Part shown: piece after piece, positions 1 to 44,632 of the stretch
How the letters are laid out: each line of letters begins with the position of its first letter
Numbering within the stretch: position 1 is the stretch's first letter
DNA from: Anaerolineales bacterium
GTDB lineage: Bacteria > Chloroflexota > Anaerolineae > Anaerolineales > UBA4823
NCBI GenBank assembly: GCA_020354045.1
Contig: CP070639.1
Span: 1-44,632, forward strand
Reading direction: 5' to 3'
DNA: 44,632 nt
Position numbers and translations under genes: made by a program
The notes under the pieces: generated by a model
The model's input: only the letters and a program-made list of their open reading frames with translations
Databases searched by the model: none
Told to the model about the DNA's origin: nothing

Positions 1-230
1 TGGAACCGGTCCCGCCAGTAGCGCACCTGCCGGGTTGTGAGTCCGGAGCGCTGCGCTGATTCAGCCAAGGAGAGACCTTCATCTAATGCTAATAATGCTA
101 ATGCGCGTTGGCTATGTGGGGGATCGGCTGATTTGATCGCCTGGATCAATATGCTTTCATTGGGCTTGAGCAGGATTTGCTCCCCTTTGAAGTTCATTTT
201 GTCATCTCTTAATCTTTTTAGATCGTTCAT
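1..230 (-). CDS. Helix-turn-helix DNA-binding protein, N-terminal part only
   Basis: An open frame starts at the ATG at 230-228 on the minus strand, preceded by a good ribosome binding site (AAGGTG, 5 nt upstream), and runs off the left edge without a stop, giving 76 residues. Residues about 44-76 look like a homeodomain-like helix-turn-helix: the stretch RALALLALDEGLSLAESAQ followed by a turn and TTRQVRYWRDRF is the usual two-helix pattern. The HTH follows a short charged N-terminus, so it is probably an N-terminal DNA-binding domain with an effector or catalytic domain beyond the window. Family and function of the missing part cannot be known from here. It has its own promoter with an embedded palindrome, which would suit autoregulation. 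Confidence 0.7.
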   Translation of the reverse strand, partial: MNDLKRLRDDKMNFKGEQILLKPNESILIQAIKSADPPHSQRALALLALDEGLSLAESAQRSGLTTRQVRYWRDRF

Positions 231-252
231 AATCACCTTGGAGTAGATAAGG

Positions 253-282
253 ATTGTATCCGGATACGATGAAAACGTACAA
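253..282 (-). promoter_or_regulatory. Promoter of the HTH gene with embedded palindrome
   Basis: Read on the minus strand: TTGTAC at 282-277, an 18-bp spacer, and TACAAT at 258-253, with the gene's ATG 22 nt further on. The perfect 12-bp palindrome GTATCCGGATAC lies at 256-267, overlapping the -10 and the spacer, a typical position for a repressor operator. The regulator is unknown; the HTH protein itself is one candidate. Confidence 0.5.
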
Positions 283-571
283 GCCTATTATGTTGTGGTG
301 CTGTGAATGGCATATTGTATTAATATGGTTGCTTAGGCAGCCAATTTTTAAAGCCGGTTTAGTCGGCTGGCATAAGAGATTATACATCAGCCGACTGCAT
401 CTTCTTGCAGGCGGCTGATAATTACACCCAGAATGGGGCTGCCACGCGTCTAACTCAAATGTCTGCCATCTTCGGCGAAGACTTAAACGGTTGACTGACG
501 CTGGAGGAGGCGTGCTTTGTCAGCCTGTGTACCTCCAGGTCTCAATTGTATGTGATGAATGCTCTGCGAGT
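283..571. other. Intergenic region between ssb and the HTH gene
   Basis: No convincing gene on either strand; the short open frames here lack ribosome binding sites and family-like sequence. It holds a 12-bp stem hairpin at 388-417 and a smaller one at 352-368. A short dyad, TCTTCG-G-CGAAGA, sits at 469-481. Nothing else was recognised. Confidence 0.5.
352..417 (-). terminator. Possible ssb terminator hairpins
   Basis: The first hairpin pairs 388-399 with 406-417 (one mismatch, 6-nt loop). Reading on along the minus strand, a second hairpin pairs 364-368 with 352-356 and is followed by TTTAAAAATT. They lie about 155-220 bp downstream of the ssb stop and before the HTH promoter, so they could end ssb transcription. 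The U-tract is imperfect, hence the low confidence. Confidence 0.35.
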
Positions 572-946
572 TTACTCTTCGGGTTCGACCTCAGTGGGCT
601 CGAGCTCCACTTTCTCAGTGGCACGGTCGAGCATCTGCATCTGGGTCGCGACCACTTTGGTGAAATAACGAGTTTCGCCCTCGTGCTCGTAGCGGTTGGT
701 CTGCAGGCGGCCTTCGATGAAGACCAGGCGGCCCTTTTTCAGGTATTCCTGGCAGATCTCACCCAGATGCCCCCAGGCTTCCACATTAAACCAGTCGGTG
801 GCTTCTTTGCTTTCCCCCTCGGCGGTTTTGTAGCGCCGCGAGACGGCTGCGGTGAAGGTGCACACTTTACTGCCCTTGGGGGTGAAGTGAGACTCGGGAT
901 CTTTCCCCAGGTTGCCGATCAATTGGACGCGGTTTAGTGCTGGCAT
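572..946 (-). CDS. ssb: Single-stranded DNA-binding protein
   Basis: This 124-residue protein has the bacterial SSB OB-fold over nearly its whole length: it starts MPALNRVQLIGNLGKDPE, then has TDWFNVEAWG and the KKGRLVFIEGRLQTNRYE strand pair. SSB coats single-stranded DNA in replication, recombination and repair. I chose the ATG at 946 over the GTG at 952 because GGAG then lies 7 nt upstream, whereas it would abut the GTG. The tail after residue ~108 is short and acidic and ends in EPEE; the usual DDDIPF-type tip that recruits repair proteins is absent. It is a single gene, not in the common rpsF-ssb-rpsR setting. A hairpin-forming leader and a 28-bp palindrome lie upstream. Confidence 0.93.
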   Translation of the reverse strand: MPALNRVQLIGNLGKDPESHFTPKGSKVCTFTAAVSRRYKTAEGESKEATDWFNVEAWGHLGEICQEYLKKGRLVFIEGRLQTNRYEHEGETRYFTKVVATQMQMLDRATEKVELEPTEVEPEE

Positions 947-952
947 GTTCAC

Positions 953-1323
953 ACTCCTGATTTATACAGCCTTGACCGGGTTGAGCCGGAGCTGCAGCCC
1001 GGTCTCTTAATATCCCCGTATACGTGGATATTAACAGTTTAGCGCGAGTTATATGCTTGTCAAGCGAGTTTGAGGATTAATCCTTCATTGCCATAAAGAC
1101 CTTTCTTGAGCGAGAGCACTCTGCCACCAGGTGGAAAGAATGCGCCGGCGGGTATTGTGCTATTGTTTTTCTTCCGCTTGGGGTGAATCAACCCCGGATT
1201 CGAGCGTGCAACCTGTTGCCGGTTAGGGCAATCGCTGGTATGCTTAAGCCGTGTGTGGCTTTGGTCCCGTGCAGAGCATAGCCATAACTGGCAATCCGTT
1301 CCAATTTGAGCGAGAGAATTCAT
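953..1323. other. Divergent intergenic region between ssb and the deoxynucleoside kinase gene
   Basis: No gene was supported. It contains a 7-bp inverted repeat that would form a hairpin in the ssb leader (974-980 with 998-1004), the 28-bp palindrome at 1007-1034, small hairpins at 1180-1195 and 1246-1261, and two copies of the 11-mer TTGAGCGAGAG exactly 200 bp apart (1106-1116 and 1306-1316), the second just upstream of the kinase start. A weak promoter for the kinase could be TTGGTC at 1261 with CATAAC at 1283. I looked for a tRNA around 1195-1290 on both strands and could not fold one. Confidence 0.5.
1007..1034. promoter_or_regulatory. 28-bp near-perfect palindrome upstream of ssb
   Basis: The outer arms TTAATATCC (1007-1015) and GGATATTAA (1026-1034) are perfect complements, and the centre CGTATACG (1017-1024) is itself a palindrome on the same axis. 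Only the pair 1016/1025 fails. It lies 60 bp upstream of the ssb start and 290 bp upstream of the kinase start. Its symmetry suits a dimeric repressor operator; it does not resemble a LexA box I know. Confidence 0.5.
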
Positions 1324-1989
1324 ATGTACCTGGCAATTGAAGGCGTGATCGGCGTTGGCAAAACCACCCTGGCACGGCTGTTGCAGCCGGCTTTCCAGGC
1401 CGAGTTGCTGCTGGAGGTTTTCGAGGAAAACCCCTTCCTTTCAGATTTCTACGCTGACCGGGAGCGCTACGCGTTCCAGACCCAGATTTTCTTCCTGCTC
1501 AGCCGCTACCATCAACAGCGCCGGGGTGTGCCTGGCATTCTGAACCAGGGGCGCAACCTGCTATCGGATTACACCTTCGAGAAAGATGCCCTGTTTGCTG
1601 GCATCAACCTGCATGGTGATGAACTGGAGATGTACCACCGTGTGCACGAAGCCCTGGCAGAGAAAATTCCACCGCCAGATCTGATCCTGTACCTGAGGGC
1701 AGAGACAGATGTGCTCATGCAGCGTATCGCCTTGCGCGATCGTACATATGAGCGCAATATGGACCGGGCTTATATTCACCAACTCAACCAGGCTTATGAT
1801 GAGTTCTTTCTTGAGAGCAATCCGGATGATAGCGGGGTGGAGCGCCAGGTGCTGGTGATCGACACCAATGAGCTGGACTATGTCCGCCAGGTCGACGACC
1901 TGAGGTGGGTGGAAAACCGCATCCGCCAGGCGCTGAAGCTCTCTCCATTTCAGGCCGAGTTGCCTCTGGAGGCGGGCAGGAGCGAGTGA
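1324..1989 (+). CDS. Deoxynucleoside kinase (dGK/dAK family)
   Basis: A 221-residue cytosolic salvage enzyme that phosphorylates deoxynucleosides to dNMPs. It opens with MYLAIEGVIGVGKTT, where residues 7-15 are the P-loop. The SDYTFEKDALFA stretch and the arginine-rich lid RIALRDRTYERNMDRAY (about residues 145-160) are typical of the family; which deoxynucleoside is preferred cannot be told. The ATG at 1324 is chosen because the family starts right before the P-loop; a TTG six codons upstream is less likely. The nucleotidyltransferase gene follows 50 bp later on the same strand and may be cotranscribed. Confidence 0.88.
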   Translation: MYLAIEGVIGVGKTTLARLLQPAFQAELLLEVFEENPFLSDFYADRERYAFQTQIFFLLSRYHQQRRGVPGILNQGRNLLSDYTFEKDALFAGINLHGDELEMYHRVHEALAEKIPPPDLILYLRAETDVLMQRIALRDRTYERNMDRAYIHQLNQAYDEFFLESNPDDSGVERQVLVIDTNELDYVRQVDDLRWVENRIRQALKLSPFQAELPLEAGRSE

Positions 1990-2039
1990 CCTGTGGCAAC
2001 GGTGGAGGCATCTTAGAGCGAATAGGGAAGTGTTAATCT

Positions 2040-3044
2040 ATGCGCATTAATCGAGACACCCTGCTGCGTATTGCTCAAGATACGGTCAAACAGAGAGTGC
2101 GTAAGGATCGCAGCCTGTTGTCGGCTTATTTATGTGGCTCGCTGCTTGGAGATGGCTACCTGTTGGGCGGCACAGCCGATATTGATTTGGTATTTGTGCA
2201 TTTTGACGCCCCACCTGAGGGACGAGAAATTGTCGGGCTGACCCAGGAGGTGCACCTGGATATTGCCCATTATGCCCAGAAGGAATTTCGCAATACGCGC
2301 AAATTGCGCGCTCACCCGTGGATGGGACCGACTATATTTGCCTGCCAGGTGCTGCATGACCCACAGCATTTTATGGATTTCACCCAGGCCAGCGTGCGCG
2401 GCCAGTTCAACCGGCCCGAATACATCCTGGAGCGCGCCCGCACACAGGCAGAACACGCTCGCCAAATCTGGATGGCTTTTTACCGGGAGATGCCCACCCA
2501 GCCCGGCCCGCAGGAATTGGAGCTGTACCTGCGGGCTGTAGGGCATGCTGCTAACGCCATCGCCAGCCTGAGCGGACCACCCATCGCCGAGCGGCGCCTG
2601 CTGCTGGAATTCCCACGCCGGGCAGAGGCAGTCGATCGGCCAGGCCTGCAGCCCGGCCTGTTAGGTTTGCTGGGCGCACCACGGGTGGATCACGCCGCGG
2701 TGCGCGCCTGGCTGGCAGACTGGCAGGCTTCCCTGGACAAGCTCCCTCAGGGTTATTCTCTTGCCCGTTTGCACCCCGCCCGGAGTGCCTACTACCGGCT
2801 GGCCTTTGAAGCGCTTCTGGATGGGGTTGAGCCAATGGCTGTTTTATGGCCGCTGTTGCGCACCTGGACGGATGCAGTTCGGCTGCAGCCCGTTGACGAA
2901 GATGCGCGTCAGGCCTGGAACCAGGCCTTACAGGCCCTAAACCTGGCAGGGGCTGGCTTTGCTGAGCGAGTGGAGGCGCTGGATGCCTATCTGGATCTGG
3001 TTGAAGACACGCTTGAGGGCTGGGCCGAACAGGCTGGGATATAA
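2040..3044 (+). CDS. Nucleotidyltransferase-domain protein
   Basis: A 334-residue protein whose N-terminus carries the minimal nucleotidyltransferase (pol beta-type) signature: CGSLLGDGYLLGG followed by TADIDLVFVH at residues ~32-56, giving the GS motif and the metal-binding D-x-D pair. The rest is helical with no domain I recognise. Such proteins transfer NMP groups to small molecules, RNA or proteins; the substrate is unknown here. An AGGGAAG ribosome binding site precedes the ATG. It follows the deoxynucleoside kinase by 50 bp, so both may belong to one transcript ending at the hairpin at 3065-3091. No HEPN partner is adjacent, so it is not an obvious MNT/HEPN toxin pair. Confidence 0.7.
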   Translation: MRINRDTLLRIAQDTVKQRVRKDRSLLSAYLCGSLLGDGYLLGGTADIDLVFVHFDAPPEGREIVGLTQEVHLDIAHYAQKEFRNTRKLRAHPWMGPTIFACQVLHDPQHFMDFTQASVRGQFNRPEYILERARTQAEHARQIWMAFYREMPTQPGPQELELYLRAVGHAANAIASLSGPPIAERRLLLEFPRRAEAVDRPGLQPGLLGLLGAPRVDHAAVRAWLADWQASLDKLPQGYSLARLHPARSAYYRLAFEALLDGVEPMAVLWPLLRTWTDAVRLQPVDEDARQAWNQALQALNLAGAGFAERVEALDAYLDLVEDTLEGWAEQAGI

Positions 3045-3064
3045 ACTAGATGAGTCTGCCGACG

Positions 3065-3091
3065 ACCAGCCGGCCTTTACGGCCGGTTGGT
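3065..3091 (+). terminator. Hairpin after the nucleotidyltransferase gene
   Basis: An 11-bp stem (3065-3075 with 3081-3091, one G-T pair) and a 5-nt loop lie 20 bp past the stop codon. There is no real U-tract (TGCTTAAAT follows), so it may act as a transcript 3' end stabiliser or a weak terminator. Confidence 0.5.
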
Positions 3092-3149
3092 GCTTAAATG
3101 ACTGTCGGATCGTTTGGGGTGAGCTTCAGGTGTAATGGCTATATCAGGG

Positions 3150-3165
3150 TGTTTCACGTGAAACC
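3150..3165. other. parS: parS-type centromere site (15/16)
   Basis: TGTTTCACGTGAAACC matches the bacterial chromosomal parS consensus TGTTTCACGTGAAACA at 15 of 16 positions. parS is bound by ParB, which loads SMC and helps move origins apart. It lies in non-coding DNA after the nucleotidyltransferase gene. Confidence 0.8.
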
Positions 3166-3236
3166 TTCTTGCTGGGGAAGCGCGCGGGGCAATTCTCGCG
3201 AAAGTTGCCGATAAGTGGGGGAGATTGGGTTTGGCA

Positions 3237-3252
3237 TGTTTCACGTGAAACA
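3237..3252. other. parS: parS-type centromere site (16/16)
   Basis: TGTTTCACGTGAAACA, a perfect match to the parS consensus and a perfect 16-bp palindrome. Its centre is 87 bp from that of the first site; both lie in the 233-bp gap between the convergent nucleotidyltransferase and GNAT genes. parA and parB are not in the window. Confidence 0.88.
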
Positions 3253-3277
3253 ATCAGCCTGCTGACCGTTTAGACCC

Positions 3278-3712
3278 TCAAGACAGGGTTTTGTGCATCA
3301 ACACGGCGCTGGAAGGACACAGGCTCTTGAATTCAGCCGTATCCTGGATAGAGGCAGGCGCTTGTTCTCGTGAGATGATATGGTACCCCTGTCTGGTAAA
3401 GAAATCCTCGGCTGTGGTGGTCAGTAGAAAAAGCTCCCGGAGGCCGTGTTGCCGGGCCAGTTCCTCGATCTGTCTGGTGAGCTGAAGCCCCCAGCTTTTC
3501 CCACGTGAATCCCCCCGAACTGCCAGGGAGCGCAACAATCCAACCTGGCCAAATTTCTCCAGGCCTACCGTGCCGATGAGAGCTCCTGCCTGGCGCAGCA
3601 CCAGAAACCCATCCATCAGCCCGCTGGACAGGTCTTCGCTAGGTAGTAGGCAAGATCTGAGCATATCCTTGATCTCGTCTTCGTCGCTGGGTTTAGCACG
3701 CGTGATCATCAT
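3278..3712 (-). CDS. GNAT acetyltransferase, ArsN2-like
   Basis: Predicted 144-residue N-acetyltransferase. It begins MMITRAKPSDEDEI, has the GNAT core strand and acetyl-CoA loop LLRSLAVRGDSRGKSWGLQL (about residues 60-80), then FLLTTTAEDFFTRQGY. The C-terminal FKSLCPSSAVLMHKTL closely resembles the end of ArsN2-type proteins linked to arsenic resistance, but no ars genes are nearby, so the substrate is open. An upstream ATG at 3829 is in frame, but it lies within the hairpin at 3799-3829 and the added residues are not GNAT-like; I prefer 3712 (or 3709). It sits downstream of the SPFH operon and is separated from it by that hairpin. Confidence 0.72.
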   Translation of the reverse strand: MMITRAKPSDEDEIKDMLRSCLLPSEDLSSGLMDGFLVLRQAGALIGTVGLEKFGQVGLLRSLAVRGDSRGKSWGLQLTRQIEELARQHGLRELFLLTTTAEDFFTRQGYHIISREQAPASIQDTAEFKSLCPSSAVLMHKTLS

Positions 3713-3798
3713 TTGGTTAGACCCATCTGCCCGGGTTGCAAACCGCTGCGCTGGTTTGTTCTTAAGCAGATTATAGGCGCGAATAAACTTCACGGGAA

Positions 3799-3829
3799 GT
3801 GGGGATTGCCCACTGCAGGCAATCCCCAC
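3799..3829. terminator. Perfect 12-bp stem hairpin after the SPFH operon
   Basis: GTGGGGATTGCC (3799-3810) and GGCAATCCCCAC (3818-3829) pair perfectly around a 7-nt loop. It lies 15 bp downstream of the 73-aa protein gene on the minus strand, where it can end the GntR-SPFH transcript. The T6 run is on the plus-strand side (3833-3838), so orientation is ambiguous. Confidence 0.6.
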
Positions 3830-3844
3830 ATGTTTTTTGTGTAC

Positions 3845-4066
3845 TCACTCACCGGGCCAGGAGCGTCTGCGGCGGGCTGCCTGGGCGAGTGGGCGCTTGG
3901 CGACGATGCGCAGCTTGTTGCTGTTCGGTGGGTTTTCGATGGAGAACACTTCCCAGCCCTCTTCCCCGATTTCATCCAGGAAAATCTCAAGCACATCGTC
4001 TTTGGTGCCAGTCCAGAAGGTTCCCAGGGTCTCTACGCGGTATTCCCATTGGGTGGGTGGCTTCAT
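3845..4066 (-). CDS. Small DUF4177-like protein
   Basis: A 73-residue protein beginning MKPPTQWEYRVETLGTFW, with LDEIGEEGWEVFSIENPP and LRIVAKRP. The pattern of a WEYRV strand, an E-GWE turn and a closing R-x-x-x-K-R-P strand is that of small DUF4177-type proteins, whose function is unknown. The tail is basic (AARRRRSWPGE). Its start lies only 3 bp after the SPFH stop, so the two are almost certainly cotranslated, which suggests a role linked to the SPFH protein. Confidence 0.7.
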   Translation of the reverse strand: MKPPTQWEYRVETLGTFWTGTKDDVLEIFLDEIGEEGWEVFSIENPPNSNKLRIVAKRPLAQAARRRRSWPGE

Positions 4067-4069
4067 CGC

Positions 4070-5017
4070 TCACTCCTCCTGTGGTGGGATTGGAGAGCTT
4101 TGTCCCAGGGCTACCATGCCACTCAGGCCACCTAGGTTCATGGTGTCAACCGCTGAGCTGGGCACAATCACCATGGCGCCCTTCTCTTTGAGACCTTCAA
4201 AGAGCATGTTCATGGCGCGTAAGTGGAGTGCGGTCGGGTTGTCGATGTAGGCTTGGGAGGCTTCGGAGAAAGAGTGCGCGATTTGTTTTTCCGATTCACC
4301 CAGGATAACTCGCGCCTGTCGTTCGCGCTCGGCTTGAGCTTGGCGGCTCATGGTGTCCTCGAGCTCCTGAGGGATAACGACATCCCGAATCTCAACCGAT
4401 TGCACGGTCACGCCCCAGGGTGTGGTGCGCTCGTCGATGATTTTTTGCAGGTCGGCATCCATGCGGGCGCGTCCGACCAGGATATCTGCCAGGTCCATCT
4501 GGCCGATCACTTCTCGTAAGGCAGTTTGGGCGGCCCAGGCGATGGCAACGCGGTAGTCTTCTACCTCCAGGGCGGCTTTTTCGGCATCCCACACCATCCA
4601 GAACAGCACGGCATCCACGTCAACAGGGACAGTATCCTTGGTTAACGTTTTTTCAGCGCTGAAGGGCGTCACCATGACGCGGTGGTCAATCCAGTTGGCA
4701 ATTGTATCCACGATGGGGACAATCCAATACAGCCCAGGCCCAAACAGGCCGCGGTACTTTCCGAAGCGCAACACCACCGCTTTCTCCCACTGGGCTGCAA
4801 TTTTCAGTGCCAGCAGCACATAGGTGGCGATCAAGGCGAACACCACCACATAGCCTCCAATGAGCAAGTCGGGGATTGCAGCCTGGCTCATCAGGATGGC
4901 TCCCAGGGCACCGATGAGATAGAAGAAGGTAGCCACAGTAATTGCAACGCCGTTCAGGCGGTTGGTGGTCAGCTCTTTGGGCGATAATTTGGGGTCAAGT
5001 TTAATTCTCTTGTTCAT
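4070..5017 (-). CDS. SPFH/band 7 (slipin-type) membrane protein
   Basis: A 315-residue membrane protein. Two hydrophobic segments (about residues 24-43 and 51-72) precede the SPFH domain, which starts at QWEKAVVLRFGKYRG and runs through GPGLYWIVPIVDTI, TKDTVPVDVDAVLFW and WGVTVQSVEIRDVVIPQELEDTMSRQAQAERERQAR, diagnostic of stomatin/slipin proteins. These form oligomeric membrane scaffolds tied to lipid microdomains and quality control. A slipin is often paired with an NfeD-type protease, but no nfeD gene is adjacent; instead a GntR repressor lies 14 bp upstream and the 73-aa protein 3 bp downstream. The transcriptional repressor in the operon implies inducible expression. Confidence 0.9.
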   Translation of the reverse strand: MNKRIKLDPKLSPKELTTNRLNGVAITVATFFYLIGALGAILMSQAAIPDLLIGGYVVVFALIATYVLLALKIAAQWEKAVVLRFGKYRGLFGPGLYWIVPIVDTIANWIDHRVMVTPFSAEKTLTKDTVPVDVDAVLFWMVWDAEKAALEVEDYRVAIAWAAQTALREVIGQMDLADILVGRARMDADLQKIIDERTTPWGVTVQSVEIRDVVIPQELEDTMSRQAQAERERQARVILGESEKQIAHSFSEASQAYIDNPTALHLRAMNMLFEGLKEKGAMVIVPSSAVDTMNLGGLSGMVALGQSSPIPPQEE

Positions 5018-5031
5018 GGTTTACTCGCTTT

Positions 5032-5451
5032 CTAGGTGTCTTTGCTTTCCTCAAAGTATTGATCGCCTTGCTCCTGCCAGGCGCGGATATGGCGAACCAT
5101 CAGTTCGGCGACTTCCTGGGGGGAATAATCGAGGTGAGCCGCCTCTGCCAGGTAGCGGCGGGTCAGGCTTTCCAGTCCGTGCTGCCGCAAACGCTGGACG
5201 GTCTCTTGGCTGGGCTTATCCAGGATATAAGTGCCACGCCCTTGCTGGGTGGAAATCAGCCCGGCTTCGTCCAGTAAACGGTAGGCACGCGCTACGGTAT
5301 TAAAGTTCACTCTCAGCTCGGTCGCCAGCTGGCGTACTGTGGGGAGCTGGTCTCCTTGCTGTAATTCGCCAGAGGCCAGCATTTGCTGGATTTGCTCCAT
5401 AATCTGGGTGTAGATGGGCTCTCCCGAGCGAAAATCAAGCTGGAATTTCAT
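5032..5451 (-). CDS. GntR family repressor, YtrA-like
   Basis: A 139-residue regulator with the GntR winged helix at the N-terminus: MKFQLDFRSGEPIYTQIMEQ, then QLPTVRQLATELRVNFNTVARAYRLLDEAGLI and the wing QQGRGTYIL. The C-terminal part is only about 60 residues and helical, as in the short YtrA subfamily, which often controls membrane-protein operons next to it. I start at 5451 because the subfamily begins MxFxLD; a codon 10 residues upstream adds an unlike sequence. It is the first gene of an operon with the SPFH gene. Its own promoter at 5522-5549 overlaps an 8-bp repeat array, a likely binding site for it. Confidence 0.88.
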   Translation of the reverse strand: MKFQLDFRSGEPIYTQIMEQIQQMLASGELQQGDQLPTVRQLATELRVNFNTVARAYRLLDEAGLISTQQGRGTYILDKPSQETVQRLRQHGLESLTRRYLAEAAHLDYSPQEVAELMVRHIRAWQEQGDQYFEESKDT

Positions 5452-5481
5452 GATCTGCTGACTTTGTATCTCTAAGCACAA

Positions 5482-5529
5482 ATTGTATCATTGTCTAATT
5501 GTATTATTGTATCTTTGTATAATTGTATA
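5482..5529. repeat. Six phased 8-bp repeats at the GntR promoter
   Basis: Six units of consensus ATTGTATN start at 5482, 5490, 5498, 5506, 5514 and 5522, exactly 8 bp apart; variants are ATTGTCT at 5490 and TTTGTAT at 5514. A seventh out-of-phase copy, TTTGTAT, is at 5463. On the minus strand each reads as ATACAAT, a -10-like hexamer. The most upstream unit is the -10 of the GntR promoter and the rest fill its 5' untranslated region. Confidence 0.85.
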
Positions 5530-5549
5530 CCAATTTTTGGTTTTGTCAA
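5522..5549 (-). promoter_or_regulatory. Promoter of the GntR-SPFH operon
   Basis: Minus strand: a perfect TTGACA -35 at 5549-5544, a 16-bp spacer and TACAAT at 5527-5522. The spacer contains CCAAAAATTGG, itself a dyad. The -10 is the first unit of the 8-bp array, so a protein bound to the array would block initiation. Confidence 0.72.
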
Positions 5550-5640
5550 GGGGTTTTTGGCACTTAAGCAGTGAGTTATTGGCAGGATTAATCTTTGCTT
5601 AGAAAGCCGGATCGAGGGGTTCTAGGAGAAGGTGCGCGGA

Positions 5641-5669
5641 TTGTCATGCACTCTTCTGCGTGGTAGAAT
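5641..5669 (+). promoter_or_regulatory. Promoter of pdxS
   Basis: TTGTCA at 5641-5646, a 17-bp spacer and TAGAAT at 5664-5669. The predicted transcript starts near 5676 and has a short hairpin, GAGTC/GACTC (5684-5688 with 5695-5699), directly before the AGGAGGT ribosome binding site at 5700-5706. Confidence 0.65.
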
Positions 5670-5713
5670 GATTAAAAAATACCGAGTCGATTTAGACTCA
5701 GGAGGTCTGTTAT

Positions 5714-6601
5714 ATGGAACAACAGATTGCTACTTTTGCGGTTAAGAAAGGTCTGGCCCAGATGTTGAAGGGTGGTGTGATCATGGATGTGGTCACTCCT
5801 GACCACGCCAAAATCGCCGAGGACGCCGGCGCTGTGGCGGTCATGGCGCTTGAGAGGGTGCCAGCTGATATCCGTGCACATGGTGGAGTCGCCCGGATGA
5901 GTGACCCTGAGCTGATATTGCAGATCATGGACGCGGTTTCGATCCCGGTCATGGCCAAATGCCGCATTGGGCACTTTGTTGAAGCACAAATCCTGGAAGC
6001 CATTGGGGTTGACTATATCGATGAATCCGAAGTGCTGACCCCAGCAGATGAAGAACATCACATTAACAAGCATGTGTTCAAAGTGCCATTTGTATGCGGT
6101 TGCCGTAACCTGGGAGAGGCGATGCGGCGCATCGGTGAAGGTGCAGCCATGATCCGTACCAAGGGAGAGGCCGGAACGGGCGACGTGGTTGAGGCTGTCC
6201 GGCATGCCCGTTCTGTTTTGGGTGAAATCCGCCGGTTGCAGAATATGCCCGATGAAGAAGTCATGTCTTTCGCTAAAAGTATTGCTGCGCCGTACGAGTT
6301 GATATTAGAAACGCGCAGTTTGGGACGCCTGCCGGTGGTGAACTTCGCCGCTGGAGGGGTTGCTACACCTGCTGATGCGGCTTTAATGATGCAGCTTGGC
6401 GTGGATGGCGTCTTTGTAGGTTCTGGTATCTTCAAGTCTGGAGATCCAGCCAAGCGCGCCGCCGCGATTGTTAAAGCGGTGACGCACTACAAAGACCCTT
6501 ATATCCTGGCAGAAGTCAGCCGGAATCTGGGCGAGCCCATGGTTGGAAGGCAGGTTTCTAGCATACCCGAGGCAGAACTGATTGCAGATCGCGGATGGTA
6601 G
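5714..6601 (+). CDS. pdxS: Pyridoxal 5'-phosphate synthase subunit PdxS
   Basis: A 295-residue TIM-barrel synthase that builds PLP from ribose 5-phosphate, glyceraldehyde 3-phosphate and ammonia, in the DXP-independent B6 pathway. Very well conserved: [39 protein letters not shown] and [13 protein letters not shown]. Asp25, Lys82 (sugar Schiff base) and Lys150 (in [11 protein letters not shown]) fill the known catalytic positions. Length is normal. The ribosome binding site AGGAGGT is strong. pdxT follows 64 bp downstream, after a 6-bp hairpin at 6621-6639, and supplies ammonia to a PdxS12-PdxT12 complex. Confidence 0.98.
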
Positions 6602-6665
6602 TTTAAAGGTGGAACCCCGACCTCAAGAAAACGTTGAGGATAATCCGGGCCGGCTATGGTGATGG

Positions 6666-7253
6666 ATGAAGATAGGTGTACTAGCTCTACAGGGTGATTT
6701 TCATGAACATATCACCATGCTGAGCCGTATCGGCGTTGAAACGGCGGAGGTGCGTCTCCCAGAACACCTGGACGGGTTGGATGGGTTGGTCATCCCGGGA
6801 GGTGAATCGACTACGATTGGCAAGCTGGCGACAGATTTTGATCTGCTGGAACCGTTGCGCAAATTCGCTGCTGAAAAAGCCATCTGGGGTACCTGTGCAG
6901 GCGCAATCTTTCTTTCTAAGGATGTTCACCGCCAGCAGCCTCTGCTGCACTTGATGGATATTGTTGTTGAGCGCAATGCCTTTGGCAGGCAAATTGCCAG
7001 CTTTGAGATTGACCTGGAGATACCCGTGCTAAAGGAGGTTGCTCCTGGCGGGGGTCCATACCATGCCGTCTTTATCCGGGCTCCCTTGATTGCCTCGATC
7101 AGCGGTGGTGCGCACGCTCTGGCTAGCCTGGAAGATGGTCGCATTGTAGCTGCCCAGCAAGGGCGTATGTTGGCGACTGCTTTTCACCCCGAATTGACGG
7201 GTGACGATCGGTTTCATCGTTATTTTCTGCACCTTGCTGCAGGGCAGTCTTGA
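6666..7253 (+). CDS. pdxT: Pyridoxal 5'-phosphate synthase glutaminase subunit PdxT
   Basis: A 195-residue class I glutamine amidotransferase that hydrolyses glutamine and passes ammonia to PdxS. The family start MKIGVLALQGDFHEH is intact, the PGGESTTIGKL loop is at about residues 44-53, and the triad is complete: Cys77 in WGTCAG, His174 and Glu176 in FHPELTGDDRFH. The ribosome binding site is weak, so translation may be coupled to pdxS. Confidence 0.97.
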   Translation: MKIGVLALQGDFHEHITMLSRIGVETAEVRLPEHLDGLDGLVIPGGESTTIGKLATDFDLLEPLRKFAAEKAIWGTCAGAIFLSKDVHRQQPLLHLMDIVVERNAFGRQIASFEIDLEIPVLKEVAPGGGPYHAVFIRAPLIASISGGAHALASLEDGRIVAAQQGRMLATAFHPELTGDDRFHRYFLHLAAGQS

Positions 7254-7307
7254 TGGGTTGTAAATGACAACTGGCTGGGTGCCATAAAGGTGGAAGATTA
7301 AAAATCT

Positions 7308-8297
7308 ATGAAGGTACGTCCTTTTGACTGGCGTGACTTGTCAGCGCTTCACCGGGTACGTGATCAAAGTGTGTATTTACACAGCGCCCTGGTTTTGACG
7401 CGCGGACCGCTCTTGATACCAGGCGCGCTCCTATCCACGCTAGCACCGGGCATGGGGATATATACCTCCATCAGTTTCAATGACCAGCCACAGTCGATCC
7501 AGCTCTTTGGACAGATCATCCATGCTGCTGGCGCACAATGTGCCCAATTGACCTTTCTATCTCCTGACGAGGCCTTGGAGAGTGAGCATCTACAGGTTCT
7601 TTTAGAACATTTATCTTCTCAGGCAGTTGAGCGGGGCGCCTTTCGCTTGCTGGCCGATGTAGATGAGCGCACGTTAGCATTTGAGATGCTCCGGCAGGCT
7701 GGTTTTGCTATTTATGCCCGCCAGCGTATTTGGCGGCTAAAGGATGACCAGGCAAACGGTGAAGGGCCGCTATCCTGGCAGACTGCCACGGAGCGTGATC
7801 TGATTGCGGTGCGCTCCCTGTACAACAACCTGATCCCGGGGTTGGTACAGCAGGTGGAGCCATTCCCAGCCGAACGTTTGCGCGGTCTTGTATATCGCCA
7901 GGGAGGCGACCTGCTGGCTTATGTGGAGCTCAAATATGGGCACCGCGGCATCTGGGCTCAGCCCTTCATCCATCCGGACGCCGAGAATGTGGCCGAGAAT
8001 TTGATCGCACTGCTATCTAACCTGCCACATCGGGTATCGCGTCCTGTATATATGTGTTTGCGCTCGTACCAATCCTGGTTGGAGCCAACGATGGAACATG
8101 TAGGAGCGGAACCCAGCCCTCGCCAGGCAATGATGGTCAGACATGTGGCCATCCCCCAAAAAGCGCTGCGTGCGTTTACACTGCCAGCAATCGAAGGAGG
8201 GCATCCTGAAGCGACGGCACCCATCAGCAGAGCGCGGGTGAGCCAGTCCGAGGCGGTAAAATCTACAACGCCACAAATGGAGAAACAATTATTTTGA
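7308..8297 (+). CDS. Possible GNAT-fold acetyltransferase-like protein
   Basis: A 329-residue protein I cannot name with certainty. The N-terminus MKVRPFDWRDLSALHRVRDQS and a second start-like segment at about residue 155 (LSWQTATERDLIAVRSLYN) both resemble the first strand and helix of GNAT domains, so it may be a double GNAT in which the acetyl-CoA loop has decayed. The last ~50 residues are low-complexity. Its TGA overlaps the next ATG by one base (TGATG at 8295-8299), so it is translationally coupled to the Ycf45-type ATPase; a link between the two functions is inferred from this only. Confidence 0.55.
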   Translation: MKVRPFDWRDLSALHRVRDQSVYLHSALVLTRGPLLIPGALLSTLAPGMGIYTSISFNDQPQSIQLFGQIIHAAGAQCAQLTFLSPDEALESEHLQVLLEHLSSQAVERGAFRLLADVDERTLAFEMLRQAGFAIYARQRIWRLKDDQANGEGPLSWQTATERDLIAVRSLYNNLIPGLVQQVEPFPAERLRGLVYRQGGDLLAYVELKYGHRGIWAQPFIHPDAENVAENLIALLSNLPHRVSRPVYMCLRSYQSWLEPTMEHVGAEPSPRQAMMVRHVAIPQKALRAFTLPAIEGGHPEATAPISRARVSQSEAVKSTTPQMEKQLF

Positions 8298-9913
8298 TGT
8301 CGCAAAAACGTATCACCGATGATTTGCAGGCTTTACTGAGTGTTTTGCCCCCTGATATCATGCAGGCGGTTGATCGGGCAAACAACAGCGACAATTTATT
8401 AGAGGTCATCCTGGATTTGGGGCGCGTACCCACAGCGCGCTTTGTGGACCATGAGGTCGTGCTGATCCAAAGGGAGATTATGCACGATGATATCGATTTC
8501 GTGGTGGAACGCATCGGTGAGTTTGATGCCGATAACCGCGCTGGTCTGGAACGTACTCTGCATCGAATTTCAGCTATCCGTAACCGGCGCGGCCATATTG
8601 TTGGGCTGACTTGCCGGGTGGGACGTGCTGTGTATGGCACGACGGATATTGTCAAAGACTTGATAGAGAGCGGCAAAAGCTTGCTGCTATTGGGTCGGCC
8701 AGGCGTAGGTAAAACAACCCTGCTGCGCGAGGCCGCCCGGCTTTTAGCCGAGAGCAAACGCGTGGTGATTGTGGATACATCCAATGAGATCGGTGGAGAT
8801 GGTGATGTGCCTCACCCGGCGGTGGGTAAGGCGCGCCGCATGCAGGTTACCAAACCGTCCTTGCAGCACGAAGTGATGATCGAAGCGGTTGAAAATCACA
8901 ACCCGGAGGCGATAATCATCGATGAGATCGGGCGGGAATTAGAGGCAGCCGCAGCGCGCACCATCGCGGAGCGCGGTGTACAGCTGATCGGCACTGCCCA
9001 TGGCAACAATCTGGAGAATTTGTTGCTTAACCCAACCCTGTCAGACCTGGTTGGCGGCATCGAATCGGTCACACTGTCTGATGAGGAGGCCCGGCGGCGA
9101 GGGACTCAGAAAACGGTCCTGGAACGTCGTGCTCCACCGACATTTGACGTGCTGATCGAGATTCAAACCCGGGACCGCCTGGCCGTGCACCTGGATGTGG
9201 CTGCTGCGGTGGATTCTTTATTGCGAGGCTTCCCGTTGCCTCCAGAGATTCGCTCGCGTGACGAAAATGGTCGTATCCAGATCGAAAAGCCACCTCAGGT
9301 CAAGCCCACCCAATTCCAGCAGGCTTCCCAGGGTTTTCGTCGCCAAGGCAATGGTGGAGGAGCGGCGCAACAGCCAGCAATCAGGCCAGCGGGGACGGAC
9401 GTCAGGCCGACTGGAGAGGCGCGCTCAGAACAATTGCAAACTTCAATGCAAACCCAACGCATCTACGCTTATGGTGTGGCTCGCAACCGCTTGTTGCAGG
9501 CTGCTAAGCGTCTGGGTGTGCCGGTTTTGCTGGTCAATGACCCGGGACAGGCAGATGTACTGGTAACATTGCGCTCATATTACCGCAAGCGCCAGCGGAC
9601 GATTGTGGATGCAGAGAATCGAGGTATGCCGATTTACGTGCTCAGGGCCAACACAGTTAACCAAATGCAGCAGTTTCTGGGTGATCTGTTCAACCTTTCT
9701 GCAGATGTCTACGATGAGCGCAACGAGGAACGCATTCGCCGGGAGACTACGGCCGCGATCGATGCCGTGTTGAATGGGGAGCGATGGGTGGAACTTTCGC
9801 CAGCTTCTGCTGCGGTAAGGCGCTTACAGCATCAAATGGCCCGACAAGCCAACCTGGTTTCTCATTCGTATGGCAAAGAGCCGCGGCGGCGAGTGCGCAT
9901 CTTTAGGGAATAA
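8297..9913 (+). CDS. Ycf45-type AAA ATPase with R3H domain
   Basis: A 538-residue predicted nucleic-acid-binding ATPase of the Ycf45/SpoIIIAA-like group known from cyanobacteria, plastids and Firmicutes. Walker A GRPGVGKTT is at residues 133-141, followed by VVIVDTSNEIGGDGDVPHPAVGKARRMQV and the Walker B AIIIDEIG. The ~60 residues after the ATPase are Gln/Pro-rich and probably a linker. The C-terminus is an R3H single-strand nucleic acid binding domain: VRRLQHQMA, then SHSYGKEPRRRVRIF. I use the ATG at 8297 that overlaps the upstream TGA; a TTG one codon earlier is possible. Cellular role is not established. Confidence 0.88.
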   Translation: MSQKRITDDLQALLSVLPPDIMQAVDRANNSDNLLEVILDLGRVPTARFVDHEVVLIQREIMHDDIDFVVERIGEFDADNRAGLERTLHRISAIRNRRGHIVGLTCRVGRAVYGTTDIVKDLIESGKSLLLLGRPGVGKTTLLREAARLLAESKRVVIVDTSNEIGGDGDVPHPAVGKARRMQVTKPSLQHEVMIEAVENHNPEAIIIDEIGRELEAAAARTIAERGVQLIGTAHGNNLENLLLNPTLSDLVGGIESVTLSDEEARRRGTQKTVLERRAPPTFDVLIEIQTRDRLAVHLDVAAAVDSLLRGFPLPPEIRSRDENGRIQIEKPPQVKPTQFQQASQGFRRQGNGGGAAQQPAIRPAGTDVRPTGEARSEQLQTSMQTQRIYAYGVARNRLLQAAKRLGVPVLLVNDPGQADVLVTLRSYYRKRQRTIVDAENRGMPIYVLRANTVNQMQQFLGDLFNLSADVYDERNEERIRRETTAAIDAVLNGERWVELSPASAAVRRLQHQMARQANLVSHSYGKEPRRRVRIFRE

Positions 9914-9961
9914 AATTCCAGGATCATCAAACCATTCAGGCCGCGCGCCTGTGGATAAGCG

Positions 9962-10585
9962 ATGTTCATCACCTTTGAAGGTACAGAAGGGAGCGGTAAA
10001 ACCTCCCAGTTACACCCGACTGCCGATTTTCTCCGCCAGCAGGGCCGGGATGTTCTCACCCTGCGTGAGCCAGGGGGAACATCGATCGGGGAACAAATCC
10101 GCAAGGTATTGTTTAACCTGGAGAACACGGAGATGCACCCGCGCACCGAGATCCTGCTCTTTCAGGCCTCGCGCGCCCAGCTGGTAGAAGATATCATCAC
10201 CCCGCACTTGAGAAAAGGCGGGGTGGTTTTGTGCGATCGTTACGCCGACTCTACCCTGGCGTATCAGGGGTTCGGTTACCAGCTGGACCTTGAACCACTG
10301 CGAGCGTTGATTGCTTTTGCCACCCACGCATTAAAGCCGGATTTAACCCTGTTATTTGACCTGGACGTGGAAGTGGGTATGCGGCGTCGGGCTAGTGGTG
10401 GTGAATGGAACCGCCTGGATGCTTATGACCTGGCTTTTTATCAGCGCGTACGAGAGGGATATCACCAGCTTGCCAGGGAGGAACCTGCACGCTGGGTGAT
10501 CATCAATGCTGAACAGCCTCCCGGGCAGGTTCAGGAGGCTGTCTGCAAAGCGATTGTTAAGCGATTACGCCAGAAATCTGGGTAG
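9962..10585 (+). CDS. tmk: Thymidylate kinase
   Basis: A 207-residue enzyme that converts dTMP to dTDP, the committed step to dTTP. It starts MFITFEGTEGSGKTSQL with the P-loop at residues 7-14, then REPGGTSIGEQIR (substrate-binding), the CDRYADSTLAYQGFG motif, and a lid segment at about residues 137-150 (MRRRASGGEWNRLD). It follows the Ycf45 gene by 48 bp on the same strand, so it probably ends the pdxS-to-tmk run, closed by the terminator at 10591-10614. Confidence 0.97.
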   Translation: MFITFEGTEGSGKTSQLHPTADFLRQQGRDVLTLREPGGTSIGEQIRKVLFNLENTEMHPRTEILLFQASRAQLVEDIITPHLRKGGVVLCDRYADSTLAYQGFGYQLDLEPLRALIAFATHALKPDLTLLFDLDVEVGMRRRASGGEWNRLDAYDLAFYQRVREGYHQLAREEPARWVIINAEQPPGQVQEAVCKAIVKRLRQKSG

Positions 10586-10590
10586 AGCCT

Positions 10591-10614
10591 CAACCGTTAG
10601 CGGTTGCGGTTTTT
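10591..10614 (+). terminator. Terminator after tmk
   Basis: CAACCG (10591-10596), a TTAG loop and CGGTTG (10601-10606), then CGG and T5. It starts 5 bp after the tmk stop. Its end overlaps the stop codon of the convergent FmdB-like gene. Confidence 0.7.
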
Positions 10615-11005
10615 AAAAATCGTCACCGCCCCCAAAATCACCCCCCTCACCCCCTAAATCTGGCAGGGCTTCCTCAATTTCCTCAGGAGATTGGCCTTTC
10701 TCCAGTCGATCGATCACTTCGTCGAATTCTGGACCCATGTCCTCTCCCATTTCGCGACTCATCCTGCGCATCATCCGACCCAATGCTTTAGGATCGTCTT
10801 CCAGCCCTTCCAGGTTGGCAGGATCAGCCAGGGACTCTAGCTGGCTTTCTTCGGAACGGGCAAAGCGGATGCGTCCGATACGGCGTTGAACCTGATCGCT
10901 CTTACAATGTGGGCAGCTTACTGGTAGACTTCCGTACTCGCTGTAGGACATAAAGATCTCAAAGCGTTTCTTGCAGTTTAAGCAACGATATGGATAAGAT
11001 GGCAT
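10613..11005 (-). CDS. FmdB family zinc ribbon protein
   Basis: A 130-residue protein whose N-terminus is a zinc ribbon of the FmdB/CxxC regulatory family: MPSYPYRCLNCKKRFEIFMSYSEYG, then VSCPHCKSDQVQRRIGRIRF, giving two CxxC knuckles at about residues 8-11 and 31-34. The remainder is acidic and ends in a Gly/Asp-rich tail (GGEGGDFGGGDDF). FmdB proteins are poorly understood. The ATG at 11005 has GGAGGT upstream at good spacing; a codon 20 residues upstream has none. It is a single gene between tmk and gmk, convergent with tmk. Confidence 0.85.
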   Translation of the reverse strand: MPSYPYRCLNCKKRFEIFMSYSEYGSLPVSCPHCKSDQVQRRIGRIRFARSEESQLESLADPANLEGLEDDPKALGRMMRRMSREMGEDMGPEFDEVIDRLEKGQSPEEIEEALPDLGGEGGDFGGGDDF

Positions 11006-11159
11006 AAAATTACCTCCATACAAGTAAGATCGACTTAAATTATAATCGCTTGGGGCAGATTCCAAAAATCACCACGGAGAGGGTGAGTGAACTGCCTTAT
11101 AATCTGTATTATCAGCAACCTGTGAAATTTAAAGAGAAAAAGCCTGACCAGAAGATAAC

Positions 11160-11783
11160 ATGACAGACTCAAATTTATTTTACCCTCATCGCTCTGCCCC
11201 CTTATTGATTGTGATATCTGGCCCCTCTGGAGTGGGGAAGGATACCGTGATCCAGCGTATGAAAGAACGCCAGTTACCCATTCATTTTGTGGTCACAGCT
11301 ACCACACGCCCACCGCGCCTGGACGAAACCCATGGCGTGGATTACTTTTTTGTCTCCCATGATGAATTTGCGGAGATGATTGAGCAAGATGAGTTGCTTG
11401 AATACGCCATCGTATATAACGACTATAAAGGTATACCCAAGGAGCAGGTTAGGCAGGCTTTGCAGAGCGGAAAAGATGTTATCATGCGCATCGATGTGCA
11501 AGGTGCGGGGACGATACGAGAGCTTGCCCCAGCTGCACTGCTTATTTTTCTGACTACCCAGGATGAAGACGAACTGGTCAGGCGCTTGAGGGAGCGCAAG
11601 ACGGAAACCCCAGAAGGCCTGAAGCTGCGCATCGCAACCGCCCGCCAGGAACTCAAACGCATTAACGAGTTTGATTATGTGGTTGTGAACCCCGATGATC
11701 AATTGGATGAGACCGTGGATACCATTATGGCGATCATTAAAGCCGAGCACCACAGACTTCATCCCCGCAAGGTTATGCTATGA
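11160..11783 (+). CDS. gmk: Guanylate kinase
   Basis: A 207-residue kinase converting GMP to GDP. The P-loop SGPSGVGKDT is at residues 20-29, followed by TATTRPPRLDETHGVDYFFVSHDEF, which holds the GMP-binding site, then YNDYKGIP and RIDVQGAGTIREL, and the lid RRLRERKTETPE. About 10 residues precede the core start, but the ATG at 11160 is the only reasonable start. Its TGA overlaps the ATG of the rhomboid gene by 4 bp (ATGA). A -10-like TATAAT is at 11098-11103 without a clear -35. Confidence 0.96.
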   Translation: MTDSNLFYPHRSAPLLIVISGPSGVGKDTVIQRMKERQLPIHFVVTATTRPPRLDETHGVDYFFVSHDEFAEMIEQDELLEYAIVYNDYKGIPKEQVRQALQSGKDVIMRIDVQGAGTIRELAPAALLIFLTTQDEDELVRRLRERKTETPEGLKLRIATARQELKRINEFDYVVVNPDDQLDETVDTIMAIIKAEHHRLHPRKVML

Positions 11784-12571
11784 ACTCTTCGCAATCTCCG
11801 GAATACAGTGGTTACGATCCAGAGGGACAATCCCAGCCGGGTGAGCCAATCCGCCAGCCTCCTGTGGTGGTCAGGTCGGCATCTGGAAGGCCTCTTGTGA
11901 CCTATACTTTGCTGGGGGCGACGTTGTTTGTTTTTGCACTGCAAATGCTGGGCATTTTCTTTTTAGGGGTGGATTACCCGGCAGAACTGGGGATGAAAGT
12001 CAATGAGTGGATTGTGCAGGGAGAGTACTGGCGCTTGCTCACACCTGTATTTTTACACTCCACGCGCTCGATCCTGCATATTGCTTTCAATATGTATGCC
12101 CTGTATATCTTTGGGCCTGGGCTGGAACGCCACTTTGGCTCCAAAAGGTTCCTGGCGCTCTATTTGTTGAGCGGCTTCAGCGGAAACGTGGTTTCATTTT
12201 TGTTTTCCCCGGCACCTTCCCTGGGTTCATCCACTGCGATTTTTGGCTTGTTAGGTGCTCAGGGAGCGTTTCTTTACCAGAATCGTGAGCTGTTTGGTAA
12301 AAGTGCCCAGCGGGCGTTGATCAATATTATCACCATCGCAGGGGTAAATCTGTTTATCGGCCTTTCACCTGGCATTGATAACTGGGGGCATATTGGGGGT
12401 CTGGTAGGGGGCAGTCTATTCGCCTGGTTTGCTGGCCCTGTGCTGCGCCTGGAGGGCGTGTATCCACTCCTAAATCTGACTGACGAACGTGAAACAGGGG
12501 ATGTCGTTCGAGTTGGGCTTGCGGTTGGCTTGCTATTTGCTGCGCTGGCGGCTCTAAAAATATTTCTATAA
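11780..12571 (+). CDS. Rhomboid family intramembrane serine protease
   Basis: A 263-residue membrane protein. About 38 polar residues come before six to seven hydrophobic segments. Rhomboid landmarks are in order: GEYWRLLTPVFLH at ~81-93, SILHIAFNMYALYIFG at ~97-112, the catalytic GSSTAIFG loop with Ser151 and NWGHIGGLVGG with His204. Rhomboids cut transmembrane substrates within the bilayer; the substrate is unknown. The Gly usually found after the catalytic Ser is Thr here. The start overlaps the gmk stop by 4 bp and galE follows 11 bp downstream, so gmk, the rhomboid gene and galE form an operon. Confidence 0.93.
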   Translation: MNSSQSPEYSGYDPEGQSQPGEPIRQPPVVVRSASGRPLVTYTLLGATLFVFALQMLGIFFLGVDYPAELGMKVNEWIVQGEYWRLLTPVFLHSTRSILHIAFNMYALYIFGPGLERHFGSKRFLALYLLSGFSGNVVSFLFSPAPSLGSSTAIFGLLGAQGAFLYQNRELFGKSAQRALINIITIAGVNLFIGLSPGIDNWGHIGGLVGGSLFAWFAGPVLRLEGVYPLLNLTDERETGDVVRVGLAVGLLFAALAALKIFL

Positions 12572-12582
12572 GGCGGAACTGA

Positions 12583-13596
12583 ATGATGAGTATACTGGTT
12601 ACTGGCGGTGCCGGTTATATCGGCAGCCATACTTGCGTTGAGTTGCTCAATGCGGGCTATGAGGTGATCGTGGTGGATAACCTCTCTAACAGCAAAATCG
12701 AAGCGATTAACAGGGTGCAGGAGATAACTGGCAAGCAACTGGATTTCCATCAGGTTGACCTGCTGGATCAAGAAGCCCTGGATTGGGTGTTTTCCCAAAC
12801 CGCAGTCGAGGCGGTCATCCACTTTGCTGGTCTCAAAGCAGTGGGCGAATCGGTTGCCCAACCCCTGCGTTACTACCATAACAATGTCACTGGCACGCTG
12901 GTTTTATGCGCGGTGATGGCAAAACATGCTGTGAAGAACCTGGTATTCAGCTCATCTGCCACGGTATATGGCGACCCACACACAGTACCTGTAACAGAAG
13001 ATTTTCCGCTTTCTGCCACCAATCCTTATGGGCGTTCCAAGTTGATGATTGAGGATATTCTGCGCGATTTGCACGTGGCAGACCCGACCTGGAATGTATG
13101 CCTGCTGCGCTACTTCAACCCGGTTGGGGCACATCCAAGTGGGCGGATTGGGGAGGACCCCAATGGGATTCCAAACAACCTGGTACCATACATAGCCCAG
13201 GTGTCGGTGGGACGCTTGCCTGAACTCAAAGTGTTCGGTAATGATTATCCCACCATAGACGGCACAGGCGTGCGTGATTATATCCACGTGGTTGACCTGG
13301 CGGTGGGGCATATTCAGGCCCTGCGATCTCTGGAGAAGAATCCCGGTGCAGCGGCATACAATCTGGGCACCGGGCGTGGCAACAGTGTGTTGGAGATGGT
13401 GGCTGCATTTGAACGCGCTTGCGGTAAGCCAATCCCCTACCGGTTTGTGGAACGTAGACCGGGTGACGTGGCTACAACTTATGCAGACCCAAGCAAGGCC
13501 CAGGCTGAGCTGGACTGGTCAGCGAAAAGGGGGATCGAAGATATGTGTGCGGATGTGTGGCGCTGGCAGTCGTCCAATCCAAATGGTTATGAGTAA
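12583..13596 (+). CDS. galE: UDP-glucose 4-epimerase
   Basis: A 337-residue extended SDR enzyme interconverting UDP-glucose and UDP-galactose for glycan synthesis. Present are the NAD-binding [32 protein letters not shown], the catalytic FSSSATVYG and YGRSK (Tyr-x3-Lys), [19 protein letters not shown] and [15 protein letters not shown], all diagnostic of GalE. There are two adjacent ATGs; AGGCGG is 6 nt before the first. The 3' end overlaps the end of the convergent hydratase gene by 10 bp. Confidence 0.97.
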
Positions 13597-14375
13597 TCTA
13601 TAAACCTGGGAGTACGTTTCTCCAGGAAGGCGCGCACACCCTCTTTATGCGCCTCGCTGTGCCCGGCGATGTCTTGCAGATGGGCTTCGTAGTCCAGTAC
13701 CTGCTCTAAGTTTCCCAGTACAGCTCTATTGAAGGCGCGCTTGGTCAAACCGAATGCCAGCTGGGATCCTTGTGCTAGGCGAGCAGCCCACTCCGTGGCT
13801 TTATTTAACACCTCTGAGGCAGGCACAACCTGGTTGACCATACCCACAGATAACGCCTGTTCGGCGCTGATTGGCGTGTTGGCATATGTGAATTCCGCGG
13901 CCCGGCCCAGGCCAACCAGCACAGGTAGCAGCAAAGACACCGCTGAATCGGGAGCCAGTCCAATGCCGGAAAAGCCGACTACAAAACGAGCATGCTCGGC
14001 TGCAATGCGCAGGTCACATGCCAGCACAATTCCCAGGGCAGCACCTGAGACAGCCCCGTTGATGGCTGCCAGGACAGGCTTTTCAAGGCGGCGGATCTGC
14101 AGAATAAGCGGGTTATAGGTGTGTTGCAAGTGGTAGCGAAAGGAGGTGTCCTCCGCTTCTTTGACTTCGGTGATGTCTTGGCCGGCGCTGAAGACGTTCC
14201 CGGAAGCGGTCAGGATCACAGCCCGGATGCGCGCCTCCCGTTGGGCTTTTTTAAGTACCTCTTGCAAAGCATCGGTCATCTCCAGGTTGAAGGCATTGAC
14301 CTTTGGGCGGTTGAGCGTGATTGTCAGGATAGTGTCCTTTTGCTCGGTCAGTATGGGTGATTCAGTAGCGGACAT
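13587..14375 (-). CDS. Enoyl-CoA hydratase/isomerase family protein, PaaG-like
   Basis: A 262-residue crotonase-fold enzyme. It has the oxyanion-hole segments [12 protein letters not shown] (~residues 60-71) and [29 protein letters not shown]. The [19 protein letters not shown] stretch carries Asp where hydratases have a catalytic Glu, and PDS is the pattern of PaaG-type ring 1,2-epoxyphenylacetyl-CoA isomerases. No other paa genes are near, so it may serve in another acyl-CoA pathway. The exact reaction is unproven. It is a single gene converging on galE, with its own start preceded by GGAGGAAAT (ribosome binding site). Confidence 0.88.
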
Positions 14376-14482
14376 ATTTCCTCCATATACGTCGAAATCA
14401 ACTACAGTTTAGCATAATTACGTTGCTTGGTGAGAAGTATATTGAAATTGGGGCAAGGTCGTTGTGGTTCAACAGAGTCGAT

Positions 14483-14510
14483 AAAAAAGACCCGGGTGGA
14501 AACCCGGGTC
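14483..14510 (-). terminator. Terminator of the acidic 127-aa protein gene
   Basis: On the minus strand GACCCGGGT and ACCCGGGTC form a perfect 9-bp stem (14502-14510 with 14489-14497, 4-nt loop) followed by T6. It lies 22 bp downstream of the stop at 14533 and is a textbook intrinsic terminator. Confidence 0.9.
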
Positions 14511-14532
14511 AGCGATGCTCGGATTGATAATC

Positions 14533-14916
14533 CTAGTAAAGATCGGGAGAGTCAAGATCGTCGTCGTTTTCATCGCCCAGGTCATCTTCATAACCCAATT
14601 CCAGCTCAACCTCCTCGTCTGAAAGTCGCAGCCATAGAATGAGCAGATGACCGTCTTCGGCATCCGTGTACCTGGCAGCCACAATGGGTGCCTCGTGATT
14701 CAAACCATCCGATGTGCGATATTCCAGGTGAATGGCGTGCTGGTTGCGCCAGGCTTTATGGCAGCGCTCAACCAGACCTGGACCATTGAAAGTGCGCACG
14801 CGGGTGACGACCATGTTAACGAGGTTGGGGCTCTCGCTCAATCCCAACACCCAACCCTCTGTAACCAATTCAAAGGTTGGAGGCGGTCCCTCAATAATTG
14901 TGATTTTGTCGTCCAT
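14533..14916 (-). CDS. Uncharacterised acidic protein
   Basis: A 127-residue soluble protein without a family I recognise. It begins MDDKITIIEGPPPTFELV, has a mixed alpha/beta middle (VVTRVRTFNGPGLVERCHKAWR, then HAIHLEYRTSDGLNHEAPIVAARY) and ends in a strongly acidic tail rich in Asp and Glu. The ATG at 14916 is preceded by GGAGAT at good spacing; a codon 7 residues upstream is less likely. It is transcribed alone, with a strong terminator after it. The real ribosome binding site, terminator and codon pattern support a true gene; the function is unknown. Confidence 0.75.
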   Translation of the reverse strand: MDDKITIIEGPPPTFELVTEGWVLGLSESPNLVNMVVTRVRTFNGPGLVERCHKAWRNQHAIHLEYRTSDGLNHEAPIVAARYTDAEDGHLLILWLRLSDEEVELELGYEDDLGDENDDDLDSPDLY

Positions 14917-15041
14917 TTTTATCTCCAATGCGCGCAATCATACCACGAAAAAAATTCAGATTAGTAAGATTTATATTAAAGCCAGCTAGACGGAAAATCG
15001 GTCAACGAATAGCGATATAATCTAGCCGGGAGACCAAGGGC

Positions 15042-15407
15042 ATGTATAAACTTGTGATTATCGTCGAGAATATTGAAGATTGGACAGCTTTCGAGGATCT
15101 CTGGCCTCAATTTCTCCATGAGGCTGAGAATATGCCGGGCTTATCACGAGAAACCACCAGCCAGGTAGATGCACTGCTTTATGGTGAACGAGAAGTCGCA
15201 TTTATCCACGAACTTTATTTTAATACCCGCCAGGAGGCTCGCCAGGCAATGGCTTCCTTGCCTGGACAGGCGGCTGGCAAGCTCTTGCAGACCCTGACCA
15301 ATGGCAAGATGACTCTCTTATTCGCAGATCACAAGGAAGACGACCTGGAGAACATTCGCAAATTCAAAGCACAGAGAGAGAACACACCCGGTGCTGACCA
15401 CGAGTGA
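15042..15407 (+). CDS. Uncharacterised small alpha/beta protein
   Basis: A 121-residue protein beginning MYKLVIIVENIEDWTAFEDLWPQFLHEAENMPGL, with HELYFNTRQEARQAMASLPGQAAGKLLQ later. A first strand KLVIIVE, an F-x-x-x-W-P-x-F helix and an A-x-x-S-x-x-G-Q-x-A-G-x-x-L helix are what EthD-like dimeric alpha-beta barrel proteins look like. That assignment is by eye. It is led by GGGAG and a possible -10 TATAAT at 15016-15021, and heads a run of overlapping genes: its end overlaps the YbaK gene by 17 bp. Confidence 0.7.
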   Translation: MYKLVIIVENIEDWTAFEDLWPQFLHEAENMPGLSRETTSQVDALLYGEREVAFIHELYFNTRQEARQAMASLPGQAAGKLLQTLTNGKMTLLFADHKEDDLENIRKFKAQRENTPGADHE

Positions 15408-15885
15408 TCTGCGCATTTTTCTGGAAACTCATGCTGTAGGGGGGGAGATACTGCAGCTGGATTCGCCCACACCAACCGTACAGGCGGCTGCTGAGGCTGT
15501 GGGGGCGCATCCAGACCAAATCGTCAAATCCATCTTATTTGTGGTAGATGAGCAGCTAATTTTGGCGATCGCCTGCGGAACTGACCGTATCGACCGGCGG
15601 GCCATAGCAGGGTTTTTAGGGGTGGGACGGAAGCGTGTAAAGTTAGCTGAAGCAGGTACAGTACTGCATATGGCTGGCTACGAGGTGGGCGCTATGCCGC
15701 CCTTTGCTCATCGGCATCCGATCAAGACCTTATTGGACCGGCGGGTGCTGGAACAACCCCTTGTTTATGCAGGTGGAGGGGCGGAAAATGCTTTAATGCG
15801 TTTAGCTCCATCAGAGATACTGCGTGTCACGCAAGCCAGGGTGCTTGACCTGATAGATCCGGATGCGAGTGGATCGCCGCAATGA
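15391..15885 (+). CDS. YbaK/EbsC family aminoacyl-tRNA deacylase
   Basis: A 164-residue protein of the YbaK/ProX family, which hydrolyses mischarged tRNAs such as Ala- or Cys-tRNAPro in trans. Family features: TVQAAAEAVGAHPDQIVKSILFVVDEQLILAIACGTDRID, with the conserved Lys46 in IVKS; then VGRKRVKLAE, GYEVGAMPPFAHR and a final GGGAENALMRLAPSEILRVTQA. The GTG at 15391 lies inside the previous gene; the M23 peptidase ATG overlaps its TGA by 4 bp. Confidence 0.9.
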   Translation: MLTTSDLRIFLETHAVGGEILQLDSPTPTVQAAAEAVGAHPDQIVKSILFVVDEQLILAIACGTDRIDRRAIAGFLGVGRKRVKLAEAGTVLHMAGYEVGAMPPFAHRHPIKTLLDRRVLEQPLVYAGGGAENALMRLAPSEILRVTQARVLDLIDPDASGSPQ

Positions 15886-16619
15886 GAGTGCGGCGCGCGG
15901 GTATCTTTGGAGCACTCCTGTTTTTTGTGGTGCTGTTCATCCTGGGAGGCTACTTCATTTACCAAGGCTACGCAGCTGGTGCCTCGCGCTCGAGGCGGGT
16001 GCTGTCCTGGTTGCGTAACCCTGGAAAGTATAGCGAATGGGCAGTGCAGGCTGGAGATCGTTGTGGCAGTGCGCCCTTTCTTTACCCGACTGACGGGCTT
16101 ATTGGCTACCTGTGGGGGGATTCATTTCGTCCAGGTCACCGTCACCAGGGGCTGGATATCTTTGGAGGTCAACAACTGAACCAAACACCGGTCCTGGCTG
16201 CCTATCCTGGTTTTCTTACACGGTTACCCGATTGGAAGTCATCCGTGATCATCCGCATCCCTGCAGATCCTCTCGAACCAACCAGACAGATCTGGGCATA
16301 TTACACCCACATGGCAGACGCGCAGGGCAATTCCTATATCGACCCGGCATTTCCACCTGGTACGCAGGAGGTTGTTGTAGAGGCCGGCACCTTATTGGGC
16401 TACCAGGGCAACTATTCTGGTGATCCATTTAACCCAACCGGCATTCACTTGCATTTCTCAATCGTGCAGGATGATGGCAGCGGTAGATTTCGCAACGAGC
16501 TCGAGATCGAGAACACGCTTGACCCTTCCCCATATTTAGGCTTGCCAGTGAGCGTTGATACCAACCAGGGAGAAGCGCCACGTTGTGCTGCAGGCGATGC
16601 AACAGATGATCAGCTTTGA
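15882..16619 (+). CDS. Membrane-anchored M23 family metallopeptidase
   Basis: A 245-residue protein with an N-terminal signal anchor (about residues 7-28) and an extracytoplasmic LytM-type domain. Zinc ligands are visible: His88 and Asp92 in HRHQGLDIFG, and His191 in GIHLHFSI, with His189 and His143 (YYTHM) as the other active-site histidines. Such enzymes cut peptidoglycan cross-links or serve as lytic regulators. All ligands are present, so it should be active. It is in an overlapping run (4-bp ATGA with the YbaK gene), 21 bp before the SDR. Confidence 0.88.
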   Translation: MRVRRAGIFGALLFFVVLFILGGYFIYQGYAAGASRSRRVLSWLRNPGKYSEWAVQAGDRCGSAPFLYPTDGLIGYLWGDSFRPGHRHQGLDIFGGQQLNQTPVLAAYPGFLTRLPDWKSSVIIRIPADPLEPTRQIWAYYTHMADAQGNSYIDPAFPPGTQEVVVEAGTLLGYQGNYSGDPFNPTGIHLHFSIVQDDGSGRFRNELEIENTLDPSPYLGLPVSVDTNQGEAPRCAAGDATDDQL

Positions 16620-16640
16620 GGAACCAGAAGAAGGAGAAAT

Positions 16641-17396
16641 ATGTTCGATTTCAGGAATCAAGTGGTGCTTGTCACAGGAGCAGGGCGGGGCATCGGTAAG
16701 GCGATTGCAGAGGCGTTCGCTCTGTACGGCGCGCGGGTTGCTGCTAATGATATCACCCCGGTAAATCTTGATGAGACTGTCAGGCGGATCACCGAAAACG
16801 GGGGACAGTGCCGGGATTATGTTTACGATATTGCCAAAAAAATGCCTGTACAGGCCATGCTTGAACAGGTTCGCGATGATTATGAAAAAATTGACATCCT
16901 TATTAATAATGCCGGTGTTGAGCCGCACGCCTCGATCTTGGAAATGGATGAATGGGATTGGCGGCGCACACTTGATGTGAACCTTAGCGGGGCTTTTTTT
17001 ACCCTGCAGTCAGCGGCTAGGCTGATGCGGGAACAAGGGGGCGGAGTGATCGTAAATATCGCCTCGATCGCCGGGCGCGCCCATGGCCTGAAAAACCGGG
17101 CTGCTTATGTCGCCAGCAAAATGGGGTTGATCGGTCTGACCAGGGAAGCAGCCCGTGAGCTGGCTGCATATAATATTCGCGTTAATGCCGTTTGCCCAGG
17201 TGTAATTGAAACCGAGATGACCGCGGTCTTAAGGCAGGACGATGCCATGTTGGCAAAGTGGTTGGAGGACATTCCCCTGGGGCGCCTCGGGGGTGTTCAG
17301 GATGTGGTTGGGCTGGTCATGTTCCTGTGCAGCGATCAAGCAGCCTACCTGACAGGACAGGCTATCAATGTGGATGGCGGGAAGGTGATGAGCTGA
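16641..17396 (+). CDS. Short-chain dehydrogenase/reductase, FabG-like
   Basis: A 251-residue NAD(P)-dependent oxidoreductase of the classical SDR family. It has TGAGRGIGKAIAEA (cofactor-binding, residues ~12-25), LINNAGVEPHAS, the catalytic Ser in IVNIASIAG, Tyr and Lys in AAYVASKMG, and VNAVCPGVIETEM. The end, CSDQAAYLTGQAINVDGGKVMS, is as in 3-oxoacyl-ACP reductases. No fatty-acid genes are adjacent, so the substrate is open. AGAAGGAGAAAT is a strong ribosome binding site. Confidence 0.92.
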   Translation: MFDFRNQVVLVTGAGRGIGKAIAEAFALYGARVAANDITPVNLDETVRRITENGGQCRDYVYDIAKKMPVQAMLEQVRDDYEKIDILINNAGVEPHASILEMDEWDWRRTLDVNLSGAFFTLQSAARLMREQGGGVIVNIASIAGRAHGLKNRAAYVASKMGLIGLTREAARELAAYNIRVNAVCPGVIETEMTAVLRQDDAMLAKWLEDIPLGRLGGVQDVVGLVMFLCSDQAAYLTGQAINVDGGKVMS

Positions 17397-18640
17397 TACA
17401 CATCCCACCCGCAATTCGCTACCGCCGGTTCCGCTTGTTGTGGATAGGCTTGGTGGTTTCAATTGCCGGCAGCCAGATGCAAACCTGGGCTTTGTTCTGG
17501 CATATCCGTACCCTGACAGACCAGCCGATTGCACTGGGGGGTGTGGGCTTGGCGCGCATTCTGCCGATCATCCTGTTCTCGCTGGTGGGTGGAGCCGTGG
17601 CAGACACCCTCAACCGGCGCAATCTGCTCTTTTTTACCCAGGTGTTGTTGGCGTTGATCGCCTCGCTGTTGGCCTGGCTCACGTTTCAAGACAGGTTGTC
17701 GCTGTGGCACATTTATGCCCTGACAGCGGTGCAGGCTATGGCGATCTCCTTTGATACGCCCGCTCGTCAGGCGCTGGTCCCCAACCTGGTTCCAGCTAAA
17801 GATCTGGCGAGCGCCTTCAGCTTGACATCCATCGGCTTTCAGACTGGTGCCATCGCTGGCCCAGCGCTAAGCGGGTTGGTCATTGCCTACCTGGGACAGC
17901 CCTACACATATCTGATAAACGCCTTGACCTACCTGGTAGTTTTTGCTGCTCTGATTTGGATGGGTCCAGTGGAGCAGCGTGTTGAGCTTGGTCGACGTAA
18001 TGCGGTAAGCCTGGAAGCGATCCGCGACGGTGTCCGTTTTATCTTCTCCCACCCAATTATTTTACCCACCATGCTTCTGGATTTTGTTGCTACATTCTTC
18101 TCTTCCGCGAACACCTTGATGCCAATTATTGCCCGGGATGTGCTTGGCGTGGGGGCTGTTGAATATGGCTGGCTTTCCTCCGCTCAATCCCTGGGCGCGC
18201 TGATAACAGCGGCAGTTGTCTCTCAGTTTGATCAGATTCGCCGTCAGGGTATGCTTTTCTTAATTGCAGTAGTGGCATTCGGGGTGGCGACAATTTCTTT
18301 CGGTCTGGTGAGGACCTTCCCGCTGGCGATCATAACGCTAATGTTCATTGGTGCTTCTGACTCGGTCAGTACCATTATCCGTAATACCATTCGCCAGTTG
18401 CAAACCCCTGACTATATCCGGGGGCGTATGGTGAGCATCAACCAGATCTTTTTTATGGGTGGACCTCAACTGGGAGAGGTGGAGGCGGGTGCAGTGGCCC
18501 AATTTTTTGGCGCTTCGTTTGCAATTGTGAGTGGTGGTGTGGGTTGCCTGCTGGCGGTTGCCTGGATCGCGCGCCGCTGGCCCATACTACGTCAATACAA
18601 TGGGGACGAAACCCTGCTGGCCGGGATGCCAACAAATTAG
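17393..18640 (+). CDS. MFS transporter, MFS_3/enterobactin-exporter type
   Basis: About 415 residues with ~12 membrane helices. The start of the family is recognisable: YRRFRLLWIGLVVSIAGSQMQTWALFWHI, then LGGVGLARILPIILFSLVGGAVADTLNRRN (the helix 2-3 signature) and DTPARQALVPNLVP. Such carriers export drugs or siderophores. The start is uncertain: no ATG or GTG lies in frame near the expected position. A CTG at 17393 overlaps the SDR stop (CTGA); a GTG at 17258 would add 45 unlike residues inside the SDR gene; a TTG at about 17432 would cut into helix 1. I place it at 17393 provisionally. Confidence 0.85.
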   Translation: MIHIPPAIRYRRFRLLWIGLVVSIAGSQMQTWALFWHIRTLTDQPIALGGVGLARILPIILFSLVGGAVADTLNRRNLLFFTQVLLALIASLLAWLTFQDRLSLWHIYALTAVQAMAISFDTPARQALVPNLVPAKDLASAFSLTSIGFQTGAIAGPALSGLVIAYLGQPYTYLINALTYLVVFAALIWMGPVEQRVELGRRNAVSLEAIRDGVRFIFSHPIILPTMLLDFVATFFSSANTLMPIIARDVLGVGAVEYGWLSSAQSLGALITAAVVSQFDQIRRQGMLFLIAVVAFGVATISFGLVRTFPLAIITLMFIGASDSVSTIIRNTIRQLQTPDYIRGRMVSINQIFFMGGPQLGEVEAGAVAQFFGASFAIVSGGVGCLLAVAWIARRWPILRQYNGDETLLAGMPTN

Positions 18641-18678
18641 ATCTTGGCAACACGCGATCTCGAGCCAGCACCCAACCT

Positions 18679-20682
18679 CTAAACGTGTAGCTGCTCCCAT
18701 TCACTCAGCAGGGCATTGATCATGCTTTGCAGTTCAACGTAGTCCTCGCCCAGGCGTTGGACCTCCACGGGATCGGGGGGCGGGCTCTCTAGTTGTAGTC
18801 CCAGTTTTGCCAGCTGCGCTTCCAGTTCATGCACCTGGCTTTCGATTTCAGCTAAGCGCCTCCGGCGGCGTCTCTCTGCGGCGGTCGCTCGTGCAGTTCT
18901 GTGCTGGGGTGAGGCAGCCTGCTTCTGGACTTTCATTTCCGCCTCAGCATTTGCTTCGGCTTCCCTCTGGAGGCGATACATGCTGTATGCCCCGGAGAAT
19001 ACACGCATGGCAGCCTCATCGGTCTCGATTTCCCAAATTTGGGTAGCCAGCGCATTGATCAGGTAGCGGTCATGCGAAACAATCAGGATCGTACCCCGGT
19101 ATTCTCCCAGCACCTCCTGCAGAATTTCCTGGGAAGGGATATCCAGGTGGTTGGTCGGCTCATCCAGGAGCAGCAGATTGGCATCTGTCAGCGATAATTT
19201 TGCCAGAGCTAGCCGGCCGCGCTCGCCTCCCGAAAGCGTAGAGACTTTTTTGAACACCTCATCCCCGCTGAACAGGAAGCGCGCCAGGTAATCGCGGATA
19301 TCCGCCAGCAGCAAGTTTGGAGCCACGGATTCGATTTCTTCTACCAGTGTTCGATCAGGGTTAAGGTCTTCATGCGCCTGGGCAAAATACGCCACGTCCA
19401 GGCTGGCCCCCAATACAACTTCGCCAGCCAAAGGAGGGATCTTTCCTAGCAGTGTTTTTAAGAAAGTGGTCTTGCCGGCTCCATTCGGGCCGATGATCGC
19501 CGCGCATTCTCTGCGCCTGAGCACCAGGTCAGGTATATGAAAAAGGGGACGACCCTCATCCTGGTAGCCAATGTCTACATCATATGTTCGCAGCACCAGC
19601 TCACCAGATCGCTTGGTTGCATTCAGGTTAATGTGTAGCAGCGGAGGGCGGCGGATTGGGCTACGCAATGATCTTATCCGCCGCTCGACTTCATCCACAC
19701 TCATGGTGTGCGTGGAGATGTCAGCGAGTGTGCTGATTTCCCCCCAATTTTTATTCAATAGTGCCTCGGTTCCTAGGCTATCGATGGCTTCAACCTGGCG
19801 GCTGAGACGACGTAATTTTCCCTTGGCCTGCTGGGTTCGTTGACCGGCAATATTGCGTTTCACATAGTCCAGTTCTTTCAGCAGGCGTTCTTTTTCTGTA
19901 TCAAAGATCTTTTGGCGCAGCTCCCAACGCTCCTGGCGTTGTTGAATATACGCGCTGTAGTTGCCCCGGTAGAGTTCAAGCCCGGTGGTGCTCATCTCCC
20001 ATATATGGCTGATGACTTTGTCTAAAAAATAGCGGTCGTGCGAAACAATGAGAATCGCGCCAGGCCACTGGCTGAGGTATCCTTCCAGCCATTCCACAGC
20101 GGCAATATCCAGGTGATTGGTTGGCTCATCCAGAATGAGCAAATCAGGATTAGAGAGCAACAGGCGCGCCAGGACGGCACGGGTGCGTTGCCCACCAGAG
20201 AGTTGGTTGACTGGGCGGTGATAATCAGAGTCTTGAAAACCCAACCCCGTGAGTGTTTGGCGGATGCGTGTTTCATAGGTGTACCCGCCCCGGCGTTCGA
20301 AATCCTCTTGCAGGGGTCCGTAAAGTGCCAGGGCTCTTTCAGCCTGCTCGGGATCGCTCATTTGTGTTTCGAGCTCAGCCAGTTCTTTCTCCATTGCCAC
20401 CAGGTCGAGCACCGCTTTCAGGCATTCTTCCCACAAGGTGTGCGTGCCGTTCAGACCCGCCTCCTGCGGCAGGTAACCGAGCTTCAAGTTCTTTGCTCGC
20501 TGGATTGTGCCGCCGGTATGCTCATCCAGCCCAATCAGGATGCGCAGCAGAGTGGTTTTTCCGATCCCATTAGGCCCTACGATGGCAATGCGTGCATCGC
20601 CTGGAATGTTGAGCGAGACCGCAGAAAACAAGTCGCGATGACCAAAGGATTTTGATAGATTTTGTGCGCTAATCAGGGACAT
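18679..20682 (-). CDS. ABC-F family ATPase
   Basis: A 667-residue soluble protein with two ABC domains and no membrane segment, hence ABC-F (translation factor/ribosome protection group), not a transporter. First domain: Walker A GPNGIGKTT at 36-44 and signature LSGGQRTR at about 161. The linker region (~240-320) has the charged, helical look of the P-site tRNA interaction motif. Second domain: GPNGAGKTT at ~396 and LSGGERGR at ~480; both have the LLLDEPTNHLDI Walker B. The C-terminal ~90 residues are a predicted coiled coil, as in Uup. It converges on the MFS gene and diverges from the LCP gene. Confidence 0.95.
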   Translation of the reverse strand: MSLISAQNLSKSFGHRDLFSAVSLNIPGDARIAIVGPNGIGKTTLLRILIGLDEHTGGTIQRAKNLKLGYLPQEAGLNGTHTLWEECLKAVLDLVAMEKELAELETQMSDPEQAERALALYGPLQEDFERRGGYTYETRIRQTLTGLGFQDSDYHRPVNQLSGGQRTRAVLARLLLSNPDLLILDEPTNHLDIAAVEWLEGYLSQWPGAILIVSHDRYFLDKVISHIWEMSTTGLELYRGNYSAYIQQRQERWELRQKIFDTEKERLLKELDYVKRNIAGQRTQQAKGKLRRLSRQVEAIDSLGTEALLNKNWGEISTLADISTHTMSVDEVERRIRSLRSPIRRPPLLHINLNATKRSGELVLRTYDVDIGYQDEGRPLFHIPDLVLRRRECAAIIGPNGAGKTTFLKTLLGKIPPLAGEVVLGASLDVAYFAQAHEDLNPDRTLVEEIESVAPNLLLADIRDYLARFLFSGDEVFKKVSTLSGGERGRLALAKLSLTDANLLLLDEPTNHLDIPSQEILQEVLGEYRGTILIVSHDRYLINALATQIWEIETDEAAMRVFSGAYSMYRLQREAEANAEAEMKVQKQAASPQHRTARATAAERRRRRRLAEIESQVHELEAQLAKLGLQLESPPPDPVEVQRLGEDYVELQSMINALLSEWEQLHV

Positions 20683-20734
20683 AACTGCTCATAAAATGGG
20701 GAGACCGGGGATCACATACACAGGTAAGGGAGTC

Positions 20735-20783
20735 CAATGGAGGCATCGCAGTCCATTGTCTGTTGATTATACCGTGTTATAAT
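20735..20783 (+). promoter_or_regulatory. Promoter of the LCP gene
   Basis: TGTTATAAT at 20775-20783 is a perfect extended -10; TTGTCT at 20756-20761, 16 bp upstream, is a plausible -35. A 7-bp inverted repeat, CAATGGA/TCCATTG (20735-20741 and 20752-20758), overlaps the -35 and could be an operator. Confidence 0.6.
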
Positions 20784-20814
20784 CGCCCAGCTGCTGAATT
20801 CGCCCAGCAGTCAG

Positions 20815-22254
20815 ATGGATACAAAAATGGAACAATCTCCAGATATGAAAAATAAGCGTTCTTCGACCGTCCGGTGGCTAAACTGGGCGGTGGTGGCCGC
20901 CTTTTTGATCGCCGCGGCGGTCACTGCGTACTTAACCTTTGTCGTCGTGCGCGACATTGTGACCTCTTGGGAGCTTACCTCCCTGCCTGGCATCTCAATC
21001 AAGCCTGCAGATGCAGACGTCGCACCAGAAGCCCCGGGCGTGATTACGGATGCACAAACGCCTCTCCAGGTGGTCGGTGTACCCACTCCGGAACCTTGGG
21101 ATGGCGCCAGTCGGGTCTCCTTGCTGGTCATGGGCCTGGATTACCGGGATTGGGCAGCTGGTGAAGGGGCACCGCGTACAGACACCATGATCTTGCTGAC
21201 CATCGATCCGCTGACACGCACCGCCGGGATTCTTTCCGTCCCGCGCGATCTATGGGTCAATATCCCGGGCTTCGAATACGGGCGCATCAACACTGCCTAC
21301 AGCCTGGGCGAGGCTTTTGAGTATCCAAGCGGGGGGCCTGGTCTGGCAATGGTAACTGTAGAAGAGCTGCTGGGAGTGCCAATTGATTACTATGCCCAGG
21401 TCGATTTTGGTGCTTTTGTGCGTTTCATTGATGAGATTGGTGGCGTAAAACTGGATATTCAAGAACGGATCACCATCGATCCACTGGGCGATAACAACAC
21501 CAAGACGCTAAAACCCGGCGTACAGACGCTGCCTGGTGAACTGGCTCTGGCTTACGCACGTGCCCGCAAGACAGAAGGCGGTGATTTCGACCGTGCCCAG
21601 CGCCAGCAACAAGTCATCCTGGCGATCCGTCAGCAGATGTTGCGTCCTAAATTGCTGCCCACTTTAATTGCTAAGGCTCCGGTACTCTACCAGGAAATCT
21701 CCTCGGGCGTGCAAACCAATATGAACCTCGACCAGGTGATCCAGCTGGCATGGTTGGCCTCCCAGATCGAGGAAGAGAACATCAAGCGGGGTGTGATTGG
21801 TCCGCCCGACCAGGTCCTGCTGGTCAAATCACCACAGGGTGATGATGTTCTCAAACCGATTGCTGATAAGATTCGCCTCTTACGAGATCAGGTTTTCTTT
21901 GGCAGTGAGCCTATCAGCCCGGCGGCGGTTGGTATGAGCCCAGTTGACCTGGTGGTAGCAGAGGCGCCCAAGATATCCGTCTTGAATGGTACATCCACGC
22001 CAGGACTGGCAGCCCTGACCACGGATTATTTGCAGTCACTGGGTATCAGCATCACAGATACAGGTAATGCTGACCAGCTCTACCCGTATACCACGATATT
22101 TGATTACACTGGCAAGATTTATACCGTCAAATACCTGATGGAGCTGATGAGCGTTCCTGGCAACCGCTACTTTAGCCGCTATGATCCAGCTAATCCGGTT
22201 GATTTGGTCGTTATCCTGGGTGCAGATTGGGCTGGCAGCAACCCCATGCCTTAA
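20815..22254 (+). CDS. LytR-CpsA-Psr (LCP) family protein
   Basis: A 479-residue membrane-anchored enzyme that ligates glycopolymers from lipid carriers onto the cell wall. A TM segment spans residues ~22-45. The LCP core starts SRVSLLVMGLDYRDW and continues APRTDTMILLTIDPLTRTAGILSVPRDLWVNIPG, with the Arg and Asp pyrophosphate/metal residues, GRINTAYSLGEAF, and ARARKTEGGDFDRAQRQQQVI. A C-terminal LytR_C domain (~residues 385-479) starts ISVLNGTSTPGLA. The ATG at 20815 is used; 20827 is the alternative, and neither has a clear ribosome binding site. An LCP protein would suit a cell with wall-linked glycopolymers. Confidence 0.93.
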   Translation: MDTKMEQSPDMKNKRSSTVRWLNWAVVAAFLIAAAVTAYLTFVVVRDIVTSWELTSLPGISIKPADADVAPEAPGVITDAQTPLQVVGVPTPEPWDGASRVSLLVMGLDYRDWAAGEGAPRTDTMILLTIDPLTRTAGILSVPRDLWVNIPGFEYGRINTAYSLGEAFEYPSGGPGLAMVTVEELLGVPIDYYAQVDFGAFVRFIDEIGGVKLDIQERITIDPLGDNNTKTLKPGVQTLPGELALAYARARKTEGGDFDRAQRQQQVILAIRQQMLRPKLLPTLIAKAPVLYQEISSGVQTNMNLDQVIQLAWLASQIEEENIKRGVIGPPDQVLLVKSPQGDDVLKPIADKIRLLRDQVFFGSEPISPAAVGMSPVDLVVAEAPKISVLNGTSTPGLAALTTDYLQSLGISITDTGNADQLYPYTTIFDYTGKIYTVKYLMELMSVPGNRYFSRYDPANPVDLVVILGADWAGSNPMP

Positions 22255-22367
22255 GCTTTTGTGGTGTGATACGAGCTGGTTTCATGCTGAAACTGGCATA
22301 GTCATTTCCTGGTCGTTGTGTAAATGGCTAGACTCATCGTGTGATTTTTGCACACCCACCCAGTTTA

Positions 22368-22382
22368 GCATGCGACGCATGC
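22368..22382. promoter_or_regulatory. 15-bp dyad directly before recD2
   Basis: GCATGCG and CGCATGC with a single-base spacer lie 11 bp upstream of the recD2 ATG, where no Shine-Dalgarno sequence is visible. It could be an operator or an RNA structure affecting translation initiation. Confidence 0.4.
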
Positions 22383-22393
22383 CTCAGTAGTCT

Positions 22394-24634
22394 ATGGATG
22401 TGCTGACAGGTTCGGTTGAACGCATAACCTATTACAACCCGGAAAACGGGTATAGCGTGGTGCGTTTACGTCCTGAGCACATGAAAGTCCCATTCGCGGT
22501 GAACCGGGAAGGTCTGGTGACCGTGGTAGGCTCCTTGCCGGAACTATCTCCAGGAGAATACCTGCACTTGAGCGGTCGCTGGAGTACTCATCCCAGGCAC
22601 GGGCAACAATTCCAGGTTGAAATTTGTCAGCAGACACTGCCTGCCACCGTGGCAGGCATTCGTCGTTATTTAGGGTCGGGTTTAATTAAGGGGATCGGTC
22701 CGCGTTTATCCGAGAGGATCGTCGCCCGCTTTGGCAGGCACACCTTGGATGTCATCGAAAACCACCCTGAACGGCTGGAAGAAGTGCCCGATATAGGCCC
22801 AAAACGCCTGGGCATGATTGCCCGCGCCTGGGAGGCACAAAAACAGGTGAAAGAGATCATGCTATTTTTACACGGGCATGGTGTCAGCACTAACCTGGCG
22901 ATAAAAGTTTACAAGCAATATGGCGACCAGGCTCTGGCGGTCGTGCAATCTGATCCCTATCGTCTGGCACGCGATATCTTTGGAGTAGGCTTCAAGACAG
23001 CCGATAAGCTTGCCCGGGATCTCGGCTTGCCCGTTGATCACCCCTCCCGGATTGAAACGGGGGTGATCTATACCTTGAACGAGCTGACTGAAGAGGGACA
23101 TGTCTACGCGCCTCGGGCCCGGCTAGAGGAACAGGCAGCGGAACTGCTGGAAGTGCCACCTGCTTTAATTCTCCCTGCGTTGGGAAGGCTGGCTGTGCAG
23201 GATCATATCCAGCAAGACCTGCTGCCTTCCTACCACGCTGAGAGTGGTAAAGCACAACAGCCCGGCGCCCCAAAAAGGCTTGGTGAGGCAGCTGGCAGCT
23301 ATGGTCAACCCGCCGTGTATCTGACGCCTCTTTATTACAGCGAAATCGGAGCCTCGGAACGCCTGTGCGGGCTTACCAAAGCAGTGCCAACGCGCTTAAG
23401 CGACCTGCCGCCTGCGTTTGTTGCACTGGATCAAACGCTTTCTGCAGAGCAGCAGGAAGCTATCCGGGTTGCTTTAAGTCATCCAGTCAGTGTGTTGACC
23501 GGAGGGCCGGGTACAGGCAAAACCACCGCGATCAAAGCCCTGATTGGGTTGCTTGAGGGGGCTCACAAGCGCTATGCTCTGGCTTCGCCGACCGGCAGAG
23601 CCGCCAAGCGTCTTTCTGAAGCCACCGGGCGCCCCGCCAGTACCATCCACAGGTTGTTAGGCTTCTCCCCAAAGGAGGGTTTTAAGCACAATGCTGAGAA
23701 TCCATTGGCCGTTGATCTGCTGGTCTTGGATGAGGCCTCTATGCTTGACCTGGTCCTGGCAAATAGCCTGCTTAAGGCGCTGGAGCCAGGGACTCACCTG
23801 TTGCTGGTGGGGGATGTTGACCAGTTGCCGTCCGTCGGCGCAGGCGATGTCCTGCGGGATATCATTTCCAGTGGAATTGCCCCGGTCACACGCCTGTCAG
23901 TCATCTTTCGACAGGCAGCCGACTCACACATCATTACCAATGCCCACCGCATCAACCAGGGTCAGGTGCCCATTTTCCACAAACAAAGCCAGGATTTTTT
24001 CCTGTTTCCTGCTGAGGAGCCAGAAGAGGCTGCCAGTTGGGTGGAGGAGGTGGTGTGCCAGCGCATACCAGAGAAGTTTGGCTTGCATCCCCGCGACCAG
24101 ATACAGGTTCTGGCGCCGATGTACCGTGGTGTGGCTGGCGTGCATGCCTTGAACGAGCGTTTACAGGCCACCTTGAATCCGGAAAATCCCGGACGCGCAG
24201 AAAAGAAGCTGTTTGGGCAGGTGTATCGTCAGGGTGACAAGGTGATGCAGATTCAGAACAACTATGATAAAGAGGTTTATAACGGCGATATCGGTTATAT
24301 TCAGGGGATCGATTTAGTCGACCAGACCTTGCAGGTGAATCTTGACGACCGGTGTGTGGATTACGATTGGAGCGAAGCCGACCAGCTGGTCCTGGCGTAT
24401 GCGGTTTCGGTGCACAAGTCGCAAGGCTCGGAGTTCCCAGCCGTGGTGGTTCCGTTGGTGACCGCTCATTACATGATGCTCCAGCGCAACCTGTTTTATA
24501 CGGCTGTCACGCGTGCAAGACAGCTGTGTGTATTGGTTGGCAGTCGGCGGGCATTGGGGATTGCAGTGCGCAACAATAAAGTCGCCCAGCGGTTTTCGGC
24601 TCTTAGCTGGCGGTTAGAGACAGGATGCCAGTAA
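22394..24634 (+). CDS. recD2: RecD2-type ATP-dependent DNA helicase
   Basis: A 746-residue SF1B 5'-3' helicase acting without RecBC. The N-terminal ~90 residues are an OB-like domain (GSVERITYYNPENGYSVVRL), followed by tandem helix-hairpin-helix repeats (GIGPRLSERIV, VPDIGPKRLGMI, GVGFKTADKLA; ~100-220). Helicase motifs then follow: Walker A GGPGTGKTT at 370-378, LLVLDEASMLDL, LLVGDVDQLPSVGAGDVL, and the C-terminal YAVSVHKSQGSEFPAVV and NLFYTAVTRAR. A short insertion rich in Gly, Ala and Pro lies around residue 285-300. It acts in DNA repair; length and motif set are normal for RecD2. Confidence 0.96.
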   Translation: MDVLTGSVERITYYNPENGYSVVRLRPEHMKVPFAVNREGLVTVVGSLPELSPGEYLHLSGRWSTHPRHGQQFQVEICQQTLPATVAGIRRYLGSGLIKGIGPRLSERIVARFGRHTLDVIENHPERLEEVPDIGPKRLGMIARAWEAQKQVKEIMLFLHGHGVSTNLAIKVYKQYGDQALAVVQSDPYRLARDIFGVGFKTADKLARDLGLPVDHPSRIETGVIYTLNELTEEGHVYAPRARLEEQAAELLEVPPALILPALGRLAVQDHIQQDLLPSYHAESGKAQQPGAPKRLGEAAGSYGQPAVYLTPLYYSEIGASERLCGLTKAVPTRLSDLPPAFVALDQTLSAEQQEAIRVALSHPVSVLTGGPGTGKTTAIKALIGLLEGAHKRYALASPTGRAAKRLSEATGRPASTIHRLLGFSPKEGFKHNAENPLAVDLLVLDEASMLDLVLANSLLKALEPGTHLLLVGDVDQLPSVGAGDVLRDIISSGIAPVTRLSVIFRQAADSHIITNAHRINQGQVPIFHKQSQDFFLFPAEEPEEAASWVEEVVCQRIPEKFGLHPRDQIQVLAPMYRGVAGVHALNERLQATLNPENPGRAEKKLFGQVYRQGDKVMQIQNNYDKEVYNGDIGYIQGIDLVDQTLQVNLDDRCVDYDWSEADQLVLAYAVSVHKSQGSEFPAVVVPLVTAHYMMLQRNLFYTAVTRARQLCVLVGSRRALGIAVRNNKVAQRFSALSWRLETGCQ

Positions 24635-24666
24635 ACTGGCGTAGATCATTCCACAGTGTAAGTGGG

Positions 24667-24921
24667 TTAGCTTTGCTGCTGCTCCCAGGCTAGCGTCCAG
24701 GAATCGTAGGCCAGGGCGTGGTTGGCGTCATTTACGACCAGGACCTTATCCAGACCATCGCGGTCTTTTACATAAAAGGTTCGATCTGGACTGCTGTCTT
24801 CGATTACTTCTACCGTACAGTCCACTGGGGTGACCTCTTCTCGCAGGAAGTGCCAGCCGAAGTGTGCTTCACAAGCCGGGGTCCAACAATTGCAGCCTCG
24901 CCGATCCAATACGATTTTCAT
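24667..24921 (-). CDS. Small cysteine-containing protein of unknown function
   Basis: An 84-residue protein starting MKIVLDRRGCNCWTPACEAHFGWHFLREEV. Three Cys and two His are packed into residues ~9-25, suggesting a metal or redox site; the remainder is a beta-rich domain. GGAG sits 6 nt upstream of the ATG at 24921, but only abuts the ATG at 24927, so I chose the shorter form. No family was recognised. It is convergent with recD2 and separated from the membrane-protein pair by about 140 bp. Confidence 0.65.
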   Translation of the reverse strand: MKIVLDRRGCNCWTPACEAHFGWHFLREEVTPVDCTVEVIEDSSPDRTFYVKDRDGLDKVLVVNDANHALAYDSWTLAWEQQQS

Positions 24922-25063
24922 AGCCATCTCCGTAATAAATACGTTCTTGGTGAATCCGCCAACCTGGCAAAATCGCTAAATACACTCTGTACTCAGTTCA
25001 ATGCACTTATTGTAGACCAGCATGTCCCCCAGGTCAAGCTGCCCGCGAGATTTTCTTAGGATT

Positions 25064-25966
25064 CTACGGTTGCTCAAACACCAGCAGCCAGGTGCCCCAG
25101 TAGCGCTCGCCTCCCTGCGCCTCACACTCGGGCGCAGATAGTCCTGAAATCGGTTGACCGCCATTTGCCAGGCGCAGCGTGTAATTTGTCAGGGGAGTCA
25201 TACTGAAATCCGCGTAGCCTAGCCCCAGCTCGGGTTTCAAGCCAGTAAAAAAGTGATCCTCTCCTGTTTCCCAGTTGACGATCACCTCTACAGCAGGAAC
25301 TGGCTGTCCAGCAGAGTCAATGGTTTGTACCTGGATCAGGGGTTCCTCTAGGTTGGGGTCGCAGAGTTGCTCCTGGTTTCTGAGCACAAAAGGTGATCCA
25401 GGCGTCGGTGTCGGGGTGCGAGTGGGCAGTGGGGTGAAGGTTGGCAGCAATGTGACCAGGGGGATGGTCGTGCTGGTTGGGTTGGGTGAGGTATCCAGCG
25501 TGATTGTCAGGCTGGGCGTGGCCTCGATACTGATGGAGATGGGAGTGGTGATCGCCTGGGTTGCTGATATAACAGCCGTGGTTGAGGCAGGGATACCGGT
25601 GTTCTGGGGGGCAGGCTCAACGGTGGGTGGTGCCTGTCCCAGGGCAACCGCTAGTGCTCCCAGCGCGCGCGCCTCCTCTACATTTCCACCGCCAGCTAGG
25701 GTGCGCTGGGCTTGCTCAGCCAGGGCGCGATACACATCCTGATCTTCTAACAGCTCAAGCCGCGCCTTGGCGCGCACCAGGTTGTCGTTCGTCTGGTATG
25801 CCAGGGCGATCAGAGCCCGGTAGCGATCTTTAAAATCTGGGCGTAAGGAAGCCGGCTTCGTATTGGTATAGCGCACTGGCTGGACCAGCCAGGCATATGC
25901 CAGGCCAATCACGGCACCGAACAACAGACCGGTTAGCAGATACCAGGGGCCACGGTTCTCTCTCAA
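25064..25966 (-). CDS. Single-pass membrane protein with Thr/Pro-rich linker
   Basis: A 300-residue protein with one N-terminal TM segment (~residues 8-28). A helical region (~35-110) is homologous to the 118-residue neighbour. A Ser/Thr/Pro-rich stretch (~112-195, ending TPLPTRTPTPTPGSP) then links it to a C-terminal ~100-residue domain that starts VLRNQEQLCDPNLEEPLIQVQTIDSAGQPVPAVEVIV; this looks like an Ig/carboxypeptidase-regulatory-type beta domain. Thr/Pro linkers of this sort are typical of exported Chloroflexota proteins. Its start overlaps the upstream gene's stop by 4 bp. Likely function is at the cell surface, unspecified. Confidence 0.78.
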   Translation of the reverse strand: MRENRGPWYLLTGLLFGAVIGLAYAWLVQPVRYTNTKPASLRPDFKDRYRALIALAYQTNDNLVRAKARLELLEDQDVYRALAEQAQRTLAGGGNVEEARALGALAVALGQAPPTVEPAPQNTGIPASTTAVISATQAITTPISISIEATPSLTITLDTSPNPTSTTIPLVTLLPTFTPLPTRTPTPTPGSPFVLRNQEQLCDPNLEEPLIQVQTIDSAGQPVPAVEVIVNWETGEDHFFTGLKPELGLGYADFSMTPLTNYTLRLANGGQPISGLSAPECEAQGGERYWGTWLLVFEQP

Positions 25967-26319
25967 GGAGCAGCATCCCCCACGGCAGGGCGATAGAGCT
26001 GCAGATCTGCCAGCAATTTACGCATTGTGGACACGTCGGCATCCGTATAGCCATGGCTCTCAGCAAATAAGATTGCCTGGTTGACACTCTCCTGAGGGGA
26101 GGCTCCTCCCAGTAGCGCAAGGCGCCGCGCCGCCAGGTCGAGATCTGCTTCGGTCGTGTAAACCTCAGACACCATTAATACATAGTCGGTTTTATAGTCA
26201 ACGCCCAGAGAATCGGGCGTGGTATTTACGTATTTGACCGGATTGAACTGCCAGCCATAAAGCAATCCTGCGATGATGCCGAGCAGAATTGCCAGGATAA
26301 AGCGGACCCAACGAGACAT
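25963..26319 (-). CDS. Single-pass membrane protein, paralogue of its downstream neighbour
   Basis: A 118-residue protein with a TM segment (~residues 5-25) and a helical domain. It parallels the first ~110 residues of the next gene product: GLLYGWQFNPVKYVNTTPDSL against GLAYAWLVQPVRYTNTKPASL, then a D-x-K-x-x-Y motif and an A-x-x-R-L-x-L-L helix. This indicates tandem duplication. It has no Shine-Dalgarno sequence; the promoter at 26329-26357 is so close that the mRNA may be leaderless. Confidence 0.75.
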   Translation of the reverse strand: MSRWVRFILAILLGIIAGLLYGWQFNPVKYVNTTPDSLGVDYKTDYVLMVSEVYTTEADLDLAARRLALLGGASPQESVNQAILFAESHGYTDADVSTMRKLLADLQLYRPAVGDAAP

Positions 26320-26328
26320 TATACGGGT

Positions 26329-26357
26329 ATTGTGCCATACTCCCGGCTGTAGGACAA
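26329..26357 (-). promoter_or_regulatory. Promoter of the paralogous membrane-protein pair
   Basis: Minus strand: TTGTCC at 26357-26352, 17-bp spacer, CACAAT at 26334-26329. The ATG at 26319 begins 9 nt after the -10, so transcription would start within 2-4 nt of the start codon. Confidence 0.5.
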
Positions 26358-26431
26358 GGTGTTCCCTTAATGAACTTTATACCGCCAGCGCAGTGAAGGA
26401 CAGCCTTTGCGAATCGTTGGTTTTGAGCACT

Positions 26432-27607
26432 TCACTGGTACGGCTTAAGAATTTCGTCGATGGCGGCCACAGTGATTTCATTCTCTTCAACTGTATTGTA
26501 AAAATAAGGGGAGATGCGCACAGCCCCTGGTCGTTTATCCACGATGATGTCTCGTTTCGCTAGCGCGCGTGTAAGCATCATTGGGTCACTGGATTCCAGG
26601 ATGGTGATCCCTGCCTGCCGATTCGGATCAGCGGGAATCCGCAGAGTGTAACCGCGTTCCTGCAGGCGTGCGACCAAGTCTTGGTTAAGCGCAGCTGTGC
26701 GTTGCCGCAGCTGCTGAGGTCCAATCTCGTTGATGATCTCCAGGCCGGCTTTGGCTGCGTAGACCGCCGCCATGGCAGGTGTGCCGGCCTCAAAACGCCG
26801 GGCATCCTGGCGAAATTCGAGCGTATACGGATCGAAGTCGAACTGGCGACGGTGCCCAAACCAGCCTGCCACTCGCGGGTTGAGTTCCGGGATCAAATCA
26901 CGGCGCACATACATGTAAGCCACACCCGGACCGCCGATGAGCCATTTCAACCCGCCGGTGAGGAGAAAGTCCACCCCTGCTTTTTTGACATCAATAGGCA
27001 CCTGCCCGGTACCCTGGTAATCATCGATCAGGCACAGTGCTCCCTTGCGGTGGGCTATGTCTGCCAGGGCTTTAACATCCTGGATGTAGCCAGTAGTGAA
27101 ATACACCCGATTGGTAGCAACCAGCGCGGTTTGTTCATCAATCGCTTGATCAAATGCCTCTAAAGGCATGCTGATCTTGTCGGGTGAAGGCAAAATGGTA
27201 AGTTCAAGGCCCTCGCTTCGTCTGGCAAGGAAGTGGTGAGTCAGGGTGGGAAAATCCAGCTCACATGCCACGACACGCTTGCGGCGGGAGAAGTCCAGGC
27301 TCGAGCTGATGGCAGCCAGCGCAGAGGAAATATTCGGGAGCACAGCCACCTCTTCTAGGCTTGCCCCAATCAGGTGGGCGAATTCCTTCCGCAAGCTGTC
27401 CACTTCTGCCAGCCAAAAACCATACCAGGCGGAAGCACCACGTTCTGTCCATAAATCGAGAAAGCGATTGACCGCCGTCCGCGAACGCCTGGACAACTGG
27501 CCGAGAGAGACCGTATTCATATAAACCGATTTCTGCAGGCCCGGAAATTCCTCGCGCCAGGCTGACCAATCAGGTTGGGCTTGCCTTAATGGCTTACTTT
27601 GTAACAT
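26432..27607 (-). CDS. Class V aminotransferase (cysteine desulfurase/kynureninase-like fold)
   Basis: A 391-residue PLP enzyme. Start region DWSAWREEFPGLQKSVYMNTVSLGQLS, PLP contacts in AVLPNISSALAAISSSL, a histidine pair in LTHHFLARRSEG, LCLIDDYQGTGQVPIDVKKAGVDFLLTGGLKWLIGGPG with the PLP-lysine in the GGLKW motif (about residue 223), and VRISPYFYNTVEENE at the end. This pattern is of class V enzymes such as IscS-like, isopenicillin epimerase or kynureninase; no Cys-desulfurase loop is obvious, so the substrate is unknown. It lies 6 bp downstream of a second class V gene. Confidence 0.82.
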   Translation of the reverse strand: MLQSKPLRQAQPDWSAWREEFPGLQKSVYMNTVSLGQLSRRSRTAVNRFLDLWTERGASAWYGFWLAEVDSLRKEFAHLIGASLEEVAVLPNISSALAAISSSLDFSRRKRVVACELDFPTLTHHFLARRSEGLELTILPSPDKISMPLEAFDQAIDEQTALVATNRVYFTTGYIQDVKALADIAHRKGALCLIDDYQGTGQVPIDVKKAGVDFLLTGGLKWLIGGPGVAYMYVRRDLIPELNPRVAGWFGHRRQFDFDPYTLEFRQDARRFEAGTPAMAAVYAAKAGLEIINEIGPQQLRQRTAALNQDLVARLQERGYTLRIPADPNRQAGITILESSDPMMLTRALAKRDIIVDKRPGAVRISPYFYNTVEENEITVAAIDEILKPYQ

Positions 27608-27613
27608 TGCAAC

Positions 27614-28741
27614 TCAGGATTTGGAAAGAATGTGCTCCAGAGCCGAGAGCAAGAGCAGCACATTCTCGGGTCGGCTGCTGAACCCCATCAACCCAATCCG
27701 CCAGATCTGGCCTTTGAGAGGACCGAATCCTCCCGCGATCTCGATGTTAAATTCATTCAGCAACCGCTGCCGGACCACCAGCTCATCTACACCCGGAGGC
27801 ACCAGTGGCGTCGTCAGCGTGGGCAGGCGGTTTTGCAGGGGCACCAGCATGGAAAGGTCTAAGGCTTCCAACCCTTCCCATAAGAGCTCGGCGTTGGTCC
27901 TGTGGCGGGCAAAGCGGGCCTGTAAGCCTTCCTCTGCTGCTAACCGCAGAGCCTCGCGCAAGGCGTAGTTCATGCTGATGGGTGCGGTATGGTGATAGGT
28001 GCGCTCCTGTCCCCAATATTTGTCCAGTAAGGTTAAATCCAGGTACCAGTTCGCCACTGGAGTCTTGCGGCTGCGCAACATCTGGCGGGCACGGTCCGAG
28101 ACGGTGAGAGGAGCCAATCCTGGTGGAGCCGAGAGGCATTTTTGTGAGCCGCTGTAGGCAATATCCACGTCCCAGGCATCAATTTCGACGGGTAGCCCTC
28201 CTAGCGATGTGACGGTGTCCAGCACAATAAGTGCACCTTGTTGGTGGGCTGCGGCTGCGATCTCAGGGATGCCTGGCTGCAGTGCCCCGGTGGACGTTTC
28301 AGCATGTACCAGGGCAACGAGTTTATACTTTTTCTTCTTCAGCGCCGACTCGATCTCAGTCGGGTCAAATACCTGCCCCCAGGGTCGTTCCAACCGGTCA
28401 ACCTGGGCACCATATAGATTTGCCATCTGGTACAGGCGTTCGCCGAAATAGCCGTTTATCGCAATCAGCACATGATCTCCTGCTTCAATAAAGTTGCACA
28501 GGGAAGTTTCCATTCCAGCGCTGCCAGTTCCTGAGACCGGAATGGTCAGCTCGTTCTCGGTTTGGAATACAAAACGCAGTAGCTGCTGTACTTCGTCCAT
28601 TAAAGCCAGAAATTGGGGGTCAAGGTGACCTACCAGGGGGGTAGCCATGGCACGCAGTACGCGCGGGGAGGCTGTGCTTGGACCGGGTCCTAATAAAATC
28701 CGTGGGGAGGGGTCTAAATCTTTGTATTGCTTTGGCTGCAT
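27614..28741 (-). CDS. Alanine/serine-glyoxylate aminotransferase family protein
   Basis: A 375-residue class V aminotransferase. It has LLGPGPSTASPRVLRAMATPLVGHLDPQF, SGTGSAGMETSLCNFI, HAETSTGALQPG, LDTVTSLGGLPVEIDAWDVDIAYSGSQKCLSAPPGLAPL with the PLP-lysine in GSQK (about residue 200), and RIGLMGFSSRPENV. This is the AGXT/SgaA group, which moves the amino group of alanine, serine or aspartate to glyoxylate or pyruvate. The ATG at 28741 has GAGGAG upstream; an in-frame TTG five codons earlier is the ribosome binding site itself. Exact substrates are not determined by sequence. Confidence 0.88.
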   Translation of the reverse strand: MQPKQYKDLDPSPRILLGPGPSTASPRVLRAMATPLVGHLDPQFLALMDEVQQLLRFVFQTENELTIPVSGTGSAGMETSLCNFIEAGDHVLIAINGYFGERLYQMANLYGAQVDRLERPWGQVFDPTEIESALKKKKYKLVALVHAETSTGALQPGIPEIAAAAHQQGALIVLDTVTSLGGLPVEIDAWDVDIAYSGSQKCLSAPPGLAPLTVSDRARQMLRSRKTPVANWYLDLTLLDKYWGQERTYHHTAPISMNYALREALRLAAEEGLQARFARHRTNAELLWEGLEALDLSMLVPLQNRLPTLTTPLVPPGVDELVVRQRLLNEFNIEIAGGFGPLKGQIWRIGLMGFSSRPENVLLLLSALEHILSKS

Positions 28742-28832
28742 ATCAATTCTCCTCAATATTCACTCCATTTGGGTGTTATATGCCTGGGGAACGCACTTTA
28801 CACATAATTAGTTTACATCAAAGGCGAAAAAA

Positions 28833-28884
28833 TACCAATATTTTGGTAAATTCGCTTGCTTCAGATGAGAAAATCCTGTACAAT
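28833..28884 (+). promoter_or_regulatory. Promoter and 16-bp dyad upstream of spoVS
   Basis: TTGCTT at 28856-28861, 17-bp spacer and TACAAT at 28879-28884. Eight bp upstream of the -35 lies TACCAATATTTTGGTA (28833-28848), a dyad with perfect 6-bp arms, in position for an activator or repressor. Confidence 0.6.
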
Positions 28885-28960
28885 TTTTATGGATTATATA
28901 TTGCCCCAGGAAAAACGCCAATCTGGCTGACGTTTCGGTGCTTTGGGGAGGAAGCAGACC

Positions 28961-29221
28961 ATGGACATCATCAAAGTTTCAGGCAGGTCGCGCACATCTG
29001 CTGTTGCAGGAGCTATTGCGGGGGTTTTTCGGGAAAATAAACATGTCGAGGTACAGGCGATAGGCGCCAGCGCCATCAACCAGGCAGTAAAAGCCATGGC
29101 GCTCGCCAAAAGCTACCTGGCAGAGGACGGCTATACCGTTGTATTTATACCCGAGTTTGTGGATGTTGAAATCGACGAGAAGGTGCGAACGGCAATAAAG
29201 TTTACAATTGAAGCGCGTTAA
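28961..29221 (+). CDS. spoVS: Stage V sporulation protein S homologue
   Basis: An 86-residue protein that is SpoVS end to end: MDIIKVSGRSRTSAVAGAIAG, EVQAIGASAINQAVKAMALAKSYL and FIPEFVDVEIDEKVRTAIKF. SpoVS is an Alba-like small protein, needed in Bacillus for coat and core development, but widespread in non-spore-formers such as Thermus and Chloroflexota, where its role is unclear. The ATG at 28961 follows GGGGAGGAAG at good spacing. There is a strong candidate promoter upstream. It is a single gene; no sporulation genes occur in the window. Confidence 0.93.
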   Translation: MDIIKVSGRSRTSAVAGAIAGVFRENKHVEVQAIGASAINQAVKAMALAKSYLAEDGYTVVFIPEFVDVEIDEKVRTAIKFTIEAR

Positions 29222-29429
29222 TTTCTGTCGGAATCTCGGCGTTTAGTTTTAGACAACTAGAGGGGAAGCATGAGCTAAACGAATTTGAGCGCGCTGGTTG
29301 GTTTCCTGAGTCTAGTGCATTAGCACCACTTATTTCTTGGCAGTCCAGATTATCCTGGTGAGCCCAGGATTTCTGGACAGTCCTGGGCGAATTTGATACA
29401 CTCAGCAAGGTGCTTGCCTGGAATTGCTG

Positions 29430-30380
29430 ATGAAAACCTCTGGAGTATCTCTCTTCTGTATCTGCCTGCTGTTAAACTTGGTTGCGTGTTCCACGCTGGT
29501 GGGCGAGGCAGAGTTGCTTGTTGATCAGCCTGCGGCGATAACACCTTTTACAGTCACGGCTACCACCTATGTCGCAGATCCAATGACTGCCGTTGTCAGT
29601 CCTACGGTATCAGCAACTGCATCCAGCCCGCCCGCGGCTACAAGCACATTGGAGAACCCGCTGATGCCCGATTGCCTGCTCGAAAAGGGTCAATTCGATT
29701 TTGGAAGTCTTTCCAGCGAGTTGTTACCCCAGCCGTTGGAGTACAGGGTGTATCTGCCACCCTGTTATGAGCAGAATCCTGGGCAAAGCTACCCGGTGCT
29801 GTACTTGGTGCATGGTCAGGGTTTTTATCATGATCAGTGGGATCGCCTGGGTGCGGATGAAAGTGCAGACAAACTGATCACTGCGGTTGAAATCTCTCCT
29901 TTTCTGATCGTTATGCCGGGTGATCGCTCGTGGGCGCAACCGGATGAGGATATGTTCGGTCAGGTGTTGGTTAAAGAGCTGATCCCGCACATTGATACGA
30001 TCTACCGCACGCTTACCAGTCGCAACTATCGGGCGATCGGAGGGCTTTCGCGCGGGGCTGCCTGGGCTGTTCACCTGGGCCTTTTGCACTGGCAAGAGTT
30101 TGGGGCAATTGGCGCTCATAGTTTGCCTATTTTTTTTAGCGATGCGCCGAAGATCCGCACGTGGTTGGACTCAATCCCAGCGGAATCCATGCCACGTCTC
30201 TACATGGATATTGGAGAAAAAGACCGGCCCGAAATCCTGGCCTCTGCCAAATGGTTTGAAAACCTGCTCGTTGAAGAGGGTATCTCACATGAATGGCACC
30301 TGTTTTCTGGGTATCATGAAGAATCCTATTGGCAGGCTCATGTAGAACAGTATCTGCGCTGGTATGCCAGTGAGTGGTGA
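29430..30380 (+). CDS. Lipoprotein esterase of the alpha/beta hydrolase fold (esterase D/Fes-type)
   Basis: A 316-residue secreted lipoprotein: signal peptide (~residues 1-20) ending in the lipobox LVAC with Cys20, then a Thr/Ser/Pro-rich spacer (~40-75). The hydrolase core begins VYLPPCYEQNPGQSYPVLYLVHGQG, with the nucleophile elbow GGLSRG at about residue 200 and a probable catalytic His in SGYHEESYW. The putative-esterase family acts on acyl glycerols, feruloyl or mycolyl esters; the substrate is unknown here. Start ATG 29430 is used; a TTG two codons upstream is a weaker option. Confidence 0.85.
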   Translation: MKTSGVSLFCICLLLNLVACSTLVGEAELLVDQPAAITPFTVTATTYVADPMTAVVSPTVSATASSPPAATSTLENPLMPDCLLEKGQFDFGSLSSELLPQPLEYRVYLPPCYEQNPGQSYPVLYLVHGQGFYHDQWDRLGADESADKLITAVEISPFLIVMPGDRSWAQPDEDMFGQVLVKELIPHIDTIYRTLTSRNYRAIGGLSRGAAWAVHLGLLHWQEFGAIGAHSLPIFFSDAPKIRTWLDSIPAESMPRLYMDIGEKDRPEILASAKWFENLLVEEGISHEWHLFSGYHEESYWQAHVEQYLRWYASEW

Positions 30381-30429
30381 AAACGGGCAGGTGGTTAGCC
30401 TGTGGGACTCGAGGCAGGAAACCTCCCGG

Positions 30430-30438
30430 TGATATAAT
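30430..30438 (+). promoter_or_regulatory. Extended -10 promoter of gatC, leaderless position
   Basis: TGATATAAT (30430-30438) is a perfect extended -10 (TGnTATAAT) with no -35. The gatC ATG at 30446 follows after 7 nt, exactly where RNA would begin, and there is no Shine-Dalgarno sequence. Confidence 0.6.
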
Positions 30439-30445
30439 TTTGCCG

Positions 30446-30733
30446 ATGACACTCACGCGTGAAGAAGTAGAACATATCGCCAATTTAGCCCGGCTGCAAT
30501 TGTCGGAAGAAGAATTAGCCCTTTATCGGGGACAACTTTCCGCCATCCTGGAGTATTTTTCTCAGCTTCAGGTATTGGATACAACCGAGATTCCTCCAAC
30601 TGCGAGTGTGTTGCCAGCTCGCAGTGTGCTGCGGGAGGATCGGGTTCGTCCAGGATTAAACCGGGAAGAGCTTCTGCGCAACGCACCAGAGGAAGAGGCG
30701 GGTCAAATTCGCGTTCCACCGGTATTGGATTAG
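30446..30733 (+). CDS. gatC: Asp-tRNA(Asn)/Glu-tRNA(Gln) amidotransferase subunit C
   Basis: A 95-residue subunit that holds GatA and GatB together. It has the standard MTLTREEVEHIANLARLQLSEEELALYRGQLSAILEYFSQL start and the ERDVR-like LREDRVRPGLNREELLRNAPEE end. The ATG at 30446 is the family start; codons upstream are not conserved. gatA follows after 6 bp, so the two form an operon. gatB is 7 kb away. Confidence 0.95.
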   Translation: MTLTREEVEHIANLARLQLSEEELALYRGQLSAILEYFSQLQVLDTTEIPPTASVLPARSVLREDRVRPGLNREELLRNAPEEEAGQIRVPPVLD

Positions 30734-30739
30734 AAAACA

Positions 30740-32221
30740 GTGTCGGGGCTCATCGATCTATCTTTGGTACAGGCTGTACAGGCGCTGAGAAAAGGGGATA
30801 TTTCCAGTCGCCTCCTGATTGAAGCATACCTGGAGCGTATCAACCAGTTAGATGCCAAACTGCACGCTTTTCTGGCGATTGCCCCTGAGAAGGCACTGGC
30901 ACAAGCCGAAGCAGCCGATCGCCGCTTGCAAGCCTGGCGCCGCCACCCTGAAGAACCCTTGCCTGCTTTATTGGGAATCCCTGTGGCAGTGAAAGATGTC
31001 CTGTGTGTTGCAGGAATGCCCTGTACTTGCGGTTCGCGCATTCTGGAAGAATTCTATCCTCCCTTCCATGCCACGGTAGTTGAGCGCCTGTTATCAGCCG
31101 GGGCAATCATTTTGGGGAAAACCAACACAGATGAGTTTGCCATGGGATCGTCAACAGAGAACTCAGCCTATGGTGTGACGCATAATCCCTGGGATCTCGA
31201 ACGCGTACCGGGAGGATCGAGTGGTGGCAGCGCTGCCGCAGTCGCGGCTCGTCTGGCTCTGGTGGCGTTGGGTACGGATACCGGGGGCAGTGTGCGCCAA
31301 CCAGCTTCTTTTTGTGGCGTAACTGGCATAAAACCTACTTACGGGCGTGTCTCACGCTACGGGTTGGTCGCCTACGGTTCCTCATTGGATGTTGTCGGCG
31401 TATTGGGGAGGGATGTGCAGGATGTCGCCAGTGTATTCAGCCAAATTGCCGGATATGATACTAAAGATGCCACCACCCTGGACCTGCCTGTACCTGGGAT
31501 GAATGTGGGCGAGCAGGCAGACTTATCTGGATTGCGAGTGGGAGTGCCTGAGGAGTATTTTATCCCCGGTATGCAGGCTGAGGTCGAAGAAGTTGTCCGG
31601 CAGGCTATCCACATGTTGGAAAAATTGGGTGCACAGCTCAAGCCAGTCTCCATGCCGCATACGCGTTACGCCCTGCCGGTGTATTATATCGTCGCACCTG
31701 CTGAAGCCTCCGCCAACCTCGCTCGCTATGATGGTATTCGCTATGGGCCACGCGTTCCCGCCCAGACACTGTGGGGCGTCTTCCGCCAGACGCGCGGTCA
31801 AAAGTTCGGTCCTGAAGTCAAGCGTCGGATTATGCTGGGCACTTATGCACTCTCAGCTGGTTACTATGAGGCTTATTACGGGCAGGCACAGAAAGTGCGT
31901 ACCCTGATCAAACAGGATTTTGATGCAGCCTTTAAAGATGTGGATGTGATCGCAGCACCAGTTGCCCCCACGACTGCATTTAAGATTGGAGGACATGGTG
32001 ACGATCCTCTCTCCATGTACCTGGAAGATGTGTTTACATTACCAGCGAACCTGGCTGGTGTACCGGGGCTGGCGTTTCCAGTGGGGTTTGACCAGCAGGG
32101 GCTCCCGGTGGGTATGCAGCTTATGGGTCCACACTTCCGAGAAGAGCTTCTCTTTCGAACTGCCTTTACATACCAGAGAGCCACCGAGTGGCATAAAAAC
32201 ACCCCCGAAATGGTTGCCTAG
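30740..32221 (+). CDS. gatA: Asp-tRNA(Asn)/Glu-tRNA(Gln) amidotransferase subunit A
   Basis: A 493-residue amidase that frees ammonia from glutamine for GatB. The amidase triad is intact: Lys85 (VAVKDV), Ser160 (VPGGSSGGSAAAVAA) and Ser184 (GTDTGGSVRQPAS), with the exact +75 and +24 spacing of known GatA proteins. GTG at 30740 is the start. The mischarged tRNA pathway implies that the organism lacks GlnRS, AsnRS or both. It continues to a Gly-rich gate and LSMYLEDVFTLPANLAGVPGLAFP, which is also standard. Confidence 0.97.
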   Translation: MSGLIDLSLVQAVQALRKGDISSRLLIEAYLERINQLDAKLHAFLAIAPEKALAQAEAADRRLQAWRRHPEEPLPALLGIPVAVKDVLCVAGMPCTCGSRILEEFYPPFHATVVERLLSAGAIILGKTNTDEFAMGSSTENSAYGVTHNPWDLERVPGGSSGGSAAAVAARLALVALGTDTGGSVRQPASFCGVTGIKPTYGRVSRYGLVAYGSSLDVVGVLGRDVQDVASVFSQIAGYDTKDATTLDLPVPGMNVGEQADLSGLRVGVPEEYFIPGMQAEVEEVVRQAIHMLEKLGAQLKPVSMPHTRYALPVYYIVAPAEASANLARYDGIRYGPRVPAQTLWGVFRQTRGQKFGPEVKRRIMLGTYALSAGYYEAYYGQAQKVRTLIKQDFDAAFKDVDVIAAPVAPTTAFKIGGHGDDPLSMYLEDVFTLPANLAGVPGLAFPVGFDQQGLPVGMQLMGPHFREELLFRTAFTYQRATEWHKNTPEMVA

Positions 32222-32266
32222 GCCATAATACTCTCAGCAACAACGTTTTCAATTAAGGAAATCAGT

Positions 32267-33964
32267 ATGCAAACAACCTTACCGAACGAAATCCACGAGT
32301 TTATGCAGTGGGATTGGTCTAAGATTGATCCCCACTACCAGAGTCTGGCTGCCAGACCTGTTACACAAGCAACCGTTGAAATGTGGTTGAAAGATTGGAC
32401 GCAATTGAGTAATTTGGTGCGTGAGTCTCACCAGCGGCTTTATGTGGGCTCGACAGTTGACACTACTGATGTGCAGGCCCAGCAACGCTATGCCGATTTT
32501 CTGGATAACATATACCCAAGTGCCCAGGCTGCTGAGCAAGTACTAAGGGAGAAATTGCTTGCCAGCGGTTTGCAACCGCAGGGATTTGAAGTCCCTCTGC
32601 GCAACATGCGTGCTGAGGCAGAACTGTTTCGTGAAGCCAATCTGCCCCTGTTGAGCGAGGAACTGAAACTGGTAACCGAGTACGACAAGGTCATTGGCGC
32701 ACAAACGGTCCATTGGCAGGGTAAAGAAGTTACTGTTGCTCAACTCCAGTCTGTCTACCAGGATCCTGATCGGAACTTGCGAGAACAGGCCTGGCAACTT
32801 GCCTCGACCCGCCAGTTGGCTGACCGGGAGGTGATCAACGACTTGTGGGTAAAGCTGCTGGCAATTCGCAGGCAACTGGCTGTGAATGCAGACCTCCCTG
32901 ATTATCGCGCCTACCGCTGGCGACAGCTTTTGCGTTTTGATTACAGGCCTGAGGACTGCAAACAGTTTCACCAGGCAATTGAAGGAGTGGTTGTTCCGGC
33001 TGCCAGGCGGCTTTATGAACGGCGCCGCCAGTTGTTGGGTGTGGAAGTGCTGCGCCCCTGGGATCTAAATGTAGATGCGCTTAGCCGGCCAGCCTTAAAG
33101 CCTTTTAAGACCATCACCGAGCTGGAAGACGGGACAGCCGCGATTTTTGATCGCGTCGATCCTGAACTGGGCGCGTACTTCAAGCTTATGCGCCAGGAAA
33201 GGTTATTGGATCTGGATAATCGCAAGGGAAAGGCACCGGGTGGTTACTGTACAGACTTTCCCGCATCCAAGCGTCCCTTCATCTTCTGCAACTCGGTTGG
33301 CGTGCATGATGACGTCCAGACCCTGATCCATGAAGGCGGGCATGCCTTCCATGTATTTGAGAGCAGCCATCTACTCTATGCCCAGCAGCTTCAGGTTCCG
33401 CTTGAGTTTGCTGAGGTGGCCTCAATGGGCATGGAGTTTTTAGCCAGTCCCTACCTCAGTGCTGAACCTGGTGGATTTTATACCCAAGATGAATCTGCCC
33501 AGGCTCAGGTGGAACACCTGGAGCAAAGCCTGCTTTTCTGGCCTTACATGGCGGTAGTGGATGCCTTCCAGCATTGGGTTTATGAAGAACCCGAGGCTGC
33601 CAGTGATCCTGACCGCTGCGATGCCAAATGGGACGAGTTATGGGAGCGCTTTATGGTCGCGGTGGACTGGAGTGGACTGGAACAGGAGAAAATGACCGGT
33701 TGGCAGCGCAAGCTTCATATTCTTGAAGACCCATTTTATTATGTTGAATATGGTCTGGCTCTTTTGGGCGCTGTGCAGGTATGGCGCAATGCTCAGAAAG
33801 ACCAGCCGGGTGCAGTGGCTGCCTATCGCCAGGCACTTTCCCTTGGTGGAGCAGCCACCCTACCCCAGCTATTTAAGACAGCGGGAGTCAAGTTCGCCTT
33901 TGATGCCGACACCTTGGGTGAAGCTGTAGAATTGATGGAAAGCACGATCGTTGCCTTGGGATGA
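32267..33964 (+). CDS. M3 family oligoendopeptidase (PepF-like)
   Basis: A 565-residue cytosolic zinc peptidase. The gluzincin motif HEGGH is at residues 355-359 (LIHEGGHAFH), followed by the third ligand in EFAEVASMGMEFL. The N-terminal ~200 residues are the helical PepF domain; the C-terminus has YYVEYGLALLGAVQVWRNA. It degrades short peptides. The ribosome binding site is AAGGAAA. It lies 45 bp after gatA and may be cotranscribed. Confidence 0.93.
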   Translation: MQTTLPNEIHEFMQWDWSKIDPHYQSLAARPVTQATVEMWLKDWTQLSNLVRESHQRLYVGSTVDTTDVQAQQRYADFLDNIYPSAQAAEQVLREKLLASGLQPQGFEVPLRNMRAEAELFREANLPLLSEELKLVTEYDKVIGAQTVHWQGKEVTVAQLQSVYQDPDRNLREQAWQLASTRQLADREVINDLWVKLLAIRRQLAVNADLPDYRAYRWRQLLRFDYRPEDCKQFHQAIEGVVVPAARRLYERRRQLLGVEVLRPWDLNVDALSRPALKPFKTITELEDGTAAIFDRVDPELGAYFKLMRQERLLDLDNRKGKAPGGYCTDFPASKRPFIFCNSVGVHDDVQTLIHEGGHAFHVFESSHLLYAQQLQVPLEFAEVASMGMEFLASPYLSAEPGGFYTQDESAQAQVEHLEQSLLFWPYMAVVDAFQHWVYEEPEAASDPDRCDAKWDELWERFMVAVDWSGLEQEKMTGWQRKLHILEDPFYYVEYGLALLGAVQVWRNAQKDQPGAVAAYRQALSLGGAATLPQLFKTAGVKFAFDADTLGEAVELMESTIVALG

Positions 33965-33995
33965 TTGTTAGACCTCGAATGAATGGAGAGCAACC

Positions 33996-34976
33996 ATGCA
34001 ATATGTAAATCTGGGACGCACAGGACTGAAGGTCTCGAGGATATGTTTGGGCACCATGACTTATGGCACCTCCAGCTGGCGCGCCTGGGTTTTGGATGAA
34101 CCTGAAAGCCGTCCTTTCATCCAGCGTGCCCTGGAGCTGGGTATAAATTTCTTTGATACAGCGGACATGTATTCACGCGGGGTGAGCGAGCAGGTGCTGG
34201 GGCGGGCACTGCGTGACTTCACCCGCCGTGAAGAGGTAGTGATTGCCACCAAAGTATACTTTCCCATGGGAGAAAGCCCCAATCAGCGCGGCTTATCGCG
34301 GGTGCATATCCTGAGGGCAGTAGAAGACTCGTTGGAACGCCTGAATACAGATTACATTGACTTGTATCAAATCCATCGTTGGGATGCAACCACACCACTG
34401 GAAGAGACTCTGGAGGCACTGCACGACCTCGTGAAATCTGGCAAGGTTCGCTATATCGGCGCTTCGAGCATATATGCCTGGCAGTTTGCCAGGAGCCTTT
34501 ACCTGGCTGACCTACGAGGCTGGACGCGTTTTGTTGCCATGCAGAACCATTACAATCTGGTATATCGAGAAGAGGAGCGTGAAATGCTGCCCCTGTGCCG
34601 CGCAGAGGGCGTGGGGGTGATCCCCTGGAGCCCGCTGGCGCGTGGTTTTCTGGTTGGTAACCGTCAGCCTGAGCAGTATGGTGAAACGGTGCGAGCGAAA
34701 ACCGATGACTTTGCCCAGAGTATGTATTTTCAAGCGACAGATTTTGAAGTGGTTTCTCGGGTAGTTAAGCTGGCCAGGCAGCGTGAAGCCAGCCCAGCTC
34801 AAATCGCGCTGGCCTGGTTGTTGCACCAGGAAGGAGTTACTGCACCGATTATCGGCGCCAGTAAAATGAGCCACCTGGAGGAGGCGGTCGGAGCGCTGGA
34901 AATCGAGCTTAATGCAGACGATCGCCGCTTCCTGGAAGAGCTGTATCAACCCCATCCTGTCTTAGGGCACAGTTAA
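33996..34976 (+). CDS. Aldo/keto reductase
   Basis: A 326-residue NADPH-dependent oxidoreductase with a TIM-barrel. The active-site set is present: Asp and Tyr in FFDTADMYSRG, Lys in VIATKVYFPMGE and His in YQIHRWD. The GASSIYAW, AMQNHYNLVYRE and IPWSPLARGFLVG motifs and the final PIIGASKMSHLEEA cofactor loop are of the AKR12/YajO-like group. The substrate is unknown. GGAGAG precedes the ATG; the M3 peptidase is 31 bp upstream. Confidence 0.95.
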   Translation: MQYVNLGRTGLKVSRICLGTMTYGTSSWRAWVLDEPESRPFIQRALELGINFFDTADMYSRGVSEQVLGRALRDFTRREEVVIATKVYFPMGESPNQRGLSRVHILRAVEDSLERLNTDYIDLYQIHRWDATTPLEETLEALHDLVKSGKVRYIGASSIYAWQFARSLYLADLRGWTRFVAMQNHYNLVYREEEREMLPLCRAEGVGVIPWSPLARGFLVGNRQPEQYGETVRAKTDDFAQSMYFQATDFEVVSRVVKLARQREASPAQIALAWLLHQEGVTAPIIGASKMSHLEEAVGALEIELNADDRRFLEELYQPHPVLGHS

Positions 34977-35046
34977 AGGCTGCTTTGGAAGTTGTTGTAG
35001 TGGGCTTTCCATGGAAACTTGCAGAGTACTGCTAAATCTGTGAGTG

Positions 35047-35052
35047 TATAAT
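35047..35052 (+). promoter_or_regulatory. Possible -10 of the sugar nucleotidyltransferase gene
   Basis: TATAAT at 35047-35052 lies 21 bp before the ATG; GAAAGGAAAA between them is the ribosome binding site. The best -35 candidate (TTGCAG at 35019) is too far (22 bp), so the promoter is tentative. Confidence 0.35.
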
Positions 35053-35073
35053 TATTGAAGAAAGGAAAACGAT

Positions 35074-36072
35074 ATGAAAGTTGTTATCCCTATGGCTGGT
35101 TTGGGCACACGCTTACGCCCACATACCTGGAGCAAACCAAAACAACTCATCAGTGTAGCCGGGAAAGCGGTGCTGGATCACGTTTTGGATACACTTTCAT
35201 CTTTACCAGAAGCAGAAAGCGTTGAGCTGGTCAATATTGTCGGGTATTTGGGCGATCAAATCGAGGCGCATCTTAAATTGCGCTACCCACACTTAAAAGC
35301 ACAGTATGTCATTCAAGAGGATCCACGCGGGCAGTCGCATGCCATCGCGCTGGCGCGCGAGCATCTTCATGGCCCAATGCTGATGGTTTTTGCGGATACA
35401 TTAATTGAAACCGACCTTTCTTTTCTGGCAGACGAGCAGGCAGAGGCCGTCGCCTGGGTAAAACCTGTACCAGACCCACGCCGGTTTGGGGTAGCTGTGG
35501 TGGACGAAGAAGGCTGTGTCACGCGCCTGATCGAAAAACCCACAGAGATGGACAACAACCTGGTGGTGGTGGGTTTTTACTATTTCCAACGGGCAGAAGA
35601 CCTGCTCTCAGCGATTGACGAACAGATGAAACGAGAAATGAAGCTCAAAGGCGAATTCTTCCTGGCAGATGCTATCAATATCATGCTCGAGCGGGGCCTG
35701 AAGATGCGCACTGAGAAAGTGGATATCTGGTTGGATGCGGGCACATCTGATGCCTTGTTAGAAACCAACCGTTACTTGCTGAATAATGGGCGCAACAATA
35801 CGAAACAGGCTGTCCAGGCAGCTAATCTGGTGGTGATTCCCCCGGTATTCATCCATCCGACTGCTGAGGTGGACAACTCGGTTATAGGCCCGCATGTTTC
35901 GGTAGGAGCTGGGTGCCGGGTTGAAAGCAGCATCTTGCGGGACACCATCCTGGAAGATGAAGCCCAGGTCAAAGATGTGATCCTGGAGGGTTCGTTGATC
36001 GGTCGCCGGGCTCAAATCAGTCGGCGTGCTGGTCTCATCAACGCGGGCGATCAAACGGTGGTCAAATTATAG
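35074..36072 (+). CDS. Sugar nucleotidyltransferase (RmlA/GlmU-type)
   Basis: A 332-residue NDP-sugar pyrophosphorylase. It starts MKVVIPMAGLGTRLRPHTWSKPKQL with the GxGTRLRP-x(7)-PK signature for NTP binding; then DTLIETDLSFL, FGVAVVDEEGCVTRLIEKP and VDIWLDAGTSDALLETN. The C-terminal ~80 residues are left-handed beta-helix hexapeptides (VIPPVFIHPTAEVDNSVIGPHVSVGAG), as in glucose-1-phosphate thymidylyl- or uridylyltransferases. The nucleotide and sugar cannot be assigned from this. It presumably feeds surface glycan synthesis, as does galE. Confidence 0.9.
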   Translation: MKVVIPMAGLGTRLRPHTWSKPKQLISVAGKAVLDHVLDTLSSLPEAESVELVNIVGYLGDQIEAHLKLRYPHLKAQYVIQEDPRGQSHAIALAREHLHGPMLMVFADTLIETDLSFLADEQAEAVAWVKPVPDPRRFGVAVVDEEGCVTRLIEKPTEMDNNLVVVGFYYFQRAEDLLSAIDEQMKREMKLKGEFFLADAINIMLERGLKMRTEKVDIWLDAGTSDALLETNRYLLNNGRNNTKQAVQAANLVVIPPVFIHPTAEVDNSVIGPHVSVGAGCRVESSILRDTILEDEAQVKDVILEGSLIGRRAQISRRAGLINAGDQTVVKL

Positions 36073-36130
36073 GATGTATCCACCGGTAAATAGCTTAGCG
36101 TTACTGTAGGGAAGGAGAACAGTACACAGG

Positions 36131-36358
36131 GTGAGGGAAAATGAGGTTGGCGGTTTTGTGGAGTGCTATTCAGGATCTGTATATGCTGAACATCCCACTG
36201 CCTTTTACTGGCAAGGAATACACCTGCAAGTTCAGGAAGTCATCCGGCGCTGGCGCGAGCCAGGTAAGATGTTTTTTCTTGTTCGCACTGCTGGAGATGA
36301 ATTGTTCGAACTAACGTATGATGAGCAGGCTGATTTGTGGTTGATCGCATGCCAATGA
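36131..36358 (+). CDS. DUF6504-like small protein
   Basis: A 75-residue protein that contains FVECYSGSVYAEHPTAFYWQG, VIRRWREPGKMFFLVRT and FELTYDEQADLWLI. This W-R-E-P ... F-E-L-x-Y-x-E-x-x-D-x-W pattern is that of small conserved proteins found beside DNA repair genes in actinobacteria (DUF6504); function is unknown. It starts at the GTG at 36131; an AGGAG-type site lies 12 nt upstream, slightly far. It is 55 bp before the aminotransferase. Confidence 0.65.
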   Translation: MRENEVGGFVECYSGSVYAEHPTAFYWQGIHLQVQEVIRRWREPGKMFFLVRTAGDELFELTYDEQADLWLIACQ

Positions 36359-36412
36359 AGCCAGGTCTTTCCTTGGAACATCCACTGATTCTGTGACCAT
36401 AAAGGAGTCAAT

Positions 36413-37588
36413 GTGAGTACAGACGTTAAGACAGCGTATCTATCCAGGCGAGTTGCGGTGCTCAAGCCATCAGGCATACGCAAATTTTTTGATATTGTTG
36501 CCACCATGCAAGATGTGATCTCCCTGGGTATTGGTGAGCCAGATTTTACGACTCCGGAATCAATCCTGAAAGCGGGGATCCGTTCCCTGGAGGCTGGTGA
36601 AACCCATTACACCTCCAACGCTGGTACGCTTGAGCTACGCCAGGCTTTAGTCGATCATCTTAACCGCCAGTATGCGGTGGAATATGATCCGCTCACCGAG
36701 ATGGTGATCACGGTGGGAGTCTCGGAGGCGCTTTATCTGTCAATGACCGCCTTGCTCAACCCGGGGGAAGAAGTCATTATCCCCACCCCATGTTTTGTCG
36801 CATACCAGGCTGAGGTGATTCTGGCTGGGGGTGTGCCGGTAGAGGTCCCCACCCGGGCTGAAGATGGTTTTCAGTTGCGTCCTGAAGCGCTGGAGGCAGC
36901 CATCACACCGCGGACGAAATTGATCTTGCTTGGCTATCCCAATAATCCCACAGGTGCGGTGGCCACCCGCGAGGCGCTGTTGGAAGTAGCCCGCCTGGCG
37001 GAGAAGTACGATCTGCTGGTCGTTTCTGATGAGCTGTATGATCAGCTGGTCTATGGCGTACCCCATGTGTGCTTTGCTGCCCTGCCAGGGATGTGGAAGC
37101 GGACTATTCTGCTGGGTGGTTTTTCCAAGAATTATGCCATGACCGGTTGGCGGATCGGTTTTGCAGCCGCCCCAGCCGATATTTTGCGCGGCCTGCTGCG
37201 GGTTCATCAGTACACCATTATGTCTGCCCCAACCATGGCCCAGGCAGCTGCACTGGAGGCGATTGAGAACGGTGGCCCACACGTAGAGCAGATGCGCTTG
37301 GAGTACAACCGGCGGCGGAAGCTGATAGTTGCCGGACTTAATGAGCTCGGGCTGGCGACTGTGGAACCACATGGAGCCTTTTACGCCTTTCCCAGTATTG
37401 CAGCCACAGGGATGGATGAAGACACTTTTGCGCAAAAACTCCTGGATGAGGAGCGAGTTGCAGTAGTTCCGGGTACGGCTTTTGGTCCTGGTGGAGATGG
37501 TTTTGTGCGTTGCTCCTATGCGACAGCCTACGAAAAAATCGAAGAGGCACTTAACCGCATGCAGCGTTTCATGAACCGTTATGGCTGA
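36413..37588 (+). CDS. Class I/II pyridoxal phosphate aminotransferase
   Basis: A 391-residue fold-type I aminotransferase. It has ISLGIGEPDFTTPESI, HYTSNAGTLELRQAL, YPNNPTGAV, VVSDELYDQLVY and GGFSKNYAMTGWRIGF, with the PLP-lysine in FSKNYAMTGWR (about residue 236). It ends FVRCSYATAYEKIEEALNRM, the pattern of aspartate- or aromatic-type aminotransferases. Exact donor and acceptor are not determined. The start is GTG with AGGAG 7 nt upstream. gatB lies 63 bp downstream. Confidence 0.9.
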   Translation: MSTDVKTAYLSRRVAVLKPSGIRKFFDIVATMQDVISLGIGEPDFTTPESILKAGIRSLEAGETHYTSNAGTLELRQALVDHLNRQYAVEYDPLTEMVITVGVSEALYLSMTALLNPGEEVIIPTPCFVAYQAEVILAGGVPVEVPTRAEDGFQLRPEALEAAITPRTKLILLGYPNNPTGAVATREALLEVARLAEKYDLLVVSDELYDQLVYGVPHVCFAALPGMWKRTILLGGFSKNYAMTGWRIGFAAAPADILRGLLRVHQYTIMSAPTMAQAAALEAIENGGPHVEQMRLEYNRRRKLIVAGLNELGLATVEPHGAFYAFPSIAATGMDEDTFAQKLLDEERVAVVPGTAFGPGGDGFVRCSYATAYEKIEEALNRMQRFMNRYG

Positions 37589-37651
37589 AACCAGCCTGGT
37601 TTGTGAGTGAAATCAAAGAGCACCCCGCGATCGCTAAGAAAAGATATTCAA

Positions 37652-39115
37652 ATGCATGATTTTGAGGCGGTGATCGGCGTGGAGGTCCACGCCGAGCTGG
37701 AAACCCAATCGAAGATGTTTTGTTCTTGCCAGGTATTGGATGTCACGCGCGCTGAGCCGAATACGGCCGTTTGCCCGGTATGTACAGGCATGCCCGGTGT
37801 ATTGCCGGTGGTCAACCGGTTAGCCGTGGAGTATGCACTGCGTGTCGCCCTGGCATTGCAATGCCAGGTTGCCCCGGTCAGTGTTTTTGCTCGCAAAAAT
37901 TATTTTTATCCCGATTTGCCAAAGGGCTACCAGATCTCCCAATATGAATATCCGCTTGCCCGGCATGGCAGGCTGTTGATCCTGACCACTACGGGTGAAC
38001 GGGCTATCGGTATCCGGCGTGTGCACCTCGAAGAGGACACCGGTAAATTAACCCATGTCAACCAGGAAGGACAAACTTATTCGCTGGTCGATTTGAACCG
38101 GGCGGGAATTCCGTTGTTGGAGATTGTCACTGAGCCAGACTTGCAAACAGCAGAAGAGGTCCGTGCCTATGCCGTGGCCCTGCGCAGTGTGTTGCGCTAC
38201 CTGGGAGTGAATTCAGGTGACATGCAGAAAGGTGTTTTGCGTATTGAGCCCAATATCTCTGTAAGACGACAAGGCAGCCAGGAGTTCGGCACACGCGTTG
38301 AAATCAAGAACTTGAACAGCTTCCGCGCCCTGGAGCGCTCGGTAGCGTACGAGATCCAACGCCAGATTGAGACCTTGCAGAATGGTGGCCGCATTATCCA
38401 GGAGACGCTGGGTTGGGATGAAGGCAGGGGTGTCACAGTGACCCAGCGGGTTAAAGAGCAGGAGGACGACTACCGCTACTTTCCAGAGCCGGATCTGCCT
38501 CCGCTCACCATTGAGCCAGTTTGGATTGAGCAGATACGCCAGGGCATGCCAGAGCTGCCGGTCGCGAAATATCAGCGCTTTCAGCAGCAGTACGGCTTAG
38601 GTCCGTATGATGCCGAGGTGCTGACGGCGGAAAAAGAAGTGGCAGATTATTTTGAGCAGGTATTGGCAGCTGCCCCGCAGGCCTCTCCGAAAGTGGTGGC
38701 GAACTGGATCACCGGGGAGCTTTTTGGTTTGCTTAACCAGGCGGGACAGGATATCGCGACAGTGCAGATCAGCCCACAGGCCCTTGGTGAGCTGATCCAG
38801 CTGGTGGTGCGTGCAGAAATTAATCAAAACAGTGCCAAGCTTGTGCTCGAGGAAATGTTTACCAGTGGGGAGCCGGCTGCCAGGATTGTGGTCGCACGCA
38901 ATCTCACCCAAATCTCTGATCCTGACCAGATTGCTGACTTGGTGTCTCAGGTGTTGCGGGATAACCCAACCCAGGTAGAAGCCTACCTGGGTGGCAAGGA
39001 GCCGGTCTTGAAATGGTTGTTTGGCCGGGTGATGCAGGCCGCCCGTGGGCGAGCTAACCCGCAGGTGATCCAGGGAGAGCTGGAGCGACAGCTTGCAGAA
39101 ATGAAGCAGGGGTAA
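37652..39115 (+). CDS. gatB: Asp-tRNA(Asn)/Glu-tRNA(Gln) amidotransferase subunit B
   Basis: A 487-residue subunit that activates and amidates the mischarged tRNA. It begins [24 protein letters not shown], then has [15 protein letters not shown] (the four cysteines form a zinc site), [24 protein letters not shown] and [12 protein letters not shown], plus a C-terminal YqeY-like helical domain (~345-487). The start is chosen at 37652 by family alignment; an upstream GTG at 37607 is possible but adds 15 unlike residues. gatB stands apart from gatC-gatA, an arrangement seen elsewhere. Confidence 0.96.
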
Positions 39116-39395
39116 CAAATCACTCCACCCGGAGGTGGCATTTGTCACTTGACGAGAGTTGGGACTGTTGCTAAGGTTATCATGCGATGGAGTAATGTAG
39201 ACGAGAGCGCGGGTATGAGTGTTTTTAGCAGAATACTAGCTGCTATGGCAGTCACCGGAGCGGGCACCGAGCCGAGGTGTCCGCTCATATTTTTTACGGA
39301 ATAAACCGCTAAATCTGCGCACTTGCTCAACATAACAAGAGACGTTATGGGAAACCCCATCGGCTCTTATTATATATACTTGAGGAGATTAACTT
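39116..39395 (+). promoter_or_regulatory. Structured leader region of the glutamate dehydrogenase gene
   Basis: A 280-bp gap. It contains a small hairpin at 39125-39138 that could end gatB, a candidate promoter (TTGACG at 39149-39154, 17-bp spacer, TAAGGT at 39172-39177), an intrinsic terminator at 39258-39295 and a bulged hairpin at about 39336-39370, just before the GAGGAG ribosome binding site (39383). The order promoter, terminator, hairpin, gene is that of an attenuated leader. It does not match a T-box, glnA or glycine riboswitch core that I know. Confidence 0.4.
39258..39295 (+). terminator. Intrinsic terminator between gatB and the gdh gene
   Basis: An 11-bp stem (39258-39268 with 39276-39286, one G-T pair), 7-nt loop, then ATAT and T6. 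It is 143 bp past gatB and 101 bp before the dehydrogenase, so it may serve as a gatB terminator or as an attenuator. Confidence 0.75.
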
Positions 39396-40682
39396 ATGGT
39401 AGAACCAATCAATGCTTTCTTAATGGCCCAAAGCCAGTTTGATCACGTCGCCGGATTACTTAATCTTGATCCACAGGTGGCTGAGATGCTGCGCTGGCCT
39501 AACCGGGAGTTCAAGTTTATGATCCCGGTACGCATGGATGACGGCACACAGCGTGTGTTTTTTGGGTATCGGGTGCAGCACAGCGATGTGCGTGGCCCAG
39601 CTAAGGGTGGTATTCGCTTCCACCCCGCAGAGACTCTGGATACCGTCAGGGCGCTGGCGATGTGGATGACCTGGAAAACAGCTGTGGCTGATATTCCTTT
39701 GGGAGGTGGAAAAGGAGGCGTGCCCGTAGACCCGGCGACCCTGACTTTGAGCGAAAAAGAGCGGCTTTGCCGGGGTTGGGTTGACCAGATGTGGCGCAAC
39801 ATTGGTCCCCGGCAAGATGTGCCCGCGCCGGATGTTGGCACCACGCCCCAGATGATGGGTTGGATGATGGATGAGTACTCCAAGCTGGTAGGCCAGTATA
39901 CCCCTGGTGTTATCACGGGTAAGCCAGTAGGTGGGGGTGGCTCGCTAGGGCGCACTGAAGCGACCGGGTATGGGGTTATCTACACTGTCCGGGAGGCTAT
40001 GAAGCACCTGAAGATGGATCCCACCCAATCGGTGGCAGCCATTCAGGGTTTTGGCAACGTCTCCCAGTATGCCGCCATTGGCTTCACCCAGTTGCTTGGC
40101 GGTAAGGTAGTCTGCGTTTCATACTGGGACCGTGAGGACCGTGCTGCCTATACTATCAGCCATAAAGACGGGGTTGACCCGCTGTTTTTGCAGTCCATCA
40201 CAGATATTTACGGCACAATCGACAAGGATAAAGCCCATGAGGCTGGCTATTCGATTGAAGATGGTGGTGAGTGGATCGCAAAAGATGCAGATGTGCTCAT
40301 CCCCGGTGCCTTGGAAGGGCAGGTCAATGCCGAAACGGTCAAGCGGGTGAGCGAGCGGGTTCGCCTGGTAGCCGAGGGTGCCAATGGTCCCACCACGCCA
40401 GAAGCAGACGAGGCCTTTAAGAAAAATGGTGTCTTTGTCATCCCAGACTTTTTATGCAACGCAGGTGGTGTAACAGTTTCTTACTTTGAAAGTGTCCAAA
40501 ACGATATGAACTACTATTGGACACGCGAGGAAGTGCTTGAGCGTTTAGACACTAAGATCACGCAGGCCTTCAACAGCGTGGTGGAAATGGCTGAGCGCGA
40601 GCAGGTGTTTATGCGGGATGCCGCCTATATGGTGGCAATTGACCGGGTTGTCAAAGCTATGGAATTGCGCGGTTGGTTGTAA
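39396..40682 (+). CDS. gdhA: Glu/Leu/Phe/Val dehydrogenase (glutamate dehydrogenase type)
   Basis: A 428-residue NAD(P)-dependent hexameric dehydrogenase converting glutamate to 2-oxoglutarate and ammonia. Present are GYRVQHSDVRGPAKGGIRFHP, the catalytic MTWKTAVADIPLGGGKGGV, DVPAPDVGTTPQMMGWMMDEYS, the substrate-loop KPVGGGGSLGRTEATGYGV and the Rossmann AIQGFGNVSQYAA, and ANGPTTPEAD. This matches the 420-residue GDH class of thermophiles and Chloroflexota. The gene symbol is by function. It has a GAGGAG ribosome binding site and the strong terminator at 40700-40732, so it is monocistronic. Confidence 0.95.
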   Translation: MVEPINAFLMAQSQFDHVAGLLNLDPQVAEMLRWPNREFKFMIPVRMDDGTQRVFFGYRVQHSDVRGPAKGGIRFHPAETLDTVRALAMWMTWKTAVADIPLGGGKGGVPVDPATLTLSEKERLCRGWVDQMWRNIGPRQDVPAPDVGTTPQMMGWMMDEYSKLVGQYTPGVITGKPVGGGGSLGRTEATGYGVIYTVREAMKHLKMDPTQSVAAIQGFGNVSQYAAIGFTQLLGGKVVCVSYWDREDRAAYTISHKDGVDPLFLQSITDIYGTIDKDKAHEAGYSIEDGGEWIAKDADVLIPGALEGQVNAETVKRVSERVRLVAEGANGPTTPEADEAFKKNGVFVIPDFLCNAGGVTVSYFESVQNDMNYYWTREEVLERLDTKITQAFNSVVEMAEREQVFMRDAAYMVAIDRVVKAMELRGWL

Positions 40683-40699
40683 GGCAACAGGATCATTCT

Positions 40700-40732
40700 G
40701 TAGTCCGGCACAACCTGCCGGACTACTTTTTT
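40700..40732 (+). terminator. Terminator of the glutamate dehydrogenase gene
   Basis: GTAGTCCGGCA and TGCCGGACTAC form a perfect 11-bp stem (40700-40710 with 40716-40726, 5-nt loop) followed directly by T6. It lies 17 bp past the stop. Confidence 0.95.
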
Positions 40733-40737
40733 ATCAC

Positions 40738-40766
40738 TTGCATTCTGCCCTTAAGTCATATACAAT
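40738..40766 (+). promoter_or_regulatory. Promoter of the 68-aa membrane protein gene
   Basis: TTGCAT at 40738-40743, 17-bp spacer and TACAAT at 40761-40766. The ATG at 40776 starts 9 nt after the -10. Transcription would start about 3 nt before the ATG, so the mRNA is probably leaderless. Confidence 0.6.
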
Positions 40767-40775
40767 GAAGGCACG

Positions 40776-40982
40776 ATGGGCATAACACCCGATACGATGC
40801 GTCTGATAATGGCGGTATGCTTGCTTGGTATGGCGCTGTTGTCTGTTTTTTATCTGCGTAAGCGAGCTCTTACATACCTGGAATATCTCGGATGGGGCTT
40901 GTTAATTATCCTGGTCCCTCTGCTTGGTCCATTCCTGGTGATCTACCTGCGCCCGGGCAGGTTTGCACAGCAGGCGAAATAA
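40776..40982 (+). CDS. Small two-helix membrane protein, PLDc_N-like
   Basis: A 68-residue protein with two hydrophobic segments (about residues 7-25 and 38-58). YLGWGLLIILVPLLGPFLVIYLRPG is the pattern of the phospholipase D-nuclease N-terminal (PLDc_N) family: W, then P-x-x-G-P-x-x-x-Y. These are small membrane proteins of unknown role. It is followed 53 bp later by another membrane-anchored protein gene. Confidence 0.7.
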   Translation: MGITPDTMRLIMAVCLLGMALLSVFYLRKRALTYLEYLGWGLLIILVPLLGPFLVIYLRPGRFAQQAK

Positions 40983-41035
40983 TGCGCCTTGTCTTACCAG
41001 AGCACTAGCCCATTCCCGTCATTGCCGGAGTTAAT

Positions 41036-41530
41036 TTGAAACAAGATCGGTTTCTCTTGGGTATTCTTGTCGGCATTGCCCTGCTGGTGGTGGTTGCAGT
41101 AGGGCTGTTTTTATCGCGTCGCGATGTGCAGGAATATGGTTCTGATGACACGCCCCAGGGCGTGGTCCGAAATTATGTCCTGGCGCTTGAAAAGGGTGAC
41201 TATTTGCGTGCTTACAATTATTTGCATGCATCAGATTGGAAACCTGATTATGATCAATTTCGATCCGCCTTCTTGACCCGCCAGCTTGATTCCGCCAATG
41301 CGGCCGTTCAAATTGGTCAGGTGCGTGAAACAGGTGAGGAGGCCGTGGTGGATTTGATTGTTATTCGAGGGGGCATTGGGCCTTTTGGTAATGTCAATCG
41401 TGAATCGACCAGGGCTCTGCTTGGGTTAGACGAGCGTGGGGAATGGAAGATTACAAGCCTTCCGTACCCGTACTGGGGCTGGGACTGGTACGTCCCGCGC
41501 CCGGAAAAAGAAATAGTACCTCCTCTGTGA
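41036..41530 (+). CDS. Membrane-anchored protein with NTF2-like domain
   Basis: A 164-residue protein. An N-terminal TM segment (~residues 8-27) precedes a soluble ~130-residue domain: GVVRNYVLALEKGDYLRAYNYL and a following beta-sheet region ending in GLDERGEWKITSLPYPYWGWDWYVP. The first helices and the terminal strand are as in DUF4878/NTF2-like lipoprotein domains. The start is a TTG at 41036 with CCGGAG upstream. It probably acts outside the membrane; no function can be assigned. Confidence 0.75.
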   Translation: MKQDRFLLGILVGIALLVVVAVGLFLSRRDVQEYGSDDTPQGVVRNYVLALEKGDYLRAYNYLHASDWKPDYDQFRSAFLTRQLDSANAAVQIGQVRETGEEAVVDLIVIRGGIGPFGNVNRESTRALLGLDERGEWKITSLPYPYWGWDWYVPRPEKEIVPPL

Positions 41531-41630
41531 ATGCGCGCTGGTAGATCTGCGCCTTGATCACGGTTCCATAAAAGCAGATCGCCAGGATGAACAAAAATTT
41601 GCCCGCGATCTCCTGAGTAAGGAGTTGACT

Positions 41631-43562
41631 ATGCAAACGATCCGCCGGCTGTATCTATATGCTGTAGCCCTGGTGAGCCTGGAAACTGTTTTATGGGGGA
41701 CCATTGGTCTGGCTCGCTCAATCTTCGCTGGGGAAACGATTGGCGATAGTGCCATTCGCCTGGCTGGGGCTCTGTCCTTGATTTTGGTCGGCATCCCGGT
41801 TTTCCTGTTGCATTGGTGGTTGGCTCAACGTGGTGCCCTACGGGATATTGAAGAGCGTTCAACTCGGTTGAGGGCACTTTTTCTCTACGGAGCTTCCGCA
41901 GGGACCCTGGTACCTGTTTTCCAAAACTTATTGGCTCTAATCAGCCGTACCCTGCTCCAGTTTTTCGGGGGGCGACCAGCTCAGGCACTGCTGGGTGGGG
42001 ACCAAACCTTAAGCGACAACCTGATTGGCATCCTGCTGAATGGCGTGGTTGCTTTGTACATCTATTCTGTAATCCGAGCAGATTGGCGCCTCCCGGTTCA
42101 GGGGGAAGCCTTTCCCGAAACCCGGCGCTTATACCGCTACTTTTTTATGCTGTATGGGCTGCTGATGGTTGTGTTTGGTGTACAGCAGATGGTTCAATAT
42201 GCACTCAGCGCCTGGGAGGCTGTCGGTCAGGGCGTCATCGGGGTGCTTGCCAATGGTCTAGCTTTGTCACTGGTGGGCGCTCCGCTGTGGGTGTGGGTGT
42301 GGAGGCTGATCCAGCGCTCTCTGGACGAACCTGGTGAAGCCAGGTCAGTGCTGCGTTTGTCTATCCTGTATGGGCTGGCATTCATTAGTGTTGTCAGCGT
42401 TTTATCCTCCTCGGGTGTGGTGTTGTACCGTGTTCTGCGCCTTATCCTGGGGGAGAAGCTGGCGTTAAGCCTGTTTCTAAGCGAGATCGCTACACCGTTT
42501 TCAGTGGGATTGTCGCTGGGCGTGGTCTGGGCTTATTTTGGTCGTGCCTTGGGTGCAGAGACGCGCACCCTGATCGAGGCAACCAAAAGGGCCGGGTTGC
42601 TTCGCCTCTATCATTATGTTCTGGCTTTGCTGGGTCTGGGGGCGGTATTTATTGGCATATATATGCTGCTGGCATTTGTCCTCGATCTCACCCTGGGAGA
42701 GGCAACCATATGGGGCAGGGCTTTGCGTGACAATCTGGCAGCAGCTCTGGCGACGTTGTTGGTGGGTATGCCTGTGTGGCTGTTCAATTGGCGTAGGATG
42801 GTTCAAGAAGCTGCGCAGGAAGGTGAAGAGGGAGACCATGCCCGTCGCTCTGTCATTCGCAAAGGTTATTTGTATCTGGTCTTGTTCGCTGGGGTGATCG
42901 GGGTGATGTTCGCAACCGGAGCGCTGCTTTTTCAGTTCCTGCGTTCTTGGCTGGGAGACCCGGTGGACAACCTGCCTTTGATGGCTGCCCAACAGGCCAA
43001 GACCATGCTGTTGTTTGCTTTACTGTTGGCCTATCACTGGCAGGCTTTGCGGGTAGATAATCTCCTGGCAGAGCACTCGCTGGTAAAACTGCATGCTCAG
43101 TTCCCGGTCTTAATCCTGGCTCCTGAACATGCCGAATTTGGTGACCTGCTCGTGGAGGCTTTGGAGCGCGAGGTGGTGGGAATACCGGTTGCCGTACATG
43201 CCTACAGTCTAGGCGCCCCAGATGCAACCCTATCAGCCGCCAAGGCAGTGATTCTGCCAGCCGAGCTGCTCTCCAGGCCGCCTGAAGCTATAAGCTTGTG
43301 GCTGCAGAATTTCCCTGGAACCCGGATTGTTGTACCCTCACCTGCTCAGAGCTGGCACTGGGTGTTTGGGAGCGAGCGCCCTTTGGCACAGCTGGTTCGC
43401 CAAACTGCCAGGATTGTACGCCACTTGTCAGAGGCTGAGGATGTCCCCCAGCCGCGCGAATCATCTCCCTGGTTTATCGTTTTATATATCATGGCGGGCT
43501 TGTTTGGATTGGAGATTTTGCTGGTCTTGTTTAGCCTGTTCGCGTCCCTCATCTTTGAATGA
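41631..43562 (+). CDS. Polytopic membrane protein with DUF5671 repeats
   Basis: A 643-residue protein with some 15-17 hydrophobic helices and a soluble domain (~residues 480-610). DUF5671-like units recur: IRRLYLYAVALVSLETVLWG at ~3, TRRLYRYFFMLYGLLMVVFG at ~163, VLRLSILYGLAFISVVSVLS at ~239, LLRLYHYVLALLGLGAVFIG at ~322 and VIRKGYLYLVLFAGVIGVMF at ~407. The same R-x-L-Y-x-Y start and G at the helix end suggest internal duplication. A last TM segment is at ~620-640. The ATG at 41631 has GGAG 6 nt upstream. The function of DUF5671 is unknown. Confidence 0.85.
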   Translation: MQTIRRLYLYAVALVSLETVLWGTIGLARSIFAGETIGDSAIRLAGALSLILVGIPVFLLHWWLAQRGALRDIEERSTRLRALFLYGASAGTLVPVFQNLLALISRTLLQFFGGRPAQALLGGDQTLSDNLIGILLNGVVALYIYSVIRADWRLPVQGEAFPETRRLYRYFFMLYGLLMVVFGVQQMVQYALSAWEAVGQGVIGVLANGLALSLVGAPLWVWVWRLIQRSLDEPGEARSVLRLSILYGLAFISVVSVLSSSGVVLYRVLRLILGEKLALSLFLSEIATPFSVGLSLGVVWAYFGRALGAETRTLIEATKRAGLLRLYHYVLALLGLGAVFIGIYMLLAFVLDLTLGEATIWGRALRDNLAAALATLLVGMPVWLFNWRRMVQEAAQEGEEGDHARRSVIRKGYLYLVLFAGVIGVMFATGALLFQFLRSWLGDPVDNLPLMAAQQAKTMLLFALLLAYHWQALRVDNLLAEHSLVKLHAQFPVLILAPEHAEFGDLLVEALEREVVGIPVAVHAYSLGAPDATLSAAKAVILPAELLSRPPEAISLWLQNFPGTRIVVPSPAQSWHWVFGSERPLAQLVRQTARIVRHLSEAEDVPQPRESSPWFIVLYIMAGLFGLEILLVLFSLFASLIFE

Positions 43563-43597
43563 GGCTGGAGGTCTGCTGTAGCAAACAACAGCCAGGA

Positions 43598-44479
43598 TTA
43601 CGGCTTAAGCAGTTGTAGATAGCGGTTATCTTTATCACCTAGCAGACCGGTCACCAGGTGGTAGATCGCAAATAGCTCCAACGCAAAGGGCAGATACCCA
43701 CCATAGCCCAGCAGCGGCATCTCGAAAATGTGCCAGAACTGTCCCCAGGGTACATGGTACACCCATTTCGGGTATGATAAGTAATTCCACATTTCCCAGA
43801 AGAATGCGGTCAGCAATACGCCAATCCACAGGGTGATAACGGGTCGCCAATCGCCTTTTTTGGTCCAGCTTGCTAGGTGGGGGTTGCCAAGCCAGATGTT
43901 GATGGGTTCCATGATGAAGTAAATCGAAATCCAGATGAAGGGGAAGAAAAGCCGCGGCCAGATCCACATCAGGCTGAACATCACTAACCCGGTGCAGAAA
44001 AAAAACAGGATAGTAGCCTTGGTGGGCGCGATCTTTGGACCACGACCCAGCCGGTTTATGAAGGCGAAGCTGCCTGCCAGCTCGGCGCTGCCGAACACTG
44101 CCGGAATTACCGTAGTGAAGCTAAGCGTTGCCCAAACCCAAAATTGGAATGGGGTAAAACTATCCGCGCCGACATAGTGCCAGTTCTGCAGGCGCCAGTT
44201 GACCACTTCGAATATCCACCATACCGGGGCAGAAATTAAGAACAGGCTTACGTATTTTCGCCAGCTGCGGGTGAGCAGAGAGGTGCCTTTGCGCAAATAA
44301 ACCAGCGCATCGATAGTCAGGCAGTAGCCCAGCCACATGGGAAAGAAACCCCAATGGGTGCGCGTACCATCCAGGGTCCAGTTCAATATCCAGAAGCCAC
44401 CGGCAAGCACCAGGCCTAACCAGCCATGCCATGCCAGGCCACGGCGAGGGTATGTTTTCGCCAGGGTGGAATCGCTCAC
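43598..44479 (-). CDS. Polytopic integral membrane protein of unknown function
   Basis: A 293-residue protein with about 8 hydrophobic helices; rich in Trp and Phe. Conserved-looking motifs lie in and next to helices: WWIFEVVNWRLQNWHYVG, FFWEMWNYLSYPKWVYHVP and EMPLLGYGGYLPFALE. The E-x-x-N-W and E-M-W-N pairs suggest a polar site in the membrane. I do not recognise the family with confidence. It starts with GTG at 44479, overlapping the stop of the epimerase gene by 4 bp (GTGA), so the two are cotranslated. Confidence 0.72.
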   Translation of the reverse strand: MSDSTLAKTYPRRGLAWHGWLGLVLAGGFWILNWTLDGTRTHWGFFPMWLGYCLTIDALVYLRKGTSLLTRSWRKYVSLFLISAPVWWIFEVVNWRLQNWHYVGADSFTPFQFWVWATLSFTTVIPAVFGSAELAGSFAFINRLGRGPKIAPTKATILFFFCTGLVMFSLMWIWPRLFFPFIWISIYFIMEPINIWLGNPHLASWTKKGDWRPVITLWIGVLLTAFFWEMWNYLSYPKWVYHVPWGQFWHIFEMPLLGYGGYLPFALELFAIYHLVTGLLGDKDNRYLQLLKP

Positions 44480-44632
44480 GATTGCTCTCCCTCAGTGGGA
44501 TTGGGTAATTCGTAGAGCTCCACCAGCACCCCGTGCGAGCTCTCGGGATGGACGAAAGCCAATTTCTTGCCCCCGCTCCCATTGAGCGGTGTCTCGTTGA
44601 TCAGGCGCACCCCTTTCTCCTTGAGTGAGTCC
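44476..44632 (-). CDS. mce: Methylmalonyl-CoA epimerase, C-terminal part
   Basis: The last 52 residues of a gene that enters from the right edge. It reads DSLKEKGVRLINETP, then GSGGKKLAFVHPESSHGVL and VELYELPNP: the C-terminal end of vicinal oxygen chelate-fold methylmalonyl-CoA epimerases, with the metal-binding Glu in VELYE. The enzyme interconverts (2R)- and (2S)-methylmalonyl-CoA in propionyl-CoA metabolism. It lacks a start in this window. Stop overlaps the next gene's start. Confidence 0.88.
   Translation of the reverse strand, partial: DSLKEKGVRLINETPLNGSGGKKLAFVHPESSHGVLVELYELPNPTEGEQS

Follow-up and report, generated by a model that had tools for sequence, protein, structure and literature searches.

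A probable chromosomal parS centromere in the probable origin domain of an uncultured Chloroflexota family

Two 16-bp palindromes in the genome of an Anaerolineales bacterium form, with a probability that we put at roughly 0.88, the chromosomal parS centromere of a ParABS system, located in the origin domain and served by a ParB that is encoded elsewhere. They lie in the stretch of DNA analysed here (the window), which comprises bases 1-44632 of a 3.59 Mb assembly described as a single contig. Site 1 (TGTTTCACGTGAAACC, 3150-3165) agrees with the parS consensus at 15 of 16 positions, its mismatch being the outermost base, and site 2 (TGTTTCACGTGAAACA, 3237-3252) is a perfect consensus palindrome (16/16). 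The two sites, which have no strand assignment, are spaced by 87 bp from start to start and sit in a likewise unstranded non-coding gap of 233 bp (3045-3277), bounded by a plus-strand ORF (2040-3044) and a minus-strand ORF (3278-3829) that converge on it. The original prediction had described just such a pair, one perfect and one 15/16 match 87 bp apart in a gap of this size with convergent flanking genes, and all of it was found.

These sites are rare and clustered. The window holds no further parS-like 16-mer with up to three mismatches besides the two (0.17 expected from shuffles), and nowhere else in the 3.59 Mb genome is there a match with one mismatch or none. Assuming equal base frequencies, 0.04 such sites would be expected per genome, and a second site would fall inside 233 bp by chance with a probability of about 3e-6, which bears out the earlier statement that such palindromes are not expected twice by chance. 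A whole-genome scan with up to two mismatches, proposed as a check, added a third match with two mismatches; this is no more than chance would give, as a control with the reversed pattern yields an equal number. An even spread of the motif around the chromosome, or the lack of a ParB gene, had been named as grounds for abandoning the prediction; the sites are confined to one place in the genome, and parB is present.

The genome encodes one chromosomal-type ParA/ParB, in a parAB operon at about 2798.8-2800.5 kb of the contig. A family search returned a single ParB-HTH gene, outside the window, and dnaA was found nowhere in the genome, in line with the remark that the window carries neither parB nor dnaA. 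The surroundings of the operon are, in a row, yidC, jag, a gene that we read from its sequence as presumably a pfkB-type kinase, parA and parB. ParB could be aligned to the structures of H. pylori ParB, T. thermophilus Spo0J and Noc, and it carries R (in GKNR) and G (in GHAR) at the specificity positions; the Noc-type residues Q and R at 173 and 201 are absent, the Caulobacter numbering being our own mapping through motif alignment. According to PMC7383237, R and G are invariant in ParB and give way to Q and R in Noc. Among the NCBIfam models, a Noc model gave the best E-value but scored below its own cut-off, and the general ParB model passed. The locus combines the features of a chromosomal parS: a 16-bp palindrome (TGTTTCACGTGAAACA) or near match, rare and clustered sites, and a cognate ParB with parS-type specificity residues.

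The genes around the sites belong to a conserved neighbourhood. It includes a single-strand binding protein (SSB, PF00436; 572..952, minus strand), a deoxynucleoside kinase (PF01712; 1306..1989, plus strand) and a nucleotidyltransferase-like protein of 334 aa (2040..3044, plus strand), which stands immediately before parS in most of the relatives read. On the far side of parS, an SPFH/Band 7 protein (4070..5017, minus strand) is conserved, as are, farther out on the same side, the plus-strand genes at 5714..7253, which by recognition of their sequences we take to be pdxS-pdxT. The convergent neighbour of the gap itself, a GNAT acetyltransferase (3278..3829, minus strand), was not seen adjoining parS in the relatives. 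In all, the window retains the conserved order ssb-dNK-NTase-parS-SPFH-GntR-pdxST, and a scan for DnaA boxes found no cluster within it. The 334-aa protein has no Pfam or NCBIfam match, and its putative assignment as a nucleotidyltransferase comes from a GS...DIDL motif; yet throughout the family it remains associated with parS and the kinase gene.

Across 61 genomes (the source genome and 60 relatives), parS-type sites were found in 49. Among the neighbourhoods read, the usual setting is a deoxynucleoside kinase, the nucleotidyltransferase-like gene, parS and then SPFH/GntR/pdxST, and this arrangement is conserved across many genera; the exceptions include relative G020, with parS in a different setting, and a few loci without these flanking genes. 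Some relatives have one site per locus and others two. Helical phasing of the paired sites was considered and rejected, with spacings in the relatives of 31-189 bp. The inner 14-mer of the relatives' sites is nearly invariant, partly as a result of how the sites were selected, the degenerate position is the outermost base, where site 1 has its mismatch, and the information outside the 16-mer is near zero. In the relatives, parB lies on other contigs or far from parS, and a few of them encode second, weaker ParB-type proteins. We found dnaA in 56 of the 61 genomes searched, usually on a contig other than that of parS; its distance from parS was about 18 kb in G051, 13 kb in G020 and 103 kb in G057. 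A literature search for parS in Chloroflexi, covering titles and abstracts, gave no paper on the subject. The suggestion that the gap marks a ParB loading region is strengthened by the parAB operon, by its parS-type specificity residues and by this conserved placement, and we regard the sites as a conserved ParB-loading centromere, putative as to ParB binding.

A candidate origin accompanies parS in a number of relatives. Scanning their parS loci for DnaA boxes revealed clusters near parS in several, mostly as two boxes 21 bp apart, and this double box (TTATCCACA twice, at most one mismatch) is present in 50 of the 61 genomes. In the four sequences read, TAG trinucleotides, a short spacer and tandem DnaA boxes occur about 280 bp from the double box; the order of DnaA boxes, spacer and DnaA-trios is as described for BUS (PMC8287927). 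The motif of DnaA-trio plus tandem DnaA boxes was detected in 39 of the 61 genomes, and the control gave a single hit. A CCCCCATATATGGGGG-like palindrome lies between both halves of the element (loci L085, L098, L200 and L221), and also accompanies the half present in the source genome.

Our table covers 36 genomes that have parS as well as the DnaA-trio motif; G047 was entered through its box cluster at about 505.3 kb because its motif has a different box spacing. The two features share a contig in 15 of the 36, in all 15 at 3.9-29 kb from each other, and lie on separate contigs in 21, where the parS contigs are short in most. G014 has parS at 57.9 kb of a 261-kb contig without an origin-like element, and parS and the element are therefore more than 57 kb apart in that genome. 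In those genomes that allow its side to be assigned, the element mostly lies towards the nucleotidyltransferase gene, seen from parS (reversed in G029), and most relatives carry it on a contig other than that of dnaA. One relative, G045, has nine DnaA boxes (at most one mismatch) within 437 bp (L114:2915-3352), about 7 kb from parS, and besides carries a trio/double-box element adjoining dnaA on contig C424.

The GC skew of G047 (4.40 Mb in one gap-free contig, with no N in the 1.22 Mb sampled) is weak in the sampled stretches, and the origin favoured by a two-arm fit is at around 0.2-0.8 Mb. This range contains parS (0.476 Mb) and the element (0.505 Mb), and dnaA (3.07 Mb) and parB (3.79 Mb) lie outside it. 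Permutation p values, which ignore autocorrelation, were 0.0002-0.0008 for an origin at parS or the element, with a rotation rank of 0.07-0.09; at dnaA and parB they were 0.998 and 0.53 on the same terms. Weak as it is, the skew is compatible with replication starting at parS and the origin-like element, and not at dnaA or parAB. In G057, whose skew is also weak, one of several sign changes falls between about 1346 and 1380 kb and is suggestive only, and the pooled relatives showed no skew flip within 10 kb of parS. The earlier suggestion that the window may be close to the replication origin gains only indirect support, from the 15 relatives that have the element 3.9-29 kb away and from the skew of G047; in G014 the two are farther apart.

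The source assembly limits what can be said of the source genome as a whole, for which we relied on pattern searches, family searches and a sample of stretches. Its completeness is 84%, the ends of the contig do not join each other, and of the 45 runs of N in the sampled stretches 44 are exactly 100 long, at a density that varies along the contig. We read the single contig as concatenated pieces linked by 100-N runs. Because of this, the distance between parS and parAB, other distances between pieces and the genome-wide skew are not interpretable, and a GC-skew flip at the contig ends was rejected as a signal. A sequence that is listed as one contig, with many such runs and unjoined ends, would mislead any inference based on order. 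The missing dnaA and an SMC represented by a terminal fragment only are likely due to the incompleteness of the assembly; a true biological absence of dnaA is unproven, given these gaps and the presence of dnaA in most of the genomes searched.

The source genome has only two perfect double boxes, at 772567 and 1460499 of the contig, and no match to the DnaA-trio motif. The double box at 1460499 is followed by a run of N about 220 bp past its boxes and adjoins an MFS gene, the homologues of which in G011 and G024 lie about 1.4 kb from the element. This double box is probably part of the organism's own origin, on an assembly piece other than that of the window; we infer that this origin lies near parS. 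The double box at 772567 (L220, about 772.5 kb) has a third, weaker box 21 bp away, and similar triple boxes occur in several relatives. These boxes lie immediately upstream of a gene whose match to TIGR00297 is below the cut-off, and homologous genes adjoin a double box in G057; they are possibly a DnaA-regulated promoter or a titration site.

By analogy with studied systems, ParB would bind each palindrome as a dimer, close as a CTP clamp (PMC8367383), and then slide onto adjacent DNA. Loaded ParB may recruit ParA, leading to origin segregation, and SMC (PMC7333895). The two adjacent sites would provide two loading points clear of the promoters of neighbouring genes. The locus would lie in the origin domain, with the origin-like element typically 4-29 kb away and, judging from the relatives, usually on the nucleotidyltransferase side, and the likely origin of this organism would be on a separate assembly piece that is unjoined to the window.

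Palindromes close together are also typical of operators, and transcription factor sites might resemble parS by coincidence. This is very improbable here, since the convergent genes leave no neighbour promoter in the gap, the sites persist although the far-side neighbour differs between relatives, the variable spacing keeps no helical phase, and the genome has no further copies. That the sites belong to an integrated plasmid or another mobile element with its own partition system is still less credible: the weaker second ParB-type proteins of a few relatives would be in its favour, but the neighbourhood is of housekeeping genes and conserved across genera, no parAB adjoins the sites, the only ParB-HTH match of the genome is of chromosomal type, and most of the family has the locus, which speaks against such an element.

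A more serious alternative is that the sites are genuine parS, separated from the origin by rearrangement in this species. The separation required in G014 shows that such distances occur, and in the source genome parS and the origin element show no physical link. We nevertheless consider this unlikely, because every relative with both features on one contig has them close together and the window keeps the gene order typical of those relatives. The reading that we prefer is therefore a chromosomal centromere in the origin domain.

More broadly, it is likely that parS and the origin lie within a few to tens of kb of each other across many genera of this large uncultured Chloroflexota family, with dnaA and parAB elsewhere. 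If this linkage without dnaA and parAB is true, selection would tie parS to the origin and not to the genes serving it, and the family would be a natural setting for distinguishing a link between parS and the origin from a link to dnaA and parAB. For a bacterial family that is represented here by draft assemblies, the work locates the centromere and, with it, the probable origin domain. Since dnaA is usually on a contig without an origin-like element, origin calling and genome orientation in this group would be better anchored on parS and the trio/double-box element.

Compared with known systems, the element of the relatives shares with BUS (PMC6669920, PMC8287927) its DnaA boxes, short spacer and TAG trinucleotides in order; it differs in lying mostly off the dnaA contig, and only a part of it was found in the source genome. 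Noc and its NBS sites belong to a related protein family, and the source ParB scores on the Noc model, below cut-off; however, the site here is parS and not NBS, and the two specificity positions of ParB hold R and G, in place of the Q and R of Noc. The closest match is chromosomal parS as known from ParABS systems (Livny et al. 2007, cited in the review PMC7333895), with the same 16-bp palindrome, few and clustered sites, one ParA/ParB in the genome and a position likewise near a probable origin, here in the relatives. The relatives' sites differ in being away from parAB and usually from dnaA, and they number only one or two in most of the relatives read. No feature falls outside known kinds, and the locus is a new example of chromosomal parS.

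Follow-up and report, generated by a model that had tools for sequence, protein, structure and literature searches.

The question raised by this locus is what purpose six short direct repeats serve in the promoter of an operon that begins with the gene of a GntR-family regulator. The initial annotation had set them against the statement that GntR operators normally consist of a single dyad, which holds for the usual case, but direct-repeat operators of GntR proteins exist as well, as described for NanR, NagQ, and FarR (PMC4494728). The features concerned, all located within the window, i.e., the whole stretch of 44,632 nucleotides that was analyzed, are as follows:

5544 to 5549, minus strand: −35 hexamer TTGACA, 16-bp spacer to the −10 hexamer
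5522 to 5527, minus strand: −10 hexamer TACAAT from the promoter call, also the core of unit 1
5482 to 5529, minus strand: candidate operator array of six 8-bp units, from repeat scoring and conservation in orthologs
5463 to 5470, minus strand: lone unit-like sequence GATACAAA, at a distance of 19 bp from unit 6, out of phase with the array and excluded from it
5032 to 5451, minus strand: GntR-family regulator of 139 amino acids, YtrA-type according to PF00392 (1.3e-18), predicted structure, and PDB neighbors; proposed binder
4070 to 5017, minus strand: SPFH/band-7 membrane protein encoded by the second operon gene (PF01145, 3.1e-38)
3845 to 4066, minus strand: small DUF4177-like protein, probably encoded by the third operon gene (PF13783, 4.7e-5, slightly below the cutoff)

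A phased repeat array overlaps the promoter of a GntR-SPFH operon

The claim that six phased 8-bp units are located at positions 5482 to 5529 was confirmed, the units following one another in exact register. On the plus strand they read ATTGTATC ATTGTCTA ATTGTATT ATTGTATC TTTGTATA ATTGTATA, and on the minus strand, which is the direction of transcription, TATACAAT TATACAAA GATACAAT AATACAAT TAGACAAT GATACAAT. Their description as six units of ATTGTATN is correct in number and phase but slightly generous in wording, since the motif ATTGTAT is exact in four of the six units and carries a single mismatch in the other two (ATTGTCT and TTTGTAT). The column-majority sum of the array amounts to 43 of 48, compared to a top score of 34 in 2000 resampled versions (first-order) of the intergenic sequence and a score of 32 for the next-best site within the window. 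When the source genome (3.59 Mb) was searched with a four-unit pattern allowing up to two mismatches, the single site obtained was the array in the window; the reversed control pattern gave no match in this genome at the same tolerance.

As had been proposed, the promoter-proximal unit coincides with the −10 element of a TTGACA promoter. The sequence TTGACA-16 bp-TACAAT agrees with the consensus at 11 of 12 positions, and the promoter transcribes the GntR gene (ATG at 5451) and then the SPFH gene. Downstream of this operon, positions 3278 to 3829 (minus strand) encode a GNAT protein whose score exceeds the NCBIfam cutoff of ArsN2, an acetyltransferase for arsenic resistance.

The array is conserved at orthologous loci

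Orthologs of the GntR protein were found in 21 of 38 genomes of the source family at an E value of ≤1e-25 and, at ≤1e-20, in 160 of 251 sampled genomes of the order and 54 of 298 of the class. The named relatives mostly belong to Chloroflexota metagenome-assembled genomes, many of them labeled Anaerolineae or Anaerolineales, and include the isolate Longilinea arvoryzae KOME-1. For comparison of the promoters, a set of 137 loci was assembled from the family search (22 loci), the order and class searches (40 loci), and 75 loci fetched separately; the latter are a subset of the matches, hand-chosen for spread across families, from which G507 and G178 were omitted due to short upstream sequences.

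A recognizable TTGACA-type promoter, its spacer measuring 16 or 17 bp, is present in 125 of the 137 loci. Downstream of the −10 element, self-similarity peaks at lags of 8 (z 30), 16 (z 20), and 24 (z 10), values that were computed against mononucleotide shuffles and are descriptive because the loci are related. Consecutive [AT]CAA cores are 8 bp apart in 193 cases and 9 bp apart in 70 cases (approximately 1.5 and 1.3 in shuffles), and direct repeats at 8 to 9 bp are thus found within the promoter, as in operators of the NanR type. Loss of the array near orthologous GntR operons, which the initial annotation had named as evidence against its proposal, was looked for, and at least four TACAAT-type units at 8- or 9-bp steps were found in 94 of the 137 loci; shuffles of the same loci yielded approximately 0.1 arrays of four. 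In these 94 array loci, the −10 hexamer is TACAAT in 87 cases, whereas a promoter was called in 31 of the non-array loci, with TATAAT in 18 cases and TACAAT in 3. This contrast indicates that the array extends into the promoter core and that the third −10 base varies with the unit. The SPFH gene is located downstream of the GntR gene in 79 of the 94 array loci, and a DUF4177-like gene was detected within the fetched flank of 16 of them.

Units are arranged in pairs

Units were counted with a unit matrix that was built from the same 137 loci that it scored, allowing steps of 8 or 9 bp and one missing unit. The family-wide counts, which are phylogenetically correlated and barely change across four thresholds, were four units in 48 loci, five in 3, six in 40, seven in 1, eight in 2, and three or fewer in 43. 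Of 80 named loci, 34 duplicated the 137-locus set; the 46 further loci comprised 27 with four, 2 with five, 16 with six, and 1 with seven units, and the two five-unit arrays each owe their odd number to a weak terminal unit (ATGACAAA and GTGACAAC). At least 19 switches between four and six units are found on the GntR tree, whose resolution is weak (62 of 134 inner branches open).

The spacing of the units was tallied in the 88 arrays with all units present. Steps of 9 bp occur 83 times at odd steps (1, 3, and 5) and 6 times at even steps, and steps of 8 bp occur 130 times at odd and 123 times at even steps; none of 10000 within-array permutations was as extreme in the odd-step bias of the 9-bp spacing. 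Step 2 is 8 bp long in all 45 tallied arrays of the 46 further loci. Since the 9-bp steps fall at odd positions, the units form pairs, and two-unit modules are apparently a property of the array, which contains four or six units and almost never five. The counts alone fit both possible pairings, (1,2)(3,4)(5,6) and 1-(2,3)-(4,5)-6. Two observations speak against a clean two-unit scheme: the array in the window has a higher TRF score at a period of 24 bp, corresponding to three units, than at 8 bp (80 versus 63), and two loci (L157 and L168) show 9-9-9 steps.

The GntR protein is predicted to be of the YtrA type

The N-terminal winged helix-turn-helix (HTH) domain assigns the protein to the GntR family, with 66.8 bits for PF00392 against a cutoff of 27. 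In the predicted structure (pLDDT of 84.9), this domain is followed by two C-terminal helices (residues 82 to 106 and 111 to 133), i.e., by the short two-helix domain typical of the YtrA subfamily, and its closest neighbors in the PDB are short members of the GntR family, among them 6sbs (YtrA of S. acidocaldarius) and 2ek5 (C. glutamicum). With 139 residues in total and a first helix starting at residue 13, the protein has neither a FadR-type C-terminal domain nor an N-terminal extension. The top NCBIfam match of the HTH domain is PdxR, with 74.7 bits against a cutoff of 320 and covering profile positions 1 to 124 of 448; an aminotransferase-like domain as in MocR/PdxR proteins is absent from the protein, which ends at residue 139.

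The pdxS gene (5641 to 6601, plus strand) lies beside the array and is divergent from the GntR-SPFH operon, and among the 58 loci having 700 bp of upstream sequence, 19 contain pdxS on this side of the GntR gene. A link to pyridoxal phosphate, as might be read from the PdxR match and the divergent pdxS/pdxT genes, was rejected because the match is restricted to the HTH domain and below the cutoff, the aminotransferase domain is missing, and the array overlaps the promoter on the GntR side rather than the pdxS side.

Residue 50 of the recognition helix is Phe in 91 of the 94 array loci compared to 9 of the 43 others, and five of these nine Phe50 non-array loci (L084, L090, L096, L155, and L161) hold two or three units. 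The array loci L157 and L168 with their 9-9-9 steps have Pro50. The 46 further loci were picked by GntR peptide patterns that include Phe50 and therefore are no test of this residue.

Arrays also occur in trans and in both orientations

Pattern searches revealed eight arrays in trans in seven genomes, mostly at promoters of ABC transporters. Two of them belong to G008, one (L180) before a YhfC metalloprotease and ABC operon and one (L181) before a phosphofructokinase-like gene and an ABC ATPase; the array of G009 (L182) precedes the same phosphofructokinase-like operon as L181. The arrays L188 (G199), L191 (G143), L187 (G109), L189 (G207), and L190 (G190) precede genes for ABC-type ATPases that are pairwise 65 to 88% identical in the compared part and, where inspected, are followed by an ABC-2 permease.

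The numbers of units in cis and trans are equal in five genomes, with six each in G009, G199, G143, and G109, and four each in G190; the six units in cis of G143 include one bad unit. In G207, six units in cis are accompanied by seven in trans, of which the seventh scores 0.5, and in G008 five units in cis by five and six in trans; a sixth unit falls below the threshold in both L007 and L180. The genus-mates G190 and G207 differ from one another, having four/four versus six/six units plus one weak trans unit. Where all units were called, the step pattern is the same in cis and trans for the five trans arrays that are oriented like those before the GntR genes. The arrays L187, L189, and L190 are inverted relative to the ABC gene, so that these three cannot act solely at the RNA level or as −10 elements; all of their steps are 8 bp, which differs from the 9-8-8 start of the cis arrays in G207 and G190.

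In family f12, which is rich in 9-8-9 arrays, near-exact matches adjoin the GntR gene. The candidates L185, L186, and L193 were rejected as trans arrays because they sit before GntR genes (L185 and L186 truncated), and L192, which ends at a contig end, was dropped. Several other repeats were noted. L194 (G173:C57:10827-10863) consists of tandem ATTGTACA palindromes forming an ATTGTAC run of 8-bp period that is readable on both strands; no adjoining GntR gene was identified, and the site was left uncounted. Genomes of family f4 contain ACAATGA-type 8-bp arrays (G040:C30:18372, G066:C83:22537, G078:C77:3471, and G090:C61:3908) unlike the GntR promoter arrays of the same family, and G206:C180 was also left out of the trans set. 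A dispersed repeat near ACAAAGTCACAAAGACACAAAGCCACGAA occurs at seven places in one genome (G019:C16:35502 and six others).

Orthologs without an array

The non-array orthologs mostly form one part of the GntR tree. In some of those from the class-level search, the palindrome ATTGTACTA-N7-TAGTACAAT follows the TATAAT element; with at most one mismatch it is found in L089, L093, L102, L104 to L106, L109, L110, L112, L115, and L116, lying further upstream in L093, L104, and L105. The best dyad in the 43 non-array loci scores 7.16 of 9 versus 6.27 in shuffles, and the 94 array loci show no dyad excess (6.38 of 9 versus 6.35); nor do the latter have the long palindromic single site of the YtrA subfamily. 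The protein is thus YtrA-type by structure, but the operator presumed for it departs from what is usual in this subfamily. Other non-array orthologs show 8-bp repeats of a different unit; in one of them, a distant ortholog (L023, 44% identity), repeats of another unit, ACTAGTAT, were seen by eye at the same place and period.

As palindromes are found in some non-array orthologs and the dyad excess is confined to the non-array loci, the operator seems to have changed its type within the lineage. Tentatively, and at somewhat less than even odds, we propose that it has been swapped between a YtrA-like palindrome and a direct-repeat array counted in pairs, and that the number of pairs (two, three, or rarely four) may be set by the regulator, so that unlinked operators would gain or lose pairs together, even when oppositely oriented.

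A model for the array as an operator

We consider it probable, with a likelihood of about 0.82 as judged from sequence comparison, that the array is the operator for cooperative binding by the adjoining YtrA-type GntR protein, which would read it in pairs of units and repress its own promoter. One winged-helix domain would contact one unit of 8 or 9 bp, which reads xxTACAAT when followed in the transcribed direction. Two units would be used at once, in the simplest case with a single GntR dimer on each pair; the prevalence of even numbers suggests an occupancy of two units per dimer or per pair of dimers. Neighboring pairs at the fixed 8-bp step would bind cooperatively, with six units accommodating three dimers. 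As the first unit coincides with the −10 element and the remaining ones cover the start region, the filled array would shut the promoter, resulting in autorepression of the GntR, SPFH, and DUF4177-like genes. Repression may be released by a membrane-related signal: the SPFH gene as the common target, the DUF1648/SdpI and YhfC membrane proteins, and the ABC transporters point to a signal from the membrane or envelope. Cooperative binding by several repressor molecules, one of three possibilities offered by the initial annotation, is supported by the conservation at orthologous loci, the two-unit quantization, the matching numbers in trans, and the occurrence in both orientations. The other two possibilities, slippage and several alternative −10 elements, found no such support.

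It is unlikely that another transcription factor binds the array and that the GntR gene is merely its target. We infer GntR as the binder, and its gene itself lies downstream of the array, which would suit a target, but the array tracks the GntR gene across many families, helix residue 50 tracks the presence of the array, and ATTGTAT is similar to the GGTATA repeat recognized by NanR. Furthermore, a strict array and a GntR ortholog occur together in 61 of 62 genomes, although most arrays behind this figure are cis copies; the exception is G141, where the array is located at a contig end.

Even less probable is that the repeated TACAAT represents alternative or pausing −10 elements read by a sigma factor instead of a repressor. 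The first unit is indeed the −10 element and all units are −10-like, but the sigma-critical positions of the −10 hexamer are 2 and 6, whereas the best-kept bases among approximately 287 units are C (285) and A (286) at positions 3 and 4. In addition, a −35 element is present for unit 1 only, the non-array orthologs mostly have TATAAT, and in three trans arrays the units run opposite to the gene. An RNA element with AUACAAU repeats in the 5′ leader, bound by a protein or a ribosome factor, would fit the position of most units at or after the predicted leader start and the tolerance of 8- or 9-nt spacing; it is nevertheless highly improbable, since unit 1 as the −10 would stay untranscribed, RNA from the inverted trans arrays would carry the complement, and leader RNA structure showed no excess over shuffles (z of 0.66). 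Equally improbable is a slippage-prone tract varying expression between cells (phase variation), for although short tandem repeats lie inside the promoter and their number varies between species, odd numbers are almost missing, close relatives agree (L069 and L070 both six, L158 and L167 both four), cis and trans numbers match, and the units diverge by substitution rather than being exact copies. A DNA operator accounts for the trans sites, for the overlap with the −10 element, and for the occurrence of arrays in either orientation, whereas the RNA-only, sigma-only, and slippage readings fail.

Comparison with known GntR systems

In one open-access library, we found no GntR protein with 8-bp direct tandem repeats, no GntR regulon or binding motif from Anaerolineae, no evidently related report on a GntR-SPFH operon, and, for direct repeats of GntR proteins in Chloroflexi, nothing beyond PMC4494728 and a paper on IclR; judged from this library, the array is apparently unpublished. 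The loci add many naturally occurring direct-repeat operators of GntR proteins whose unit numbers obey a clear rule, and in which related regulators differ by exactly one unit pair, some orthologs are palindromic, and both layouts occur on comparable promoters. Two questions are thereby opened to direct testing, namely in what way direct repeats are read by a symmetric dimer and how the architecture of an operator can change while the regulator keeps functioning. The odd-looking promoter is in this sense a natural experiment on repressor assembly on DNA, and the array offers a handle for tracing the regulon to which this unstudied membrane operon of Anaerolineae belongs.

MocR proteins such as PdxR and GabR bind direct repeats (PMC4494728) and have the HTH match in common with the window protein, which lacks their aminotransferase domain and matches far below the curated cutoffs. 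The motifs of the YtrA subfamily are described as long palindromes that are mostly single sites (PMC4494728); the bacterial YtrA operators share with the system described here the subfamily, the single local operon in most genomes, and some ABC transporter targets, but their palindromes differ from the array. YtrASa of Sulfolobus acidocaldarius, among the nearest solved structures, is likewise a YtrA-type protein; it autorepresses a membrane-protein operon from a site over the start site, and extra direct-repeat half-sites matter for its binding (PMC6746942). Its site consists of a 14-bp palindromic core with flanking half-sites, whereas the array loci are without dyad excess.

The NanR operator of E. 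coli K-12 has GGTATA repeats at steps of 9 and 8 bp, to which three NanR dimers bind cooperatively (PMC8012715). Like (GGTATA)3, the array combines a GntR-family regulator with direct repeats at 8/9-bp steps, a location inside the promoter, and the core GTAT. NanR, however, is a FadR-type protein with an N-terminal extension required for cooperativity, whereas the window protein is YtrA-type and has no such extension, and the three NanR repeats contrast with the mostly four or six paired units of the Anaerolineae arrays. With three repeats bound by three dimers, one dimer per pair would differ from the NanR stoichiometry; the NanR precedent nonetheless indicates that GntR dimers are able to bind direct repeats at 9/8-bp steps, several of them together.
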